NCBI RefSeq assembly: GCF_000092125.1 | Contig: NC_014212.1 | Location: 1,942,001 to 2,006,000, forward strand | Length of the DNA stretch: 64,000 nucleotides | From: Allomeiothermus silvanus DSM 9946 | Lineage (GTDB): Bacteria; Deinococcota; Deinococci; Deinococcales; Thermaceae | Direction of reading: 5' to 3' | Part shown: piece after piece, positions 1 through 64,000 of the stretch | Layout of the letters: the number at the start of each line of letters is the position of its first letter | How positions within the stretch are numbered: position 1 is the stretch's first letter | The notes under the pieces: model-generated | Told to the model about the DNA's origin: nothing | What the model saw: the letters and a program-made list of their open reading frames with translations, nothing else | Databases searched by the model: none | Translations under genes and position numbers: made by a program

Positions 1-51
1 CTGGAGGAGATCTTTGTTCACCGACCAAAGACCAAGGGACTCTCGGGTTAA
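1..51 (+). CDS. C-terminal end of a gene cut by the window edge, possibly an ABC ATPase
   Basis: Frame 1 is open from base 1 to a TAA at 49-51 and gives a 16-residue tail starting LEEIFVHRPK. The pattern resembles the last residues of ABC-2 type exporter ATPases; the ATPase at 2898-3620 ends in a similar way (LERAFVHK). Together with the ABC exporter genes that follow, this suggests another ATPase subunit ending here. The fragment is too short for a firm assignment. Confidence 0.35.
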   Translation: MEEIFVHRPKTKGLSG

Positions 52-119
52 GGGTGGAAGCGCCGTCCTGGCCGACTTCTTGCTCTAATCAAGGCTTGGC
101 TTAATGATTAATAAATAGT

Positions 120-149
120 TTGACTAAAGTGAATAAATTACGCTAGAAT
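120..149 (+). promoter_or_regulatory. Sigma-A type promoter for the ABC exporter genes
   Basis: TTGACT at 120-125 and TAGAAT at 144-149 are separated by 18 bp inside an AT-rich stretch that stands out from its GC-rich surroundings. Transcription would start near 156, leaving a leader of about 245 nt before the ATPase gene at 403. Visible hexamers only; not tested. Confidence 0.6.
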
Positions 150-155
150 CATATT

Positions 156-402
156 CGTATAAAGCCTCTGACCTATGCCCTGCCACAAGCCTGTCTTGCA
201 AAAAGGCCGACCAGCGGCTACACTGCGGAGCGGTAGGTGAAATGATGGGCAGCATCCTCATGATTAGAGCGCGCTTCTAGGCGCTCACCCTGACCCGAAC
301 TCCGCAACTATCGGGACAAAGTATTGTCCTGTGAGAGCTGGTGGCCTTCGGGCCGCCGGTTCTGTTTGGATGGCTTGAGAAGCTTTTTTTGCTGGGGGAG
401 CT
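156..402 (+). promoter_or_regulatory. Long structured 5' leader of the ABC exporter operon, no gene
   Basis: No credible gene lies between 52 and 402. The leader contains a small hairpin (GGACAA/TTGTCC, about 314-329) and a very stable hairpin at 334-363: a 13-bp stem with some G-U pairs closed by a TTCG tetraloop. A run of T follows at about 383-390, shortly before the Shine-Dalgarno GGGGGAG. It could be a cis-regulatory leader or attenuator. I do not recognise a known riboswitch class in it. Confidence 0.35.
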
Positions 403-1221
403 ATGACGCTGCAGACACCTGTAGAGACCAAGACTGCCATTGAAGTACGGGATCTGAAGAAAGTATTTCGTAAGCGCGAGGGAATGTTTCGCAGTGTAGT
501 GAAGGAAGAATGGGCGCTCAAGGGGGTGAGCTTCCACGTTTACGAGGGGGAAACCTATGGCCTGTTGGGCCCGAATGGCTCGGGGAAGTCTACCCTCATT
601 CGCATCCTCTCCACCTTGCTTACCGCCGATGGCGGTACGGTGCGAATGCTAGGGCACAAGCTACCCGAGGGCGAGCGCGAGCTGCGCCGGAAGATGGGCC
701 GGGTGAGCGTGGACGCAGCCTTCTACAAGAAGCTCTCACCGCGCGAAAACCTGCTCTACGCCGCGCAGCTCTATGGCCTCGAGCCCAAAAAGGCCGAGAA
801 ACGGGCGATGGAGATCTTAGAACGCCTGGGGATCGAGTCTCGCCGCTTCACCGACCCCATCGAGGAGATGAGCCGGGGAATGCAGCAGAAGATCGCCATC
901 ACCCGCGCGCTACTCATCAACCCGCCGTTACTGTTGCTGGACGAGCCCACCACCGGTTTAGACCCCAAGAGCCGTCGTGATGTACAGACATTTCTGGAGG
1001 ATTTACGCCGTGAAGAGGGAACTACCATTCTCCTCACCACCCACGACATGGCCGAGGCCGAGAGGCTTTCCGACCGCATCGGTTTCCTGGCCCATGGTCG
1101 TCTGGTGGCGGAAGGGAGCGCAGCGGATCTCAAAGCGCAAGCTGGAACCGATGATCTCGAAGAGGCTTTCATTGTCCTAACCGGCGAGGAGATCAAAAAG
1201 GACGAAGAAGAGAGCGTCTAA
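403..1221 (+). CDS. ABC-2 type exporter, ATP-binding subunit
   Basis: A 272-residue ABC ATPase that would power the membrane protein encoded just downstream. Visible motifs: Walker A GPNGSGKST near residue 56, an ABC signature-like MSRGMQQK, Walker B LLLLDEPTTGLD and the H-loop TTHD. The N-terminal half has an extra segment (KREGMFRSVVKEEW) typical of DrrA/CcmA-like exporters of the ABC-2 class. The ATG at 403 follows GGGGGAG at a good distance. The permease begins about 70 bp downstream on the same strand, so the two genes are probably co-transcribed. The substrate is unknown; drug, lipid or polysaccharide export are all possible. The family call is firm, the role is inferred. Confidence 0.85.
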   Translation: MTLQTPVETKTAIEVRDLKKVFRKREGMFRSVVKEEWALKGVSFHVYEGETYGLLGPNGSGKSTLIRILSTLLTADGGTVRMLGHKLPEGERELRRKMGRVSVDAAFYKKLSPRENLLYAAQLYGLEPKKAEKRAMEILERLGIESRRFTDPIEEMSRGMQQKIAITRALLINPPLLLLDEPTTGLDPKSRRDVQTFLEDLRREEGTTILLTTHDMAEAERLSDRIGFLAHGRLVAEGSAADLKAQAGTDDLEEAFIVLTGEEIKKDEEESV

Positions 1222-1246
1222 TGTCATATCTTCGATGCGGATCATT

Positions 1247-1274
1247 GACGTAAGGCGTACGACGTATGACGTGA
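1247..1274 (+). repeat. Heptanucleotide array, GACGTAN type, 4 units
   Basis: Four contiguous 7-bp units GACGTAA, GGCGTAC, GACGTAT, GACGTGA lie between the ATPase and permease genes. The same units recur at 40795-40844, 55121-55167 and 56637-56691. The array runs into the Shine-Dalgarno region of the permease. Confidence 0.7.
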
Positions 1275-1288
1275 CCGAAAGGAGCTTT

Positions 1289-2116
1289 ATGCTTGAACGA
1301 TACTGGCGGCCCATGTGGGCCTTCGTGTTCCGTGACTGGCACCTAACCCGGCGCTACATGAGCTGGGTGGTGGTGTTTGTCTTTTACGCTATCGTCAACT
1401 CGGCGACCATCGCCCTCATCGGCAAGTCGCAGGACGACTTTAGGCTAACCCTCACCCTCTTGCTGGGGGTGCTGTTGTGGTCGTTCTTGTCAGCCATGTA
1501 CAACGAGATCGCCAACTCCATCAGCTACGAGCGCTGGGAGGGAACTTTGGAGTACACCTTCATGGCCCCGGTCTCGAGGCTCATTCACCTCACCGGGGTC
1601 TCGCTCTTCGCGATTATCTACAGCGTCCTCAGGACGGTGGTGATCTTAGTAGGGCTGGTGCTCTTCATCCAGGTCTCGGTTTCAGGGGCGAACCTGCTGG
1701 GGGTCTTGGTGGTTTTGCTCGTGGCGAGCCTGGCCTTCATGGGCTTGGGGCTGATGGCCGCGATCCTTCCGGTGATGAGCCCGGAGAACGGGGCGCAGGC
1801 CACCAATATCTTCCAGGGCGTGCTGCTCTTGGTCTCGGGCATCTACTACCCGGTGAACGTGCTGCCCGCCTGGGTGCAGCCCTTGGCCTACTTGAGCCCG
1901 GCCACCTATGCCCTGGAGGCTTCCCGCAAGCTCATGGGCATCAACAACCCCGAATCCACGCCGACCCACCTGGTGGGGGCTCCCATCTCCTCGGTGCTAC
2001 CCGAGCTGGGCATCCTGCTCTTGATGGGCGTAATCCTGATCCCGGCAGGGCTCTTGGTGTTCCACCAGGCCGAGGTCTGGGCTAAGCGTACCGGGAAGCT
2101 GAAGAGAACCGGCTAG
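1289..2116 (+). CDS. ABC-2 type exporter, membrane permease subunit
   Basis: A protein of 275 residues with about six hydrophobic segments, belonging to the ABC-2 membrane family and partner of the ATPase at 403-1221. The conserved amphipathic and gate region is visible as NSISYERWEGTLEYTF, followed by the hydrophobic core and the segment GIYYPVNVLPAWVQPLAYLSPATYALEA, here abbreviated as the typical YPVxxLP signature. An in-frame ATG exists at 1235, but it would translate the heptanucleotide repeat. The ATG at 1289 has GGAG five bases upstream and begins MLERYWRPMW, so I chose it. Substrate unknown. Confidence 0.85.
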   Translation: MLERYWRPMWAFVFRDWHLTRRYMSWVVVFVFYAIVNSATIALIGKSQDDFRLTLTLLLGVLLWSFLSAMYNEIANSISYERWEGTLEYTFMAPVSRLIHLTGVSLFAIIYSVLRTVVILVGLVLFIQVSVSGANLLGVLVVLLVASLAFMGLGLMAAILPVMSPENGAQATNIFQGVLLLVSGIYYPVNVLPAWVQPLAYLSPATYALEASRKLMGINNPESTPTHLVGAPISSVLPELGILLLMGVILIPAGLLVFHQAEVWAKRTGKLKRTG

Positions 2117-2204
2117 GGCTGGTTGGTTCAGACTGAGTGTCGAGGAAGGTTTTGCAGCCCTTCTAAAGGCTGCGTTAACCCTTTGCACAGCGTCGGGTCA
2201 GGCC

Positions 2205-2226
2205 CAGCTTAGCCAGGCCTAAGCTG
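2205..2226 (+). other. Perfect hairpin upstream of the lipoprotein gene
   Basis: CAGCTTAG and CTAAGCTG form an 8-bp perfect stem with a 6-nt loop, 31 bp before the lipoprotein ATG. No T-run follows, so it is more likely an mRNA stability or regulatory stem than a terminator for the preceding permease. Confidence 0.4.
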
Positions 2227-2257
2227 ACCTCAATACCTTTGCCTCGGAGGTGACAGC

Positions 2258-2797
2258 ATGCATCTGAAAGCAAAGTTATTAGGGCTTGTTGCGGCTAGCG
2301 GCTTTCTCGCCGGGTGCGGATTGCTGCCCGGGGTTGGGGGGCAGCAGGTGTTGGGCTCGTTCGTAGACAGCCAAGACGGCACCTACAAGTGGGCTAACGT
2401 GAACACGAGCAAAGTGCGCTTGGCGCTAGTGGGGATCGGGCAAGGCGGGCTGCCCACCTACGATAACCAGCAGGAGATCAAGAACATAAACCAGTTCAAG
2501 ACCTACGTCATGGAGCTTCCCACCAGCGCCAGCGAGGCAGCCTACCGGGTATACGCCTATTGTGACGCCAACAGCAACAGCCGCCTCGATTCCGGTGAGG
2601 ACATTGCCGATAGCGGCAGCAAATACCTGCTCTACGCCAGCAGCGAGGGGAGCAAAACCTATCTCTTCGTCGGAACCATCAACGTCAAAAAGGGTTGGAA
2701 CGGCTACGACAGCAGCAAAGCCCAAGACAGTACCAACCCCTACCAAGGGGAGAGCTACCCCAACTACAACTTGACCTTGCGGGCAAATTGCCAGTAA
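2258..2797 (+). CDS. Putative lipoprotein of unknown function
   Basis: A 179-residue exported protein. The N-terminus has a basic start, a hydrophobic stretch and the lipobox FLAGC, so the mature protein should be lipid-anchored at Cys20 or close to it. The body contains a segment rich in Asp, Asn and Ser around residues 100-117 (YCDANSNSRLDSGED) that resembles a dockerin or EF-hand-like calcium loop. The ATG follows a good GGAGGTGA. It lies between two ABC exporter gene pairs, is followed by its own terminator and may be a separate transcript. I do not recognise the family; function unknown. Confidence 0.7.
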   Translation: MHLKAKLLGLVAASGFLAGCGLLPGVGGQQVLGSFVDSQDGTYKWANVNTSKVRLALVGIGQGGLPTYDNQQEIKNINQFKTYVMELPTSASEAAYRVYAYCDANSNSRLDSGEDIADSGSKYLLYASSEGSKTYLFVGTINVKKGWNGYDSSKAQDSTNPYQGESYPNYNLTLRANCQ

Positions 2798-2811
2798 ACC
2801 GCCAGAAGCCG

Positions 2812-2848
2812 CAGGAGGGCCCAGCTCGGGCCCTCCTGGCATTTATTT
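2812..2848 (+). terminator. Rho-independent terminator after the lipoprotein gene
   Basis: CAGGAGGGCCC (2812-2822) pairs with GGGCCCTCCTG (2828-2838) around a 5-nt loop, and an AT-rich tract with ATTTATTTT follows. It lies 15 bp after the lipoprotein stop. Confidence 0.8.
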
Positions 2849-2897
2849 TGACCAAAGCGGGTAGGATAGTCCCTGGCACAGTTGTAGGAAGGCACGT

Positions 2898-3620
2898 ATG
2901 GTCAAAACCGAAGGGCTTACCAAAGACTACAAGCGCTTCCGCGCGGTGGATCACCTGAGCTTCGAGGTACGACCCGGCGAGGTCTATGGCCTCTTGGGGC
3001 CGAACGGGGCAGGGAAGACCACCACCCTCCGCATGCTGGCGACGCTGCTTGTGCCTACCGGGGGAACCGCCACCGTGGCGGGCTTCGACATCCGAAGCCA
3101 GCCCCTGGAGGTACGGCGCAATCTGGGTATCGTCAACGGGGGGATGCAGGTCTACGAGCGGCTCACCGGGCGAGAGGTGCTCGAGTTCTTCGCCGGGTTC
3201 TACGGGATTGGTGGCAAGGTGTTCGAGGAGCGGCTGGATTGGGTGGTAGATTTGCTGCACATGGAGGACGCCATCGGGAAGCTAGTCAAGGAAATGAGTA
3301 CCGGGATGCGCCAGAAGACCGTGATCGCTCGGGCCATCTTGCACCAACCGCCGGTTTTGCTGCTGGATGAGGCCACCGCCGGGCTGGACGTATTTGCTCG
3401 GCGGGCTCTGCTTGATTTTGTAAAGCAGTACCGCGACCTCGGCAAGACCCTGATCTATTCCACCCACGTAATGAGTGAGGCCGAAGAAGTATGCGACCGA
3501 GTGGGGTTCCTCTACGGTGGCAAGCTGGTCTATGAGGGGACTACCGCCGAGGCCCGGATGATCGGAGCAGGGAGCCTCGAGCGCGCCTTCGTCCACAAGG
3601 TGCAGGGGGTAGCGGCGTGA
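2898..3620 (+). CDS. natA: NatA-like ABC exporter ATPase
   Basis: A 240-residue ABC ATPase with Walker A GPNGAGKTT near residue 35, signature MSTGMRQK, Walker B VLLLDEATAGLD and the H-loop STHV. The neighbour, overlapping by 4 bp, is a large NatB-like permease, so the pair matches NatAB-type exporters, described for sodium extrusion in Bacillus, but the family also exports other compounds. The ATG is preceded by AGGAAGG. Assignment to the ATPase family is firm; sodium as substrate is only a family-based guess. Confidence 0.8.
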   Translation: MVKTEGLTKDYKRFRAVDHLSFEVRPGEVYGLLGPNGAGKTTTLRMLATLLVPTGGTATVAGFDIRSQPLEVRRNLGIVNGGMQVYERLTGREVLEFFAGFYGIGGKVFEERLDWVVDLLHMEDAIGKLVKEMSTGMRQKTVIARAILHQPPVLLLDEATAGLDVFARRALLDFVKQYRDLGKTLIYSTHVMSEAEEVCDRVGFLYGGKLVYEGTTAEARMIGAGSLERAFVHKVQGVAA

Positions 3621-4783
3621 ACGGGGCGCTTCGCATCTTTCGCAAGGAGATGCTCTCCACCCTGCGCGAGCGTCGGGTACTCTTCACCACCCTGATCCTA
3701 CCCATTGTTCTGATGCCGGTGTTGATGTACGGCCCGCTCCTTTTCTTCGGCAACGCCGCCCGTCAGACCGCCGAGGCTACGCAAAAAGTAGGGGTGCAGA
3801 ACCTTCCCGAAGCGGCTATCGCCGCCCTGCGCGCGGCCAAGCTCGAGCCGGTTCCCACCGACAGCCCGCTCAAGGATGTCCAGGAGAAAAAGTTTCAAGC
3901 CGCCGTGAGCTATCAAGGGAGTACCTTCACCGTTTACGGACGCTTGAGCGGAGCCACCCAGAGCAGCCTCGTGGTGGGCAAGATCCAAGAAGCCCTGCGG
4001 GGCTACAAGGATCGGCTCGTGGCTCAGGCCCTGCAAGAACGCGGGCTTTCGACCCAGATCCTCGAGCCGGTCAGCATCCGCACCCAAGACGCTTCCCGTC
4101 CCCAAGAGCGGGCGGCGGGGATCTTCGCTTTTTTGATCCCGTACTTTTTGGTAATCTTCATCCTCAACGGCGGACAGGCGGTGGCGATTGACGCTACAGC
4201 GGGCGAGAAGGAAAAAGGAACCCTCGAGGCCCTTCTGAGCGCCCCGGTCCCGGTGTTCCAGATCGTCTTGGGTAAAGCCTTAGCGGTGCTCACCGTAGCG
4301 CTCGCGGCGGCATTCGCTGGGGTCGCGGGGATCGTCTTGGGGGGCACGGTTATGCGTAGCCTGGTCCCCCAAGAGATACTGGGTGGTTCTCCTCTGGGTG
4401 GGGGGTTGAGCCTCGGACCTGCAGGTTATCTGGCTCTCTTGCTTACTGCGGTGCTGTTTGCGGCCATGATGGTCTCGGTACAGCTTTCGTTGGGGGTGTA
4501 TGCCCGTACCTTTAAGGAAGCCCAGAGCTACATGGCTCCGCTATTGTTGGTATTCATCGTTCCGCTTTTGCTGTTGCAATTCTCAGACTTCTTGACCCAG
4601 CAAAGCTGGTACTACCTGGTCCCTGCCTTTAACGTGATGCTCCTGCTGGATGGGCTGGTGAAGGGTTCTGCTGAACAAGGGCAGGCCACCCTAACCTGGT
4701 TGAGCACGCTGATGTACGCGGCGCTGGCTCTAGGACTGGCGGTGCACAACTTCAGGCGAGAAGAGGTGGTGTTTAGAAATTAA
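3617..4783 (+). CDS. natB: NatB-like ABC exporter permease
   Basis: A 388-residue membrane protein of the ABC-2 permease (NatB/YhaP) type. It has an N-terminal membrane segment (LILPIVLMPVLMYGP), a large extracytoplasmic domain of about 140 residues, and a C-terminal block of five membrane segments. The conserved EKEKGTLEALLSAPV before the second membrane segment is typical of the family. The start overlaps the ATPase stop (GTGA), so translation is coupled. It is the last gene of this operon and converges on mqnC. Confidence 0.8.
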   Translation: MNGALRIFRKEMLSTLRERRVLFTTLILPIVLMPVLMYGPLLFFGNAARQTAEATQKVGVQNLPEAAIAALRAAKLEPVPTDSPLKDVQEKKFQAAVSYQGSTFTVYGRLSGATQSSLVVGKIQEALRGYKDRLVAQALQERGLSTQILEPVSIRTQDASRPQERAAGIFAFLIPYFLVIFILNGGQAVAIDATAGEKEKGTLEALLSAPVPVFQIVLGKALAVLTVALAAAFAGVAGIVLGGTVMRSLVPQEILGGSPLGGGLSLGPAGYLALLLTAVLFAAMMVSVQLSLGVYARTFKEAQSYMAPLLLVFIVPLLLLQFSDFLTQQSWYYLVPAFNVMLLLDGLVKGSAEQGQATLTWLSTLMYAALALGLAVHNFRREEVVFRN

Positions 4784-4848
4784 ACCTCAAATCGGATGCA
4801 CTGGCGGTGGGCTTGTCATAGAGGAGGGCGGTGAAGTCGCAGCGATAC

Positions 4849-5988
<1,140 letters not shown>

Positions 5989-6049
5989 GGCCCTATCGTA
6001 CAACCTGACTTTGGGAAAAAGGTATCGGGTGAGGGATTGTCGGCGACCG

Positions 6050-6688
6050 TTATCCTGCCCTTCGCCGCCCCCCCAACCAGTAGCGCAGGATGTCGCGGTA
6101 CATCCCCAGCCGGTAGCGAAACCCTTTCCAAAAGCCACGTTTTTTCTCCTTCATGACTTGGCTGGCTCCGGGTAGAGGGATATAGGCCCAGCGGGTGTTT
6201 GTCTTTCGTAGGTGATCGGTGATAAGGGGTTCAGGCCAGCGCTCGAGGGCTAGATGGGGTACCCCCCGAAGCCACTCGATCCGACAGGCCCGCTGCCCCG
6301 ACAGATAGGGGGTGGCTCGGTTGCCGAAGTCGGTCAGGAAACCTCCTGAGCTAAAGACCCCGATGGTCATGTCCAGCTTGCCGGAGACTACCGGCTCGAG
6401 CAAACGGTGGAGGTGCTCGGGTTTCAACCCTACTAAATCGGCGTCTAGCAGCAGCACGAAAGGGGTTTGGACCGCTGCCAAGCCCGCCGCTAGGGCAGCC
6501 CCCTTGCCCCGGTTGAGCTCGAGCCGCACTACCTTAGCCCCGGCCTCACGCGCGACCTCGGAAGTCCGGTCTTTGGAGCCGTCATCGGCAACCACTACGG
6601 GGTATCCAGCCTGGCGGGCCACCCGTACCACCTCGGCCACGGTGGTTTCCTCGTTGTAAGCGGGGATGAGCACGGTGGCTTGGTTCAT
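6050..6688 (-). CDS. Family 2 glycosyltransferase
   Basis: A 212-residue GT-A fold glycosyltransferase. It starts with VLIPAYNEE, has the nucleotide-binding VVVADDGSKDRT and the metal-binding LLLDADL around residues 80-86. The layout resembles dolichyl-phosphate mannose or glucosyl-3-phosphoglycerate synthase-like enzymes, but it has no C-terminal membrane segments. The sugar donor and acceptor cannot be read from sequence. It lies just upstream of mqnC on the same strand; no functional link is obvious. Confidence 0.75.
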   Translation of the reverse strand: MNQATVLIPAYNEETTVAEVVRVARQAGYPVVVADDGSKDRTSEVAREAGAKVVRLELNRGKGAALAAGLAAVQTPFVLLLDADLVGLKPEHLHRLLEPVVSGKLDMTIGVFSSGGFLTDFGNRATPYLSGQRACRIEWLRGVPHLALERWPEPLITDHLRKTNTRWAYIPLPGASQVMKEKKRGFWKGFRYRLGMYRDILRYWLGGRRRAG

Positions 6689-6866
6689 CGGTGACCTTTC
6701 GCAGCAAGGTGGGGGTGGGGTAGAAAAGCGGGAAACTTCATGGGTGTAGTTGGCCTAGGGGCATCCAACGTAGACCCCAGTCTACCCGGTGCGAATGCTC
6801 GAGATGTGTGGGGTAATTCTCGGCGTGGCGCAGAAGATGAGCTCGGGTTTTCTCAAGCCGCAAGGC

Positions 6867-7913
6867 TCACCCGCCCATCAGGCGGCGGATGTCGTTGAAA
6901 GTGAACAGCACGAACAAAAACAGCAAGAAGGCCAGTCCTAGGTAATTCACGTAGGCTTCCTGCTCGGGTCGAATCCGGCGGCCAAAGAGGCTTAAAAGCC
7001 CTCCCAGCAGCACGAAAAGGATGCGCCCACCGTCGAGGATGGGGATGGGCAGCAGGTTGAAGATGGCCAGCGAGAGGTTGAGCCCGGCGGCCAAGGTGAG
7101 GAGGCTACCCAGCCCCTGCCGAGCGGCTTCCCCGGTAGCGACTGCGATCCCCACCGGCCCCGCTACGTCCCCTGAGGGGTTGCCCGAGATGGCCCCGCCC
7201 ACCCCACGCACTAGGCTGCTAAAAAACTGCGGGATAAGCCGCACGGTAAGTCTGGGAGCCTCGAGCAGCCCTTGCCAGAAGGGTAATTTGACAAATTCCT
7301 GGTAGGGGGCTAGCCCGATCCCGATGCGGTCTTGGGGGGTTCCCGTCCAAGTGAAGGGAACCTCGAGGATCTGTTTTCCTCGCTCGACCGTAAAGGTGTA
7401 GGCCCCCGGTTTCTGCCGCACCCGGGTGATGTCGCCCACACTGGTCAGGCGATGGCCGTTGATTGCGGTGATGACGTCGCCGGGGCGCAACCCGATCCGC
7501 TCGGCCAGGCTCCCCGGTGTAACTTGAGTGATGATGGCCCGGCTGTTGTCCACCTGCCCACGGGGTACGCCCTCGGTAGCGAAGACGGTGGCCAGCAAGA
7601 CCCATGCCAGCAGGAGATTCATGACAACCCCACCCACCAACACCAACAACTTGCCGGGGATCGAGAGCCGGGCATAGCCGTGGGGGGGCACACCGGGCAG
7701 TTCTTGCATCCCGTCGATCTCGGCGTAGCCGCCCAGTGGGATCAGATTGAGCCGCCATTCGGTGTCGCGCCAGCGAAAGGCCAATAGCCGCGGGCCGAAC
7801 CCCAGGGCGAAGGTCTTGACTCCTACCCCTTGAACCTTAGCCGCCCAGTAGTGGCCTAGTTCGTGGACGAAAATAGCGATTCCGATGATTAAGATGAACC
7901 AGAGTAAACTCAT
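6867..7913 (-). CDS. rseP: Site-2 type intramembrane zinc metalloprotease
   Basis: A 348-residue membrane protease of the RseP/S2P family that cleaves membrane-embedded substrates such as anti-sigma factors or signal peptides. The first membrane segment carries the zinc site HELGH (residues 18-22), a PDZ domain lies around residues 115-185 (GSLAERIGLRPGDVI), and the C-terminal membrane block has the second metal motif NLLPIPILDGG. The ATG at 7913 gives a start directly before the first membrane segment. It is the last gene of the rpsB operon, 17 bp after dxr, a conserved arrangement. Confidence 0.92.
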   Translation of the reverse strand: MSLLWFILIIGIAIFVHELGHYWAAKVQGVGVKTFALGFGPRLLAFRWRDTEWRLNLIPLGGYAEIDGMQELPGVPPHGYARLSIPGKLLVLVGGVVMNLLLAWVLLATVFATEGVPRGQVDNSRAIITQVTPGSLAERIGLRPGDVITAINGHRLTSVGDITRVRQKPGAYTFTVERGKQILEVPFTWTGTPQDRIGIGLAPYQEFVKLPFWQGLLEAPRLTVRLIPQFFSSLVRGVGGAISGNPSGDVAGPVGIAVATGEAARQGLGSLLTLAAGLNLSLAIFNLLPIPILDGGRILFVLLGGLLSLFGRRIRPEQEAYVNYLGLAFLLFLFVLFTFNDIRRLMGG

Positions 7914-7930
7914 GGATGCTCCGAAAGCTG

Positions 7931-9055
7931 CTAAGCCCCCATCAATTCTAGGGCTAGTCGCCGGGCCTCGCGGTCCGCCTGTTCGATATTCTCCCAGGTT
8001 AGTGTACCCTCCGGGGTTTGATACAACACTTTCTCGAGGATCCGGGCGATATCACAGTAGCCGATTCGCCCCTTCAGAAAGGCCTCCACCGCAACTTCGT
8101 CGGCGGCGTTCAAGACCGCTGGGGCCAGGCCCCCCATCCGTCCGGCCTCGTAGGCCAGAGCCAGCGCGGGGAAGCGCATTAGGTCGGGCGGATAAAACTC
8201 GAGCCGCTCGGGGATCGGCAGATCGCAAAGCGGGGTGGGGAGCCGTTCGGGGTAGGTGAGTGCGTACTGGATCGGCAAGCGCATATCGGTGGGACCCAGT
8301 TGGGCCTTGAGGTTGCCATCCTGGAAGCGCACCAGCGAGTGTACGTAGGACTGCGGGTGGATCACCACCTTGACCTTCTCTAAGGGGAGCCGAAAGAACT
8401 CTTTGGCCTCGAGGACTTCTAGTCCCTTGTTGAAGAGGGTGGAGGAATCCACCGTCACCTTGGGTCCCATTCTCCAGCGTGGGTGGTTGAGGGCCATTTG
8501 GGGGGTGACCCCGCAGAGGTCAGCAGGTTCGTGTAGGAACGGACCCCCAGAGGCGGTCAGGATCAGCTCGGCCACGCCCCCGAAGGGCTCGCCCACTAGG
8601 GATTGAAAGAGGGCGGAGTGCTCTGAATCCACCGGGAGGATCTCCGCCCCACTGGCTTCGGCCTCGGCCCACAGCAACGGCCCTGCCGCCACCATGCTTT
8701 CCTTGTTGGCCAGGGCTAGCCTACGCCCGGCCCGTACCGCCGAGCGCACCCCAGATAACCCTGCTAGGCCCGGAACCGCCCCCACTACCACATCTGACGG
8801 GTGGGCGGCAACCTCTTCGATGGGGGCAAGCTTTAGGTCAGGGAAGCGCTGGCGAAGTTCGGGTTGGATGGAGGGGTCGGCGGCCACGACCTCGGGTCGG
8901 AACTCCAGGATCTGTTCGCAGAGGGCCTCGAGGTTTTTCCCGGCGGCGAGCCCCACTACCCGGTAGCCACGCCAGCGGCACACGTCCAGGGTTTGGGTTC
9001 CGATGGAGCCGGTAGAACCCAATACCACGATTCGCTTGGCTGAAGACTCCGGCAT
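7931..9055 (-). CDS. dxr: 1-deoxy-D-xylulose 5-phosphate reductoisomerase
   Basis: A 374-residue enzyme that converts deoxyxylulose 5-phosphate to methylerythritol 4-phosphate with NADPH in the MEP isoprenoid pathway. The N-terminus has the NADPH-binding [13 protein letters not shown], then ALANKESMV, the metal-binding [11 protein letters not shown] and LTASGGPF, and [24 protein letters not shown], all typical of DXR. It lies between cdsA and rseP in the operon, with gaps of 24 and 17 bp. Confidence 0.95.
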
Positions 9056-9079
9056 CGCAGTCAGTGTACGGTAGTTGGG

Positions 9080-9907
9080 TTAGATCGGGTAAAAGATCAC
9101 CAGCAGGTAATAGGCCAACGGAACCGAGAACAGTACGCTATCCATGCGGTCTAAGAGCCCACCGTGGCCGGGCAGAAAGCTCCCCGAGTCCTTCACCCCG
9201 CAGTAGCGCTTGAGCATGGACTCGGTGAGGTCGCCGAGTTGGGCCGCCAGCGAGAGCAGCAGGCTGAAGACGAATAGCTCGAGGGGCTGCAGCAGCGCAA
9301 AAGCGCTCTCCGGGTAAAAATGCCGCACGATGGAGGTGTAGATGAGGAGTACCCCGAAACTGCTCGCGATGCCCCCGATGGAGCCTTCCACGGTCTTACC
9401 CGGGCTGATGGTGGGGGCTAGCTTGTTCCGCCCGAAAAACCTGCCGATAAAATAAGCCCCCACGTCGGTGGCGAAGGCGGCCAGCAGGGGAAGGGTCAGC
9501 GTCCAGATACCCAGGGTGTCGTCGTGGGGATGGTAGCGGAGCAGGAGAAAATACCCCAGCATCCAGGGCAGGTACAAGAAGGCCATCAGGCTATAGGCAA
9601 AGCGGGGGATATTGGCCCCGTTGAGCAGCTCGTAGCTAAAGGCGCCGATGAGCACCAAGCCCAAGGCAATCTCGCGCCAGGGTATGCCGGGGTATTGGCT
9701 GGAGAGCGGGGGATAGGAAAACACCAGCATGAGTAGCCCGCCCCAGCGTAAGAATGCCATATTAAGTTCGATGCCCCGTTTGGCAAGCATGTCCCGCAGC
9801 TCGGCGCTACCCAGCCACAGCAGGAAGACCAAGGCGGGAATCACTAACGGTAGCCCTACCCACATGATGAAGCCCAGGATAGCCACCCCCACCACCGAGG
9901 AGACCAC
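9080..9907 (-). CDS. cdsA: Phosphatidate cytidylyltransferase
   Basis: A polytopic membrane enzyme that makes CDP-diacylglycerol from phosphatidate and CTP. The C-terminal CdsA signature is visible: GDLTESMLKRYCGVKDSG and then LPGHGGLLDRMDS, with an upstream DVGAYFIGRFFGRNK and SPGKTVEGSIGG. Coordinates give the first conventional in-frame start (GTG at 9907), but conserved N-terminal residues ESLTTRV lie upstream in the same frame, which stays open to 9973. The only good Shine-Dalgarno is at 9977-9984, pointing to a non-AUG start (ATC 9970 or ATT 9967) that would add about 20 residues. Operon member between frr and dxr; the usual uppS gene is absent from this position. Confidence 0.9.
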   Translation of the reverse strand: MVSSVVGVAILGFIMWVGLPLVIPALVFLLWLGSAELRDMLAKRGIELNMAFLRWGGLLMLVFSYPPLSSQYPGIPWREIALGLVLIGAFSYELLNGANIPRFAYSLMAFLYLPWMLGYFLLLRYHPHDDTLGIWTLTLPLLAAFATDVGAYFIGRFFGRNKLAPTISPGKTVEGSIGGIASSFGVLLIYTSIVRHFYPESAFALLQPLELFVFSLLLSLAAQLGDLTESMLKRYCGVKDSGSFLPGHGGLLDRMDSVLFSVPLAYYLLVIFYPI

Positions 9908-9976
9908 CCGAGTAGTCAGGGACTCCTCGTGGGCTTCAGATTTGTTGCTTTGCGACGGTTCTTCAATGATGGGCTA

Positions 9977-9984
9977 ACCTCCTT
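9977..9984 (-). promoter_or_regulatory. Strong ribosome binding site with no AUG/GUG/UUG downstream
   Basis: On the minus strand AAGGAGGT is followed 7 nt later by ATC and 10 nt later by ATT, both in the cdsA frame. The first conventional start in that frame is about 70 nt away and lacks a ribosome binding site. This decides in favour of a rare start codon for cdsA. Confidence 0.55.
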
Positions 9985-10094
9985 GACCCAACAGCATAAC
10001 CGCAAAGCTGGGAGTGCGGGGGAAGTTCGAAATGTGGATTGATCCTCCTCGCCAACCACCATGGGCTGCCGATAGCTGTTCGCCGCGGTTTGCC

Positions 10095-10652
10095 CTATCC
10101 GCCCAAAATTTCATGCTCCTTTTTCTCTAGAGCAGAGTCCACTTTGCCGATGAATTCATCGGTGATCTTTTGAATCTCGGCCTCAGCCCGTTTGATGTCG
10201 TCTTCGGAAAGGTGTTGCTCCTTACCCAGCTTCTTGGCTTTATCCACCGCTTCCCGCCGGGCGTTGCGCACAGCTACCCGGGCTTCCTCGGCGTAGTGCT
10301 TGACTGCCTTCACCAACTCGCGACGGCGTTCTTCGGTGAGGGGGGGGATGCTGATAAAGAGGGAGTCCCCCTTGTTGTTGGGGTTGAGGCCTAGGTCTGA
10401 ATCGCGGATTGCTTTTTCGATAGATTTAAGCGCACCTGCGTCCCAGGACTGAATGACCAGCGTGCGCGCATCCGGCGCGGTGATGGTGCCTAGCTGCTCA
10501 ATCGGCATCAGCGAGCCGTAATAATCCACCCGGATGGACTTGAGGATAGCCGGGTTAGCCCGTCCAGTACGCAGGCCGGAAAGGTGGTGCTCGAGAGCAT
10601 CCAGCGCTTTTTGCATGTGGTTACGGGTTTCGGTGTAGAGGTCTTTGAGCAT
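10095..10652 (-). CDS. frr: Ribosome recycling factor
   Basis: 185 residues, the normal length of RRF, which with EF-G splits post-termination ribosomes. Recognisable segments are [52 protein letters not shown] and the C-terminal helical [22 protein letters not shown]. Start ATG at 10652 gives [13 protein letters not shown], matching the family N-terminus. It lies about 95 bp downstream of pyrH, separated by a degenerate heptanucleotide array. Confidence 0.95.
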
Positions 10653-10680
10653 GGTCGTACCTCCGAAAGCTTGGCGTATC

Positions 10681-10715
10681 GCCCATAGCTTATAGCTTGC
10701 CCAGTCGAGGGTCGA
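10681..10715. repeat. Degenerate heptanucleotide array between pyrH and frr
   Basis: Five 7-bp units GCCCATA, GCTTATA, GCTTGCC, CAGTCGA, GGGTCGA follow one another without a gap. Adjacent units share 4 or 5 positions. It is weaker than the other arrays but in the same kind of place, inside an operon between two genes. Confidence 0.45.
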
Positions 10716-10748
10716 GCGCTGTGTCCCTTGACTCCACCGTTTACGCTC

Positions 10749-11522
<774 letters not shown>

Positions 11523-11528
11523 GCACTG

Positions 11529-12119
11529 CTACGCTCCTACCTCGAATCGGGCGAAGCGCCTTACCACGATGTTCTCGCCGATCTTGGCCACGGCGGCTTT
11601 GATCAGGTCGCCTACTTTCACCTTGTCGTCCTTGACGAAAGGTTGCTCGAGCAGCACGGTTTCCTCGTAGAACTTGCGCAACCGGCCCTCGGCGGCTTTC
11701 TCAGCGATGTTTTGCGGCTTGCCCTCGTTCAAGAGCTGCTGGATGTAGATAGCCCGCTCTTTCTCCAGTTCCTCCGCCGGGATCTCCTCCACGCTCACGT
11801 AGCGGGGGTTGGCCATGGCGATGTGCATGGCGATGTCCTTGGCGAGCTGCTGGAACTGCTCGTTACGGGCCACAAAGTCAGTCTCGGAGTTGAGTTCGAC
11901 CATCACCCCCACCCGAGCGTTGTGGTGGATGTAGTAGCCGATGATCCCCTCGCGGGCCTCGCGGTCGGCTTTTTTGGCGGCCTTGAGCGCGCCCCGTTCC
12001 CGCAGCAGGGTAGTAGCCTTCTCGGCGTCCCAACCCGCGTCCTCAAGGGCTTTTTTCACATCCATCATCCCCGCGCCAGTGGCCTCGCGGAGTTTTTTGA
12101 TTTGTTCGGTTTGCGTCAT
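11529..12119 (-). CDS. tsf: Elongation factor Ts (short Thermus-type)
   Basis: 196 residues, about 90 shorter than E. coli EF-Ts and matching the compact form known from Thermus. It exchanges GDP on EF-Tu. Seen: the N-terminal UBA-like region [20 protein letters not shown] and the core [16 protein letters not shown] with the conserved TDFV that contacts EF-Tu. It starts 8 bp after the rpsB stop, so the two are translated from one message. Confidence 0.95.
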
Positions 12120-12127
12120 AGTTACCT

Positions 12128-12883
12128 CTAAGCGTTAGCTTCCTCGGCTTGGCTTTCCTCGAGCTCGGTGGGGGCCGTGGCCCGGATAGGGGTAGCGGCT
12201 CCGCCCCGGGTCTCTACGATGAGGTCGGTGAGCCGGGTCACGATGAGCTGGATCGAGCGAATGGCATCGTCGTTGCCGGGGATGATGTAGTCACACAAAT
12301 CCGGGTCGGAATCAGTATCGGCCAAGGCTACTACCGGGATGCCTAACTTGCGGGCTTCCTTGACGGCGATGGCTTCCTTGGTCGGGTCGATCACGAAGAG
12401 GGCATCGGGCAGGCGTTTGAGCTTGCGGAAACCGCCCAGGTTCTTTTGCAGTCGGTCCATCTCGTGCTTGAGCCGCACCTGTTCGGTCTTGACCCGCTCG
12501 TTGATCTCTTCCGAGGCGAAGAGGTTCTCGAGTTCTTGCAGGCGGTTCACCTGCGCGGTAATGGTGCGGAAGTTGGTAAGCATCCCGCCCAGCCAGCGCT
12601 GGTTGACGTAGGGCATCCCGGCCCGGTCGGCCTCTTGCTGCACGATCTCTTGGGCTTGCTTCTTGGTACCTACGTAGAGGATGGTGCCGCCGCGCATGGC
12701 CAGGTCTTGCACGTACTTGAAGGTACGCTCGATCTCCACCATGGTCTTTTGCAGATCAATGATGAAGATGCCGTTGCGCTCGGCGTAGATGTAGCGCTTC
12801 ATCTTGGGGTTCCAGCGCTTAGTCTCATGACCGAAGTGAACCCCGGCTTCCAGCAGCTCCTTGATGTTGATGTTGAAGGCCAT
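12128..12883 (-). CDS. rpsB: 30S ribosomal protein S2
   Basis: 251 residues, normal for S2. Seen: [32 protein letters not shown]-like [22 protein letters not shown] and the C-terminal [24 protein letters not shown], cut here to the ADTDxDP hallmark. The frame is open to 12964 but [14 protein letters not shown] at 12883 matches the family start and has AGGAGAAG upstream. It heads the seven-gene operon; its promoter is at 12991-13019. Confidence 0.96.
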
Positions 12884-12990
12884 GCTTCTCCTAACGGGAG
12901 AGGTTGGAGTGGGATTGGAGTTTGTGCCTGTTGCTTTTGATGCGGGGACCTCTCCCTGCCCCACATCGCTTTCGGCACACCCAAAGGGGA

Positions 12991-13019
12991 ATTATAGCCG
13001 GGAAGAGGAGCTTTGGCAA
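12991..13019 (-). promoter_or_regulatory. rpsB operon promoter
   Basis: On the minus strand TTGCCA (13019-13014), a 17-bp spacer and a perfect TATAAT (12996-12991). The leader to the rpsB ATG would be about 100 nt, long enough for S2 feedback control, though I see no proven element. An ISAs1-like element begins at 13039, only 19 bp upstream of the -35 box, leaving the core promoter intact. Confidence 0.8.
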
Positions 13020-13038
13020 ACTTTTTGTGAGGCAGGGT

Positions 13039-14182
13039 CAGACTTGACCGATATACAGCCCTTGGGGTAGAGAAAGATCATGACTCTGCGCCAGGCGCTA
13101 TCTCAGGTCCCGGACCCCCGGGCCCACAACCGGCGGTACCCCCTGTGGGGCCTTCTGGCCCTCATCCTGGTGGCCTTCCTGAGCCGCGTGGACTCCCTGC
13201 GCGGCGTGGAACGCTTTGCCCGCGCCAACCCCCACCTCTTGCCCCACCTGGGCCTGCGCAAGGCCCCAGGCCACACCGCCATCACCCTTCTCCTTCACCG
13301 CCTGGATCCTGAGAAGCTCCAGGCGGCCCTTGGCCAGGTCTTCCCCGAAGCCGACCTTGGGGAGGTCCTGGTGGTGGACGGGAAGCACCTGCGGGGAAGC
13401 GGCAAGGGGAAAAGCCCCCAGGTCAAGCTGGTGGAGGTCCTGGCCCTGCACCTCCATACCACCCTGGCCCAGGCCCGGGCGGAAGGGAGGGAGGAGAAGG
13501 CCTTCCTGGAGCTTCTGGACCGTTTGGAGGCGAGGGAGCTGGAGGGCAAGGTGGTGGTGGGGGACGCGGGGTACCTGTACCCTGAGGTGGCGGCCCGGGT
13601 GCGGAAAAAAGGGGGGACTATCTCTTGGTCCTGAAGGGGAACCAGGAGGAGCTTTTGTCCTGGGCCCTGGAGGTGTTCAAGGGGATGGCGGGAAGGCGTC
13701 TTCCCGGGGAGACGGAGGCGACCTGGAGTGGGGTGCGGGACGGGGAGGTGTGGACCTACCGGGTTTGGGCTTCCCCCTACCTGCCGGAAGAGGTGCGGGC
13801 CTTCCCTGGGGCCAGGCAGGTGGTGCGGCTTTGGCGGGAGGTGAGGCACAAGGGGACGGGGGAGGTGCGGCGGACGGTGAGCTACGCCCTCACCAGCCTG
13901 GGGCCGGAGGTAGCGGACGCAAAGCGGCTGGGGAGCCTGTTGCTTTCCCGATGGGAGGTGGAGAACCGATCGTTTTGGGTGCGGGACGTGTGCTTTGGGG
14001 AGGATGCCTGTCAGGTGCGGGGGGTGGGGGCGTGGGTGCTAGCGGTGCTGCGGGCCTTCCTGGTCTCCATGCTTCACCGAGAGGGGGTGAGGGAGAAGAA
14101 GGCAGCCCTAGAAATCTTCTTCTTCAACCCCCTCTCCGCCCTGCGCTTCCTGGGGCTCTATGCGGCATAGCGGTCAAGTCTG
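13039..14182 (+). mobile_element. ISAs1-family insertion sequence, copy 1
   Basis: 1144 bp, bounded by imperfect terminal inverted repeats beginning CAGACTTGACCG (12 perfect bases, then scattered matches to about 19) and flanked by a perfect 10-bp target duplication GAGGCAGGGT at 13029-13038 and 14183-14192. A second copy lies at 42583-43726 in the same orientation and looks identical, so both moved recently. The target is the short region between the divergent rpsB promoter and the lipid kinase gene. Confidence 0.95.
13080..14170 (+). CDS. ISAs1-family DDE transposase, two frames joined by a -1 shift
   Basis: The first part (13080-13634) carries the ISAs1 N-terminus VPDPRAHNRRYPLWGLL and the first catalytic Asp in VVDGKHLRGS, plus GDAGYLYPEV. 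It runs into a stop after KKGGTISWS. The second part (to 14170) lies in the -1 frame and carries LKGNQEELL and the catalytic Glu motif RWEVENRSFWVRDV with FGEDACQVR. The frames meet at A6G6 (13605-13616); adding one G, or slipping back one base, gives KKGGDYLLVLKGNQ, the expected family sequence, and a product of about 363 residues. Copy 2 has the same shift. Slippage-dependent expression is likely, as many IS elements do this, but two inherited defective copies cannot be excluded. Confidence 0.85.
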
Positions 14183-14216
14183 GAGGCAGGGTAACGCGGG
14201 CAACGGCCAGATTGGT

Positions 14217-14222
14217 TATAAC
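14217..14222 (+). promoter_or_regulatory. -10-like hexamer of a possible leaderless promoter (lipid kinase)
   Basis: TATAAC ends 6 nt before the ATG at 14229. There is no usable Shine-Dalgarno. The spacing is the same as at 15375, 49414, 53753, 60828 and 62219, but here the last base is C, not T. Confidence 0.4.
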
Positions 14223-14228
14223 CGGAGC

Positions 14229-15164
14229 ATGAATGCTGCCGGCAAAGCTGAGCGGGTGCTGGTTATCCATAACGAAAAGTCCGGGCAGGGCGACTCGGGT
14301 TTGGAGGAGTTTGTGCTCGAGTTGAGCCACTACGGTCTCACCGGAGAGCTTCGGGCTTTACACCCCGGAGTTTCCCTGGAAGAACTCTTGCAGGATGCCT
14401 CGAGCTTTCGCGCGGTAGTGGCTGCGGGGGGCGACGGCACGGTCTCGGCGGTGGCCCACGCCCTCCTCGGCAGCGAGGTTCCCTTGCTGCCTTACCCGGC
14501 AGGCACCGCCAACCTAGTCGCCCTCAACCTGGGTCTGCCGACTGACCCCGCTGAACTCGCCCAGACCCTCCTGGCTGGCCAAACCCAGCCAATCGACCTA
14601 GCCCGGCTCAGCTACACCGATGCCTCGGGTAATGCTGTCACGCAAGGGTTCACTGTAGCAGCGGGGGTCGGCTTCGACGCCCAGGTAATCGCCGATTCGG
14701 AAGCCCTCAAGCCTCGCTTTGGGGTCGGGGGATATGTGCTCAGCGCCCTCGCCAACGCCAACGCCCCGGTTGCCCGGTTTGCTCTGCAACTCGACGGGGA
14801 GCCCTACCAGGCCGAGGGGATCGGGGTGCTGATAGCCAACTTCGCCAAGATGCAACTAGGCCTCGAGTTGGCCCCCGGCGCCAATGCCCAGGACGGCCTC
14901 CTCGAGGTGGTGATCCTCAAAACCCGCTCGGCGGCAGGCTTGGTCCCCGAACTGCTGCGCCAACTGGCGGAGAAGGTCGGGCTGGCTGCGCCCAATGTGA
15001 GCGACCGGCTGGAGATCCATTCGGTAAAACGGGTGCGGCTCGAGTCCGACCCCCCACTGCCGGTGCAGTTTGATGGGGAAAGTGTGGATGGAAGCCCGCC
15101 CCTGGAGGCCTGGGTAGTGCCGGAGCGGGTGCGGTTCATCGTTCCGGCGGCCCCGGACGCTTAG
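14229..15164 (+). CDS. Diacylglycerol kinase family lipid kinase
   Basis: 311 residues of the DagK/YegS catalytic family. Seen: the ATP-binding AAGGDGTVSAVAHAL near residue 65, PYPAGTANLVALNLGLP (the GTxNxxA motif), GVGFDAQV and a C-terminal beta-rich lobe ending QFDGESVDG. It phosphorylates diacylglycerol or a related lipid. The frame is open upstream to 14160 inside the IS element, but MNAAGKAERVLVIHNEKSG is the natural N-terminus. The ISAs1 copy ends 46 bp before the start; a target duplication lies between, so any upstream activator site has been displaced. Confidence 0.85.
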   Translation: MNAAGKAERVLVIHNEKSGQGDSGLEEFVLELSHYGLTGELRALHPGVSLEELLQDASSFRAVVAAGGDGTVSAVAHALLGSEVPLLPYPAGTANLVALNLGLPTDPAELAQTLLAGQTQPIDLARLSYTDASGNAVTQGFTVAAGVGFDAQVIADSEALKPRFGVGGYVLSALANANAPVARFALQLDGEPYQAEGIGVLIANFAKMQLGLELAPGANAQDGLLEVVILKTRSAAGLVPELLRQLAEKVGLAAPNVSDRLEIHSVKRVRLESDPPLPVQFDGESVDGSPPLEAWVVPERVRFIVPAAPDA

Positions 15165-15179
15165 AATGCAAACCCAAGT

Positions 15180-15208
15180 TTGCGCCTAGGCCTAAGTGCT
15201 GCTATACT
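15180..15208 (+). promoter_or_regulatory. tRNA-Ala promoter
   Basis: TTGCGC (15180-15185), 17 bp, TATACT (15203-15208), about 50 bp before the mature tRNA 5' end. Placement and spacing fit a stable-RNA promoter. Confidence 0.65.
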
Positions 15209-15259
15209 CCATCTTCGGTCAGGCGTTTAGCGCTCAAGGCCTGAGCGCTTGGCAAACTT

Positions 15260-15334
15260 GGGGCTGTAGCTCAGCGGGAGAGCAGGTCCTTTGCAAGGAC
15301 AAGGTCGGGGGTTCAAATCCCTCCAGCTCCACCA
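15260..15334 (+). tRNA. tRNA-Ala (anticodon UGC)
   Basis: 75 nt including an encoded CCA (15332-15334). The 7-bp acceptor stem GGGGCTG/CAGCTCC has one G-U pair; the D-loop AGCTCAGCGGGAGAGC and the T-arm GGGGGTTCAAATCCCTC are canonical. The 7-nt anticodon loop TTTGCAA gives anticodon TGC, reading GCN alanine codons. A 27-43 G-A mismatch is at the base of the anticodon stem. A single tRNA gene with its own promoter and terminator. Confidence 0.97.
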
Positions 15335-15339
15335 GACCC

Positions 15340-15370
15340 AAACCGAGCCGGGCTGTGCCCGGCTCGGTTT
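15340..15370 (+). terminator. Terminator after tRNA-Ala
   Basis: A perfect 14-bp stem AAACCGAGCCGGGC/GCCCGGCTCGGTTT with a 3-nt loop ends in TTTTAT. It begins 6 nt after the tRNA CCA end. Confidence 0.9.
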
Positions 15371-15374
15371 TATG

Positions 15375-15380
15375 TAAGCT
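15375..15380 (+). promoter_or_regulatory. -10-like hexamer of a possible leaderless promoter (flavoprotein gene)
   Basis: TAAGCT ends 6 nt before the GTG start at 15387, right behind the tRNA terminator, so the gene needs its own promoter. No Shine-Dalgarno is visible. Confidence 0.5.
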
Positions 15381-15386
15381 GATAGC

Positions 15387-16520
15387 GTGAATCTGCCGAA
15401 CTCGCCGATCTGGGATGACGGAGCCTGGCCGGGGCTGCCCGAGCTCGAGCGCGACCTTCGGACCGAGGTCTGCGTAATCGGGCTGGGCGGTAGCGGGCTG
15501 GCTGCCATTCATGAGCTGCTGAAGTTGGGCCGGAGGGTGGTCGGAATTGATGCCAGGAGCGTCGCAGGCGGGGCGGCGGGGCGCAACGGGGGGTTTTTGC
15601 TGGCCGGGTTGGCCAAGTTTTATCACGAGACCGTGCAGCAGTTTGGGCGCGGGTTTGCCCGCAGCGTCTACCAGGCCACCCTCGAGCAGATTGAGCGCAT
15701 GATCCAAGAGACCCCCGAGGCCATCCGCCGGGTGGGTTCTTTGCGCATTGCGGCTTCGGAAGAGGAAGAGCAGGACTGCCTCGAGCACTACCGGGCGCTG
15801 CGGGCGGATGGTTTTGCGGTTGAATGCTACGAAGGGCCAGAGGGAAAGGGTTTGCTGATTCCCAGCGACGGGGTATTCAATCCTCTGCTTCGAGGCCGCA
15901 TCCTAGCCCGCCAGGCGCTCGAAAAGGGGGCTTGGCTCTTCGAGCATACCCCGGCTTTGGAGATCAGCGGCCAAGAAGTCCGCACCCCCAAAGCCCGGAT
16001 CTACTGCCAGCAGGTGATTGTGGCGGTAGACGGCAGGCTCGAGCGGCTTTTCCCCGAGATGGTTGGCAGGGTGCGCACCGCCCGCTTGCAGATGCTCGGC
16101 ACCGCTCCTGCACCGGAAGTTCGCTTTCCCCGGCCGGTCTATACCCGCTGGGGCTACGACTACTGGCAGCAACTCCCCGACGGGCGCCTCGCCCTGGGCG
16201 GGATGCGTGACGCCGAGCTGGAGGCAGAGTGGACCTATGCGGATGAGCCCAGCGAGACCATCCAGACCCGATTGGAAAATCTGCTCCGCTCGATTGGGGT
16301 CCGAGCACGGGTCACCCATCGCTGGGCAGCCTCGGTGGCCTACACCCTCGACGGCTTACCTGTAGCGGAAGAAGTGCGTCCCGGCGTATGGGCCATCGGC
16401 GGGTATAGCGGGACGGGGAACGTGGTGGGGGCCATCTGTGGCCGGGCGGTGGCTCGAGCTGTCTCGGGCAAGAAGCCTCCGGACGCAGCTTTGCTCGGCC
16501 TTTTCTCGTTGCTGGAATAG
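15387..16520 (+). CDS. FAD-dependent amino-acid oxidase-like oxidoreductase
   Basis: 377 residues of the DAO family (glycine oxidase, gamma-glutamylputrescine oxidase type). The N-terminal Rossmann motif VIGLGGSGLAAIHELLKLG binds FAD, followed by GGAAGRNGGFLLAG. The C-terminus has the second FAD contact WAIGGYSGTGNVVGAICGR. The substrate is likely an amine or amino acid, oxidised with release of ammonia and peroxide or with electrons passed to the chain; the exact one cannot be told. Starts with GTG and appears leaderless. Converges on the GH13 gene with only 9 bp between stops. Confidence 0.8.
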   Translation: MNLPNSPIWDDGAWPGLPELERDLRTEVCVIGLGGSGLAAIHELLKLGRRVVGIDARSVAGGAAGRNGGFLLAGLAKFYHETVQQFGRGFARSVYQATLEQIERMIQETPEAIRRVGSLRIAASEEEEQDCLEHYRALRADGFAVECYEGPEGKGLLIPSDGVFNPLLRGRILARQALEKGAWLFEHTPALEISGQEVRTPKARIYCQQVIVAVDGRLERLFPEMVGRVRTARLQMLGTAPAPEVRFPRPVYTRWGYDYWQQLPDGRLALGGMRDAELEAEWTYADEPSETIQTRLENLLRSIGVRARVTHRWAASVAYTLDGLPVAEEVRPGVWAIGGYSGTGNVVGAICGRAVARAVSGKKPPDAALLGLFSLLE

Positions 16521-16529
16521 GGGCTAGGG

Positions 16530-19500
16530 TTATACCGTTGTAGTCGGCTTTTTCGGTGGGCGCGGCTTGCGGGCGGGAGCGGGTTTAAGCAGCTTGTCCA
16601 AGCGGTATCCGGCCTTGAGCGCCGCTAAGCGGTAGCGCTCGAGCACCGCGTACCACTCTTGCACGATCCGCCGGGTGTCCGCCACCTTGCGCTTCGGCAT
16701 GCTAGCGGATACCACCGCCACCAGCCGGACCATAGCCGAAAGCATCGCCTCGAAAGCTTCCTTGTTGAAATACACCGCTCCTTCGAAGCGGTGGGTTTGC
16801 AAATAGCGCTGGATCAGCGGGTCTTGCATCCAGGCCTCGAGCTGTTCCTTAGCCCTTTTGGGCTTGGGGGCTTCCTCAGCCAGCCGGGGCTGCTCCGCTA
16901 GGAGTACCTTGACCAGCCCCACCGAGCGTTCGGCCTCGCTCTCGCCAAGTCCCATCTCCCGTAGGGTGTCAGCCAAGACCCGGCCCAGCAGCCACTCATC
17001 GAACAGGCTGGCACGGGTCTGGGGATCTTCGGCTAAGGGTTGGACAAATAGCCAGCCCAAGAGGACCCCCCAGTTCTCGACCCGATCGTCCAGGCTAGCG
17101 GGCAGGGAACTGCGGAGGACTCTTTTCGGCTTGCGTTTGAGGCTGGCCGCGGTGGACTTGTTTGGGGTTACCCGAGCGGCAGGCTTGCTTGTCTCCTCCA
17201 CGAAGGCGGGCAATCGTAACAAAGCCTCGAGCTGCTTTCGGAAGACTTTGAGATTGGAGCTAGGCCTTCCTCGCTGCTTTCCCGCAGCGAAACACACGCC
17301 TCCGAACCCTCGCGCGGCCTCCACAAGCGCCCCGAGCTTATTGGTGACCTCGTCCAGCACCGCCTTGTCGGGCTTTCCTTTGCTAACCCTGGCTCCGATC
17401 AGCTTCTCGAACAGCTGCGGGTTGACGAGCTGGCGGAAAGGGGTCAGGATGGGCTCGAGCCAAAGCTCCCGCCGCACCTGCTCCACACTGGGCACTCCTC
17501 GCTGCCCCAACATGTGGGCGATGCGCGCATAGGTGCCGTCGGGGTCGTTCACCTCACGCCAATCCAGGAAGACGTGCCGCTGATAGGGGCCTAGCTCGAG
17601 GTAAAGCCCCTGTTCATGGAGTTCGCGGGAAGGGCGTAGGTACTCCAGGCCGCTGACCATATCGCGGAAGATAGCCCAGGTGTCGAAGGAAAGCCCCAAC
17701 CCCTGCCCCAGCGTACGTTTTAGCATCTCCCGGCCTTCTCCCGTTTTCACTGTCTGGGCCACCGAGGTATGAACCCACCCTTTGGTTTGGACGTTTTTGT
17801 TGTGGTAAACGATCAGGGAGCGCTCACCCTGTTGGCGGTTGGAATAGGCGAACACGTCCTCGTTGACGCTCCCCCCTGAGGAGAAGTCATAGAGAACGAA
17901 GTTTTCCACCTCGGCAAAAAGATAGCGCCGCTTGAATAGGGGGAAGATTTGCTGGTAGTGGTACTGGATGAGCCCTTGGTCGGGGGTTTCGTCGTAGTAA
18001 GCCCGCCGGTATTCCATCCCGTAGCGTTCGGTAAAGCCCTCTACCTGCCCGTGCCCGACCATGGGCAATCCCGGCAGCGTAGCGCATAAGGTCATCACCC
18101 CGAAATACTTGTCTCCCTTGCCGAATTGCTCTACCGCAGTCTTTTCATCGGGGTTGTTGAGGAAATTGACGAAGCGCTTCAGTATCTCCGGCTCGAATTC
18201 CAAGGTGTTTTTCATGATGGCCCGGTACTCGCCGTTTTTCTCATCGCGCAGCATATTCATGAAAGCCGAGTTGTAGACCCGGTGCATTCCCAAGGTGCGC
18301 ACAAAGTAGCCCTCCATCATCCAAAAAGCCTCGGCCAGCAAAAGAGTATCGGGGGCCTCCACCGCGCAGCGGTCAACTACCTCGCGCCAGAATTCTTTGG
18401 GCATGAGCCGGTCGAACTCTTCCTTGGTCATGGCGTGTTCGGCTCGGCTGGGGATGGCCGGTCCCCAGGGGCTTCCCCCCGGCTCGGGCCACCACAGCCG
18501 CTGGATGTGCCGCTTGGCCAAGGTCATGGCCGCGTCAAAGCGGATCAGCGGGAACTGCCGGGCTACGTGCACAATCGTCTGTATCACCGCCTCGCGTACC
18601 TCGGGGTTGAGGTAATTGAGCTGGGCGGTATCGTTCCAGGGCATAGCGGTACCGTCGTTGCCGTGGTAGATGTAGCGGACCTCACCCGAGCGGCGGTCTA
18701 CCCGCTTGAATACCACGGCGGCGTCGGATTTGTCGTAGTAGTGGTCCTCGAGGAAGATCCCTACCCGGGGGTCTGAGGATAGATCGGGGCCGCTAAAGGT
18801 GTAGTTGGGATACGGCGGGTAGGGGAGGCTGATGAACCAGTCGGGGTGTTCGATCACCCATTTGCTGTCGATGCCGGTGTGGTTAGGAACCATGTCCGAG
18901 GCCAGGCGGATGCCGCGCTGCCAGGCTTTTTGCCGCAGCACCTCCAGCGCCGCTTCGCCTCCCAGCTCTTTGGCAATGACGTAATCGTACAGCGAATAAG
19001 CAGAAGCCACCGCGTCGGGATTTCCCATCATCTGCTTGATCCGCTTGGAGGCCGCGCTCCGCTCCCATAGGCCGATCAGCCACAAGGCGGTGATGCCCCA
19101 GCTGGCCAGGATGTCCAGCTCCTCCTCGGGGATCTGGTCTAGGGTGGTGATGGGCCGGGCGTATTTTTTCGAGAGTTGGTCTAGCCAGACAAAGGTATTT
19201 TTGGCGATCAGCACCACTCGGGGCATCCAGTCCACGTCGGGGCTGAAGGCTTCGGGTTCATGCTCAGCACCCCTCGAGCGCCAGTTATACATCTCAGCGG
19301 TGATCCCGTGGCCCGGTGGGGTGTCGAAATGAACCGGCGTCCAAAACGACCGGGCCGCTTCTTTGAGCACGCCGATCCCGGTCAGGATGCGCCGCGCGAA
19401 TGGGCCCAGGGTGCCACCGAAGCGTTTGAGCAGGAACTCGAGCTGGGCCTCGAGCGAGTCAGGGTGCATTAAAGCGGGAAGGCGCAGGGTGCGGAATAGG

Positions 19501-20174
19501 CTTAGGCCGCTCTCCGCAAACGGGGGTTGGGCCTCAAAGAAGGCCTCCAGGTTTTGGATGATGGCCGGGTAGGCGGTAGAGCGCTCGAGCGGGGTGTCGT
19601 CGAAAAGTTCTAGGAAAGGTGCGAAGGCCGGGTTGGCGTTGGCCATCCAGAGCATCAACATCTCTTCCAGCAGGATTTCTCGATTAGCCCGCCCCACCCC
19701 GCTGCCCGGGGAAAGAAGCATCTCCGTGCTGCCCGAGAGATATTCGTCCAGCGCGATCTCGCCCCGGTAGACCCGGATCGGGGGGAATTCCTGGGCAAAG
19801 GCCCGCAGGGCGGTTTCCAGGGTATCGGCACCTATGGTGTACTCGAGCGTCGAAAGGGCCTCGAGCATGACGCGGGGGTTTTGTCCCTGGCGATACTGCG
19901 CCACTACATAGTGCAGCATCTCGTCGATGAGCCCCATCGCTGCGATCTGGGCCGCGCTCACCGCCGACTCGGGGTGGTTCACCAGATCGCGTTTGGCGTT
20001 CATGGCCGCAGCGAAGCGCCGGGCGGCTTCAAAGTCGGCGAAGACCACATTGCCCGAGGAAGAGAACACCGATAGGTCAAACTGGTAGTAACGGCGCGCT
20101 TCGGCCGAAACGTGAAACTCTAGGCCTCCGACATGCGCTGCGTGGCATATTCGTACACCGTCGCGATGCCCCAT
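16530..20174 (-). CDS. Large GH13 (alpha-amylase family) protein with extra N- and C-terminal domains
   Basis: 1214 residues from the ATG at 20174, which has GGGGGAAG upstream; an in-frame ATG at 20282 would overlap the preceding gene. About 330 residues of unrecognised helical sequence precede the TIM barrel. GH13 motifs seen: region I DMVPNHTG, region II IRFDAAMTL with the nucleophile Asp, region III LLLAEAFW with the acid/base Glu. At the place of the usual NHD the sequence reads FLNNPDE, keeping an Asp but lacking the His. A further 400 residues follow, ending in a Lys/Pro-rich tail. It may act on alpha-glucans, for example in storage or trehalose metabolism. No signal peptide, so cytoplasmic. 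Substrate unknown. Confidence 0.8.
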   Translation of the reverse strand: MGHRDGVRICHAAHVGGLEFHVSAEARRYYQFDLSVFSSSGNVVFADFEAARRFAAAMNAKRDLVNHPESAVSAAQIAAMGLIDEMLHYVVAQYRQGQNPRVMLEALSTLEYTIGADTLETALRAFAQEFPPIRVYRGEIALDEYLSGSTEMLLSPGSGVGRANREILLEEMLMLWMANANPAFAPFLELFDDTPLERSTAYPAIIQNLEAFFEAQPPFAESGLSLFRTLRLPALMHPDSLEAQLEFLLKRFGGTLGPFARRILTGIGVLKEAARSFWTPVHFDTPPGHGITAEMYNWRSRGAEHEPEAFSPDVDWMPRVVLIAKNTFVWLDQLSKKYARPITTLDQIPEEELDILASWGITALWLIGLWERSAASKRIKQMMGNPDAVASAYSLYDYVIAKELGGEAALEVLRQKAWQRGIRLASDMVPNHTGIDSKWVIEHPDWFISLPYPPYPNYTFSGPDLSSDPRVGIFLEDHYYDKSDAAVVFKRVDRRSGEVRYIYHGNDGTAMPWNDTAQLNYLNPEVREAVIQTIVHVARQFPLIRFDAAMTLAKRHIQRLWWPEPGGSPWGPAIPSRAEHAMTKEEFDRLMPKEFWREVVDRCAVEAPDTLLLAEAFWMMEGYFVRTLGMHRVYNSAFMNMLRDEKNGEYRAIMKNTLEFEPEILKRFVNFLNNPDEKTAVEQFGKGDKYFGVMTLCATLPGLPMVGHGQVEGFTERYGMEYRRAYYDETPDQGLIQYHYQQIFPLFKRRYLFAEVENFVLYDFSSGGSVNEDVFAYSNRQQGERSLIVYHNKNVQTKGWVHTSVAQTVKTGEGREMLKRTLGQGLGLSFDTWAIFRDMVSGLEYLRPSRELHEQGLYLELGPYQRHVFLDWREVNDPDGTYARIAHMLGQRGVPSVEQVRRELWLEPILTPFRQLVNPQLFEKLIGARVSKGKPDKAVLDEVTNKLGALVEAARGFGGVCFAAGKQRGRPSSNLKVFRKQLEALLRLPAFVEETSKPAARVTPNKSTAASLKRKPKRVLRSSLPASLDDRVENWGVLLGWLFVQPLAEDPQTRASLFDEWLLGRVLADTLREMGLGESEAERSVGLVKVLLAEQPRLAEEAPKPKRAKEQLEAWMQDPLIQRYLQTHRFEGAVYFNKEAFEAMLSAMVRLVAVVSASMPKRKVADTRRIVQEWYAVLERYRLAALKAGYRLDKLLKPAPARKPRPPKKPTTTV

Positions 20175-20269
20175 AATACTTCCCCCTGGCCCCAGTCTAT
20201 TCTGCTTTAGGGGTCCAGGGGGTAGATACGCTTCCTGTAGGGTGCTTGTGAAGTCGGCTGGATTCGTTT

Positions 20270-21502
20270 TCAGCTCACCCATTCCCCCCTGCGCATCAGC
20301 GGTTCGGCCTGCCCAGTGTGGGTGATGCCGTCTACGTCAATTTCGTTCGAGCCAATCATCCAGTCCACATGGATCAGGCTCGCGTTGGCCCCCCGAGCGG
20401 CGAGTTCCTCCCGGCTCAAGCGATCCCCACCCCGGATGCACTCGCTGTAAGCCTGGCCCAAGGCGATGTGGCTGGCCGCGTTTTCATCGAAAAGGGTGTT
20501 GTAGAAAAGGATCCCCGACTGCGCGATGGGGGAGGAGTGGGGCACCAAGGCCACCTCGCCCAAGCGCCGGGCGCCCTCGTCGGTCTCGAGCAGTTCCTTC
20601 AGGATATCTTCGCCCACTTTGGCGCTGGCCTCTACGATCCGGCCTCCCTCGAAGCGCACCCGGATCCCGTCTAGCAGGCTGCCCTGGTGGGCCAGCGGCT
20701 TGCTGCTGCTGACGTAGCCTTCCACCCGGTCTTTGTGCGGGGTGGTGAAGACCTCCTCGGTGGGGATGTTGGGGTTGCAGACCACTCCGTTCTTGGCCAC
20801 TGCGGCTCCACCCGACCATACGTGATCGTCGGCTAGCCCTACCTTTAGGTCGGTGCCGGGGCCCTTGAAGTGCAAAGCGGCGTAGCGTTTTTCGTTGAGG
20901 AATTGTACCCGCTTGTGCAGGTTAGCATTATGCGCTGCCCAGGCGGCTACCGGGTCGTCAGTGTCCAGCCTCGAGGCTTTGAAGATAGCCTCCCACAGTT
21001 TCTCCACGGCTTGCCCCTCGGGTAGATCGGGGAAGACCATCTTGGCCCAATCCACGGTGGCATATGCGACGATGCTCCAGTTGATGTGGAAGCTGGCGAT
21101 CAGCTCGAGGGCCCGTCGGTTGGCAATGGACTGGGCTTTGCTGGCCCGGCTGATCCGGTCCGGGTCTTGCCCTTTGAGGAGGGCCGGGTTCTGCCCGGTA
21201 ATGGCCAGCCGCGCCGCGCCGGCGGCGTAGGCCTCGGCCATCCCTTCGTAAAGCCAAGCCGGGGCGTAGTCGAAAGCATCGGAGGGGGCGAATCGGTAGC
21301 GGGCCAGGGTGGCGGCGTCATCGCTATAGAGGGTTGTCACCATTTTTGCCCCTGCTTGGTAGGCTCGCTCGGTGATCTTCCGGGTGAGCGGGAGAGCTTC
21401 GATAGGCGCAGTGATGACGAGTTCTTGACCCCTTTGGAGATTGAGGCCTACTTGTACGGTGACGTCGGCAAGTTTGTCGAGCATTTCCAGGTAGTTTTTC
21501 AC
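20270..21502 (-). CDS. Aminopeptidase T (M29 metallopeptidase)
   Basis: 410 residues of the M29 family, first known from Thermus aquaticus, a broad metal-dependent exo-aminopeptidase. Seen: VGLNLQRGQELVITAPIEA, the metal-site region NPNIPTEEVFTTPHKDRVEG, LFDENAASHIALGQAY and the C-terminal HVDWMIGSNEIDVDG with Glu, His and Asp ligands. A GTG at 21502 (VKNYLEMLDKLAD) matches the family N-terminus; the longer frame to 21541 is less likely. It is followed on the same strand by the GH13 gene. Confidence 0.9.
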   Translation of the reverse strand: MKNYLEMLDKLADVTVQVGLNLQRGQELVITAPIEALPLTRKITERAYQAGAKMVTTLYSDDAATLARYRFAPSDAFDYAPAWLYEGMAEAYAAGAARLAITGQNPALLKGQDPDRISRASKAQSIANRRALELIASFHINWSIVAYATVDWAKMVFPDLPEGQAVEKLWEAIFKASRLDTDDPVAAWAAHNANLHKRVQFLNEKRYAALHFKGPGTDLKVGLADDHVWSGGAAVAKNGVVCNPNIPTEEVFTTPHKDRVEGYVSSSKPLAHQGSLLDGIRVRFEGGRIVEASAKVGEDILKELLETDEGARRLGEVALVPHSSPIAQSGILFYNTLFDENAASHIALGQAYSECIRGGDRLSREELAARGANASLIHVDWMIGSNEIDVDGITHTGQAEPLMRRGEWVS

Positions 21503-21556
21503 GCCCGCCAGTTTACCCGATGCGGCTCCTGGGAGTGGCAAAGGAAAAACGGCCTT

Positions 21557-22642
21557 TCAGCGAGCCCCCTCTAGCAGGCCCAGCAATACCTGTGCCAGCC
21601 TGGAAACGCTGTGCTGTAGAGTGTGCCGCTCAAGTACCCGGGCCCGAGCAGCACACCCTAGGGCACCGGACTTTTGAGGATTGCTGGCCAGGATCCCCAG
21701 CGCCTTCGCTAAGGCTTTGGGATAAGGAGGCACCAACAAGCCTTCTACGCCGTCTCGAATGAGTTCAGCCTGAGCAGGAATAGGGCTCGAGACCACCGGT
21801 AACCCGCTGGCCATGGCTTCGAGGGTAACTAACGATTGGTTTTCGGCCAACGTGGGCTGTAGCACCGCATCTGCCGCTTGGTACAACTCGGGCATGTCCC
21901 ATCGTTTACCCCAAAACTGAACGTTCCCTAGTTTCCACTGCCGGGCGAGCCGTTTGATCACATGCCCGGTGCTCGAGTCGTCATCTCCTACGAAAACGAA
22001 ATCTAGATCTGGAGAAAATCGGGCAGCAGACAAAGAAGCCAAGGGGTTTTTCTCGGGCGACATGCGTCCTGGGACTAGCACCGTGAAGCGCCGAAATCCG
22101 AAGCCTGTGCGTAGCTCAGGCCGCCGCTTAGGGCAGGGCTTGAAGCGCTCGACATCCACTCCATTGGGCACCGAAAATACCTTGGTTAGTCCCAGATGCC
22201 TTAAGTATTTTTCTCCCCACTGGGACACCGTAATCACGGCATCGGCATTGCGTAGGGCGTGGGCTTTGCTTAGCCGGTAGCCTAAACGGAACAATTGGCG
22301 TAGACCATAGGGATAGTGGTACTCGAGCTGGTCGTGAATCACCGAGACGTTGGGGCGGGGAAGGTGACCGAATGCCCAGCTATAGGTGTGGGGTTGCCAA
22401 GCCTGCACTACCCGCAGGCGGGCTGTACACAAAGCGGGCATGACTTCGGCTGGCCTCTCGTACCGCCGTAGTGCTACCCCGGCTTCGGTTAGCCGCTGGG
22501 CATATATATCGAGGCTGGGGCGGTTGCTCAGATAGAGTGTAGGCTCGAGTCCGTAATGCTTTAAAAGAGGCAGATAAGCCAATAGCCAGGTTTCGCTACC
22601 AGCAACTCGGGGCGCATCGGTCAGAAAGGCAACTTCAGCCAT
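21557..22642 (-). CDS. Family 4 glycosyltransferase
   Basis: 361 residues with the GT-B fold of GT4 enzymes. Seen: VLVPGRMSPEKNPLASLSAA, FVFVGDDDSS and the nucleotide-sugar motif ENQSLVTLEAMASGLPVVSSP (E-x7-E type). It likely adds a sugar from a nucleotide donor to a glycolipid or surface glycan. Its start overlaps the end of the upstream gene by 8 bp, so the two are coupled and may act on the same glycolipid. Acceptor unknown. Confidence 0.8.
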   Translation of the reverse strand: MAEVAFLTDAPRVAGSETWLLAYLPLLKHYGLEPTLYLSNRPSLDIYAQRLTEAGVALRRYERPAEVMPALCTARLRVVQAWQPHTYSWAFGHLPRPNVSVIHDQLEYHYPYGLRQLFRLGYRLSKAHALRNADAVITVSQWGEKYLRHLGLTKVFSVPNGVDVERFKPCPKRRPELRTGFGFRRFTVLVPGRMSPEKNPLASLSAARFSPDLDFVFVGDDDSSTGHVIKRLARQWKLGNVQFWGKRWDMPELYQAADAVLQPTLAENQSLVTLEAMASGLPVVSSPIPAQAELIRDGVEGLLVPPYPKALAKALGILASNPQKSGALGCAARARVLERHTLQHSVSRLAQVLLGLLEGAR

Positions 22643-23798
22643 TAAGAGCCTCTTGGATATCTGTGGCGATGCGGGGGAGGGCTCCTGGGGCCCCGATGCG
22701 TTCTTTACCTGCTGCCGAGGCTAACGTATAGCGCTCCACCTCGAGTACCTGCTTAACAGTCCGTGCAATCTCGGCGGGATCGGGTTTCGCCAGGGTAAGG
22801 GCAGGGCCGAGTAGCCGACGCTGTCGCTGGGCAAAACCCAGAGTGAACTGAGGCCCAGAGGTTGGGAACCCCACTACCGGGATGCCAAGCCCGGCGGCTT
22901 GCTCATTGGCGGTCCCTGCGGTACCAAGGGCAACTTTGGCATGGTGTAAGATCTCCGAGAAATAGCCTCGCAGCAGAAAGACCCGATGATGTCCTTTGTG
23001 CGCGATCGCTATTTCATCTCCCTGGGGAGTAAGGGTCCAGCCCTCTGGTACCCGGATTCCCTCGAGCCCTAAGGGCCAAGCCACCAGAGGTTGCAACTCG
23101 TTCAGATATAGGGTCGCTTCCAGCATGCGGGGTAGGCTAAAGGTGACATCGCCTCTGGAACCGGGTAACAGCGCAATGACCGGCCTGCCGTCGAGGATTC
23201 CCTCGAGCTGCTTTTGCGGTGGGGGCAGGATGTCCATGGCGAAGCTACCGTAAAAATGAGCGTGAGATATTCCCAACCCCCGTAACCTTAATTCGCTGGC
23301 TCGGTCTCGTACATAGACTGCTCGGGCATGGCGCTGTGCCCAACGTTCGTACCATAAAAAGTCCTCAGCTCCCCACTCGTTGAGCCGGGTGAATCGTTGC
23401 CACAGGGATTGGCCTTCCAGGTAGTAAGCCGAAACCAGAGGATTGATGTGAAATAGAGGAAGACCCCGCCCAAAAGCTACCCCGATGAGCAGGGTATAGG
23501 CATCTCCTATCGCTACTATCGCCTTGCACTCTCTGCTACCTCTAAAAGCCGCTTTCCATTGCTTGAGGTTCTGGCTGATGAACCCGCTTCGCAGATCAGC
23601 GATGAGATTGTGGAGGCTGCCGAAGGGAAATCCTCCTGACGGCATTTCCTGCCGGGGACCGATAACCTCGGCTCCGACCTGCTCATAGGCTAGCCCCCGT
23701 CCCACTAGCGGTAAAGCCCGCGCGGGTACCTGGAGAAAACGCAGTAGATGGCTACCGATGATGTCCTCTGCGTTACCGTTAGAGATGAGTAGCAGCAT
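22635..23798 (-). CDS. Lipid-A-disaccharide synthase-related protein
   Basis: 387 residues resembling the LpxB-related family found in cyanobacteria and Thermales, which lack normal lipid A synthesis. Seen: MLLLISNGNAEDIIG at the N-terminus, VIALLPGSRGDVTFSLPRMLEA in the middle and the donor-binding GTAGTANEQAAGLGIPVVGFP near the C-terminus. It is probably a glycolipid glycosyltransferase rather than true LpxB. The ATG at 23798 has no strong ribosome binding site. Co-transcribed with the GT4 gene. Confidence 0.75.
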   Translation of the reverse strand: MLLLISNGNAEDIIGSHLLRFLQVPARALPLVGRGLAYEQVGAEVIGPRQEMPSGGFPFGSLHNLIADLRSGFISQNLKQWKAAFRGSRECKAIVAIGDAYTLLIGVAFGRGLPLFHINPLVSAYYLEGQSLWQRFTRLNEWGAEDFLWYERWAQRHARAVYVRDRASELRLRGLGISHAHFYGSFAMDILPPPQKQLEGILDGRPVIALLPGSRGDVTFSLPRMLEATLYLNELQPLVAWPLGLEGIRVPEGWTLTPQGDEIAIAHKGHHRVFLLRGYFSEILHHAKVALGTAGTANEQAAGLGIPVVGFPTSGPQFTLGFAQRQRRLLGPALTLAKPDPAEIARTVKQVLEVERYTLASAAGKERIGAPGALPRIATDIQEALNG

Positions 23799-24046
23799 GA
23801 CACAGGTTGAAGGTCACGGTACAAAGGCTGGCTTCCAACATGGGGAAAGGGCGAAGGATTCAAAGTCGGTTGCTATAGCCGCCATATCTGTTTCAGTTTA
23901 CCGTGTCTCCTCTGGATCGAAGCACGTGGGCAGAGTCTATTTCAAAAGCAATCCCTCTTTATGGGCGTACAATTGAAATGTTCGATGGCTTCCACCCTAA
24001 CTAGGGTGGGCATATTTATGGGCTTACCAATACGTAAAACCCCAAT
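23799..24046. other. Divergent intergenic region before mfd
   Basis: 248 bp without a gene, less GC-rich than its neighbours. It holds one perfect hairpin, CCACCCT/AGGGTGG with a 4-nt loop (23992-24009), and TAAAAC (24035-24040) 6 nt before the mfd ATG, a possible leaderless -10. Promoters for both divergent genes should lie here but no full -35/-10 pair stands out. Confidence 0.4.
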
Positions 24047-27013
24047 ATGGCGCTGACCAAAGACCAAATCCTCAACCATTACCTGCCGGGCCTGCCCCAG
24101 GTGGCTCGAGCCCGGCTCTTCGCCCAAACCGAGCCTCCGGCAATCCTGCTCGTTCCTGAGCACCGTCTTGACTTTTACCGCAACCTCGAGCCCTTCGGCG
24201 TAGGGGTCTACGTCAACCCTGGTCTGGAGGCCTGGGGGGAGGCCGGGTGGGTGGTGTTCGATTACAGGGAGGCCCTTCAGGCTTTCCCTCAAGACCCTTC
24301 GGCTTGGCGGCTGGTGCTCGAGGTGGGGCGGCGCTACCTGCGTGAGGACTTGCTGGAGCGGCTCACCCGCATGGGCTATCTGCGCGAATCCGAGGAGGGG
24401 GAAGCGGGTTTTGCGGTACGCGGGGAGATCGTAGAGATCGGTGAGGTCCGCCTGGAGTTTTTTGGGGATGAACTCGAGGCCATCAAAGTGGCCGGGGAGC
24501 ACAAACGGCGCTTTGTCCTGGGAGCCAAGCCGGGCAAGGCCGAAGCATGGGATTCGCACAAGATTCGTCACTTCCCTGGCCCGGTCTTCCTCGACATGCC
24601 CTCGCTGGCGCCGGGCGAACTATGGCAGCACCTCGAGGGCCGCGACCTGGTGACCTTCGGGTTGGGTGGGCCGGAGCTGCCTAAGCTCGACCTTGGCTAC
24701 CAGGCCTTGCCTCCTTACCGAGCGCGTATTGCGCAGTTTGTGGAGGAGGTGCGGCGTTGGACCGAGCAGGACTATGGAGTGGTTCTGTTTTACAAGCATG
24801 CCAAAGGCCGCGCCTACCTCGAGAGCAAGCTACAGGGGATAAATCTGCGGAAGTCGGGTCGGTTTGAATGCAAGCCCGGCTGGATTACTTTGGTTCCTGG
24901 TGGGTTTGAAGGGGCCTACCTCGACCCGGAGGCGAAAGCCGTTTGCCTCACTGAGCCGCATCTGTATGCGTTTGGTTCAGGGCAAGCTGGCCCGAGCCGA
25001 AGGATCGTAACAGGGGAGACGGGTGACCCTTCGGCGCTGGCGCCGGGGGACTACCTGATCCACCCCGAACACGGGATCGGGCAGTTCGTGGGCCTCGAGC
25101 CTCGCGAGATTCTTGGCGTAAAGCGCGATTACCTGATCCTCCAGTACGCGGGGGAGGCACGTTTATACCTCCCAGTAGAGCAGCTACCGCTGCTCAAGCG
25201 CCACCCTGGTACTACCGATGATCCTCCTAGGCTTTCTAGCTTGGGCAAGGGGGAGTGGAAGAAAGCCCGGGAGAAAGCCCAAAAAGACGCCGAAGAGCTA
25301 GCCGCACGGATGCTGGTACTGCATGCCAAGCGTCAGGCTACGCCGGGGCGGGCCTGGGCGCCTATACCGGAGTGGGATTCGCTCATAGAGAAAAACTTTC
25401 CCTACGCCCTTACGCCTGATCAGGAGAAATCGCTGGAGGACACTTTTCGCGACCTGGAAGCTCCTCGCCCGATGGATCGCCTCATCTCCGGGGACGTGGG
25501 CTTCGGCAAGACCGAGGTCGCCCTCCGCGCCGCCCACCGGGTGGTGGGGCACGGGGCGCAGGTGGCGCTGCTGGTGCCTACTACGCTGCTGGCCGAGCAG
25601 CACACCCAAACCTTCAAGAGCCGCTTCGAAGGTCTCCCGGTGCGGGTAGAGGGGCTCTCCCGCTTCACCTCCGAGCTCGATGAGCAACGTATTCTGCGGG
25701 ACCTCGAGGCGGGTGCGGTAGATATCGTCATCGGCACCCACCGCCTGCTCTCCGGAGACCTCCGGTTCAAGGATCTGGGGCTTCTCATCATAGATGAGGA
25801 GCACCGCTTCGGGGTGGCCCAGAAGGAGCGCATCCGCGAGATAGCCGAGACGGTGGACACCCTCTACCTCTCCGCCACCCCTATTCCCCGCACCCTCTAT
25901 AGCGCCCTAGTAGGGCTCAAGGACCTCTCGAGTATCCAGACTCCGCCCCCAGGGCGTAAACCCATACAGACCGTACTTGCTCCTTACGATCCCAGCCTAG
26001 TGCGCGAGGCCATCTTGAGTGAGATGGAGCGGGGCGGCAAGGTCTTTTACGTTCATGATCGGGTGGCTACCATCCAGGCCCGGCAACGTTATCTGGAGAA
26101 CATTGCCCCCGAAGCCCGCATCGGCGTCGTCCATGGGCAGATGCCCGAAGGGGATATCGAGGAGGTGATGCTGGCCTTCGCCGAGGGTGCTTTCGACGTG
26201 CTGTTGGCTACCACCATCATCGAAAGCGGCCTGGACATCCCCGAGGCCAACACCATCGTCATCGAGCGGGCTGACCGGTTGGGGCTGGCCGCGCTGTATC
26301 AGCTCCGGGGCCGGGTGGGCCGCCGTGACCAGGAGGCTTACGCTTACTTTTTTCACCCTCCCCGCCTCACCGAGGCCGCCGAGCGCCGCCTCTCGGCCAT
26401 CGCTGACCTCTCCGATCTGGGCTCAGGCCACCTGCTGGCCGAGAAAGATATGGAGATCCGCGGGGTGGGCAACCTGCTAGGCCCCGAGCAGCACGGGCAT
26501 ATTCGGGCGGTGAGCCTGGAGATTTACACTGAGCTACTCGCAGAGGCTATCGCCAAACTCAAAGGGGAAAAAACCGAGCCAGAAAAGCACGTCACCCTGG
26601 ATCTGGCGGTTTCGGCCCGGCTCACCCCCGAGTACATCCCCTCTGCCGCGGCCCGCAGCCGTTACTACGGCAGATTGGCCGAGGCCAAGCGACTTGCCCA
26701 GGTTGCGCGCATTGCGGGGGAACTCCGCGAGCGCTACGGCGAACCCCCCGTAGAGGTGGAAAACTTCCTGGCCCTTACCCGCTTGCGCCTCCTGGCCGAG
26801 GCCAAGGGGGTGGTCTCCATCACCGAAGACCTCACCTGGCTGCAACTGGTTTTTGAGCGCTGGCCCCTCGACTACGATTCAAAAGCGCTGCGGGCCTTGC
26901 CCTACCGCATTGAACTTACCCAGTATCCGCCTGGATTCCGCATCGCTAAGAAGGGCTTAAGCCAGGAGCAGTACTCCCAGGCAGTGAGTGATCTGCTCTA
27001 TTTGGTGGATTAA
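24047..27013 (+). CDS. mfd: Transcription-repair coupling factor Mfd
   Basis: 988 residues, close to the Thermus form and shorter than the 1148 of E. coli. It removes RNA polymerase stalled at DNA damage and recruits UvrA. Seen in order: UvrB-like N-terminal part, RNA-polymerase interaction domain ([18 protein letters not shown]), and the RecG-like translocase with Walker [26 protein letters not shown] (DEEH box), [11 protein letters not shown] and [18 protein letters not shown], cut to the key motifs. A TRCF C-terminal domain is present. No frameshift or truncation is seen. Confidence 0.95.
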
Positions 27014-27121
27014 AACACTTTTTTGATCAAATATAAGTAACGCCCTAGGTACACGACAAAAGGCTGAAACAGTTGTCCAGGTCGCGTCTTTTATCTGGCA
27101 GGAAGAATAACCTCGTTTGCT

Positions 27122-28061
27122 ACCTGAAGTCAGACCAACACACCTGAGTGCATGAGGTTGTGGGCAGCGATTTTGAGGTTGACCCTGGCTCGTAAAGACC
27201 AGAAGGTCTTGACCTGCCCCACGTGCAGGTGAAGCGAGCGGACCAGGGAACTGAAACTGGTCTCGATGCGTTTACGCAGCCTGGATAAAGCCCTGGGCCA
27301 GAAGGTCTGGCGCTTCATGTTCTTGCGGCTGGGACAGTACACCCCCGTGCCTACGTAAGCCCTGTCCCCTAGCGTGGCCCTCCCAAGCAGTCCCTCGACC
27401 ACACGGCTCTCGTGCGCGTGCGCAGGCACAAAGGCCCAACGTCGGAACAGCCCCCCCAGGCTCACCACCGCGTGCAGCTTAAAGCCCCAGACCATCCCCA
27501 TGGTGCTGAAGCCCTTGCTGGCCTCGGGCATCTTGGCCCATTCCCAACGCTTACCCTTGGCGATGGGGAGGGGCTTGGTGTCGATGACCTCAATCCCCCA
27601 ATCCTCATCCTCCTTGGCGGCTAGCGATTGAGCGAGCTCGGCCCATAGGGGCTCCGCATTGCGCACGATCCGATGGTAACGGCTGTACTCGGGTAGTCGC
27701 GGGAACAAGCCCCGATGATTCTGACGCACCAGCCAGTACCACACCGACTCGTAGGGTTGGGCCAACAGTTCACCTACCAGGGCTATGGTGAATAACTCGC
27801 TGTAGCTGGCCACCTGGTTGGCTTGCACCGGTAGCCTGAAGCGCTCCTGGTTGGCTTTGAGCCAGTCATCCACCAGGATGAAGACCCTCAAAAACAGTTC
27901 CTCCAGGCTATGCTGATAGCGGGGATGGTTTCTCATAGCAATGAAGACCATCTCCCTTTTCTTCCCCCATTTCAAGTAGCAAACCACGTAATAGATGTGC
28001 AGTGCGTGAGCCCTATCCGTGGGGAGAAGGGAGGTCTGGGCGGTTGTAGCCATTCGCAGGT
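27122..28061 (-). mobile_element. IS982-like insertion sequence (ends approximate)
   Basis: One transposase gene fills about 940 bp between mfd and the lipoprotein gene at 28112. Both proposed ends begin with ACCTG on the inward-reading strands (27122 and 28061), but the rest of the inverted repeat is weak and no target duplication is seen, so the boundaries are tentative. The host-typical palindrome CTCGAG resumes at 28065. Only one copy is in the window. Confidence 0.6.
27130..28053 (-). CDS. IS982-family transposase
   Basis: 307 residues from the ATG at 28053 (MATTAQTSLLP). The frame is open up to 28251, but that part overlaps the divergent lipoprotein gene and is not credible. DDE-type features: VIDTKPLPIAKGKR, GFKLHAVVS, LGDRAYVGTGV and the C-terminal RKNMKRQ, RLRKRIETSFSSLVRSLHLH, VNLKIAAHNL, which match IS982 and related transposases. 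It appears complete. Confidence 0.75.
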   Translation of the reverse strand: MATTAQTSLLPTDRAHALHIYYVVCYLKWGKKREMVFIAMRNHPRYQHSLEELFLRVFILVDDWLKANQERFRLPVQANQVASYSELFTIALVGELLAQPYESVWYWLVRQNHRGLFPRLPEYSRYHRIVRNAEPLWAELAQSLAAKEDEDWGIEVIDTKPLPIAKGKRWEWAKMPEASKGFSTMGMVWGFKLHAVVSLGGLFRRWAFVPAHAHESRVVEGLLGRATLGDRAYVGTGVYCPSRKNMKRQTFWPRALSRLRKRIETSFSSLVRSLHLHVGQVKTFWSLRARVNLKIAAHNLMHSGVLV

Positions 28062-28111
28062 GCCCTCGAGCTGTGTCGATCAATTTGGTCCAAGGAATTT
28101 GGGGGTTGTCG

Positions 28112-29632
28112 ATGAAAGCAAAGGCTTTACTGCTGGCAGTGGCGATGACGGCATTGGCCGCGTGCGGGACGCAACAGGCGCCGCAAAGCGGCGGGGTGGG
28201 ACCACAGACGAACTCGGGACCGCGGGTGGACCCGATCTTCGTCGCTGGCAACCCGACCTGTCAGGACCTCGGCTATACCTACGAATTCAAGCTCGACCTC
28301 GACCCTGCTTCGGGCGAGTACACCGACGCGGCGACGGGCGTCAAGGTGACGATCACGAACAACGCCGCAGGTGACGGGGTTCTCGACGCCTGGTCGGCAA
28401 CTTTCGAAGGAAATCCCTTCGGGATCGACGCCGTGATCATGAAGGGTGGGCCTGGCGCCAACGTTTACGTCTACAACCCGGAAGCCACGGCCGATGGCAA
28501 CCTCGTGACTCCCACCAACCCCAGCAACGGGAAGCCCTACGGCATCTCCCACGTCAGCTTCTGCTTCGACTTCAACGTCATCGTCACCAAGACCGCCGAC
28601 CCCTCGCTGAAGCGCACCTGGACCTGGAACATCGAGAAGAAGGCCGACCAGAGCAGCCTGACGCTCTCGGCAGGGCAGTCCTTCATCGTCAACTACACGG
28701 TGAAGGTGAGCGCCACCTCCACGGACAGCGACTGGAAAGTCGGCGGGGAGATCAAGGTCAAGAACCCGGACCCCAACTACGCCGCCACCCTCACCAGCGT
28801 CACCGACGTGATCTCGAAGGCCGGCGACCCCGACGTTGTCGCTACCGTGAACTGCGGGGTGACTTTCCCCTATAACCTCCCCTCCGGGCAGACTCTCACC
28901 TGCACCTACACGGCCAGCCTCCCCAACGGCGACACCCGGACCAACACCGCCACCGCCGCCACCGCCGGCAAGGTCGAGGGCGGTTCGGGCACGGCCACGG
29001 TGGACTTCAGCAAGGCCACCATCACCCAGGTGGACGACAAGGCGGACGTCACCGACAGCCTGCAGGGCAACCTCGGCACCGCGAGCGCCCCGGGCACCAC
29101 CTTCACCTACAGCCGGACCCTCAAGTACGACGCCTGCGGGCAGTACACCTACGGCAACACCGCCTCGCTCACCACCAACACCACCGGGGCGACCGGCTCC
29201 TCGTCGTGGTCGGTCGCGGTGAACGTGCCCTGCGCCACCGGCTGCACCCTCACCCCCGGCTACTGGAAGACCCACTCCAAGTACGGCCCCGCGCCCTACG
29301 ACGACACCTGGGCCCAGGTCGGCGAAGACGCGGCCTTCTTCCTGAGCGGCCAGACGTACTACCAGGTGCTGTGGACCCCGCCCGGCGGCAACGCCTACTA
29401 CATCCTGGCCCACGCCTACATCGCCGCCCGGCTCAACCAGCTCGGCGGTGCCGACTTCACCGCGGCCCAGGCCGCCTTCAACTCGGCCACCGCGCTGTTC
29501 GGTACGTACACCCCGGCGCAGGTGGCGGCCATGAAGGGCAGCAGCACCGTGCGCCAGCAGTTCAACAGCCTGGCGGCCACGCTCGACAACTACAACAACG
29601 GCCTCATCGGCCCCGGCCACTGCAGCGAGTGA
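28112..29632 (+). CDS. Lipoprotein with Ig-like middle and a TPGYWKTH C-terminal domain
   Basis: 506 residues. A signal peptide with lipobox ALAACG places it on the cell surface or in the periplasm. The middle has repeated beta-sandwich-like segments (for example FNVIVTKTADPSLKRTWTWNIEKKAD, shortened: TKTADPS and NTATAAT motifs, as in conserved-repeat surface domains). The last 130 residues start with CTLTPGYWKTHSKYG and end in GPGHC; the flanking cysteines may be disulfide-bonded. TPGYWKTH modules occur in exported bacterial proteins of unknown function. The coding sequence is GC-rich and seems to lack the CTCGAG palindrome common elsewhere, suggesting recent transfer. An IS982-like element ends about 50 bp upstream. 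Confidence 0.65.
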   Translation: MKAKALLLAVAMTALAACGTQQAPQSGGVGPQTNSGPRVDPIFVAGNPTCQDLGYTYEFKLDLDPASGEYTDAATGVKVTITNNAAGDGVLDAWSATFEGNPFGIDAVIMKGGPGANVYVYNPEATADGNLVTPTNPSNGKPYGISHVSFCFDFNVIVTKTADPSLKRTWTWNIEKKADQSSLTLSAGQSFIVNYTVKVSATSTDSDWKVGGEIKVKNPDPNYAATLTSVTDVISKAGDPDVVATVNCGVTFPYNLPSGQTLTCTYTASLPNGDTRTNTATAATAGKVEGGSGTATVDFSKATITQVDDKADVTDSLQGNLGTASAPGTTFTYSRTLKYDACGQYTYGNTASLTTNTTGATGSSSWSVAVNVPCATGCTLTPGYWKTHSKYGPAPYDDTWAQVGEDAAFFLSGQTYYQVLWTPPGGNAYYILAHAYIAARLNQLGGADFTAAQAAFNSATALFGTYTPAQVAAMKGSSTVRQQFNSLAATLDNYNNGLIGPGHCSE

Positions 29633-29646
29633 CCGGCGGACAGTCC

Positions 29647-29673
29647 CCGGGACCCGGCCAGGCCGGGTCCCGG
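29647..29673 (+). terminator. Strong hairpin after the TPGYWKTH lipoprotein
   Basis: A near-perfect 12- to 13-bp GC stem (CCGGGACCCGGCC against GGCCGGGTCCCGG) begins 15 bp after the stop. The T-run is poor, so termination is likely but not certain. Confidence 0.6.
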
Positions 29674-29709
29674 CTTGGCATTCGCCCGCCGCCGGGGGAC
29701 AATCAGGCC

Positions 29710-30207
29710 ATGGGCGTTCGCAAGGTGGAGCGGATCAGCGGGCGGGTGGGCGGAGAGGCGGCGGGGTTCGACCTCGAGCTCACCTGGGACGGCACGCGCC
29801 TGAAGGGCCGCGTCGGCGGCGCGGTGGTGGGCAAGGACGTAAACCTCAGCCTGCACAGCGGCTTCGTCACCGGGCGGGTGGGGGGCAGCCTCGAGGGCTT
29901 CGACGTGGCCGGAAGCCTTCAGCCCCACGCGGTCGAGGTGCGCTTCGGCGGCAACACCCTGGGGCAGGACCTCAGGCTCGAGCTGTCGCGGGGCCAGGTT
30001 CGCGGGCGGCTCGGGGGCAGCCTGATCGGCAACGACGTCGCCCTCGAGCACTCCAGCGAGCAGCTCAGCGGGCGCATCGGCGGCCGCAGGGACGGCAAGG
30101 ACGTGCGCCTGAGCACCCAGGCCCCGCCGGAGGTGGCGGCGTTGGCGGCGGCCATCGCCTTCCAGTTGCTCGAGGAGTCGGCGGCGGGGGCGGGCTCGAG
30201 CGGCTAG
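29710..30207 (+). CDS. Protein built of six 22-residue repeats, function unknown
   Basis: 165 residues. Residues 9-140 are six contiguous units of exactly 22 residues with the pattern [ILV]xGRxGGxxxGxDxxL. Unit openings are ISGRVGG, LKGRVGG, VTGRVGG, VEVRFGG, VRGRLGG and LSGRIGG. The regular Gly-Gly turn and alternating residues suggest a beta-solenoid or beta-roll. There is no signal peptide. A helical alanine-rich tail of about 25 residues follows. ATG at 29710 has GACAAT ending 6 nt upstream, like the leaderless starts elsewhere. I do not recognise the family. It is flanked by the TPGYWKTH lipoprotein and an IS481-like element. Confidence 0.7.
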   Translation: MGVRKVERISGRVGGEAAGFDLELTWDGTRLKGRVGGAVVGKDVNLSLHSGFVTGRVGGSLEGFDVAGSLQPHAVEVRFGGNTLGQDLRLELSRGQVRGRLGGSLIGNDVALEHSSEQLSGRIGGRRDGKDVRLSTQAPPEVAALAAAIAFQLLEESAAGAGSSG

Positions 30208-30256
30208 CCTCTGCCCCCTTGAGGACGAGCCGGAACGCGGCATGACCTAAGCCGGC

Positions 30257-31396
30257 TGAACCCGGACAAACACATGTGAGACTCTAAGCTGGGATAAAAA
30301 GAGGGGAACCGACCAGGAAAGGAGGTTCCCCAGGTGCAGTTTACCACCGTTGGCCGAGAGATATGGAGAGGCGCTAGACAAGCACAGAGGCTGGCCGAGG
30401 CCAACGCAAGCGACCCAGAGGTCCAGGAACGTCTGCGCAAGCTCCGACTGGTCAAAGCCCTGCGTGAAAGTAAAAAGAGCTGGAAGGAGATCCAGGACCT
30501 GGTCGGGATCAGCCGGGCCACCTACCACCGCTGGCAAAAAGCCCTAAAAGAAAAGGGCCTGGCTGGACTCAAACCCCGCTCCCGCCGCCCTAAGCACCTG
30601 CGCACAAAGGTCCACTGGACCCCAGGGCTGCTCATTAGAATAGAAACTCTCCGCAAGGAAAACCCCACCTGGGGACGCTGGTCCATCTGGCTTACCCTCC
30701 GCAAGGAGGGTTTCCAGATGAGCGAACGCACGGTGGGGCGCATCCTGGCCTACCTGGAGAAGCACCGACGTATCGAGAGCGTGGCCGGCTACCTGGCCCG
30801 GACTCAAAGAGGGAAGCTAAAGCGAAGGGTAAACCGGCCCTACGCCAAAAGGAAGCCCCGAGGATACGAGGCCAGGGCTCCTGGGGACCTGGTCCAGGTG
30901 GACACCCTCACCCTGACCTTAGGACCGGGAAGCATGGTCAAGCACTTCTCGGCGATTGACCTCCATAGCCGGTTTGTCCTGGCGGAGGTGCACAGCCGGG
31001 CCACGGCTAAGCTTTCTGAGGGGTTCTTGTCCTTGCTTCTGGCCAGGGCCCCTTTTCCCATCCGGGCCATCCAGGTGGATGGGGGCAGCGAGTTCATGGC
31101 CGAGTTTGAGGAGGCCTGCTGTGCTCTGGGGATTGCCTTGTTTGTGCTACCGCCGAGGAGTCCTAAACTCAATGGTCACGTGGAGCGGATGCAGCGGACC
31201 TTCAAGGAGGAGTTCTACACCCGGCCTTTGCCCACCCCGCTCAGCGAGCTGCAGGCAGAGCTGGATACCTACCTGGACTACTACAACCGCCGAAGGCCTC
31301 ACATGGCCCTGGGGGGTCTTGCTCCGCTGGAGTTTTTGGCTAAGATGCAAGAGGAGTCGGTTCCTCAAAGAGTCTCAAATGTGTTGACCGATTACA
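30257..31396 (+). mobile_element. IS481-family insertion sequence, copy A
   Basis: 1140 bp with TG...CA ends and imperfect inverted repeats of about 28 bp that share GAGACTCT and CACAT blocks. It matches copy B (43753-44892) throughout. Unlike copy B it has no target duplication: left flank ends GCCGGC, right flank begins TTCTTTT. That suggests a rearrangement after insertion. Confidence 0.9.
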
Positions 31397-31416
31397 TTCT
31401 TTTGATAAGCTGGTAG
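30334..31416 (+). CDS. IS481-family transposase, copy A
   Basis: 360 residues from the GTG at 30334, which follows GGAGGTTCCCCAG. N-terminal helix-turn-helix (SWKEIQDLVGISRATYHRWQKALK), then an rve integrase core with catalytic Asp in DLVQVDTLTL, Asp in IQVDGGSEFMAEF and Glu in LNGHVERMQRTFKEEFY, and the C-terminal YLDYYNRRRPHMALGGLAPLEFL, here only the landmark residues. The reading frame has no stop inside the element: the last seven residues and the stop come from flanking DNA, different from copy B. Confidence 0.9.
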   Translation: MQFTTVGREIWRGARQAQRLAEANASDPEVQERLRKLRLVKALRESKKSWKEIQDLVGISRATYHRWQKALKEKGLAGLKPRSRRPKHLRTKVHWTPGLLIRIETLRKENPTWGRWSIWLTLRKEGFQMSERTVGRILAYLEKHRRIESVAGYLARTQRGKLKRRVNRPYAKRKPRGYEARAPGDLVQVDTLTLTLGPGSMVKHFSAIDLHSRFVLAEVHSRATAKLSEGFLSLLLARAPFPIRAIQVDGGSEFMAEFEEACCALGIALFVLPPRSPKLNGHVERMQRTFKEEFYTRPLPTPLSELQAELDTYLDYYNRRRPHMALGGLAPLEFLAKMQEESVPQRVSNVLTDYILLISW

Positions 31417-31566
31417 ATATCGCGTTACCGGGACATCTATCTCTAAGTGCCGGTCGAACCGGGGCGGTACGCTATGTCGTGGTGCGGTCTAGCAGGTATC
31501 TGGCTCGAGCCGTGCCGTGACCCGGCGAGCCAGCGGCGAACAAATCCAGCGTCTCGAGGAGGACGA

Positions 31567-32085
31567 ATGCGGCAGGGTTGGTCCAGGCTATCGCAGTGGC
31601 TCAGGCGCGGGGGCATCGTCGTGGTGGCCGCGGGGATGATGGGCGTCTTGGGCGGGGCCGGGCTGTACACCGCCCAGCACGCCGAAGCCCTCTCCTACCT
31701 CTCCAACGACCCCAAAGCTTGCGCCAACTGCCACATCATGCGCGAGGTCTACGACGGCTGGCAGAAGGCGAGCCACCACCACGTGGCGGTGTGCGTGGAC
31801 TGCCACCTGCCCCACGACTTCATCGGCAAGTACCTCACCAAGGTCGAGCACGGGTGGAACCACTCGAGGGCCTTCACCATGCAGGACTTCCACGAGCCCA
31901 TCCAGATCGGGCGGCGCAGCGCGGCGGTGGTGGAGCACAACTGCGTGCAGTGCCACCAGGGGCTCATCGGCGGGGTCTTACAGGCCCAGACCGCTTTTCA
32001 GGACGCCCATGCCGGCTTCCGGTCGGCGGGCGACGGCTCATTCGGCTGCGTGCACTGCCACCGGGGCGTGGGGCACGGCGAGTAA
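31567..32085 (+). CDS. nrfH: Cytochrome c nitrite reductase small subunit
   Basis: 172 residues. An N-terminal membrane anchor (residues 14-36) is followed by four CxxCH haem-binding motifs: CANCH, CVDCH, CVQCH and CVHCH, as in NrfH, the NapC/NirT-family quinol dehydrogenase that passes electrons from menaquinol to NrfA. GAGGAGG precedes the ATG at 31567 at good distance. It starts 170 bp after IS481 copy A and is followed 12 bp later by nrfA. Menaquinone as donor fits mqnC in this window. Confidence 0.9.
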   Translation: MRQGWSRLSQWLRRGGIVVVAAGMMGVLGGAGLYTAQHAEALSYLSNDPKACANCHIMREVYDGWQKASHHHVAVCVDCHLPHDFIGKYLTKVEHGWNHSRAFTMQDFHEPIQIGRRSAAVVEHNCVQCHQGLIGGVLQAQTAFQDAHAGFRSAGDGSFGCVHCHRGVGHGE

Positions 32086-32097
32086 CCGGGGGAAATT

Positions 32098-33528
32098 ATG
32101 GCGAGACGATGGATCTGGGTCAGCGCAGTGGTCGCGGTTTTTGCCCTGCTGGGCACGATCGGGATATTGGTGCTTCTGAACAACATCAACACCCGCAAGG
32201 CTGAAGCCCGCGAGACGGTGTTCCGCGTGGCCGACATCACCGAGGACACCACCGACCCCGAGGTCTGGGGCAAGAACTTCCCCCTGCAGTACGACTCCTA
32301 CAAGCGCACCGTGGACACCGTGCGCACGCGCTACGGCGGTTCGGAGGCCATCCAGCGGCTCGACCAGGACCCCCGGCTGCGGGTCCTGTGGAACGGCTAC
32401 CCCTTCGCGGTGGACTTCCGCGAGGACCGGGGCCACGCCTACATGCTCGTCGACCAGCGCGAGACCGAGCGGGTCAAGCAGTTCAAGCAGCCCGGCGCCT
32501 GCCTCAACTGCCACGCCAGCGTGGTCACCGCCTTCCGCGAGGCGGGGGTGAAGGCGGGCATCCCCAAAGACGACGCGCACTTCATGGAGGCCATCTTCAA
32601 GGGCTTCGAGGAGATCAACAAGATGCCCTACGCCGAGGCCACCCAGCTCGTCGAGCACCCGGTGAGCTGCATCGACTGCCACGACCCCAAGACCATGTCC
32701 ATCCGCGTGACCCGCCCGGCCTTCATCAACGGCATCCGGGCGCTGGCGAAGTCCGACGACCCCGTGCCCCACCTGCCCAGCCTCGAGCGCTGGCGCCAGG
32801 GCGACCGCAAGAAGGAGTACGACCCCAACACCGACGCCACGCGCCAGGAGATGCGCTCGATGGTCTGCGGGCAGTGCCACGTGGAGTACCATTTCGCCCC
32901 GCCCGACAAGACCCTCACCTTCCCCTGGCACAACGGGCTCAAGGTCGAGCAGATCGAGCAGCACTACAAGGACGTGAACTGGAAGGACTGGACCCACAAG
33001 GACTCCGGCGCCGACGTGCTCAAGGCCCAGCACCCCGAGTTCGAGATGTGGTCGCAGGGCATCCACGCGCGCTCGGGCGTGGCCTGCGCCGACTGCCACA
33101 TGCCCTACCAGCGGGTAGGCGCGGTCAAGGTCTCCAACCACCACGTGCGCAGCCCCATGCTGAACGTGGCCCAGGCCTGCCAGACCTGCCACAACTACCC
33201 CGAGGAAGAGATCAAGGCCCGCGTCGAGACCATCCAGGGCCGCACCAAGAAGCTCATGGACTCCGCGGAGGACGCGGTGGTGGACCTGATCCGGGCCATC
33301 CAGGCCGCGCAGGCTGCCGGGGCCTCGGATGAAGCGCTGAAAAAGGCCCGCGAGCTCCAGCGCTCGGCCCAGTGGCGCACCGACTACGTCAACGCCGAGA
33401 ACTCGCTGGGCTTCCACGCGCCGCAGGAGGCCGCCCGCATCCTGGGCGAGGCCATCGACTTCGCGCGGCAGGGGCAGCTCGAGGCCGTCAAAGCTCAGCA
33501 GGCCGCGAAACCTGCCACCCAGCGCTAA
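32098..33528 (+). CDS. nrfA: Cytochrome c nitrite reductase (ammonia-forming), catalytic subunit
   Basis: 476 residues. It reduces nitrite to ammonia with six electrons outside the cytoplasmic membrane. After a membrane anchor or signal segment, five haem motifs are seen at residues 135 (CLNCH), 191 (CIDCH), 257 (CGQCH, followed by VEYHF as is typical of NrfA), 330 (CADCH) and 361 (CQTCH). In E. coli the first haem, the catalytic one, has CxxCK; here it is CxxCH, a variant known in some NrfA lineages. The start is ATG at 32098 with GGGGG just upstream. Expressed with nrfH. Confidence 0.92.
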   Translation: MARRWIWVSAVVAVFALLGTIGILVLLNNINTRKAEARETVFRVADITEDTTDPEVWGKNFPLQYDSYKRTVDTVRTRYGGSEAIQRLDQDPRLRVLWNGYPFAVDFREDRGHAYMLVDQRETERVKQFKQPGACLNCHASVVTAFREAGVKAGIPKDDAHFMEAIFKGFEEINKMPYAEATQLVEHPVSCIDCHDPKTMSIRVTRPAFINGIRALAKSDDPVPHLPSLERWRQGDRKKEYDPNTDATRQEMRSMVCGQCHVEYHFAPPDKTLTFPWHNGLKVEQIEQHYKDVNWKDWTHKDSGADVLKAQHPEFEMWSQGIHARSGVACADCHMPYQRVGAVKVSNHHVRSPMLNVAQACQTCHNYPEEEIKARVETIQGRTKKLMDSAEDAVVDLIRAIQAAQAAGASDEALKKARELQRSAQWRTDYVNAENSLGFHAPQEAARILGEAIDFARQGQLEAVKAQQAAKPATQR

Positions 33529-33540
33529 ATATCCCACCCT

Positions 33541-33568
33541 GAAGGGGCGCACGGTGGTGCGCCCCTTC
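33541..33568 (+). terminator. Strong hairpin after nrfA
   Basis: A perfect 12-bp stem GAAGGGGCGCAC/GTGCGCCCCTTC with a GGTG loop begins 12 bp after the nrfA stop. No T-run follows. Confidence 0.7.
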
Positions 33569-33848
33569 GCGCTGGTGGGGATTATTGGGTGAATGACGTT
33601 GGCGGGGACCGCTCCGCCGTCAGGGGCCGGAGGGGGAGGCCATTCCACGTGGCGAGGGCATCGCGGTACGCGATCCGGCATACGCCGGAAACCTGCTCCC
33701 CCTGGGCTCCCCCGACACCCCGCCCACCCCCTCCCGCGTGAGCCGCACACCCCGGCCGGGGACGGGCCCGCAGGTCGAGCGGGTGTCCCCTGGGGAGTGG
33801 GGCTGTAGTTGGCTTACAGGCCGGGCACAACCCAAGTGGATGATTTTT
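33569..33848. other. Non-coding, very GC-rich stretch with two adjacent hairpins
   Basis: I see no convincing gene here. Two perfect small hairpins stand side by side: ATCGCG/CGCGAT with a 3-nt loop (33660-33674) and CCGGC/GCCGG with a 4-nt loop (33675-33688). They could belong to a small structured RNA or a degraded repeat. Confidence 0.4.
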
Positions 33849-33918
33849 AGCTATTGGCTATCGGCTATCAGCTATCAGCTATGGGCTATCGACCATCGAC
33901 CATCGACCATCGACCATC
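33849..33918. repeat. Ten-unit heptanucleotide array
   Basis: 70 bp of exact 7-bp periodicity: AGCTATT, GGCTATC twice, AGCTATC, AGCTATG, GGCTATC, then GACCATC four times. It lies between nrfA and the ackA remnant. A related three-unit array on the complementary strand is at 63151-63171. Confidence 0.9.
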
Positions 33919-33982
33919 AGCGTTCTACGTCCAACTCCAGAAAGGGAATCTTGTCCTCCCCCTGCCGTTAGGATGGTCGGTG

Positions 33983-34993
<1,011 letters not shown>

Positions 34994-35090
34994 CGGAAGC
35001 CTGGATGTATTTAGGCATGATACGCTTGTTGGTGAAGCGGCTGGCCAGGGCCGCGTAGCCTCCTGTGGAGGACTTTTACAACAGTTTCTC

Positions 35091-35465
35091 AAACCCGGTG
35101 AGCTGGTCCTGGCCACGATCTCGGTGACCCCCCAGCGCAAGGGAGCGCTGCGCTACCTACTGATCGAAGACGGTATCCCGGCGGGCTTTAGCGCCGTGGA
35201 GGACGCCGGGATGCAGATCGAGGGGGCGGACACCCCCTACAGGAGCGATTACTACGGTTGGAACCACTGGTACGACGGGCGCGAGTTCCGCGACCAGCGG
35301 GCGGAGTTTTACTTCAGTTACCTCGACCGGCCCATTACCTTCAACTACGTGCTGCGGGCCGAGACCCCAGGCCGCTACAGCGCCTTGCCCACCGTGGCCT
35401 GGCTGATGTACGAGCCGGAGGTGCGCGGGGTAGGAACCGAGCGGGTGTTACGGGTCGGACCATGA
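35091..35465 (+). pseudogene. C-terminal remnant of a bacterial alpha-2-macroglobulin
   Basis: The frame opens directly behind the IS remnant with KPGELVLATISVTPQRKG and continues through YLLIEDGIPAGFSAVED, DYYGWNHWYDGREFRDQRAEFY (partly shown), LRAETPGRYSALPTVAWLMYEPEVRG. This is the last domain of bacterial A2M-family proteins, large envelope protease inhibitors of over 1000 residues. The whole N-terminal part, including any thioester domain, is missing. The stop TGA overlaps the ATG of the next gene, which shows the original gene was coupled to it. Confidence 0.7.
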
Positions 35466-36058
35466 AGGCATACTGGGTATCGCTGATCCTCATCAGCTGG
35501 CCCCTCGCGCCGCCCGTCCAGGCCCAAACCTGGCAAGCCTACCAAAGCCCCGGCTTCACCGTCCAAACTGCCTCCAAAGCCGACGCCCGGTACCTCGCGC
35601 GCCTCTTCCAAACCCTCGAGCGCGCCCGCAAAGACCTAAAGGAGTGGGGTCTCCAGCCTCCCGATCGGGTCTGGGTGGTGGTTCACCCAAACCTCGAGTC
35701 CTACCGCAAAGCCACCGCTCAGCCCTGGTTCGTACTGGCCCAGGCCAACCGGCCCCAACACCGAATGGATCTGCAGAGGCTTTCCGTGGTGGTCGAACGG
35801 GGGCAGCTCGAGGCGGTCTTGCGCCACGAATACTTCCACCTGGCCCAACCTGAGGACTGGCCAAGCTGGCTGGCCGAGGGCTCGGCGATGATCTTCGCGG
35901 GGCAGAAGCCGACGGCCAAAGCCTTGCCAGGGATCTCGGCGGCGAGGCTCGAAGAGATCCTGGCCAACCCGCCGAACTCACAAACCCTGGCGAGGGCGAT
36001 GGCAGCAGCATACGATCGAGCACGGGCCTACTGGAAAAAGCGTGGGCGTGCTCCCTGA
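35462..36058 (+). CDS. Secreted gluzincin-like metalloprotease
   Basis: 198 residues with a signal peptide (MKAYWVSLILISWPLAPPVQA). The zinc motif HEYFH is followed 11 residues later by WLAEGSA, in which the Glu would be the third ligand, as in peptidase MA-like gluzincins. The start ATG overlaps the stop of the alpha-2-macroglobulin remnant (ATGA), so the two were once one operon: an inhibitor-type trap protein and a small secreted protease-like protein. With the upstream gene broken, expression may now be changed. Peptidase activity is inferred from the motif only. Confidence 0.65.
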   Translation: MKAYWVSLILISWPLAPPVQAQTWQAYQSPGFTVQTASKADARYLARLFQTLERARKDLKEWGLQPPDRVWVVVHPNLESYRKATAQPWFVLAQANRPQHRMDLQRLSVVVERGQLEAVLRHEYFHLAQPEDWPSWLAEGSAMIFAGQKPTAKALPGISAARLEEILANPPNSQTLARAMAAAYDRARAYWKKRGRAP

Positions 36059-36078
36059 GTCCCAGCATAATAAACCTG

Positions 36079-37044
36079 ATGCGCGTCCATCTTGTAGCTG
36101 TTCAGGCCGAAATCCAGCCCGCGGCTTACCGGAGCGCGGAAGCTTTCCGGGAAAGGGTCTTGGCCTTGACCCGTTCCGCTGTGGAGGGGCTCCCTGAGGG
36201 AGAGCCACGTGTCGTGGCCTTTCCCGAGGCCTTCGCGCTGCCGCTTTGCTTCTGGCTCGAGACCCCCGAAGAGATCGTCCAGGCCCCCTCGGCCTTATCC
36301 GCCGCGGCTGCCTTGCTCCGCAAGCGCTGGCCCGAGGCGTTGCGGCTCGCCATCCCCTCCCCTGCGGTGTTTTTTCACCTGCGGGCGCTCGAGGTCTGGC
36401 CGGTGTACGAAGCGGTTTTTCGCGAGGCCGCGCGCGCAGGCCAGGCCTATGTGGTGGCGGGTTCCCTCTTCAGTCCCCCCATGGACTGGGAGCCCGCACG
36501 GGGGTATCACCGCGTATCCCGGGCCGTGTTCAACCAAACCCTGCTCATCTCCCCTTGGGGTATGGTCCTGAGCCGGATTCCCAAGATGAACCTGACCCAA
36601 GACGAAACCAAGAGCTTCCTTTCGGGCGGCCCGCTCGGCAGCCAAGTAGTACAGACCCAAATCGGCACACTGGGAACGCTCATCTGTCTAGATGCCTTCC
36701 ACGAACGGTGGGTAGAGTGGGTTGACAGCCAAGGCGCTTGGCTGTTGGTCCAGCCCTCGGCGAACGCCGCCAAATGGGAAGGCCCCTGGAGCGCCGATGC
36801 GCGCCAGATCGAGGGCGAGGTCTGGCTGAGGGAAGGGCTAGCCAAGAAACTCGCGGCCCGCGAGAATTTGCGCTATGGCATCAACCCTATGCTAAACGGC
36901 AAATTCTACACCCTGAGCTTCGAGGGGCGAAGCGGAATCTATGGCCCTGGAGCGCCGATAGCGCTAGCCAATAGACCCATCGGAGATGCCCTGGTCCGCT
37001 GCGCCATCGAAAAAAGCGAGGGGAACTCCCCTCGCTCGGGTTGA
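36079..37044 (+). CDS. Carbon-nitrogen hydrolase (nitrilase superfamily)
   Basis: 321 residues. The catalytic triad of the nitrilase superfamily is visible: Glu in VVAFPEAFALP, Lys in RIPKMNLTQDE and Cys in LGTLICLDAFHERW. It hydrolyses amide or nitrile-type bonds; the substrate is unknown. CATAAT lies 7 nt before the ATG at 36079. The coding end overlaps a terminator serving the convergent isomerase gene. Confidence 0.8.
   Translation: MRVHLVAVQAEIQPAAYRSAEAFRERVLALTRSAVEGLPEGEPRVVAFPEAFALPLCFWLETPEEIVQAPSALSAAAALLRKRWPEALRLAIPSPAVFFHLRALEVWPVYEAVFREAARAGQAYVVAGSLFSPPMDWEPARGYHRVSRAVFNQTLLISPWGMVLSRIPKMNLTQDETKSFLSGGPLGSQVVQTQIGTLGTLICLDAFHERWVEWVDSQGAWLLVQPSANAAKWEGPWSADARQIEGEVWLREGLAKKLAARENLRYGINPMLNGKFYTLSFEGRSGIYGPGAPIALANRPIGDALVRCAIEKSEGNSPRSG
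37010..37035 (-). terminator. Terminator of the parvulin isomerase gene
   Basis: On the minus strand a 9-bp stem GCGAGGGGA/TCCCCTCGC is followed by TTTTTT. It lies 20 bp after the stop of the gene at 37055 and inside the last codons of the convergent hydrolase. Confidence 0.8.
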
Positions 37045-37054
37045 GCGCTAAAGC

Positions 37055-38023
37055 TTAAGGCTGGGTGGGAAGCCCTAGGCGCTCCGGGTAGAGGGTGATC
37101 CCTACCCGCTGGGCAATGCGGTCTAGAAGCTTCTCCAAAGCTCGCTGTACCACCCTTTCGGCGATGCTCGACTTCACCTCGTCGAACGGGCGTACCGTGC
37201 TGGGCTCGATCTTGTTGAGCCGAATAATATGAAAACCGAACTCGGTGCGCACCGGCTCACGGCTGGTCTGCCCGGCCTTGAGCCGAATCATGGCGTTCTC
37301 GAAGGGGGCCACATAGGTCCCGCGGGGTTCACAACCGAGGTCACCGCCATTGTCCTTGCTGCCGGGGTCTTGGGAGTACTGCTTGGCTAGCGTGGCGAAA
37401 TCGGCCCCCTGGCCCAACTGCCGGATCAAGGAGATGGCCTCGTCGCCGCTCACCACCAGGATATGCGAGGCGCAGTACGTCTCAGGGGTGGTAAACTCGG
37501 CCTGGGAAAGCCCATAGATGAGCCGAAGCGCCGACTCGCTGGGTTTGACCTGCTCCTGGAGTTGCTCGAGGTAGGCATTGTAGGTAAGAGCCTCATACAC
37601 CAGCATCCGGTAATCGTCGATGCTCGCGATGCCTACCTGGCTCAACGCTTGGTTAAAAGCCTCGTCGCTCTCAAAATCCTTGCGGGCCTCGGCCACCTGG
37701 TTTTCAACGGCCTCTTTGCTGGCGGCCAAGCCAGCCCGCTCGGAGGCTTTAATAACCGCGTAATCTTTAGCCAGGCGCCCGAGGAACTGCGGTTTGAAGC
37801 GCTCGAACTGGGCTTCCGACTCCGGCGTGGCGGGCATCCCCTGGCGCTGGAGCGAGGTTTTGACGAAAAAGCTCCATTCGAAATCGAAGTAGCTCTTTTT
37901 CAGCGCTTGTCCGCCAACCTCTGCCACTACCGGGTCATCGGCGGGCTGAACTTGCTGCGGTTGAGTCTGTTGGGCCAAAGCGAGACCGAAACACACCAAA
38001 AGGCAAAGCAACAATCTAAGCAT
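37055..38023 (-). CDS. Exported parvulin-type peptidyl-prolyl isomerase
   Basis: 322 residues, PpiC/SurA/PrsA type, a folding helper for exported proteins. A signal peptide (MLRLLLCLLVCFGLALAQ) is followed by a helical SurA-like N-terminal domain (residues 30-180) and one parvulin domain starting TYCASHILVVSGDEA and containing FATLAKQYSQDPGSKDNGGDLG and FGFHIIRL. The Cys in TYCASH and in GCEPRG are unusual additions. A single gene with its own terminator. Confidence 0.88.
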   Translation of the reverse strand: MLRLLLCLLVCFGLALAQQTQPQQVQPADDPVVAEVGGQALKKSYFDFEWSFFVKTSLQRQGMPATPESEAQFERFKPQFLGRLAKDYAVIKASERAGLAASKEAVENQVAEARKDFESDEAFNQALSQVGIASIDDYRMLVYEALTYNAYLEQLQEQVKPSESALRLIYGLSQAEFTTPETYCASHILVVSGDEAISLIRQLGQGADFATLAKQYSQDPGSKDNGGDLGCEPRGTYVAPFENAMIRLKAGQTSREPVRTEFGFHIIRLNKIEPSTVRPFDEVKSSIAERVVQRALEKLLDRIAQRVGITLYPERLGLPTQP

Positions 38024-38204
38024 GTCGCTATGCTAACACGCGGCCCGCCTGGCTCTGGTTGCTTTGCGCAGCAAACACCTCGGGATGGCTCGCTTTTTCC
38101 GCCCTTCCCAAAGCCCAGCGGGAGGATGGTAGAATCCGCCGCGTGATCCTCAAGTTCTCCGAAGCTCGTTGCCCCTACTGTTGTGCTACAAAACCGGAGG
38201 TAGT

Positions 38205-39596
38205 GTGCTAGCGCGTCTGGCCGTAATTGGTGGAGGGGCTGCGGGCTTGGCTGCAGCCTACTACGCCGAGCGGGCCGGGCTCGAGGTCAGCGTGCTCGAG
38301 GCCAGCCCTCGGTTTGGCGGGAAGATCTTCTCGCTCAGCGGCGATGGCTTTGTGGTAGAAGCCGGGCCCGATTCCTTCCCAGCGACGCCCGGAGTGCTCG
38401 AGCTAGCCAGGGAACTCAACCTTACCCATAACCTCCTCTCTCCCTGCCCCAACCCAAACCCCAGCTACCTGCTCTACAAGGGCAAGACCCTAGCTCTGCC
38501 CGATGTCCCCCCGGTCCAGCTCCCCTGGAGTATCGGCCCGCTGCTCTCCCCAGCGGGGCGGCTGCGGCTGGCCTTTGAACGGTTCGTGGGCCAAGCAGCA
38601 GACCCTGACGAAGGGCTGGAGCCCTTTATCCGCCGCCGCTTTGGGGACGAAGCCTGGAGCATTTTGGCCCGGCCCCTCAGCCATGCCGTATATGGCGCTA
38701 ATCCCGCAGATCTCTCGGTGCGGTCAGCTTTCTCAGGCTTATGGGAACGCGAGCAGAAAAGCGCTGCGGCGCAAGACCCCAACGATCCCAAAACCCCCGC
38801 CAGACCGGTATCCTTCCCAGGGGGAATGGGGGCTTGGGTCAAGGCGCTGCTGCTCCACCTCGAGGGGAAGGTGCTAGCAGGTACCGGACTGGAGGTGGTA
38901 GCGATTAGCCGGGAGGGGGAGGCATGGCAGATTTTTACCTTACGCGGCAAGCTCGAGGCCGAGGCGGTGATCTTCGCCACCTCAGCGCAGCGCACCGCCC
39001 GTATCCTGCGCCCCATCTACCCTCAGGCTACCGCCCTGCTCAACCAGGTGCCCACCCTCTCGGTCGCGACGGTTACGCTGGCCTTCCGGGAGGAGGAGCT
39101 GCCCACCCTACCGGGCCACGAGGTAATCCTGGACGGAAGCTACCGTGCCGAGAGCTTCCTTTGGGCTAGTAAGCGCTGGACAGGACGGGCTCCTGAAGGC
39201 TTCCAGTTGGTACGGGTGAACTTCGCTGGGGAGGTAGCGCGGCTGGGGGATATCGACCTGACGCGCTTAGCCCAAGCTGAACTCGAGCGCTATGCGGGGG
39301 ACAGGAAGATGCCTAAGCCCCTGGCAAGTTGGCCGTTCCGCTTAGGTACGGTCCCTGTTTACCAAGTCGGCCATGGGCGTCGGGTAGCGGCCATCGAAGA
39401 CGCGATCGATCGGATGCCGGGAGTCTTCACCGCCGGATTGGGCCTCAAAGGCCTCAGCCTGGCCGATAGCGTGCGGGAGGGATGGCAGGCGGTGCAAAGA
39501 GCGCTCAACTACCTGGCCTTGCACCCCTCCCAACACCCATCGACGCCAAGCAGTACCCCGCCCATAGCCGAGGCTGGCCACTCACCCTCGAGCTAA
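38205..39596 (+). CDS. hemY: Protoporphyrinogen/coproporphyrinogen oxidase
   Basis: 463 residues, a flavin enzyme of the HemY/CgoX type in haem synthesis. The N-terminus has the FAD motif AVIGGGAAGLAAAYYAERAGLEVSVLEAS, then RFGGKIFS and GPDSFPATP; the C-terminus has the typical GVFTAGLGLKGLSLADSV. The GTG at 38205 follows GGAGG at 4 nt; a longer frame from 38169 lacks a ribosome binding site. The product matters for the haem proteins here, NrfA and NrfH. Ends with a short Ser/Pro-rich tail. Confidence 0.88.
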   Translation: MLARLAVIGGGAAGLAAAYYAERAGLEVSVLEASPRFGGKIFSLSGDGFVVEAGPDSFPATPGVLELARELNLTHNLLSPCPNPNPSYLLYKGKTLALPDVPPVQLPWSIGPLLSPAGRLRLAFERFVGQAADPDEGLEPFIRRRFGDEAWSILARPLSHAVYGANPADLSVRSAFSGLWEREQKSAAAQDPNDPKTPARPVSFPGGMGAWVKALLLHLEGKVLAGTGLEVVAISREGEAWQIFTLRGKLEAEAVIFATSAQRTARILRPIYPQATALLNQVPTLSVATVTLAFREEELPTLPGHEVILDGSYRAESFLWASKRWTGRAPEGFQLVRVNFAGEVARLGDIDLTRLAQAELERYAGDRKMPKPLASWPFRLGTVPVYQVGHGRRVAAIEDAIDRMPGVFTAGLGLKGLSLADSVREGWQAVQRALNYLALHPSQHPSTPSSTPPIAEAGHSPSS

Positions 39597-39604
39597 GGGC
39601 AAAC

Positions 39605-40771
39605 CTACAAGAAAGACCGTAGAATCGCTCCTACCTGCTCGGTTTCGATCAAAAAGGCATCGTGGCCGTGGGGGCTTTGGATCTCCTCGTAGCGCCCACC
39701 CGCCAGCTCCGCTGCATCGCGGACCTCGGAAGCAGTGTAGAGCACATCGGTATCAATCCCCACGAAGAGGGAGGGAATGGGCTGGAGACGCTCGAGCGCT
39801 ATTCCAATCCCGCCCCGGCCCCGGCCCACGTCATGGGTATCCATGGCTAGCGAGAGGGTCAGATAAGCGTTGGCATCGAAACGGCGGATGAACTTCTCCC
39901 CCTGGTAGACCACGTAGCTTTCACCCTGTTCGGGGGTCTGCCGCCAGCGCTCGGCAAAGGATTTAGGAGCGCGGTAAGAGAGCATAGCGATCGAGCGGGC
40001 TAGCTGTAAACCTAGAGGCTGTTCGCTATAGTACCCCCCCTTATACGCCGGGTCGGCGGTAATAGCATCGCGCGAGAGCCGGTTGAAAGCCCTGGCCCAC
40101 GGCCCATGGACAGGCGGGGCAGCCAGCACCACCAGTTTATTAACCCGCGCAGGGAACAACAAAGCGAACTCCATGGCCACCATCCCCCCTAGGCTGCCGC
40201 CGATCACCGTGACCTTTTCCACCCCCAAGAGGTCTAAAAGCCGGGCCTGGGCTCGAGCCAAGTCACGGATGGTGAGCCGGGGAAAGGTCGGGCCGTAGGC
40301 CAGTCCGGTCTGGGGGTTGGGGGTGAGGGGACCGGTGCTGCCGTAGCAACTGCCGATGTGGTTGGCGCAGATCACGTAGTGCCGCGCAGGATCGAGGGGT
40401 TTCCCCGCCCCGACCAGATCGTCCCACCAGCCCTGAGGACCGAAAGCCTGCTCGAGCGGGCTGAGCCCCTTAAGCGCTAGTTCACCGTAAGTACCGGCCA
40501 GGTGCGCACTCCCAGTGAGCGCGTGAAAGACCAAGCAAGCATTATCCTTCGCAGGGTTCAGCCGCCCATAGGTCTCGAAGCGCAAGCGTAGCTCGGGGAG
40601 GAGGCCGCCATGCTCGAGGGCAAAGTTCTCCTCCTGGAGAATGGCTGTGCAGGGAATAGGCTCTTGAGCGACGCTAGGCTGGGGCACGGGGAGACGCAAA
40701 ATCGCCCCGTGCTCTCCCCACACCTCCCAGACAATGGGCTCAGATTCGGATTGGAACCGTTCGCGCACCAC
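39605..40771 (-). CDS. metX: Homoserine O-acetyltransferase
   Basis: 388 residues of the alpha/beta hydrolase fold MetX family; it acetylates homoserine for methionine synthesis. Seen: the nucleophile elbow GGSLGGMVAMEFAL, GIDTDVLYTASE with the catalytic Asp and SPHGHDAFLIE with the catalytic His. An in-frame GTG at 40792 exists, but GGAGG is 5 nt before a GTG at 40771, which I prefer. It is the second gene of the metY-metX operon under the SAM riboswitch. Confidence 0.92.
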   Translation of the reverse strand: MVRERFQSESEPIVWEVWGEHGAILRLPVPQPSVAQEPIPCTAILQEENFALEHGGLLPELRLRFETYGRLNPAKDNACLVFHALTGSAHLAGTYGELALKGLSPLEQAFGPQGWWDDLVGAGKPLDPARHYVICANHIGSCYGSTGPLTPNPQTGLAYGPTFPRLTIRDLARAQARLLDLLGVEKVTVIGGSLGGMVAMEFALLFPARVNKLVVLAAPPVHGPWARAFNRLSRDAITADPAYKGGYYSEQPLGLQLARSIAMLSYRAPKSFAERWRQTPEQGESYVVYQGEKFIRRFDANAYLTLSLAMDTHDVGRGRGGIGIALERLQPIPSLFVGIDTDVLYTASEVRDAAELAGGRYEEIQSPHGHDAFLIETEQVGAILRSFL

Positions 40772-40794
40772 CTGAACCTCCGTTGAGGTCACCC

Positions 40795-40843
40795 GTCGTA
40801 CGCCGAAGGTTTTTTCGACGTAGGACGTAAGACGTGCGACGTA

Positions 40844-40844
<1 letters not shown>
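40795..40844. repeat. Heptanucleotide array, GACGTAN type, between metY and metX
   Basis: GTCGTAC, GCCGAAG, a T-rich 8-nt break, then GACGTAG, GACGTAA, GACGTGC, GACGTAC up to the metY stop codon. Units at the two ends are complementary, so it can fold. Confidence 0.85.
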
Positions 40845-42157
<1,313 letters not shown>

Positions 42158-42275
42158 CTACCGCGTTAGATTTGGGGCGCTATGGGAGGCGGATTGCGGA
42201 CCGCAAAGAGCTTAGCTTTTACGATCTGCGATACGCGCTATTTTGGGTAGGAGTTGTCGTCTGGGTGAAGCAACG

Positions 42276-42340
42276 AAAAACCCCCATCCCGATTCGTTCT
42301 CTCAGGCTGGCGTGCGCCAGCGAATCTGGAAGGGAGTCAC
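42276..42340 (-). terminator. Riboswitch-controlled terminator before metY
   Basis: On the minus strand CCCTTCCAGATTCG can pair with CGAATCGGGATGGGGG across an inner hairpin GCTGGC/GCCAGC, and TTTTT follows (42280-42276). This is the expected off-switch downstream of a SAM-I aptamer. Confidence 0.7.
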
Positions 42341-42356
42341 TGTGCCTAGCTCGTCC

Positions 42357-42499
42357 CTTCTCTCATCTCTCCCGGACGTTTCCCCCGTCCGGGTCGGAAT
42401 TGGCACCTTGGAAAGCCTTTTCGGTAATGGGCGAATGGGCTTACCGGGTTGCCGCGACTTCATCGGGCCGAATCCCTCAGTCGCTCTGGATAAGAGAAC
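42357..42499 (-). ncRNA. SAM-I (S-box) riboswitch of metY-metX
   Basis: The minus strand shows the S-box core in order: CTTATCCAGAGCGACTGAGG, then GGATTCGGCCCGATGAAG, CGCGGCAACC, a variable stem, AAGGTGCCAATTCC, a P4 hairpin (CCCGGACG/CGTCCGGG) and the closing strand GAGAGATGAGAGAAGG. S-adenosylmethionine binding stabilises P1 and lets the downstream terminator form, shutting off methionine synthesis. Position, strand and downstream genes all agree. Confidence 0.93.
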
Positions 42500-42536
42500 G
42501 TAGTTTTTTTGCCGCGCCCCGGCGCGGTTAGAGGTG

Positions 42537-42565
42537 AGTGTAGGGGGTAGGAAGCAAGTTGTCAA
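42537..42565 (-). promoter_or_regulatory. metY-metX promoter
   Basis: Minus strand: consensus TTGACA (42565-42560), 17 bp, TACACT (42542-42537). Transcription would start near 42530, about 30 nt before the riboswitch. ISAs1-like copy 2 begins 17 bp upstream of the -35 box. Confidence 0.85.
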
Positions 42566-42582
42566 GCTCTCTCGGTTTGAAG

Positions 42583-43726
42583 CAGACTTGACCGATATAC
42601 AGCCCTTGGGGTAGAGAAAGATCATGACTCTGCGCCAGGCGCTATCTCAGGTCCCGGACCCCCGGGCCCACAACCGGCGGTACCCCCTGTGGGGCCTTCT
42701 GGCCCTCATCCTGGTGGCCTTCCTGAGCCGCGTGGACTCCCTGCGCGGCGTGGAACGCTTTGCCCGCGCCAACCCCCACCTCTTGCCCCACCTGGGCCTG
42801 CGCAAGGCCCCAGGCCACACCGCCATCACCCTTCTCCTTCACCGCCTGGATCCTGAGAAGCTCCAGGCGGCCCTTGGCCAGGTCTTCCCCGAAGCCGACC
42901 TTGGGGAGGTCCTGGTGGTGGACGGGAAGCACCTGCGGGGAAGCGGCAAGGGGAAAAGCCCCCAGGTCAAGCTGGTGGAGGTCCTGGCCCTGCACCTCCA
43001 TACCACCCTGGCCCAGGCCCGGGCGGAAGGGAGGGAGGAGAAGGCCTTCCTGGAGCTTCTGGACCGTTTGGAGGCGAGGGAGCTGGAGGGCAAGGTGGTG
43101 GTGGGGGACGCGGGGTACCTGTACCCTGAGGTGGCGGCCCGGGTGCGGAAAAAAGGGGGGACTATCTCTTGGTCCTGAAGGGGAACCAGGAGGAGCTTTT
43201 GTCCTGGGCCCTGGAGGTGTTCAAGGGGATGGCGGGAAGGCGTCTTCCCGGGGAGACGGAGGCGACCTGGAGTGGGGTGCGGGACGGGGAGGTGTGGACC
43301 TACCGGGTTTGGGCTTCCCCCTACCTGCCGGAAGAGGTGCGGGCCTTCCCTGGGGCCAGGCAGGTGGTGCGGCTTTGGCGGGAGGTGAGGCACAAGGGGA
43401 CGGGGGAGGTGCGGCGGACGGTGAGCTACGCCCTCACCAGCCTGGGGCCGGAGGTAGCGGACGCAAAGCGGCTGGGGAGCCTGTTGCTTTCCCGATGGGA
43501 GGTGGAGAACCGATCGTTTTGGGTGCGGGACGTGTGCTTTGGGGAGGATGCCTGTCAGGTGCGGGGGGTGGGGGCGTGGGTGCTAGCGGTGCTGCGGGCC
43601 TTCCTGGTCTCCATGCTTCACCGAGAGGGGGTGAGGGAGAAGAAGGCAGCCCTAGAAATCTTCTTCTTCAACCCCCTCTCCGCCCTGCGCTTCCTGGGGC
43701 TCTATGCGGCATAGCGGTCAAGTCTG
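42583..43726 (+). mobile_element. ISAs1-family insertion sequence, copy 2
   Basis: 1144 bp, same ends and same orientation as copy 1 at 13039-14182, flanked by a 9-bp target duplication GGTTTGAAG (42574-42582 and 43727-43735). Placed just upstream of the metY promoter with its left end facing that promoter, the same geometry as copy 1 at rpsB. Confidence 0.95.
42624..43714 (+). CDS. ISAs1-family DDE transposase, copy 2, -1 shift
   Basis: Same two-frame arrangement as at 13080-14170. The first frame ends at 43178 after KKGGTISWS and the second carries LKGNQ to LGLYAA. The A6G6 run is kept unchanged. Translated parts show no difference from copy 1, so the shift existed before the copies separated, which fits a functional slippage site better than independent decay. 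Confidence 0.85.
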
Positions 43727-43752
43727 GGTTTGAAGGTGAATAACCGAGAGGG

Positions 43753-44892
43753 TGAACCCGGACAAACACATGTGAGACTCTAAGCTGGGATAAAAAGAGG
43801 GGAACCGACCAGGAAAGGAGGTTCCCCAGGTGCAGTTTACCACCGTTGGCCGAGAGATATGGAGAGGCGCTAGACAAGCACAGAGGCTGGCCGAGGCCAA
43901 CGCAAGCGACCCAGAGGTCCAGGAACGTCTGCGCAAGCTCCGACTGGTCAAAGCCCTGCGTGAAAGTAAAAAGAGCTGGAAGGAGATCCAGGACCTGGTC
44001 GGGATCAGCCGGGCCACCTACCACCGCTGGCAAAAAGCCCTAAAAGAAAAGGGCCTGGCTGGACTCAAACCCCGCTCCCGCCGCCCTAAGCACCTGCGCA
44101 CAAAGGTCCACTGGACCCCAGGGCTGCTCATTAGAATAGAAACTCTCCGCAAGGAAAACCCCACCTGGGGACGCTGGTCCATCTGGCTTACCCTCCGCAA
44201 GGAGGGTTTCCAGATGAGCGAACGCACGGTGGGGCGCATCCTGGCCTACCTGGAGAAGCACCGACGTATCGAGAGCGTGGCCGGCTACCTGGCCCGGACT
44301 CAAAGAGGGAAGCTAAAGCGAAGGGTAAACCGGCCCTACGCCAAAAGGAAGCCCCGAGGATACGAGGCCAGGGCTCCTGGGGACCTGGTCCAGGTGGACA
44401 CCCTCACCCTGACCTTAGGACCGGGAAGCATGGTCAAGCACTTCTCGGCGATTGACCTCCATAGCCGGTTTGTCCTGGCGGAGGTGCACAGCCGGGCCAC
44501 GGCTAAGCTTTCTGAGGGGTTCTTGTCCTTGCTTCTGGCCAGGGCCCCTTTTCCCATCCGGGCCATCCAGGTGGATGGGGGCAGCGAGTTCATGGCCGAG
44601 TTTGAGGAGGCCTGCTGTGCTCTGGGGATTGCCTTGTTTGTGCTACCGCCGAGGAGTCCTAAACTCAATGGTCACGTGGAGCGGATGCAGCGGACCTTCA
44701 AGGAGGAGTTCTACACCCGGCCTTTGCCCACCCCGCTCAGCGAGCTGCAGGCAGAGCTGGATACCTACCTGGACTACTACAACCGCCGAAGGCCTCACAT
44801 GGCCCTGGGGGGTCTTGCTCCGCTGGAGTTTTTGGCTAAGATGCAAGAGGAGTCGGTTCCTCAAAGAGTCTCAAATGTGTTGACCGATTACA
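43753..44892 (+). mobile_element. IS481-family insertion sequence, copy B
   Basis: 1140 bp, matching copy A, flanked by a 5-bp target duplication GAGGG (43748-43752 and 44893-44897). It inserted 26 bp beyond ISAs1-like copy 2, so the two elements stand in tandem. Its right end is one target duplication away from a TTGACA at 44898-44903. Confidence 0.93.
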
Positions 44893-44912
44893 GAGGGTTG
44901 ACATTTCTCTGA
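43830..44912 (+). CDS. IS481-family transposase, copy B
   Basis: 360 residues, the same protein as at 30334 up to the last residues of the element (SNVLTDY). As in copy A the frame leaves the element without a stop; here flanking DNA adds RGLTFL before a TGA. The helix-turn-helix and DDE residues are intact, so it is probably active. Confidence 0.9.
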   Translation: MQFTTVGREIWRGARQAQRLAEANASDPEVQERLRKLRLVKALRESKKSWKEIQDLVGISRATYHRWQKALKEKGLAGLKPRSRRPKHLRTKVHWTPGLLIRIETLRKENPTWGRWSIWLTLRKEGFQMSERTVGRILAYLEKHRRIESVAGYLARTQRGKLKRRVNRPYAKRKPRGYEARAPGDLVQVDTLTLTLGPGSMVKHFSAIDLHSRFVLAEVHSRATAKLSEGFLSLLLARAPFPIRAIQVDGGSEFMAEFEEACCALGIALFVLPPRSPKLNGHVERMQRTFKEEFYTRPLPTPLSELQAELDTYLDYYNRRRPHMALGGLAPLEFLAKMQEESVPQRVSNVLTDYRGLTFL

Positions 44913-44944
44913 CAATCCACAAGACTGTGGGCGGAGGAGAAAAT

Positions 44945-45973
44945 ATGAAATACAGTTCCGGGCGGAATTCCCGCTGGATTGTTATCGTGCTGGCGTTGCT
45001 CTTGACGCAAAGCCAGGCCCAGCAAAAAGTGGTCAATGTTTTGTGCAGCGTGACGCAAAACTGGTGCGAATCCCTGGGTCCGGCGTTCAAACAAGCCACC
45101 GGGATCGACGTGCGAATTGTGAGCCTCTCGACCAACGAGGCTCTGGCTCGTTTGCGGGCCGAACAGGCCAACCCGACTTTTGATGTGTGGTTTGGCGGCA
45201 CCGGCGATCCCCATTACGAAGCCTTCAAGGACGCCATCACCGAGTGGTACCGGGTCAAGGCCTATAAAGACCTCTCGCAAAACATGAAAGACGCCATCGG
45301 GGCGACCTACACCCCGCTCTATCAGGGCATCCTGGGCTTCGGCATCAACCCCAAGGTACTGCAAGAGCGTGGCGCTCCCATTCCCAAGTGCTGGAAGGAT
45401 CTCTCCAACCCTGCCTATAAGGGCCTGATCCAAGTCGCCAACCCCAATACCTCGGGCACCGCCTACACCATGATCGCCACCTTGGTACAGCTCTTTGGCG
45501 AAGACGAAGCCTTCAACGTGATGCGCAGCTTTCACCGCAACGTGGCCGAGTACACCCGAAGCGGTGTGGCTCCCCGAATTGCGCTGGGCCGAGGCGAGAT
45601 CGGGATCGGGATCCAGTTCATGCACGACCTGGTGGAGTTCAAGAAGCAGGGCTTCCCAATCGAGATCGTGGCCCCCTGCGAGGGGACCGGCTACGAAATC
45701 GGGGGCTTGAGCCTGGTGCGCGGGGCCAAGAACAAGGCCAACGCACAGGCTTTCATGGACTGGGCGGTAAGCCCAGGGGCCCAGCAACTGGCCTTCAAGG
45801 CCGGGGCCTTCTCCTTGCCCTCCAACACCAAGACCCCGCTGGTGGAAGATGTGCCCGACCCCAAAGACTTCAAGCTCATCAAGTACGACAACAAGAAGTA
45901 TGGCGACCCCGACCTCCGCACCCGGCTTATCACCCGCTGGACTCGAGAGATCTTCCCCCTCCCCCGGAGGTAG
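44945..45973 (+). CDS. Iron(III)-type ABC transporter, substrate-binding protein
   Basis: 342 residues. A signal peptide (about 28 residues, cleaved after QSQAQ) directs it to the outside of the membrane. The fold-family pattern VVNVLCSVTQNWCESLGPAFKQATGIDVRIVSLSTNEALARL, shortened here to the landmark NVLCSVTQNW and STNEALARL, and FDVWFGGTGD resemble FbpA/AfuA-like binding proteins for ferric iron or related ligands. The two Cys near residues 38 and 46 may be paired. GGAGGAG precedes the ATG at 44945. It heads an operon with a double permease and an ATPase. Confidence 0.82.
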   Translation: MKYSSGRNSRWIVIVLALLLTQSQAQQKVVNVLCSVTQNWCESLGPAFKQATGIDVRIVSLSTNEALARLRAEQANPTFDVWFGGTGDPHYEAFKDAITEWYRVKAYKDLSQNMKDAIGATYTPLYQGILGFGINPKVLQERGAPIPKCWKDLSNPAYKGLIQVANPNTSGTAYTMIATLVQLFGEDEAFNVMRSFHRNVAEYTRSGVAPRIALGRGEIGIGIQFMHDLVEFKKQGFPIEIVAPCEGTGYEIGGLSLVRGAKNKANAQAFMDWAVSPGAQQLAFKAGAFSLPSNTKTPLVEDVPDPKDFKLIKYDNKKYGDPDLRTRLITRWTREIFPLPRR

Positions 45974-45992
45974 CATGCCCATCCCAACCCTC

Positions 45993-46017
45993 ATCCCCCC
46001 TGCCTGCCAGGGGGGAT
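45993..46017 (+). other. Intra-operon hairpin after the binding-protein gene
   Basis: ATCCCCCCT/AGGGGGGAT, a perfect 9-bp stem with a 7-nt loop, lies between the binding protein and permease genes. Such stems often protect the mRNA of the binding protein so that it is made in excess. Confidence 0.6.
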
Positions 46018-46052
46018 TCATCGGTTTTTGAGGACTCGCTCAAGGAGGTTAG

Positions 46053-48269
46053 ATGACCCTCACCCGAAGTACCGGCGGCCTTGCGCGCGGCCGCTCCCCC
46101 GCGTGGATACCCGGTCTGGTCACGCTCGCGGGGTTGCTGGCCCTGCCCTGGGCTAGAACCGACCGCAGCCTGCTCGAGTTCAGCACCCCACTGCTGGTGC
46201 TGAACCAAGCCCCCACGTTGGGAATACTGCTCTTTACAATCACCTCAGCATTGGCTCTGGCGAGTTTCTTGAACCTGCCGCTGGTGCTCCGCGGGTATGG
46301 CCTGGTGGGGCTGGGCAGCCTGGGTTTCCTTGGCGGGGTGGGCTGGCTGGTGGCGACCTCGAGCCCCTTCGGGGTGGGGGCTTTGCTGGCCCTGTCGGGC
46401 TTGTTGGTGATGGTGGGGATCGGCCTCAGCGAGTCGGGGATCATCCAGAACGACCCCTTCGTGACCGGGAGCATCCTGGTCTGTTCGCTGTTCGTGCTGC
46501 TCTTCATCGTCTACCCGCTCTTTACCGTGTTGCGCGAGTCGGTGTGGATCAAGGGGCAGTTCACCCTCGCCAAGTTGCAGGGCGTGCTCGGCTCACCCCT
46601 CTTCATCTCCATCGAGAACCCCTACACCGGCCGCTCCGAACGTTTGATCGTCCTCGCGCTGACCGGCGTGGGGGCGCTGGTGGGGGTCTGGCTGCTGGCT
46701 CGAGCGGGCTTTCGTTGGAGCCGGGTCATGTCGAGGCTCGTTGCCGGGACGGTGCTGGGCTGGATCGTGGGCGCGGGGATCTTCGGGGCCGGGGCCTTGC
46801 CCACCAGCCTCTACCTGGCCCTCATCGTAGCCCCGGTCGCTACCGGCTTAGGACTGGTCTTCGCGCTCTTGGAGCAGCGCTCGCGGGCCGCCTGGGTACG
46901 GCGCAGCCTCAGCGTGGTGAGCCTGCTCCCGCTCATCACCCCGCCCTTCGTGTTCGCCTTCGCGCTCACCTACTGGCTGGGGCGGCGGGGGATCATCACC
47001 TACGATCTGCTGGGTTTGAACACCAACTTCCTCTTCGGCGTGACCGGGGTGGCGATCGCCCAGGTGCTGGCCTTTACCCCGGTGGCCTTTTTGATCCTGC
47101 GCGGCTCGGTGCAGGGGTTAAGCGCGACACTCGAGGAGGCCTCGGCTACCCTTCGGGCCAGTCCTTGGCACACCTTTTACAGCGTGACCTGGCCCCTCCT
47201 GCGCCCCGGCATGGCCGCCGCGTTCCTGCTCACCATCATCGAGTCGTTGGCTGACTTCGGGAACCCTATGCTCCTGGGCGGGGATCGCAACTTTTTGGCG
47301 ACCGAGGTCTTCCTGGCCCTCACCGGGCGCTACGACCCCAACGAGGCAGCGGTGTACGGCACGGTGCTGCTGGCCCTGGTGCTCACGGTGTTCGGGCTGC
47401 AAAAGCTCTGGCTGGGCAATACCTCCTTTGTTACTGTGACCGGAAAACCCGGCGGCGGTAACTTCTCCCCGCTGCCCTTGTGGCTCGAGCGCAGCCTCCA
47501 GGGCATCTTACTCTTGTGGGGATTGTCGGTGGTGCTGCTCTACTTCTCGATCTTCTTCGGCTCCTTTGTGGACATCTGGGGGATCAAGAACACCTTTACC
47601 GCCAAGCACTACGCCGAACTCACCACCCTGGGATTGCCGGTGCTCTTCAAGACCGCCCAACTCGCCCTGCTGAGCGCTTTTATCGCTACCTCGGTGGGCT
47701 TCCTCATCGCCTACTTGGTGGCCCGGCAGAACTTTTTCGGGCGGGGGCTGCTAGAGGTGGGCTCGATGCTCTCCTTCGCCACCCCCGGCACGGTAATGGG
47801 GGTGGCCTACATCCTCGCCTTCAACACCGGCCCCTGGCTCCTCACCGGAACCGGCATCATCATCGTGCTGGCGCTGGTGTTTCGCAACATGCCCGCTGCT
47901 GTGCGGGGGGTGATCTCGGGGTTGTCGCAGATTGACAAGAGCCTCGAGGAAGCCTCGACCATGCTCCGCGCGCCCTCGAGTACCACCCTGCGCCGGGTGC
48001 TGATCCCGCTCTTGATCCCGCAGCTTTTGGCCGGGGCGGTGTTCGCCTTCGTGCGCGGCATGACCGCCATCAGCCAGGTGATCTTCCTGATCAGCCCCGG
48101 TAACACCCTGGCCACGGTGCTGATGCTGCGCTGGATCGAGCAGGGCGACCTGGGGCGGGGCTCGGCGATGGCGACGGTGATGATATTGAGCTTGCTGCTG
48201 GTAATTCTGCTACTCTTCGCCCTCTCACGCCGTCTGGGGCGGGCGAGTTCGATGGAGGGAATGGTGTGA
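46053..48269 (+). CDS. Iron(III)-type ABC transporter, fused double permease
   Basis: 738 residues containing two permease domains, as in FbpB/AfuB. Each has the cytoplasmic EAA loop that docks to the ATPase: LEEASATLRASPWHTF in the first half and LEEASTMLRAPSSTTL in the second. About 150 residues with several hydrophobic segments precede the first domain, an addition compared with the usual 500-residue form. GGAGG lies 5 nt before the ATG at 46053. The stop overlaps the ATPase start. Confidence 0.85.
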   Translation: MTLTRSTGGLARGRSPAWIPGLVTLAGLLALPWARTDRSLLEFSTPLLVLNQAPTLGILLFTITSALALASFLNLPLVLRGYGLVGLGSLGFLGGVGWLVATSSPFGVGALLALSGLLVMVGIGLSESGIIQNDPFVTGSILVCSLFVLLFIVYPLFTVLRESVWIKGQFTLAKLQGVLGSPLFISIENPYTGRSERLIVLALTGVGALVGVWLLARAGFRWSRVMSRLVAGTVLGWIVGAGIFGAGALPTSLYLALIVAPVATGLGLVFALLEQRSRAAWVRRSLSVVSLLPLITPPFVFAFALTYWLGRRGIITYDLLGLNTNFLFGVTGVAIAQVLAFTPVAFLILRGSVQGLSATLEEASATLRASPWHTFYSVTWPLLRPGMAAAFLLTIIESLADFGNPMLLGGDRNFLATEVFLALTGRYDPNEAAVYGTVLLALVLTVFGLQKLWLGNTSFVTVTGKPGGGNFSPLPLWLERSLQGILLLWGLSVVLLYFSIFFGSFVDIWGIKNTFTAKHYAELTTLGLPVLFKTAQLALLSAFIATSVGFLIAYLVARQNFFGRGLLEVGSMLSFATPGTVMGVAYILAFNTGPWLLTGTGIIIVLALVFRNMPAAVRGVISGLSQIDKSLEEASTMLRAPSSTTLRRVLIPLLIPQLLAGAVFAFVRGMTAISQVIFLISPGNTLATVLMLRWIEQGDLGRGSAMATVMILSLLLVILLLFALSRRLGRASSMEGMV

Positions 48270-49300
48270 AGGCCGTCTCAGTCCAACTCGAAGGTATCGT
48301 CAAGCGATTCGGCAAGGTGATGGCGGTGGAGCGGGCCGACCTCGAGCTGCCCGCCGGGGCTCTGGTGACCCTCTTGGGACCTTCGGGCTGTGGCAAGACC
48401 ACCATTCTGCGGATGGTGGCGGGCCTCGAACGTCCCAGCGAAGGCCGCATCTTGATCGGCGGGGAGGACGTGACCCGGCTCCCGGCCTATCTGCGCGACG
48501 TCACCATGGTCTTTCAAAGCTACGCGCTCTTCCCCCACCTCAATGTTTTCGAGAACATCGCCTACGGGCTCAAGGTGCAGCGCCGCCCGCAGGCCGAGGT
48601 GAGAGAGCGGGTGACCGAGGTGGTGGGGCAGGTGGGGCTAGGGGGGCTCGAGCAGCGGCCCGTGGCGGTCCTCTCCGGCGGGCAGCAGCAGCGGGTAGCG
48701 CTGGCCCGCTCGCTGGTGATGCAACCCCGGGTGCTCCTCTTCGACGAGCCCTTATCCAACCTCGACGCCAAGCTGCGCAAACACGTGCGCGAGGAGATCC
48801 GCGACATCCAGCAGCAGCTCGGCATCACCACGCTTTACGTCACCCACGACCAGGAAGAGGCCATGGCCATCTCCGATCTGGTGGTGGTGATGAGCAAGGG
48901 CAAGATCGAGCAGAAGGGCGACCCCCGTACCCTCTACACCCAGCCACAAAGCCGTTTCGTGGCGGATTTCATCGGCTCGGCTAACTTCGTGGAGGGGAGC
49001 TATGCGGGCGGAGAGGTGAACGTGGCCGGGTATCGCTTCCCGCACCGGCAGGAGATCGCCCCGGGGAACGTGACCGTGATGGTGCGTCCGGAAGCCGTCA
49101 CGGTGAGCTCCAACGGGGCGGGGCTCGAGGGTATCTTGCACAGCGTTGCTTTCCTCGGCTCGCGCACCGAGTTCAGCGTGGACACGGCGGTGGGCAGACT
49201 CGAGGGGGTCATCGCCGGAGATGCCCCTGACCTCCCCAGCAAGGGCGCAGCGGTGCGGGTGCGGTTCGCGCCGCAGGGAGTGTATCTGCTGGCCCGATGA
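48266..49300 (+). CDS. Iron(III)-type ABC transporter, ATP-binding protein
   Basis: 344 residues. Walker A GPSGCGKTT, Q-loop, signature LSGGQQQRVALARSL, Walker B VLLFDEPLSNLDAKLRKH and H-loop VTHDQEEAM are all present, followed by a C-terminal TOBE-like regulatory domain of about 100 residues. This is the FbpC/PotA/MalK layout. The GTG start overlaps the permease stop (GTGTGA). The operon context sets it as the energising unit of the importer. Confidence 0.88.
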   Translation: MKAVSVQLEGIVKRFGKVMAVERADLELPAGALVTLLGPSGCGKTTILRMVAGLERPSEGRILIGGEDVTRLPAYLRDVTMVFQSYALFPHLNVFENIAYGLKVQRRPQAEVRERVTEVVGQVGLGGLEQRPVAVLSGGQQQRVALARSLVMQPRVLLFDEPLSNLDAKLRKHVREEIRDIQQQLGITTLYVTHDQEEAMAISDLVVVMSKGKIEQKGDPRTLYTQPQSRFVADFIGSANFVEGSYAGGEVNVAGYRFPHRQEIAPGNVTVMVRPEAVTVSSNGAGLEGILHSVAFLGSRTEFSVDTAVGRLEGVIAGDAPDLPSKGAAVRVRFAPQGVYLLAR

Positions 49301-49335
49301 CACCATTTCGCCCCCCTTCCTAACGGCTTTTCCGA

Positions 49336-49356
49336 GGCAGCAGTTCATCTGCTGCC
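49336..49356 (+). terminator. Hairpin after the iron transporter operon
   Basis: GGCAGCAG/CTGCTGCC, a perfect 8-bp stem with a 5-nt loop, 35 bp after the ATPase stop. No T-run follows, so terminator function is uncertain. Confidence 0.4.
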
Positions 49357-49413
49357 AGGGCGAAAACTACAGCTTTAGCCCGAAGTAGAGGCCCCCGACA
49401 AAGGTTTTGCCGG

Positions 49414-49419
49414 TACAAT
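49414..49419 (+). promoter_or_regulatory. -10 hexamer of a leaderless promoter (AEC transporter)
   Basis: TACAAT ends 6 nt before the GTG at 49426; no Shine-Dalgarno is present. The hexamer matches the -10 consensus in five of six positions. Confidence 0.6.
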
Positions 49420-49425
49420 GCCAAG

Positions 49426-50370
49426 GTGCAGGTGCTTCTTTCCACGGTCATCCCGGTCGGTTTGATCGTGTTTCTTGGCTTCTATGTCGGCAAGCGCTTC
49501 GACCTCGACTTACCAACGCTCTCCAGACTCAGCATCTATGTCCTAGTACCCGCCCTCATCTTCGACGCGATGTACCGGGCCCAGCTCAACGGGAGCAGCG
49601 TTCTCGGGCTGAGCCTGGCGTTTTTCATCGCCTACGGGGTTTTATATCTGCTCACCTTGGGTATCTCTCGAGCCTTGCACTTGAGCCGCGATCTGCAGAA
49701 GAGCCTAGTCGCTATGGCGACCTTCCCCAACTCAGGTAACATGGGCCTGCCGATGGCTCAACTGGCTTTTGGGGTGGCCGGGTACGAGCGGGCAATGGTG
49801 GTGTTCGTAGCCTCGAGCGTGCTGATGTTCGGTCTCGGCCCGGCCTTTCTCAAGGGCGGGGGGTTGTTGCAAAGCCTAACCTTTACCCTGCGGCTGCCGC
49901 TTTTCTGGGCTCTGGCCGCGGGGCTGGGGTTGCGGGCGCTCGAAGCCCTCTTCCCCCCGCTGGGCGAGTTTGTCCGGGCAACCAAGCTCGACCAGGGGGT
50001 TCACCTCTTGGGACAAGCCTGCATCCCGGTGTTACTGCTCTCGCTGGGGATGCAGATCGCCCAAAGCCCGCTGCCCTGGAGCGGCCCTCTAGGAACGGCT
50101 CGAGTGCTGGCTTTCGAGCTGCTGGGTAGTTTTCTCAGGCTGATCGCAGCCCCCACCCTGACCTACGGGGTAGGGCTTTTGCTGCGGCTTTCTCCGCTCG
50201 ATCTCCAGGTGCTGGTCTTGCAAAGTGCTATGTCGGTCGCGGTCAACGCCTTCATGATGGTACGCGAGTTCGGCGGGGATGCTAAGAAGACCGCCGGAGG
50301 CGTGGTACTGTCCACGGTGCTAGCCTTCGTGACCATCCCGCTGGTGTTGTGGATGGTGGGGGTACGTTGA
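49426..50370 (+). CDS. AEC family transporter
   Basis: 314 residues with about ten hydrophobic segments, matching the auxin efflux carrier (AEC) family of small-molecule and organic-acid permeases. Seen: FLGFYVGKRFDLDLPTLSRLSIYVLVPALIF (opening landmark GKRF), the conserved FPNSGNMGLPMAQLAFG and a late SVAVNAFMMVREFGGD. The last two are hallmarks of the family. Substrate unknown. It starts with GTG without a leader and converges on a small gene 4 bp after its stop. Confidence 0.8.
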   Translation: MQVLLSTVIPVGLIVFLGFYVGKRFDLDLPTLSRLSIYVLVPALIFDAMYRAQLNGSSVLGLSLAFFIAYGVLYLLTLGISRALHLSRDLQKSLVAMATFPNSGNMGLPMAQLAFGVAGYERAMVVFVASSVLMFGLGPAFLKGGGLLQSLTFTLRLPLFWALAAGLGLRALEALFPPLGEFVRATKLDQGVHLLGQACIPVLLLSLGMQIAQSPLPWSGPLGTARVLAFELLGSFLRLIAAPTLTYGVGLLLRLSPLDLQVLVLQSAMSVAVNAFMMVREFGGDAKKTAGGVVLSTVLAFVTIPLVLWMVGVR

Positions 50371-50374
50371 TGGC

Positions 50375-50635
50375 TCAGCGGTTGTGAGGGTAAGGCTCGA
50401 GGGGAGGACGGGAGTCCACGAAGAGGTCCACCCAGACCTTAGGGCCGCCGTTGCTGACCACCCCGCGCATACATCCGCTAATGATCCCGCCCGCAACCTC
50501 GAACTCTAGATTCTTGGCCGAACGCCACTCGGCGATGTGGGCACGGAAATCACTACGGGAAATCTCGAGCGTGACCTTGTAGCCGTGCGGTAAGGGGCTA
50601 CGCATGCTGACTTCGAAAGCTTTGATGATATCCAT
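50375..50635 (-). CDS. Small conserved-looking protein of unknown function
   Basis: 86 residues, mixed alpha/beta by composition, no signal peptide or membrane segment. It is rich in conserved-type residues such as HGYKVTLEISRSDF and GGPKVWVDLFVDSRPP. It may instead start at the internal Met11. I do not recognise it. It ends 4 bp from the AEC transporter stop. Confidence 0.55.
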   Translation of the reverse strand: MDIIKAFEVSMRSPLPHGYKVTLEISRSDFRAHIAEWRSAKNLEFEVAGGIISGCMRGVVSNGGPKVWVDLFVDSRPPLEPYPHNR

Positions 50636-50774
50636 ACACCACTGTACGCTGAATCTCGAGGCGAAATTGTGGCGGGTAGGGGTGCCAAGCTCAAATTCCC
50701 GTCAGGAAGCCAATAATCACCCCGAAAAAACTGCACCCAAACCCTACCCGCCGCAACGTACATCCATAGCCTCA

Positions 50775-51317
50775 TCAGGGCGTAGGCGGCGGGTTCGGGT
50801 CGGTGGGCACGCTCGGCGTACCCATATCCAGTTGCAACAGCGCGGAACCCTCGAGCATCACCACCAAACGGTAGTAGCCTTCCAACGCAGGTTTTTGCTC
50901 GGAGACGCTTTCTTCGCCGCGACGCGGGGTAGCGTTGGGGTTCTGGGGTACAGAAGCGGGGGGTTGCGCTGCGCCGCCGACAGCCGGAGGCTGAGGGGCG
51001 TTGTTGGTAGGCGGCGGATTCTCGGCCGGCGAAGCAGCAAGTGGCAACCGGGCCTCGAGCTTACCCGGCCCCTCGACCCACAACGAGCGCTCGGCCAACA
51101 GGGTTTCCTCCTTGTACCACTTGAGTTCGATATAGCCCGGCTTGGGCATCCGGTGTACCTCGAGCTTCGCCACGACTTCCTTTTCGGTAGGCTCGAGGGT
51201 CCCGTAGATGCTCGGGCGATCCGGGAAAGCGACCCGTTCGGGGACTAGCGGCAAAAAAGTATACCGGCACGAAGGGAGTACCAAGAGCAAAACAAGAATG
51301 GTCAGAACCCGAGTCAC
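50775..51317 (-). CDS. Putative lipoprotein with Pro/Asn-rich linker
   Basis: 180 residues. A signal peptide ends in the lipobox LPSC, so it is probably lipid-anchored. A beta-rich domain (residues 20-95, with YIELKWYKEETLLAERSLWVEGPGK as core, abbreviated) is joined by a low-complexity linker rich in Pro, Asn, Ala and Gln (residues 96-135) to a short C-terminal segment. The start overlaps the rsmE stop by 4 bp, so it is coupled to rsmE and prmA. Function unknown. Confidence 0.65.
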   Translation of the reverse strand: MTRVLTILVLLLVLPSCRYTFLPLVPERVAFPDRPSIYGTLEPTEKEVVAKLEVHRMPKPGYIELKWYKEETLLAERSLWVEGPGKLEARLPLAASPAENPPPTNNAPQPPAVGGAAQPPASVPQNPNATPRRGEESVSEQKPALEGYYRLVVMLEGSALLQLDMGTPSVPTDPNPPPTP

Positions 51318-52012
51318 ACACCTTCTCCTGCGGTCACCAGGCTTAGCAAAGCCAGCGGAGCCGTCTCTGCCCGGAGGATACGCCGACCCAATGTGACCGG
51401 GGTGAAGCCCCGCTCCAGCAAAATTTGCATCTCGTCCTCGCTAAAGCCTCCCTCTGGCCCGGTCGCTATGGCTACTGGCCTGCTGAGCTCGAGTATGTCC
51501 CGCACCCGCAGCGTACCCCCCGGATGGGCCACCAAGCCCTGCTCGACCGGAGGGATAGCCGAAAGCGGGATCGGGGCCAGCACCTCGGGGATGGTGGTTC
51601 GCTCGGATTGCTTGGCCGCCTCGAGCGCGACCCGACGCAAGCGAAGAAGCTTCCCCTCCCCCATCTCCTTGGCGACCGAATGGACACACACCAGCGGGAT
51701 AATCTTGATCGCCCCCAGTTCGGTAGCGGCCCGAACCACGTCCGCCAGTTTGTCGCCTTTGAGCAGGGCCACGTAGAGCACCACCGGCACAGGGACCTCG
51801 CGGCTAGCAGGCCAGGTCTCGGTGACCTCCAGTTCCACCACCCCATCCTCAACCGAGCGGACTACGGCCCGACCTTCCAAGCCTTCGCCGTCGAAGACCG
51901 TGACGGCATCCCCTGGCCTAGCCCGCAGCACGTCGGCTAGGTGGTGGGCCTCCCGCCCGGTGAGGGTCAGCAGGGGCTCTAGCTTGGGAGCAAAAGCGCG
52001 GTGTGGTCTCAC
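51314..52012 (-). CDS. rsmE: 16S rRNA m3U1498 methyltransferase
   Basis: 232 residues of the SPOUT class. The N-terminus VRPHRAFAP is the RsmE start, with PUA-like domain, then VALLKGDKLADVVRAATELGA and the knotted SAM site AIATGPEGGFSEDEMQ and LGRRILRAETAPLALLS. The GTG at 52012 overlaps the prmA stop (GTGA); a longer frame to 52039 would overlap prmA further. It methylates N3 of U1498 in 16S rRNA. Confidence 0.93.
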   Translation of the reverse strand: MRPHRAFAPKLEPLLTLTGREAHHLADVLRARPGDAVTVFDGEGLEGRAVVRSVEDGVVELEVTETWPASREVPVPVVLYVALLKGDKLADVVRAATELGAIKIIPLVCVHSVAKEMGEGKLLRLRRVALEAAKQSERTTIPEVLAPIPLSAIPPVEQGLVAHPGGTLRVRDILELSRPVAIATGPEGGFSEDEMQILLERGFTPVTLGRRILRAETAPLALLSLVTAGEGV

Positions 52013-52770
52013 GGCTTGCGGTAGATCAGATGCACCCACTCGCCTTCCGGGCGGCGATGTAGGCTTTCGAAGCCTTGCGCACGCATAGCGTTATCCACTA
52101 AACGTTCGCGCTCGCTCAATATACCGGTCATCAGCATATGGCCTCCCTGAACCAGATACGTAGGGTACAAAGGAGCGAGCTCCGCGTGGAGTTCGGCGTA
52201 GAGGTTGGCGACGATGAGGTCGAAAACTCCGTGGGCATTCTCTAGGGTCCCCAAGAAGAACTCGGGGCTTACCCCATTGGCCGCAGCGTTGTGGCGGGCC
52301 TGTGGGATCACCGCTGGATCGTTATCAACCCCCACCGCCCACGCCCCGAGCATTTGGGCCGCGATAGCCAAAATCCCTGAGCCGGTTCCCAAGTCCAGCA
52401 CGCGCATCCCGGGTTTCACCCGCTCGGCCAAAGCCTCCAAGGCCATACGGGTGGTTTCATGATGGCCGGTGCCAAAGGCCATGCCGGGCTCGAGCAGGAT
52501 CCTTTGTTCTGGGCCTTCCCAGCGGTGCCAAGGAGCCAGCACCACGAAGGGCCCCGCTCGTACCGGCTTGAGGTCGCGCCGCCAGGCCTCGAGCCAGTCC
52601 GTGTCAGGAAGCTCGGCCCACTCGCCGGGGAGGGGAAGCTCCAAGCGAGTGGGGAAGTAGGCCCAGACCTCGCCGGGTTTTTCCTCCAGGCCCCTGGCTC
52701 CCAGGTCGAACAGGAGTGGAGTGTACGCGTCTAAGGTCTCGAAATTGCCCTTTAGGCGGAAGACGTGCAT
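52009..52770 (-). CDS. prmA: Ribosomal protein L11 methyltransferase
   Basis: 253 residues. The SAM-binding region VLDLGTGSGILAIAAQMLG and the NLYAEL motif of PrmA are visible, as is GMAFGTGHHETTRMALEAL. PrmA from Thermus trimethylates several Lys and the N-terminus of L11. First gene of prmA-rsmE-lipoprotein. A heptanucleotide array lies just upstream. Confidence 0.93.
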   Translation of the reverse strand: MHVFRLKGNFETLDAYTPLLFDLGARGLEEKPGEVWAYFPTRLELPLPGEWAELPDTDWLEAWRRDLKPVRAGPFVVLAPWHRWEGPEQRILLEPGMAFGTGHHETTRMALEALAERVKPGMRVLDLGTGSGILAIAAQMLGAWAVGVDNDPAVIPQARHNAAANGVSPEFFLGTLENAHGVFDLIVANLYAELHAELAPLYPTYLVQGGHMLMTGILSERERLVDNAMRAQGFESLHRRPEGEWVHLIYRKP

Positions 52771-52780
52771 AGAGAATATC

Positions 52781-52815
52781 GTCTAGGGTCTACGGGTAAG
52801 GGTCAAGGGCTGCGG
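52781..52815. repeat. Heptanucleotide array, GTCTAGG type
   Basis: Five contiguous units GTCTAGG, GTCTACG, GGTAAGG, GTCAAGG, GCTGCGG in the gap between znuA and prmA. Units share the frame and 4-6 positions with each other. Confidence 0.65.
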
Positions 52816-52827
52816 CGGATCCTGAGC

Positions 52828-53706
52828 CTATCTAAAGCTCTCGCACACCACCCGCCCGTTCCAGCGAATCAAGCCCAAGTAAGTGTTCACCTGGGCGTCG
52901 AAGGCATCCGAGTAAATGCGCCCTATCTTAGCACCGGTGGCCTCAGCCAGGGCTTTAGCCTCAGCAGGACTAAACTGCGGCTCGGTGAATACCGTGCGCA
53001 CCCCCTGGCTCTTCATGGCCTGAGCCAGTCGGGCAAAGCTCTGGGGGCCTTTTTCCTGCCCAGCGAAATCGGCGATGGAGCCTACGATGGTGATGCCGTA
53101 GGCGCGAGCAAAGTACAGAAGGGCCTCGTGCTGGCTCACGATCTTGCGCCTAGCGGCCGGGACCATGCGCAAACAAGCGCGCACTTCCGAATCGGTTTTG
53201 CGGATCTCGGCAAGATAGCGCGCGGCATTGGCGGCGTAAGTTCCCTTGCCCGCAGGGTCAGCCTGGCTCAGGGCATCGCGGATTCTCTCCACGTAGCGTG
53301 CGCCGTAGGCAGGGTCCAGCCAAAGGTGGGGATCGTAAGCCGCGTGGGTGTGGCCTTGTCCTTCCCCCCCGGGGTGCTCATCGCCCTCAATCAGGCCCGG
53401 CATTCCCTCGGCCAGTTTTACCGTACGGGCCCCCGGGGGAAGCTGAGCTTGTATTTTTTCCAGAAAAGGCTCGAGGCCCAGCCCATTTGCAAACAGCACC
53501 CGCGCCCTCGAGACCTCCCGCAAAGTCGAAGGCCGCGGCTCGAAGCTGTGGGGGTCGGCTCCCAGGGGGACCACCACGCTCACCCGTACCCTCTCCCCAC
53601 CCACATTGCGCACCATATCCCCAATAAAACCCGTGGTCGCCGCCACCGGAAGCGGCTGGGCCACTCCCCAAGAGAGAAACGCCATCAAGGCCAGCCATAT
53701 CTTCAT
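52828..53706 (-). CDS. znuA: Zinc/manganese-type ABC transporter, substrate-binding protein
   Basis: 292 residues of the cluster 9 (ZnuA/TroA) family, with a signal peptide (MKIWLALMAFLSWGVAQ). Metal ligands are expected at His in PLGADPHSFEPRPS, His in DPHLWLDP and the later IVSQHEALLYFA, with an Asp/Glu in the last domain. A His-rich loop (GDEHPGGEGQGHTHAAYDPH) is typical of zinc-binding forms. The ATG at 53706 is preferred over 53742. It stands alone on this strand, opposite a Fur-family regulator; the permease and ATPase genes are not next to it. Zinc is favoured over manganese because of the loop. Confidence 0.8.
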   Translation of the reverse strand: MKIWLALMAFLSWGVAQPLPVAATTGFIGDMVRNVGGERVRVSVVVPLGADPHSFEPRPSTLREVSRARVLFANGLGLEPFLEKIQAQLPPGARTVKLAEGMPGLIEGDEHPGGEGQGHTHAAYDPHLWLDPAYGARYVERIRDALSQADPAGKGTYAANAARYLAEIRKTDSEVRACLRMVPAARRKIVSQHEALLYFARAYGITIVGSIADFAGQEKGPQSFARLAQAMKSQGVRTVFTEPQFSPAEAKALAEATGAKIGRIYSDAFDAQVNTYLGLIRWNGRVVCESFR

Positions 53707-53713
53707 AGGCTCT

Positions 53714-53742
53714 ATTTGATAATGCGATATCATTCTTGTCAA
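53714..53742 (-). promoter_or_regulatory. znuA promoter with a Fur/Zur-type operator
   Basis: Minus strand: TTGACA (53742-53737), 17 bp, TCAAAT (53719-53714). Within the spacer lies the inverted repeat TGATA-N6-TATCA (53717-53732), AT-rich like Fur-family boxes. Binding by the regulator encoded divergently at 53765 would block this promoter and possibly its own. Confidence 0.6.
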
Positions 53743-53752
53743 GGGGAGGTGT

Positions 53753-53758
53753 TATCCT
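53753..53758 (+). promoter_or_regulatory. -10 hexamer of a leaderless promoter (Fur-family gene)
   Basis: TATCCT ends 6 nt before the ATG at 53765 and there is no Shine-Dalgarno directly in front of the start. The GGGGAGG at 53743-53749 is too far upstream for this ATG. Confidence 0.5.
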
Positions 53759-53764
53759 AAACCC

Positions 53765-54148
53765 ATGCAGCGCAACACCCGCCAGCGGGAGGCCATTCGC
53801 CAAGTTTTGCAGGAGTCGGGGCGGCCCCTTTCCACCCGGGAGGTCCTCGAGGCCGCCAAGGAAAAAGTGCCCGGCTTGGGGATCGCCACCGTGTACCGAA
53901 CCCTCAATAGCCTACTCGAGGAAAAAGAGATCTCTGCCGTTGAGCTCCCCGGCGAAACCCCACGCTACGAGGTGGCAGGGAAGCACCATCACCACCATTT
54001 TCACTGCACGGTCTGCGGCAAGGTCTTTGAGATTGAAAACTGCCCGGGGGACCTCGAGCGGTTGGCTCCTCCCGGCTTCAAAGCCGAACGCCACGAGATC
54101 GTGCTGTACGGGCACTGCCCGGAGTGTCCTCCGGCGCGCAAGCCCTAA
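53765..54148 (+). CDS. Fur-family metal-responsive repressor, probably Zur
   Basis: 127 residues. N-terminal winged helix (TRQREAIRQVLQESGRPLSTREVLEAA, shortened, then GLGIATVYRTLNSLLEE), followed by the metal-binding half with HHHHHFHCTVC and a second Cys pair CPEC near the C-terminus. The two CxxC motifs form the structural zinc site; the run of His supplies regulatory ligands. Its place opposite a zinc-type binding protein gene, with a palindrome between them, suggests Zur, though Fur or PerR cannot be excluded. It overlaps the convergent kinase gene by 4 bp. Confidence 0.82.
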   Translation: MQRNTRQREAIRQVLQESGRPLSTREVLEAAKEKVPGLGIATVYRTLNSLLEEKEISAVELPGETPRYEVAGKHHHHHFHCTVCGKVFEIENCPGDLERLAPPGFKAERHEIVLYGHCPECPPARKP

Positions 54149-55110
54149 GCCCATGGCGGGTTCACGCCATGCACCCGTAGACGCTGTTCCAGATCAGCGT
54201 CTACCCGCCCCCTGGCTCCGAAGCGGGCTACTACCCAACCGGCGACTTGAACGGCGAGTTTCCCCGCGGCCTCGACGTCGCGGGAGCGGAGGTAGTGCCC
54301 CAAAAAGGCTCCACCAAAGGCATCTCCAGCCCCCGTAGCATCTACCGCGACGTCCGCAGTAGCCTCGAGGCGAATTATCCGGCCCTTCTCGGCGATCAGC
54401 GCCCCTTTGGGCCCCAGCTTGAGCGAGACGGTGGCATCCGGGTATAGCTCAACTAAGGCTTCGAGCACTTCGTCCGGGTCGGTGGCCCCAGTAAGGGCCC
54501 GGCCCTCCTCGAGGTTAGGGAACAGGAAATCTATTGGGAGTTCGTGCAGGATTTGGCGGAAGCGGCGCGGCCCCAGTTGCAGGATCATCTGGTATGAGCC
54601 AGGATCAAAAGAAACCGTGGCCCCCGCTTCCTTGGCTATCTGCGCCGCTTTGATCGCGGCCTGCCGGGGCGGGTCGGTGAATAGCGACCAAGCCGTGGTA
54701 TGTACGTGACCCGCACTCTTCAAGATTTCTCTTGGCAATTCGTCGGGCAGCAAATCGAAATCCGCACCTTGCGAGGTCAGGTTGGAGCGCTCTCCGGAGG
54801 CATCAATAAACACTAAGATCACCCCGGTGGGCCGAGTCTCGCTCCAAATCACGTGGGGCTTAACCCGCTCGGCCTCGAGCTCCTCTACCGCAAAGGCTCC
54901 GAAACGGTCGCGCCCTACCTTCCCCACGAACGCGGTGGGATAGCCTACCCGCGCCGCCCAGACCGCTAGGTTGGCGCTCGAGCCCCCTCCGGCCAGTTGC
55001 ACCCGCCCCGTGGTGTCGCCCCCTGGTAGCAGGGGGTGATCCGGCTTAGCAAGCACATCCCAGGTGAGATCCCCGACCGCGACCAGGGGGCGATAATAGG
55101 GTTTGGTCAT
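54145..55110 (-). CDS. PfkB-family carbohydrate kinase
   Basis: 321 residues. The ribokinase/PfkB signature is split as usual: N-terminal GGGSSANLAVWAARVG and C-terminal DATGAGDAFGGAFL with the catalytic Asp and anion hole. It phosphorylates a sugar or nucleoside; the substrate cannot be decided. Closest in layout to sugar kinases such as ribokinase or 2-keto-3-deoxygluconate kinase. Placed after gcvPB on the same strand, separated by a heptanucleotide array. Confidence 0.78.
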   Translation of the reverse strand: MTKPYYRPLVAVGDLTWDVLAKPDHPLLPGGDTTGRVQLAGGGSSANLAVWAARVGYPTAFVGKVGRDRFGAFAVEELEAERVKPHVIWSETRPTGVILVFIDASGERSNLTSQGADFDLLPDELPREILKSAGHVHTTAWSLFTDPPRQAAIKAAQIAKEAGATVSFDPGSYQMILQLGPRRFRQILHELPIDFLFPNLEEGRALTGATDPDEVLEALVELYPDATVSLKLGPKGALIAEKGRIIRLEATADVAVDATGAGDAFGGAFLGHYLRSRDVEAAGKLAVQVAGWVVARFGARGRVDADLEQRLRVHGVNPPWA

Positions 55111-55120
55111 AGCTGAGGAG

Positions 55121-55167
55121 GTCGTACATCGAACGCTACGTCGTACGCCGTAAGACGTAGGTCTATT
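55121..55167. repeat. Heptanucleotide array between gcvPB and the kinase gene
   Basis: GTCGTAC, ATCGAAC, a 5-nt unit GCTAC, then GTCGTAC, GCCGTAA, GACGTAG, GTCTATT. Units match those at 1247, 40795 and 56637. The array runs to the gcvPB stop codon. Confidence 0.85.
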
Positions 55168-56617
55168 CCCCCGGATTCCAGCGCAGTTTAGGTTTCCGAT
55201 TGGCCTGCACCTCGTCTAGACGGCGCACCGGAGTCGAGTAGGGGGCTGCCTCGAGCCAGCTTTTGTCCTTCTTCAGCAGTTCCCCCGCAGCCCGAGCGAA
55301 GGCCTCGAGCGTCTCCTTGCTCTCGGTCTCGGTGGGTTCGACCATCAGGGCTTCCTTGACAATGAGGGGGAAGTAGACGGTAGGCGGGTGGAAGCCCAGC
55401 TCGAGCAGCCCCTTGGCGACGTCGAGGGTGCGGATGCCCTCAGGCGGCTGGGCCACGAACTCGTGCATGCAGGTGCGGTCGTAGGGGATACGATAGCCCT
55501 GCTCCTTCAACAACTCCTTGAGGTAGTTGGCATTTAACACCGCCAGCGCTGCGCTCTTCTTGATCCCCTCTTCACCCAGCATCTTGATGTAGGCATAAGC
55601 CCGCACCAGCGCCCCGAAATTTCCGTAAAAACTCCTGACCTGACCGATGCTATGCGGGAGGTCGTAGTCGAGCGCGTAGGTTTCGCCGTTCTTGACCACT
55701 TGCGGAACGGGCAGAAAAGGTGCCAGGTGGGCCTTGACCCCTACCGGTCCGCTTCCGGGGCCGCCGCCCCCGTGGGGAACGGTAAAGGTCTTGTGCAAGT
55801 TGAGGTGCACTACGTCGAAGCCCATGTCCCCGGGCCGGGCCATGCCCATCACCGCGTTGAGGTTGGCCCCATCGTAGTACAGCTGCGCTCCCACCCTGTG
55901 GGCAGCCTGGGCCATCGCGAGGATTTTTCGCTCAAACAGCCCCAAAGTATTGGGGTTAGTGAGCATGATCGCCGCCACGTGCGGGCCGAGTTCGGTCTTT
56001 AGGGCTTCCAGGTCCACTTCTCCATCGGGACTTGAGGCAATCTCCTTCACGGTATACCCGGCCATGCTGGCAGTAGCCGGGTTAGAGCCGTGGGCAGAGT
56101 CCGGGACCAGCACCACCCGGCGCTGTTCGTGCTCCCCTCGGCTTTTGTGATAGGCCCGGATGATCAGGATGCCGGTCAGCTCGCCATGCGCTCCAGCAGC
56201 GGGCTGCAGGGTAGTGGCATCCATCCCGGTGATCTCGGAGAGGTCGCGCTGCAGTTCGTACATCAGTTGCAGCGCCCCCTGCACCACCTCGGGAGCCTGA
56301 TAAGGGTGCAAGTCGGCGAAGAGGCCCACCGCCGCCTCGTGCACCTTGGGGTTGTACTTCATGGTGCAGGAGCCGAGCGGGTAGAAGTGGGTGTCCACCC
56401 CCATCTGGCGGCGGGAGAGGCCCGTATAGTGGCGCACCAGGGTGAGTTCGTCCACCTCGGGTAGTTTGGGCGGCTCGGCACGAAGGTTATCGGAACCCAG
56501 CAGGGCCGCCAGATCCACCTCCGGCGCTTTTGGCGGGGTGATCCCCCGGCGGCCTGGCACGCTCTTCTCGAAAATGAGCGGCGATTCGACGATGGTTTCT
56601 TTTTTGTCAGCGATCAT
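55163..56617 (-). CDS. gcvPB: Glycine dehydrogenase (decarboxylating), subunit 2
   Basis: 484 residues, the PLP-binding half of the split P-protein; it decarboxylates glycine and hands the aminomethyl group to GcvH. The PLP lysine lies in [20 protein letters not shown], and [15 protein letters not shown] is another family landmark. The split into two subunits is usual for thermophiles and Gram-positive bacteria. Last gene of the gcv operon, 73 bp after gcvPA, with a heptanucleotide array in the gap. Confidence 0.95.
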
Positions 56618-56636
56618 TCTTCACACCCCAAAAAAG

Positions 56637-56691
56637 GTCGTATGTCATACGTCCTAGGGGATACGCCAGATGCTTTTGACGTACGACATTC
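56637..56691. repeat. Heptanucleotide array between gcvPA and gcvPB
   Basis: GTCGTAT, GTCATAC, GTCCTAG, GGGATAC, GCCAGAT, a 6-nt unit GCTTTT, GACGTAC, GACATTC. The first and last units are near complements, so the array may form a stem within the operon mRNA. Confidence 0.85.
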
Positions 56692-57991
56692 ACCTCAACA
56701 CCTCGCGTAAAGCCTCAGCCAGGTTGTCCAGGTCAGCCTCGGTGTGCTGCTCGGTGCAGGCGAAAAGGGCTAGGTTTTCGCCGTATTCGGCAGGGACCGG
56801 GGTAACCGCAGCCAGGCCTTTGCGAGCCAAGGCCGAGCGGACCTCGAGCGCCCCCTTGGGCAAGCGCACCGCGAACTCGTTAAAGTAGGGCTCAGGGGTG
56901 ACGAGTTCGATCCCCGGAATGCGGGTAAGCTTCTCCGCCAAGGCGTGGGCCATCGCCACCGAGCGGATTGCTACCTCCTTGAGCCCCTGCGGACCCAAAG
57001 CAGCCAGGTACACCGCCCCCATCAGCGCGGTGAGCTGAGCGTTGGTGGTGATGTTGGATTTAGCCTTGCCGCGGCGGATGTACTGCTCACGGGCTTGCAG
57101 GGTCAGGATGTAGCCGCGTTTACCTTCGACGTCAGTGGTCTCGGAAACCAGGCGGCCCGGAAGCTGGCGCACCAAGTCAGCGCGCACCGCCATGAAGCCG
57201 AAGTGTGGCCCCCCAAACGCCATCGCGTTGCCCAGGGGCTGCCCTTCCCCTACCGCAACGTCGGCGCCATACTCACCGGGGGGCTTGAGCAGCGCCAAAG
57301 AGATGGGGTCCACCACCGCCACAAAGAGGGCCCCAGCGGCGTGGGCGGCCTCGGCAAGGGCAGTGAAGTTGTGTACGGTGCCGAGAAAGTCGGGGTTTTG
57401 CCCCACCACCGCGCCGGTCTCGGGAGGGATAGGGTCAGCGGTGGAGGTGAGCGTCACCAGTTCCGCTCCGATCGCCTCCAGGTAGGTCTTGACCACCCGG
57501 CGGTACTCCGGGTGGACACTTTTGAGGATCGCTACCCGCATCTTGCCGCTTTCCCGCAGCGCCAGCAACACCCCTTCAGCCAGCGCCGTAGAGCCGTCAT
57601 ACATTGAGGCGTTGGCGACCGGCAGGCCGGTGAGTTCCGAGATCATGGTCTGGTACTCGAAGATGGCCTGCAACAGCCCCTGGCTGGCCTCGGGCTGGTA
57701 AGGGGTGTAAGCCGAAAGAAACTCCGCCCTGGCCGCCAGCGCTGGGACTACTGCGGGGATGTAATGCGAGCGGATCCCACCCCCTAGAAACCCAACGTTT
57801 GCCGATTGGTTCTTAGCGGCCAGGGTACGTAAGTGGCGCATCAGCTCAGCCTCAGTCATGGCGGTGTCGAGCTGCAAGGGCGGATCCACAATCTCTTGCG
57901 GCAGGTCTCGGTAAAGATCCTTGAGGTTTTTCGCGCCGACCCGCTCGAGCATGGATTCCAGGTCGGCCTCGGTGTGGGGGGTATAGTCCAT
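56690..57991 (-). CDS. gcvPA: Glycine dehydrogenase (decarboxylating), subunit 1
   Basis: 433 residues, the N-terminal half of the split P-protein, which has the PLP-fold but not the lysine. Typical segments are FLGGGIRSHYIPAVVPAL, AYTPYQPEASQGLLQAIFEYQTMI, NASMYDGSTALAEG and GGPHFGFMAVR. It forms the alpha2beta2 complex with GcvPB. It is the third gene of the operon, 60 bp after gcvH; that gap too shows traces of 7-bp units (AGCTTAT, AGCTCAG, AGCTACT in phase). Confidence 0.95.
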   Translation of the reverse strand: MDYTPHTEADLESMLERVGAKNLKDLYRDLPQEIVDPPLQLDTAMTEAELMRHLRTLAAKNQSANVGFLGGGIRSHYIPAVVPALAARAEFLSAYTPYQPEASQGLLQAIFEYQTMISELTGLPVANASMYDGSTALAEGVLLALRESGKMRVAILKSVHPEYRRVVKTYLEAIGAELVTLTSTADPIPPETGAVVGQNPDFLGTVHNFTALAEAAHAAGALFVAVVDPISLALLKPPGEYGADVAVGEGQPLGNAMAFGGPHFGFMAVRADLVRQLPGRLVSETTDVEGKRGYILTLQAREQYIRRGKAKSNITTNAQLTALMGAVYLAALGPQGLKEVAIRSVAMAHALAEKLTRIPGIELVTPEPYFNEFAVRLPKGALEVRSALARKGLAAVTPVPAEYGENLALFACTEQHTEADLDNLAEALREVLR

Positions 57992-58051
57992 AGAAGATCC
58001 CGTCGACAGCTTATAAGGGATAGCTCAGGGTGAAAGTCGTCTAAACTATAG

Positions 58052-58435
58052 CTACTGGCTCTGGGCAAAGGCCTGATAGGCCGCTGCGTCCATCAGGGCC
58101 TCGAGGTCGGCGGGGTTAGCGGGGCGCAGTTTGAAGATCCAGCCATCTTGGTAAGGACTTTGGTTGAGGAGTTCCGGGGCTTCCTCGAGCGCTGGGTTTA
58201 CCTCCACTACCTCTCCGGCAACGGGAGCGTAGATGTCGGAAGCGGTCTTTACTGACTCGACGGCGGCCACTGCCTCACCCGCTTGGTATTTTTTGCCCGG
58301 CACCGGTAGCTCCACAAACACCACATCGCCTAGCGCGTCTTGGGCGTAATCGGTGATCCCCACCACGGCTAGCCCGTCCTCGAGCCGCACCCACTCGTGA
58401 GACTTGGTGTAACGCAGATCGCTTGGATAGTTCAT
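58052..58435 (-). CDS. gcvH: Glycine cleavage system H protein
   Basis: 127 residues, the lipoyl carrier that shuttles the aminomethyl group between P, T and L proteins. The lipoylated Lys is in AAVESVKTASDIYAPVAG, in the expected surface turn. N-terminal LRYTKSHEWVRLEDG is the H-protein start. Lies 17 bp after gcvT. Confidence 0.96.
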   Translation of the reverse strand: MNYPSDLRYTKSHEWVRLEDGLAVVGITDYAQDALGDVVFVELPVPGKKYQAGEAVAAVESVKTASDIYAPVAGEVVEVNPALEEAPELLNQSPYQDGWIFKLRPANPADLEALMDAAAYQAFAQSQ

Positions 58436-58452
58436 CTACTGGCCTCCAGGAG

Positions 58453-59505
58453 TTATTTTAGCCCGACAAAGGGGGGATTCACGAGGTGAGCTGGGTAGAT
58501 TTTTCCGCGGATTTCCACCTGAAGGGCGCCTGATTCGGCTCCTGATAGCACATAGGCCAAAGCGATGCCCTTTTTGATTAGCGGCGAGAAGGTCCCCGAG
58601 GTGATATGCCCCACCTCCTCGCCGCCGACGAGCACCCGGTAGCCTTCGCGGGGGATGCCCTCTTCGAGCAAGAGGCCCACCAATACCTGGTCGCAGCCAC
58701 CCGCGAGCAGGGCGGATTTCCCGTAAAACTCTTTATGCTCCTTGACCACCCAACTAAACGGGGTACAGCGGGGGTTAGTCTCGTCGGTGAGCTCGTGGCC
58801 GTAAAGAGGGAAACCGGCCTCGAGCCTTAGGGTATCGCGGGCCCCTAAGCCACATGGGGTCACCCCAGCCTGGAGTAGCGCATCCCACACCGCCCTCAGG
58901 TCCGTGGCTTCGGTGAACAGCTCGAATCCGTCCTCGCCGGTGTAGCCGGTGCGGGCCAGGCGGGCCGGTTTCCCCGCCACGGTAGCGGTGAAGGTGTCGT
59001 TTTTCTTCTTGCTCGAGAGGTCCACGTCGCAAAGCTTTTGCAACACCTTGGCAGCGTTAGGGCCTTGCACGGCCAACAGCCCGGTGCGTTCGGAGGCGTC
59101 TTCGAGGCGAACAGAAAAACCTTCTGCCAGGCGTTGCAAATGGCTCCAATCCTTTTCGATGTTCGCCGCGTTGACCACCACCAAGTACTCCTCCTCACCG
59201 GTGCGGTAGAGGTAGATATCGTCCACCACCCCGCCCCGCTCGTTAGGCAGCATCGAGTACTGGGCCCGGCCCACCTTGAGCTTAGAAACGTCGTTGAGGG
59301 TAGCGTACTGAAGAAAGTCTAAAGCCTGGGGCCCGCGTACCCAGAACTCGCCCATGTGGCTTACGTCAAAAACCCCCGCCCCTTGGCGCACAGCTAGGTG
59401 CTCGGCGGTGATCGAAGTGTACTGGATGGGCATTAAGTAGCCCGCAAAAGGGGCCATCTTGGCCCCTAATTGCTGATGGATTTCCGTTAGCGGTGTGGTT
59501 TTCAT
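58453..59505 (-). CDS. gcvT: Aminomethyltransferase (glycine cleavage T protein)
   Basis: 350 residues. It releases ammonia from the aminomethyl-H protein and transfers the one-carbon unit to tetrahydrofolate. Seen: [16 protein letters not shown] with the conserved [15 protein letters not shown] and [34 protein letters not shown] at 59505 (landmark only) matches family N-termini; ATG codons at 59520 and 59529 are alternatives. First gene of gcvT-gcvH-gcvPA-gcvPB. I looked for a glycine riboswitch upstream (59506-59638) and saw none. Confidence 0.94.
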
Positions 59506-59638
59506 CTCGAGCCCTAGCATAACCCCCAATGGCCGGGCTCGAGAAAGCCACTCCCCTTGTGTGCCGTGCCCTAACCCACCCGAAGTAAGGTCAGGCTAAA
59601 GCCCATGCGCTGCAGACGCCCCCAAAGGCAAGCAGTAA

Positions 59639-60229
<591 letters not shown>

Positions 60230-60326
60230 ACTGAGTCTGCCTGTAAGGCTGGGCTCTGCCCGGCCCAGAAGGCCGACCAGAGAGAGTACGTTGCTTGCAG
60301 CCGAACTACCCTATCCCCTCGCATAG

Positions 60327-60818
60327 TTAGCTTCCGAAAAGCTCGTCTAACAAGGCGCTGGCTCCCTCTCGGTACTCGGTGTCGATACCGAGTTTCTGAG
60401 GGCTCACTACCGACTCCTCGGCCAAGCTCGCCAAAACTTGAGCCGACTTGCGGGCGAAGAGCTTGACCCGGCCCACCGGGGTGGAGTTATCGAAAATGAC
60501 CAACAGCAAAGCGTGTTCTCCGGCCCCTTCGACATACAGGCTTTGGGTCTGGCCCTGGTGGACCTGCTCGCTAAATTGGGATTCTCCTAACATCTTGGCC
60601 AAGGCCTGAGTGGCTGCAGCGTTACCAGCGACCAAAGTCGCCAAGGAGTCTAGGGCAGGGGGTCGAGGGGCCCAGAGGGCTTCTCGGTGAGCTAGCACGA
60701 AGCCCTTGCGGTCCACCAACATGGCGTAGCGGGCCCCGCTTTCTCGCAGAAGCTCATCGAGTATCCCCACAGCCTTTTCAAAGGTGGCCCCATAGAGTGC
60801 CACGGCGGGTTCAACCAT
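60327..60818 (-). CDS. mglB: MglB-like roadblock/LC7 protein
   Basis: 163 residues with a roadblock/LC7 fold ([28 protein letters not shown], landmark only; later [26 protein letters not shown]). MglB is the GTPase-activating partner of MglA and the product of the next gene. The start codon is embedded in the palindrome at 60813-60827, and the divergent peptidase gene begins only 21 bp away. Confidence 0.9.
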
Positions 60819-60827
60819 AGTATGGTT
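60813..60827. promoter_or_regulatory. Palindrome between mglB and the M20 peptidase gene
   Basis: AACCATA-G-TATGGTT, a perfect 7-bp inverted repeat, covers the mglB start codon and sits just before the -10 hexamer of the divergent gene. It could be an operator acting on both, or a chance overlap of two start regions. Confidence 0.35.
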
Positions 60828-60833
60828 TACTCT
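60828..60833 (+). promoter_or_regulatory. -10 hexamer of a leaderless promoter (M20 peptidase)
   Basis: TACTCT ends 6 nt before the ATG at 60840. An adjacent ATG at 60837 is possible but the spacing favours 60840. Confidence 0.5.
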
Positions 60834-60839
60834 AGCATG

Positions 60840-62177
60840 ATGAAACTACCCGAACGTGTTTATCGGTACGCCCGTGAAACCCTGGCCCACTTGGTAAGCT
60901 TCCCTACCGTTTCGGCGGAGGGCAGGGCCATACCGGAGACCGCCCAAGCAGTGGTGAAGCTGCTCGAGGACCTAGGCCTCAAGGCCGAGATCCACCCCAC
61001 CCCCGGAGCCCCGGTGGTCTACGCCGAGGGAGGTGGGAACGGCCCCACGCTGATGTTCTATAACCACTACGATGTGCAGCCCGCCGATCCCCTCGAGCTA
61101 TGGGAGAGCGACCCCTTCACCCTCACCGAGCGCGACGGACACTGGTACGCGCGGGGAATCAGCGATGATAAGGGAGAACTCGTCTCGCGGATGGCCGCTC
61201 TCAAGTGGTTCATGGAAGAACACGGATCCCTCCCGTTTCGGGTCAAGTTTGTGGTCGAAGGGGAGGAGGAGATCGGCAGCCCCCACCTCGAGGCCTATGT
61301 GCGCGAGCACAAAGACCGCCTCAAAGCCGATGCGGTGGTCTGGGAGTTCGGCAGCGTGGACACCGCCGGGCGGCCCCTGGTCTACTGCGGGCTCAAGGGG
61401 ATCGTGGCGGTGGAGCTGCGGGTCAAAACCGCCGCTTACGACCTGCACTCTTCCAACGGGGCGGTGGTGCAAAACCCCATTTACCGTTTGGCTGCCGCCC
61501 TCACCACCTTGCGCGACAACGACGGCAACGTCCTGATCGAGGGTTTTTACGATAAGGTACGGCCCCTGAGCGAAACCGAGCGAAAGAGCCTCGAGGCCAT
61601 CCCCGACGAGTCCGAGCAGATAGCCCAAGTCTACGGCGTGAAGGAATTTTTGGGCAAAGCCAAAGGCTTTGAGTTCTACCGCCGCATGGCCGCCGTTCCG
61701 GTGGTCAACTTCAACGGCTTCCATGCCGGTTACGGTGGCCCCGGCTCCAAGACCGTACTCCCTGCCGAGGCCTTCGCCAAGCTGGACTTCCGGTTGGTAC
61801 CGGACCAAGACCCGGTGGAAGTAGTAGAACTCCTCCGCGCCCATCTCCATAAGCACGGCTTCACGGACGTCGAGGTAATCACGCTCGAGGTAGGGGAGCA
61901 CCCCGCACGCAGCGACTTGGAAGCTCCCTGGGTCAAGCAAGCGGTGGAAGCCCTGCGCGAGGTCTACGATAGGGAGCCGGTAGTACACCTGAGTTCAGGG
62001 GGGAGCGGCCCCATGTACCCGTTTACTCACTATCTAAGCGCCCCGGTGGTGGCCATCGGCATCAGCTACCCCGGCAGCCGGGTACACAGCCCTAACGAAA
62101 ACATCCGCATCGCCGACTTTGAGCGGGGGGTAGCGGCGATCAAGCGGGCTATGGAGAAATTCGCTGCGCTGCCCTAG
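60840..62177 (+). CDS. M20-family metallopeptidase
   Basis: 445 residues, di-zinc M20 (ArgE/DapE/carnosinase) type. Metal and catalytic residues: His and Asp in [13 protein letters not shown], Asp in [11 protein letters not shown], the pair of Glu in [13 protein letters not shown], and the late His in [10 protein letters not shown]. An inserted dimerisation domain lies around residues 190-310. It cleaves di- or oligopeptides or N-acyl amino acids; the exact substrate is unknown. Starts at 60840, judged from the -10 spacing, with no ribosome binding site. Confidence 0.85.
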
Positions 62178-62218
62178 CCACCGTAACCCTGCACCAAGCC
62201 TGCTGGGAACGCGCACGG

Positions 62219-62224
62219 TAGGCT
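62219..62224 (+). promoter_or_regulatory. -10 hexamer of a leaderless promoter (alpha/beta hydrolase)
   Basis: TAGGCT ends 6 nt before the ATG at 62231. No Shine-Dalgarno is visible and the gap to the previous stop is only 53 bp. Confidence 0.45.
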
Positions 62225-62230
62225 TGAATC

Positions 62231-63163
62231 ATGTGGCCTTTGTTCGGTGGCATTCTCCTGGCTGGCAGCCTTGCCCTGGCTCAAAGTGGCCTGACGATTG
62301 GCGATCTCAGCAAACGCACCTACGGCCTCGGGCAGATCGCCATCGAGCGGGTGATGGCCCGCAACCCCGACTTCACCCGGTATCTGATCCACTACCCTTC
62401 CGATGGCCTTAAGTTGTACGGCTTCATGAATGTGCCCAGCGGCAAGGGCCCCTACCCGGTGGTACTGGTGCTGCACGGCTACGTCAACCCCGCCACCTAC
62501 CGCACCCTGGCCTACACCACCCGCTACGCCGACGCCATCGCCCGCATGGGCTACGTGGTCATCCATCCCAACTACCGGGGCCACCCGCCCTCCGAGGGCC
62601 GCCCGGAAGGCCCCTTCCGGGTGAACTACGCCATCGACGTGCTCAACCTGGCGGCCATCGTGCGCGAGCAGAGCGGCAAGGGGCCGCTCGCCAAGGCCGA
62701 CGGGAGCCGGATGGGGCTGTGGGGCCACAGCATGGGCGGGGGCATCGCCCTGCGGGTGGCGGTGGTGGACCCCAAGATTTGGGCGGTGGTGCTGTATGGG
62801 GCGATGTCCGGCGATGAGGCGAAGAACGCACAGCGAATCTACTACGTATTCTCGGGGCAGCAGCGGGGCCTAGAGGAGCTACGCACCCCGGCCTCGGAAC
62901 TGGCCAAGATTTCGCCGATCAACTACCTCAGCCGGACCAAAGCCGCCTTCAGCATCCACCACGGCACCGCCGACGAGCAGGTGCCCTACGCCTGGAGCGT
63001 GGAGCTGTGCCAGAAGCTAAAAGCCCTGGGCAAGAGCGCCGAGTGCTTCAGCTACCGCGGCGCCCGCCACACCTTCCCCAGCGGCAGCCGCGCCGACGCG
63101 AGCTTCCTCGCCAAAGTGCAGGACTTTTTCGCCCGGACGCTGAAAGGTGCCGATAGTCGATAG
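62231..63163 (+). CDS. Secreted alpha/beta hydrolase (prolyl-oligopeptidase/dienelactone type)
   Basis: 310 residues. A signal peptide (MWPLFGGILLAGSLALAQS) exports it. Catalytic Ser lies in LWGHSMGGGIALRVA, the Asp probably in FSIHHGTADEQVPY and the His in RGARHTFPSG. The oxyanion-region VVLVLHGYVNP is also present. This is the S9-like hydrolase layout, either peptidase or esterase. The stop codon lies inside a heptanucleotide array. Confidence 0.82.
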   Translation: MWPLFGGILLAGSLALAQSGLTIGDLSKRTYGLGQIAIERVMARNPDFTRYLIHYPSDGLKLYGFMNVPSGKGPYPVVLVLHGYVNPATYRTLAYTTRYADAIARMGYVVIHPNYRGHPPSEGRPEGPFRVNYAIDVLNLAAIVREQSGKGPLAKADGSRMGLWGHSMGGGIALRVAVVDPKIWAVVLYGAMSGDEAKNAQRIYYVFSGQQRGLEELRTPASELAKISPINYLSRTKAAFSIHHGTADEQVPYAWSVELCQKLKALGKSAECFSYRGARHTFPSGSRADASFLAKVQDFFARTLKGADSR

Positions 63164-63171
63164 CCGATGGC
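63151..63171. repeat. Heptanucleotide array, three units, overlapping a stop codon
   Basis: CGATAGT, CGATAGC, CGATGGC. On the opposite strand the units read as GCTATCG and GCCATCG, the same family as the array at 33849-33918. It covers the last two codons and stop of the hydrolase gene. Confidence 0.65.
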
Positions 63172-63212
63172 AGCGGCAGTGTGTCATCATCGACTGGCCT
63201 GACCGGCCTCCG

Positions 63213-64000
63213 TATGCGAAGCCTCTACGTCCACGTCCCTTTCTGCCCCACCCTCTGCCCCTACTGCGATTTTCACGTAGTGCGGCGCTACGGCGGGGTC
63301 GTGGAGGCCTACCTCGAGCGCCTCGCCGAGGAAGCCGCAGCCCTCTACGAGCGCTTCCCCGGCCCGCTGGAGACCCTTTACTTAGGCGGGGGAACCCCAA
63401 GTTTCCTGAGGAACCGCGAACTCGAGCAGCTTTTCCGAGCCCTGCCCTGGAACGTCCCTTCAATCCACGAGGTCACCATGGAAGCCAACCCCGGCACACT
63501 GAACCCCGAGCGGCTCGAGTTGCTGAAAGACCTGGGGGTAAACCGGCTCTCCCTCGGGGTGCAGAGCTTCCAGGACGGCGTGCTGGAGAGCTTAGGACGA
63601 GCGCACGGGCGCAAGGGGGCGCTCCGGGCGGTGGAGATGAGCCTCCAGGCGGGGTTTCGTACCTCTATCGACCTAATCCTGGGGCTCCCCGGTCAGGACT
63701 TCGCCGCCGACCTGCGCGAGGCCGCCGCCCTGGGGGTAGGGCATGTCTCGGCCTACACCCTGCAAATCGAGCCCGGCACCCCCTTCGCGGCCCGGGGCGT
63801 ACGGCTGGACGAAGACCTCGAGGCCGCCGCCTTCGATATGGCGGAGCAAGTGCTGGGCGCAGTCGGTTTCGTGCGGTACGAAGTCTCTAACTTTGCCAAG
63901 CCGGGCCAGGAGAGCGCACACAACCAGGTCTACTGGCGGGCCGGGTTTTGGGGCGCGCTGGGGCCGGCGGCGGTGGGGCACTACCCCCAAGGGGCCGAGG
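63213..64000 (+). CDS. hemW: HemW-like radical SAM haem chaperone, cut by the window end
   Basis: 262 complete codons from the ATG at 63213 with no stop before base 64000. The radical SAM motif CPTLCPYCDFH (CxxxCxxC) is at residues 11-18, followed by LYLGGGTPSFL, EANPGTL, LSLGVQSFQDGVLESLGRAH and DLILGLPGQ, as in HemN/HemW proteins. HemW is now seen as a haem-binding chaperone for respiratory enzymes rather than a coproporphyrinogen dehydrogenase. The N-terminus lacks the extra residues of true HemN. The remaining C-terminal third is outside the window. Confidence 0.88.

Follow-up and report, generated by a model that had tools for sequence, protein, structure and literature searches.

Within the same phylum, the small noncoding repeats (SNRs) of Deinococcus radiodurans have been described as 295 copies of at least 9 types with an unusual mosaic structure (PMC1978522). 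Like the elements reported here, in which cores and blocks are exchangeable at many loci, they are mosaics occurring in hundreds of intergenic copies, but going by the description that we found, heptad phasing does not belong to them. In 150 kb of the D. radiodurans megaplasmid MP1 we have found no period-7 excess (2 intergenic runs, against 0–2 for other periods), and a heptad link to D. radiodurans was dropped for this reason.

Tandem heptamers are known from more distant bacteria. The STRRs of the cyanobacteria Calothrix and Nostoc and the TAACTGA repeats of Beggiatoaceae are also intergenic and present at many loci (PMC4692102, PMC4679880), but they are described as having one unit per array, while the present elements consist of ordered different units flanking hairpin cores, and the units are unrelated. 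The heptamers GGGAATC in Xanthomonas and GGGGAYT in Nostoc are likewise intergenic, and related species have them in matching positions but with differing array lengths (PMC4692102); they differ in being G-quadruplex-forming and in belonging to no mosaic element. Dispersed families of tandem heptamers exist in Geobacter as well (GGGACCG x4 in 49 copies, and MTYCTGA x5; PMC2700814), although there the number of one unit is fixed and the elements have been proposed as regulator or RNA sites.

The REP, BIME and MITE repeats are also extragenic, palindromic and of high copy number. In contrast to them, the present elements were not found linked to a RAYT gene, and neither fixed ends nor a target duplication was found for them; REPs, in turn, have no heptad arms. 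A tool survey has counted 482 REP-like sequences in Calidithermus roseus (PMC12306157); this count is all that the survey gives for C. roseus, and we have found no published description of the present elements in Calidithermus or Allomeiothermus in the open literature. The arms also vary by whole units between close relatives, as minisatellites (VNTRs) do. In this sense the elements work like a minisatellite carried by an SNR- or REP-like repeat.

The window analysed here is a stretch of 64,000 nucleotides (C1:1942001-2006000) of Allomeiothermus silvanus DSM 9946, formerly Meiothermus silvanus; the genome of Meiothermus silvanus VI-R2 consists of 3,249,394 + 347,854 + 124,421 bp (PMC3035272). 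Statistics for A. silvanus were obtained from sampled stretches, 864 kb for the period scan and later ~1.1 Mb including extra loci. In the 864 kb, 17 intergenic runs of period 7 were observed against 0–10 for the other periods from 4 to 13, and with a stricter cut-off 10 against 0–1, with none after shuffling the whole sample; coding DNA of the same sample shows the usual periods of 6, 9 and 12. Moreover, 27 of the 36 A. silvanus intergenic arrays have a unit from the 23 heptad classes of C. chliarophilus, and 42% of array units belong to this 23-class set, against 2.6% of background intergenic heptads. An earlier note on this DNA had suggested a real, genome-wide family with recurring units, and this is confirmed both by the recurrence of the units and by the autocorrelation, since intergenic period 7 exceeds all other periods and the shuffled sequence. 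Nine of the ten intervals that it had listed as 7-phased are so (p ≤ 0.003, dinucleotide shuffle of each interval), but 58008-58056 is not (match fraction 0.31, p = 0.24). In a strict scan of the window, only 11496-11522, 33847-33918 and 40817-40842 stand out, the rest being weak arrays of 3–5 degraded units.

The genomes compared, one per species, include C. chliarophilus DSM 9957 (G006), C. roseus NBRC 110900 (G002) and an Allomeiothermus with ~87% DNA identity to A. silvanus (G001). G001 and G002 are draft assemblies, and G006 contains runs of N at repeats. Gene models are simple codon-based calls and are imperfect; for instance, the acetate kinase ORF runs upstream past its likely start, at the 33847 array. 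The features in the window are collected in Table 1.

Table 1. Heptad features in the window, with the evidence for each and its comparison with related genomes.
Feature	Coordinates	Strand	Evidence	Comparison
GACGTAN block before ABC permease gene	1247..1274	+	shuffle p = 0.0005	23 bp missing in G001
pyrH-frr gap, weak GCTTATA/GCCCATA heptads at 10681-10715	10653..10748	-	shuffle p = 0.001	96 bp, against 79 bp in G001
tsf-pyrH gap, GGGTCGAGGGTCAAGCG type heptads, strong hairpin	11454..11528	-	period-7 score 12.5-15; fold z -4.0	17 bp longer than G001
Tract common with C. chliarophilus (98.3-99.4% identity): nrfH, nrfA, element, 5' part of ackA	31396..34878	+	gene names from NCBIfam	
Core B, GC-rich multi-hairpin non-coding module, 3' end CACAACCCAAGTGGATGATTT	33568..33846	+	copy counts; heptads always 3'	
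Right heptad arm: GCTATC block, GACCATC block, AGCGTTC TACGTCC remnants	33847..33935	+	period-7 score 45-50	one heptad longer than the 98-99% identical C. chliarophilus copy
metY-metX gap, inverted GTCGTAC / GACGTAN heptads, hairpin	40793..40843	-	fold z -2.3 to -2.6	extra 14 bp (two heptads) relative to G001
GTCTAGG block, replacing the hairpin core of other copies	52771..52827	-	shuffle p = 0.0005	gap exceeds that of G001 by 30 bp; block also in C. roseus element GTCGAGGGTCTAGGGCCGAGGGCCAAGG
Gap after gcvPB, TACGTCG / CGTAAGACGTAGG heptads	55111..55162	-	shuffle p = 0.003	52 bp, against 14 bp in G001
gcvPA-gcvPB gap, inverted GTCNTAN / GACGTACGAC heptads	56618..56689	-	alignment with G001	72 bp, against 55 bp in G001
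Short GCTATCG block (reverse complement), overlapping stop codon	63151..63171	-	shuffle p = 0.0005	conserved in G001

The array at 33849-33918, previously described as ten exact 7-bp units, does consist of ten such units, but these differ from one another. They belong to two types and contain substitutions, i.e., AGCTATT GGCTATC GGCTATC AGCTATC AGCTATG GGCTATC followed by four GACCATC units, with a lag-7 match of 87% and a TRF score of at most 63. The array is not free-standing; it is the right arm, or tail, of a modular, structured non-coding element of ~370 bp. The core of this copy, core B, is ~280 bp long, contains several hairpin modules and leads into the same right arm as core A described below. 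Core B has 2 copies in A. silvanus, 63 matching pieces in C. chliarophilus and 6 in C. roseus, and the heptads always stand directly after its 3' end; searching 17 other relatives gave zero or trivial matches.

In C. chliarophilus (stretches L176, L170 and L182), copies of core B follow each other in tandem, separated by heptads and runs of N, and inside the core a hairpin module is either present or missing as a whole unit. Folding 16 copies together by alifold gave 76 pairs, only 6 of which show two-sided change, and the single-sequence folding energy is unremarkable (z of -1.0 and 0.0). On these grounds we make no claim that core B is a conserved RNA. The structured 3' end also suggested a TnpB/IscB guide RNA, which is no more than a guess and found no support in Rfam: at the gathering threshold, Rfam recovered only tRNA and SAM riboswitch in the window and seven C. 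chliarophilus stretches, and the elements were unmatched.

The complete architecture can be read from C. chliarophilus, where the arrays are long and ordered. In a typical copy the left arm is built from AGCCGTC/AGCTATC and GGCTCGTGG units. It is followed by core A with two hairpins, CCCTCCCCGC..GCGGGGAGGG and CCCCCCTTGCTAAGGGGGG, and then TGACAAG. The right arm starts with GCGTCTT/GCGTTTT/GCGTTCG units and continues either with GCTATCR and ACYATCG or with GCGTACG and ACGTACG units. This order is nearly fixed. Among up to 59 C. chliarophilus elements, the GCGTYTK block precedes GCTATCR in 28/28, ACGTACG in 16/16 and ACYATCG in 16/16 cases, and the left CAGCYRT arm precedes GGCTCGTGG in 31 of 32. 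As a third alternative to the cores, C. roseus has at one site a GTCGAGG GTCTAGG GCCGAGG run in the place taken by hairpins in C. chliarophilus. More generally, at orthologous sites of these two species arrays are present in both, with different arms and cores, and such common sites are old. The unit types distinguished earlier (GACGTAN, RGCTATC/GACCATC and GTCTAGG) are indeed present in the window; they are not three families, however, but blocks of one composite element with hairpin cores, because the same blocks occur in the ordered elements of C. chliarophilus and C. roseus.

The range of the elements among genomes is narrow. Per 100 kb of intergenic DNA, C. chliarophilus has 133 period-7 runs against 12 in A. 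silvanus, i.e., about ten times as many, while none were observed in the Meiothermus sample and few in the Thermus-like samples. The core A motif was found 219 times in C. chliarophilus, 9 times in C. roseus, 3 times in A. silvanus and once in G001, with no match in 17 other relatives and none for the reversed-pattern control. When a 28-nt heptad pattern was searched in 111 Deinococcota genomes, the two Calidithermus and two Allomeiothermus genomes gave 811, 59, 44 and 30 matches; two further genomes had about as many matches as the reversed control gave (5 vs 3 and 3 vs 6), and the other 105 gave zero. A longer exact pattern, searched against GTDB genomes with A. silvanus left out by design, matched only the two Calidithermus species. 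These counts suggest an element family specific to Allomeiothermus and Calidithermus.

Further information comes from two tracts that A. silvanus and C. chliarophilus have nearly in common, namely the one containing the 33849 array (Table 1) and C1:680001-687129 (L012:1-7129), which matches at 97–99.7%. Together they give 10,581 aligned bp with 54 substitutions (0.5%; per tract 0.4–0.8%). Typical proteins of the two species differ by ~15%, against 0.4–0.8% in these tracts. Judging from this sequence similarity, the tracts are best read as a recent transfer between the genera, in either direction, or as a shared import. Apart from this, two ORF pairs of the same length are repeated in the window (13080-14170 with 42624-43714, and 30334-31416 with 43830-44912; 184+181 aa and 360 aa). 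They are likely insertion-sequence copies, and one of them immediately adjoins the tract 31396-34878 on its left side.

Not counting runs of N, the two tracts have 8 scorable indels, and seven of these fall inside elements; the elements account for 7.6% of the sequence (binomial p = 1e-7). In the heptad arms the indels are 7, 14 and 7 bp, in core B they are 130, 3 and 23 bp, and the seventh, of 6 bp, is at the outer end of a left arm. Two further pairs of orthologous arrays show length differences of 42 bp (98.5% identity in the flanks) and 28 bp (89.8%), while in less similar orthologous pairs the length differences are not confined to multiples of 7. Whole heptads have thus been gained or lost between copies in near-identical DNA, and these steps give direct support to the slipped-strand option of the earlier note. 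Polymerase slippage would be the probable cause of such whole-unit changes, as has been proposed for heptamers elsewhere (reported in PMC4679880 and PMC4692102). Comparing the same gaps in relatives revealed the gain and loss of heptads, but not a clean appearance or disappearance of entire arrays: the presence/absence site within Allomeiothermus, near 20217-20256, is not clean, and most common sites look old. For the spacer between gcvPA and gcvPB, on the other hand, the alignments point to a gain in the Allomeiothermus lineage, because C. chliarophilus (G006) and three other relatives (G015, G003 and G008) have no spacer there but a 4-bp overlap of the two genes.

The draft Allomeiothermus genome G001 shows a lineage-specific burst. 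An ordered string of heptads, GCGTTTA GCGTCTG GCGTTTT GCGTATT GCGTA (33 nt), stands at 33 places, 24 of them exact, although the assembly may have homogenised copies. The same string is absent from A. silvanus, so the block order has been copied and not re-invented. It is joined to tandem hairpin modules with differing self-complementary stems (GGAGCTTGCTCC, GGGCGTAGCCC, GGCGGTACGCC and others), and a module of this type also occurs at a few places in A. silvanus. By eye, the left arms in G001 (ACGTCGTACGTCATACG) resemble the reverse complement of the right arms (CGTATGACGTACGACGT type), an inverted arrangement that C. chliarophilus copies do not have. One ~300-bp G001 element is missing at the matching place of the window near 20217-20256, where the flanks are too diverged for the target site to be read. 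The burst, together with the hundreds of copies in C. chliarophilus, directly supports the suggestion of a mobile small repeat in the sense of a dispersed one.

Some neighbouring features were observed alongside. On the A. silvanus plasmid C3 (L046:3979-5060), tandem repeats of ~42 bp, GTCCCGACAGGGGATCGTCCCCCGGGTGAAC, share their hairpin module with the G001 elements; the region is possibly coding. A palindromic repeat of ~160 bp with the ends ATACCNGATTCAAAAAGATA ... TATCTTTTTGAATCCGGTAT, separate from the heptads, is present at L088:8171-8301 and at about 40 or more places in A. silvanus; it adjoins a heptad arm in C. chliarophilus and is missing at the C. roseus site. This repeat looks like a MITE and offers an easy empty-site case. 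In G001 (L267-L296), A/T runs directly before CCCCCGCG or heptads are exactly six long in 12 of 12 cases and are probably assembly filler at repeats. Similar A6/T6 tracts stand beside arrays in the finished A. silvanus genome (40793, 56618 and 11454), and they are not enriched in A. silvanus gaps (p = 0.68).

Overall, we read the arrays as intact or eroded arms of mosaic non-coding repeats that are dispersed in Allomeiothermus and Calidithermus and specific to these two genera, with a probability of roughly 0.7 for this reading as a whole. A full copy comprises a left heptad arm, a hairpin-rich core, of which there are several interchangeable kinds, and a right heptad arm, in near-fixed block order. 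Arm length would change by replication slippage or unequal exchange between adjacent heptads, cores would be exchanged by recombination between copies within a genome, and copies would spread as a non-autonomous element or through duplication. In A. silvanus most copies would be old remnants, worn down to the short heptad runs of the operon gaps.

It could be asked whether each array has instead arisen by its own simple-sequence slippage in spacer DNA, with heptamers favoured and no common element. In most prokaryotes, units of 7 bp predominate among long simple repeats according to Mrazek 2007, as cited in PMC4679880 and PMC4692102, with slippage as the proposed cause, and the arms do change length in heptad steps. 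But independent slippage does not yield a fixed block order and common cores over hundreds of loci in two genera, or one ordered string at 33 places of G001, and heptad density tracks the clade, not GC or lifestyle, being near zero in the Meiothermus and Thermus samples. This explanation is contradicted for the long arrays and very unlikely as a general account. Since a heptad excess is in itself common in bacteria (PMC4692102, PMC4679880), some very short A. silvanus arrays may be independent slippage products, and for single 3-unit arrays this is possible. Another account is a functional intercistronic mRNA element, in which hairpins or protein-binding repeats after stop codons would tune how the mRNA is processed, how stable it is or how the following gene is translated. 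Many arrays do lie between coupled genes close to stop codons, as the earlier note had described for several. In short co-directional gaps of A. silvanus the array starts a median of 6 bp past the stop codon and leaves 18 bp up to the start codon, and inverted heptad arms span exactly from stop to start at 40793-40843, 56618-56689 and L023:4144-4202. Many short arrays in operon gaps of A. silvanus form such inverted heptad hairpins, folding is stronger in short co-directional gaps with arrays than in control gaps (median z -1.48 vs -0.45, p = 0.0018), and regulatory roles have been proposed for other heptamers (PMC4679880, PMC2700814). However, there is no up/down asymmetry within these gaps (Wilcoxon p = 0.91), so the arrays simply occupy the whole gap and have no preference for the stop side. 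Moreover, type A copies in C. chliarophilus favour convergent gaps (25/59) and have no co-directional bias (8 vs 14, p = 0.29), the neighbouring genes are mixed and housekeeping, and arm length and core vary freely between near-identical loci. The arrays thus lack the orientation and position bias expected of the mRNA processing or stability signals suggested before, and we regard this account as distinctly unlikely. Any cellular function is unproven; the better folding fits a structural consequence and leaves room for an mRNA role. The data require no gene-regulatory role, and if intercistronic hairpins do affect the mRNA, this would be a side effect or a use acquired later.

The elements might also be REP- or MITE-like, with a host transposase (Y1/RAYT or DDE) that actively moves them and recognises ends of which the heptads form part. 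Hairpin cores, extragenic position, many copies and the G001 burst with inverted heptad arms agree with this, and Y1 transposases exist in both genera. Among 17 Y1 loci in four genomes, however, only 2 have a heptad array within ~3 kb, for which reason Y1/RAYT mobilisation was rejected; no Y1 gene flanked by elements and no transposase linked to copies was found there, no target-site duplication has been established, and the element ends vary in sequence and length. Movement by a host transposase is thus rather unlikely. It is unlikely, too, that the elements are active non-autonomous ones of a new design, in which the heptad arms would themselves be the recognised ends, a recombinase or replication-linked copying would place them into gaps after stop codons, and cores would be swapped like cassettes between common arm sequences (GTGGTT...CAAGGCG). 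Should a mover be found, the elements would represent a new type of small mobile repeat.

Counts of heptamer repeats exist for many bacteria but have lacked an explanation, and here the repeats can be viewed as parts of a larger element of ordered blocks. The related genomes allow gain, loss and core exchange to be followed, and the arrays would be usable as VNTRs for strain typing. Since the tracts common to A. silvanus and C. chliarophilus are a direct record of the gain and loss of 7-bp units, the question of why the unit is 7 becomes testable, with the step of polymerase slippage, the pitch of a protein and the end of the element as candidate reasons.
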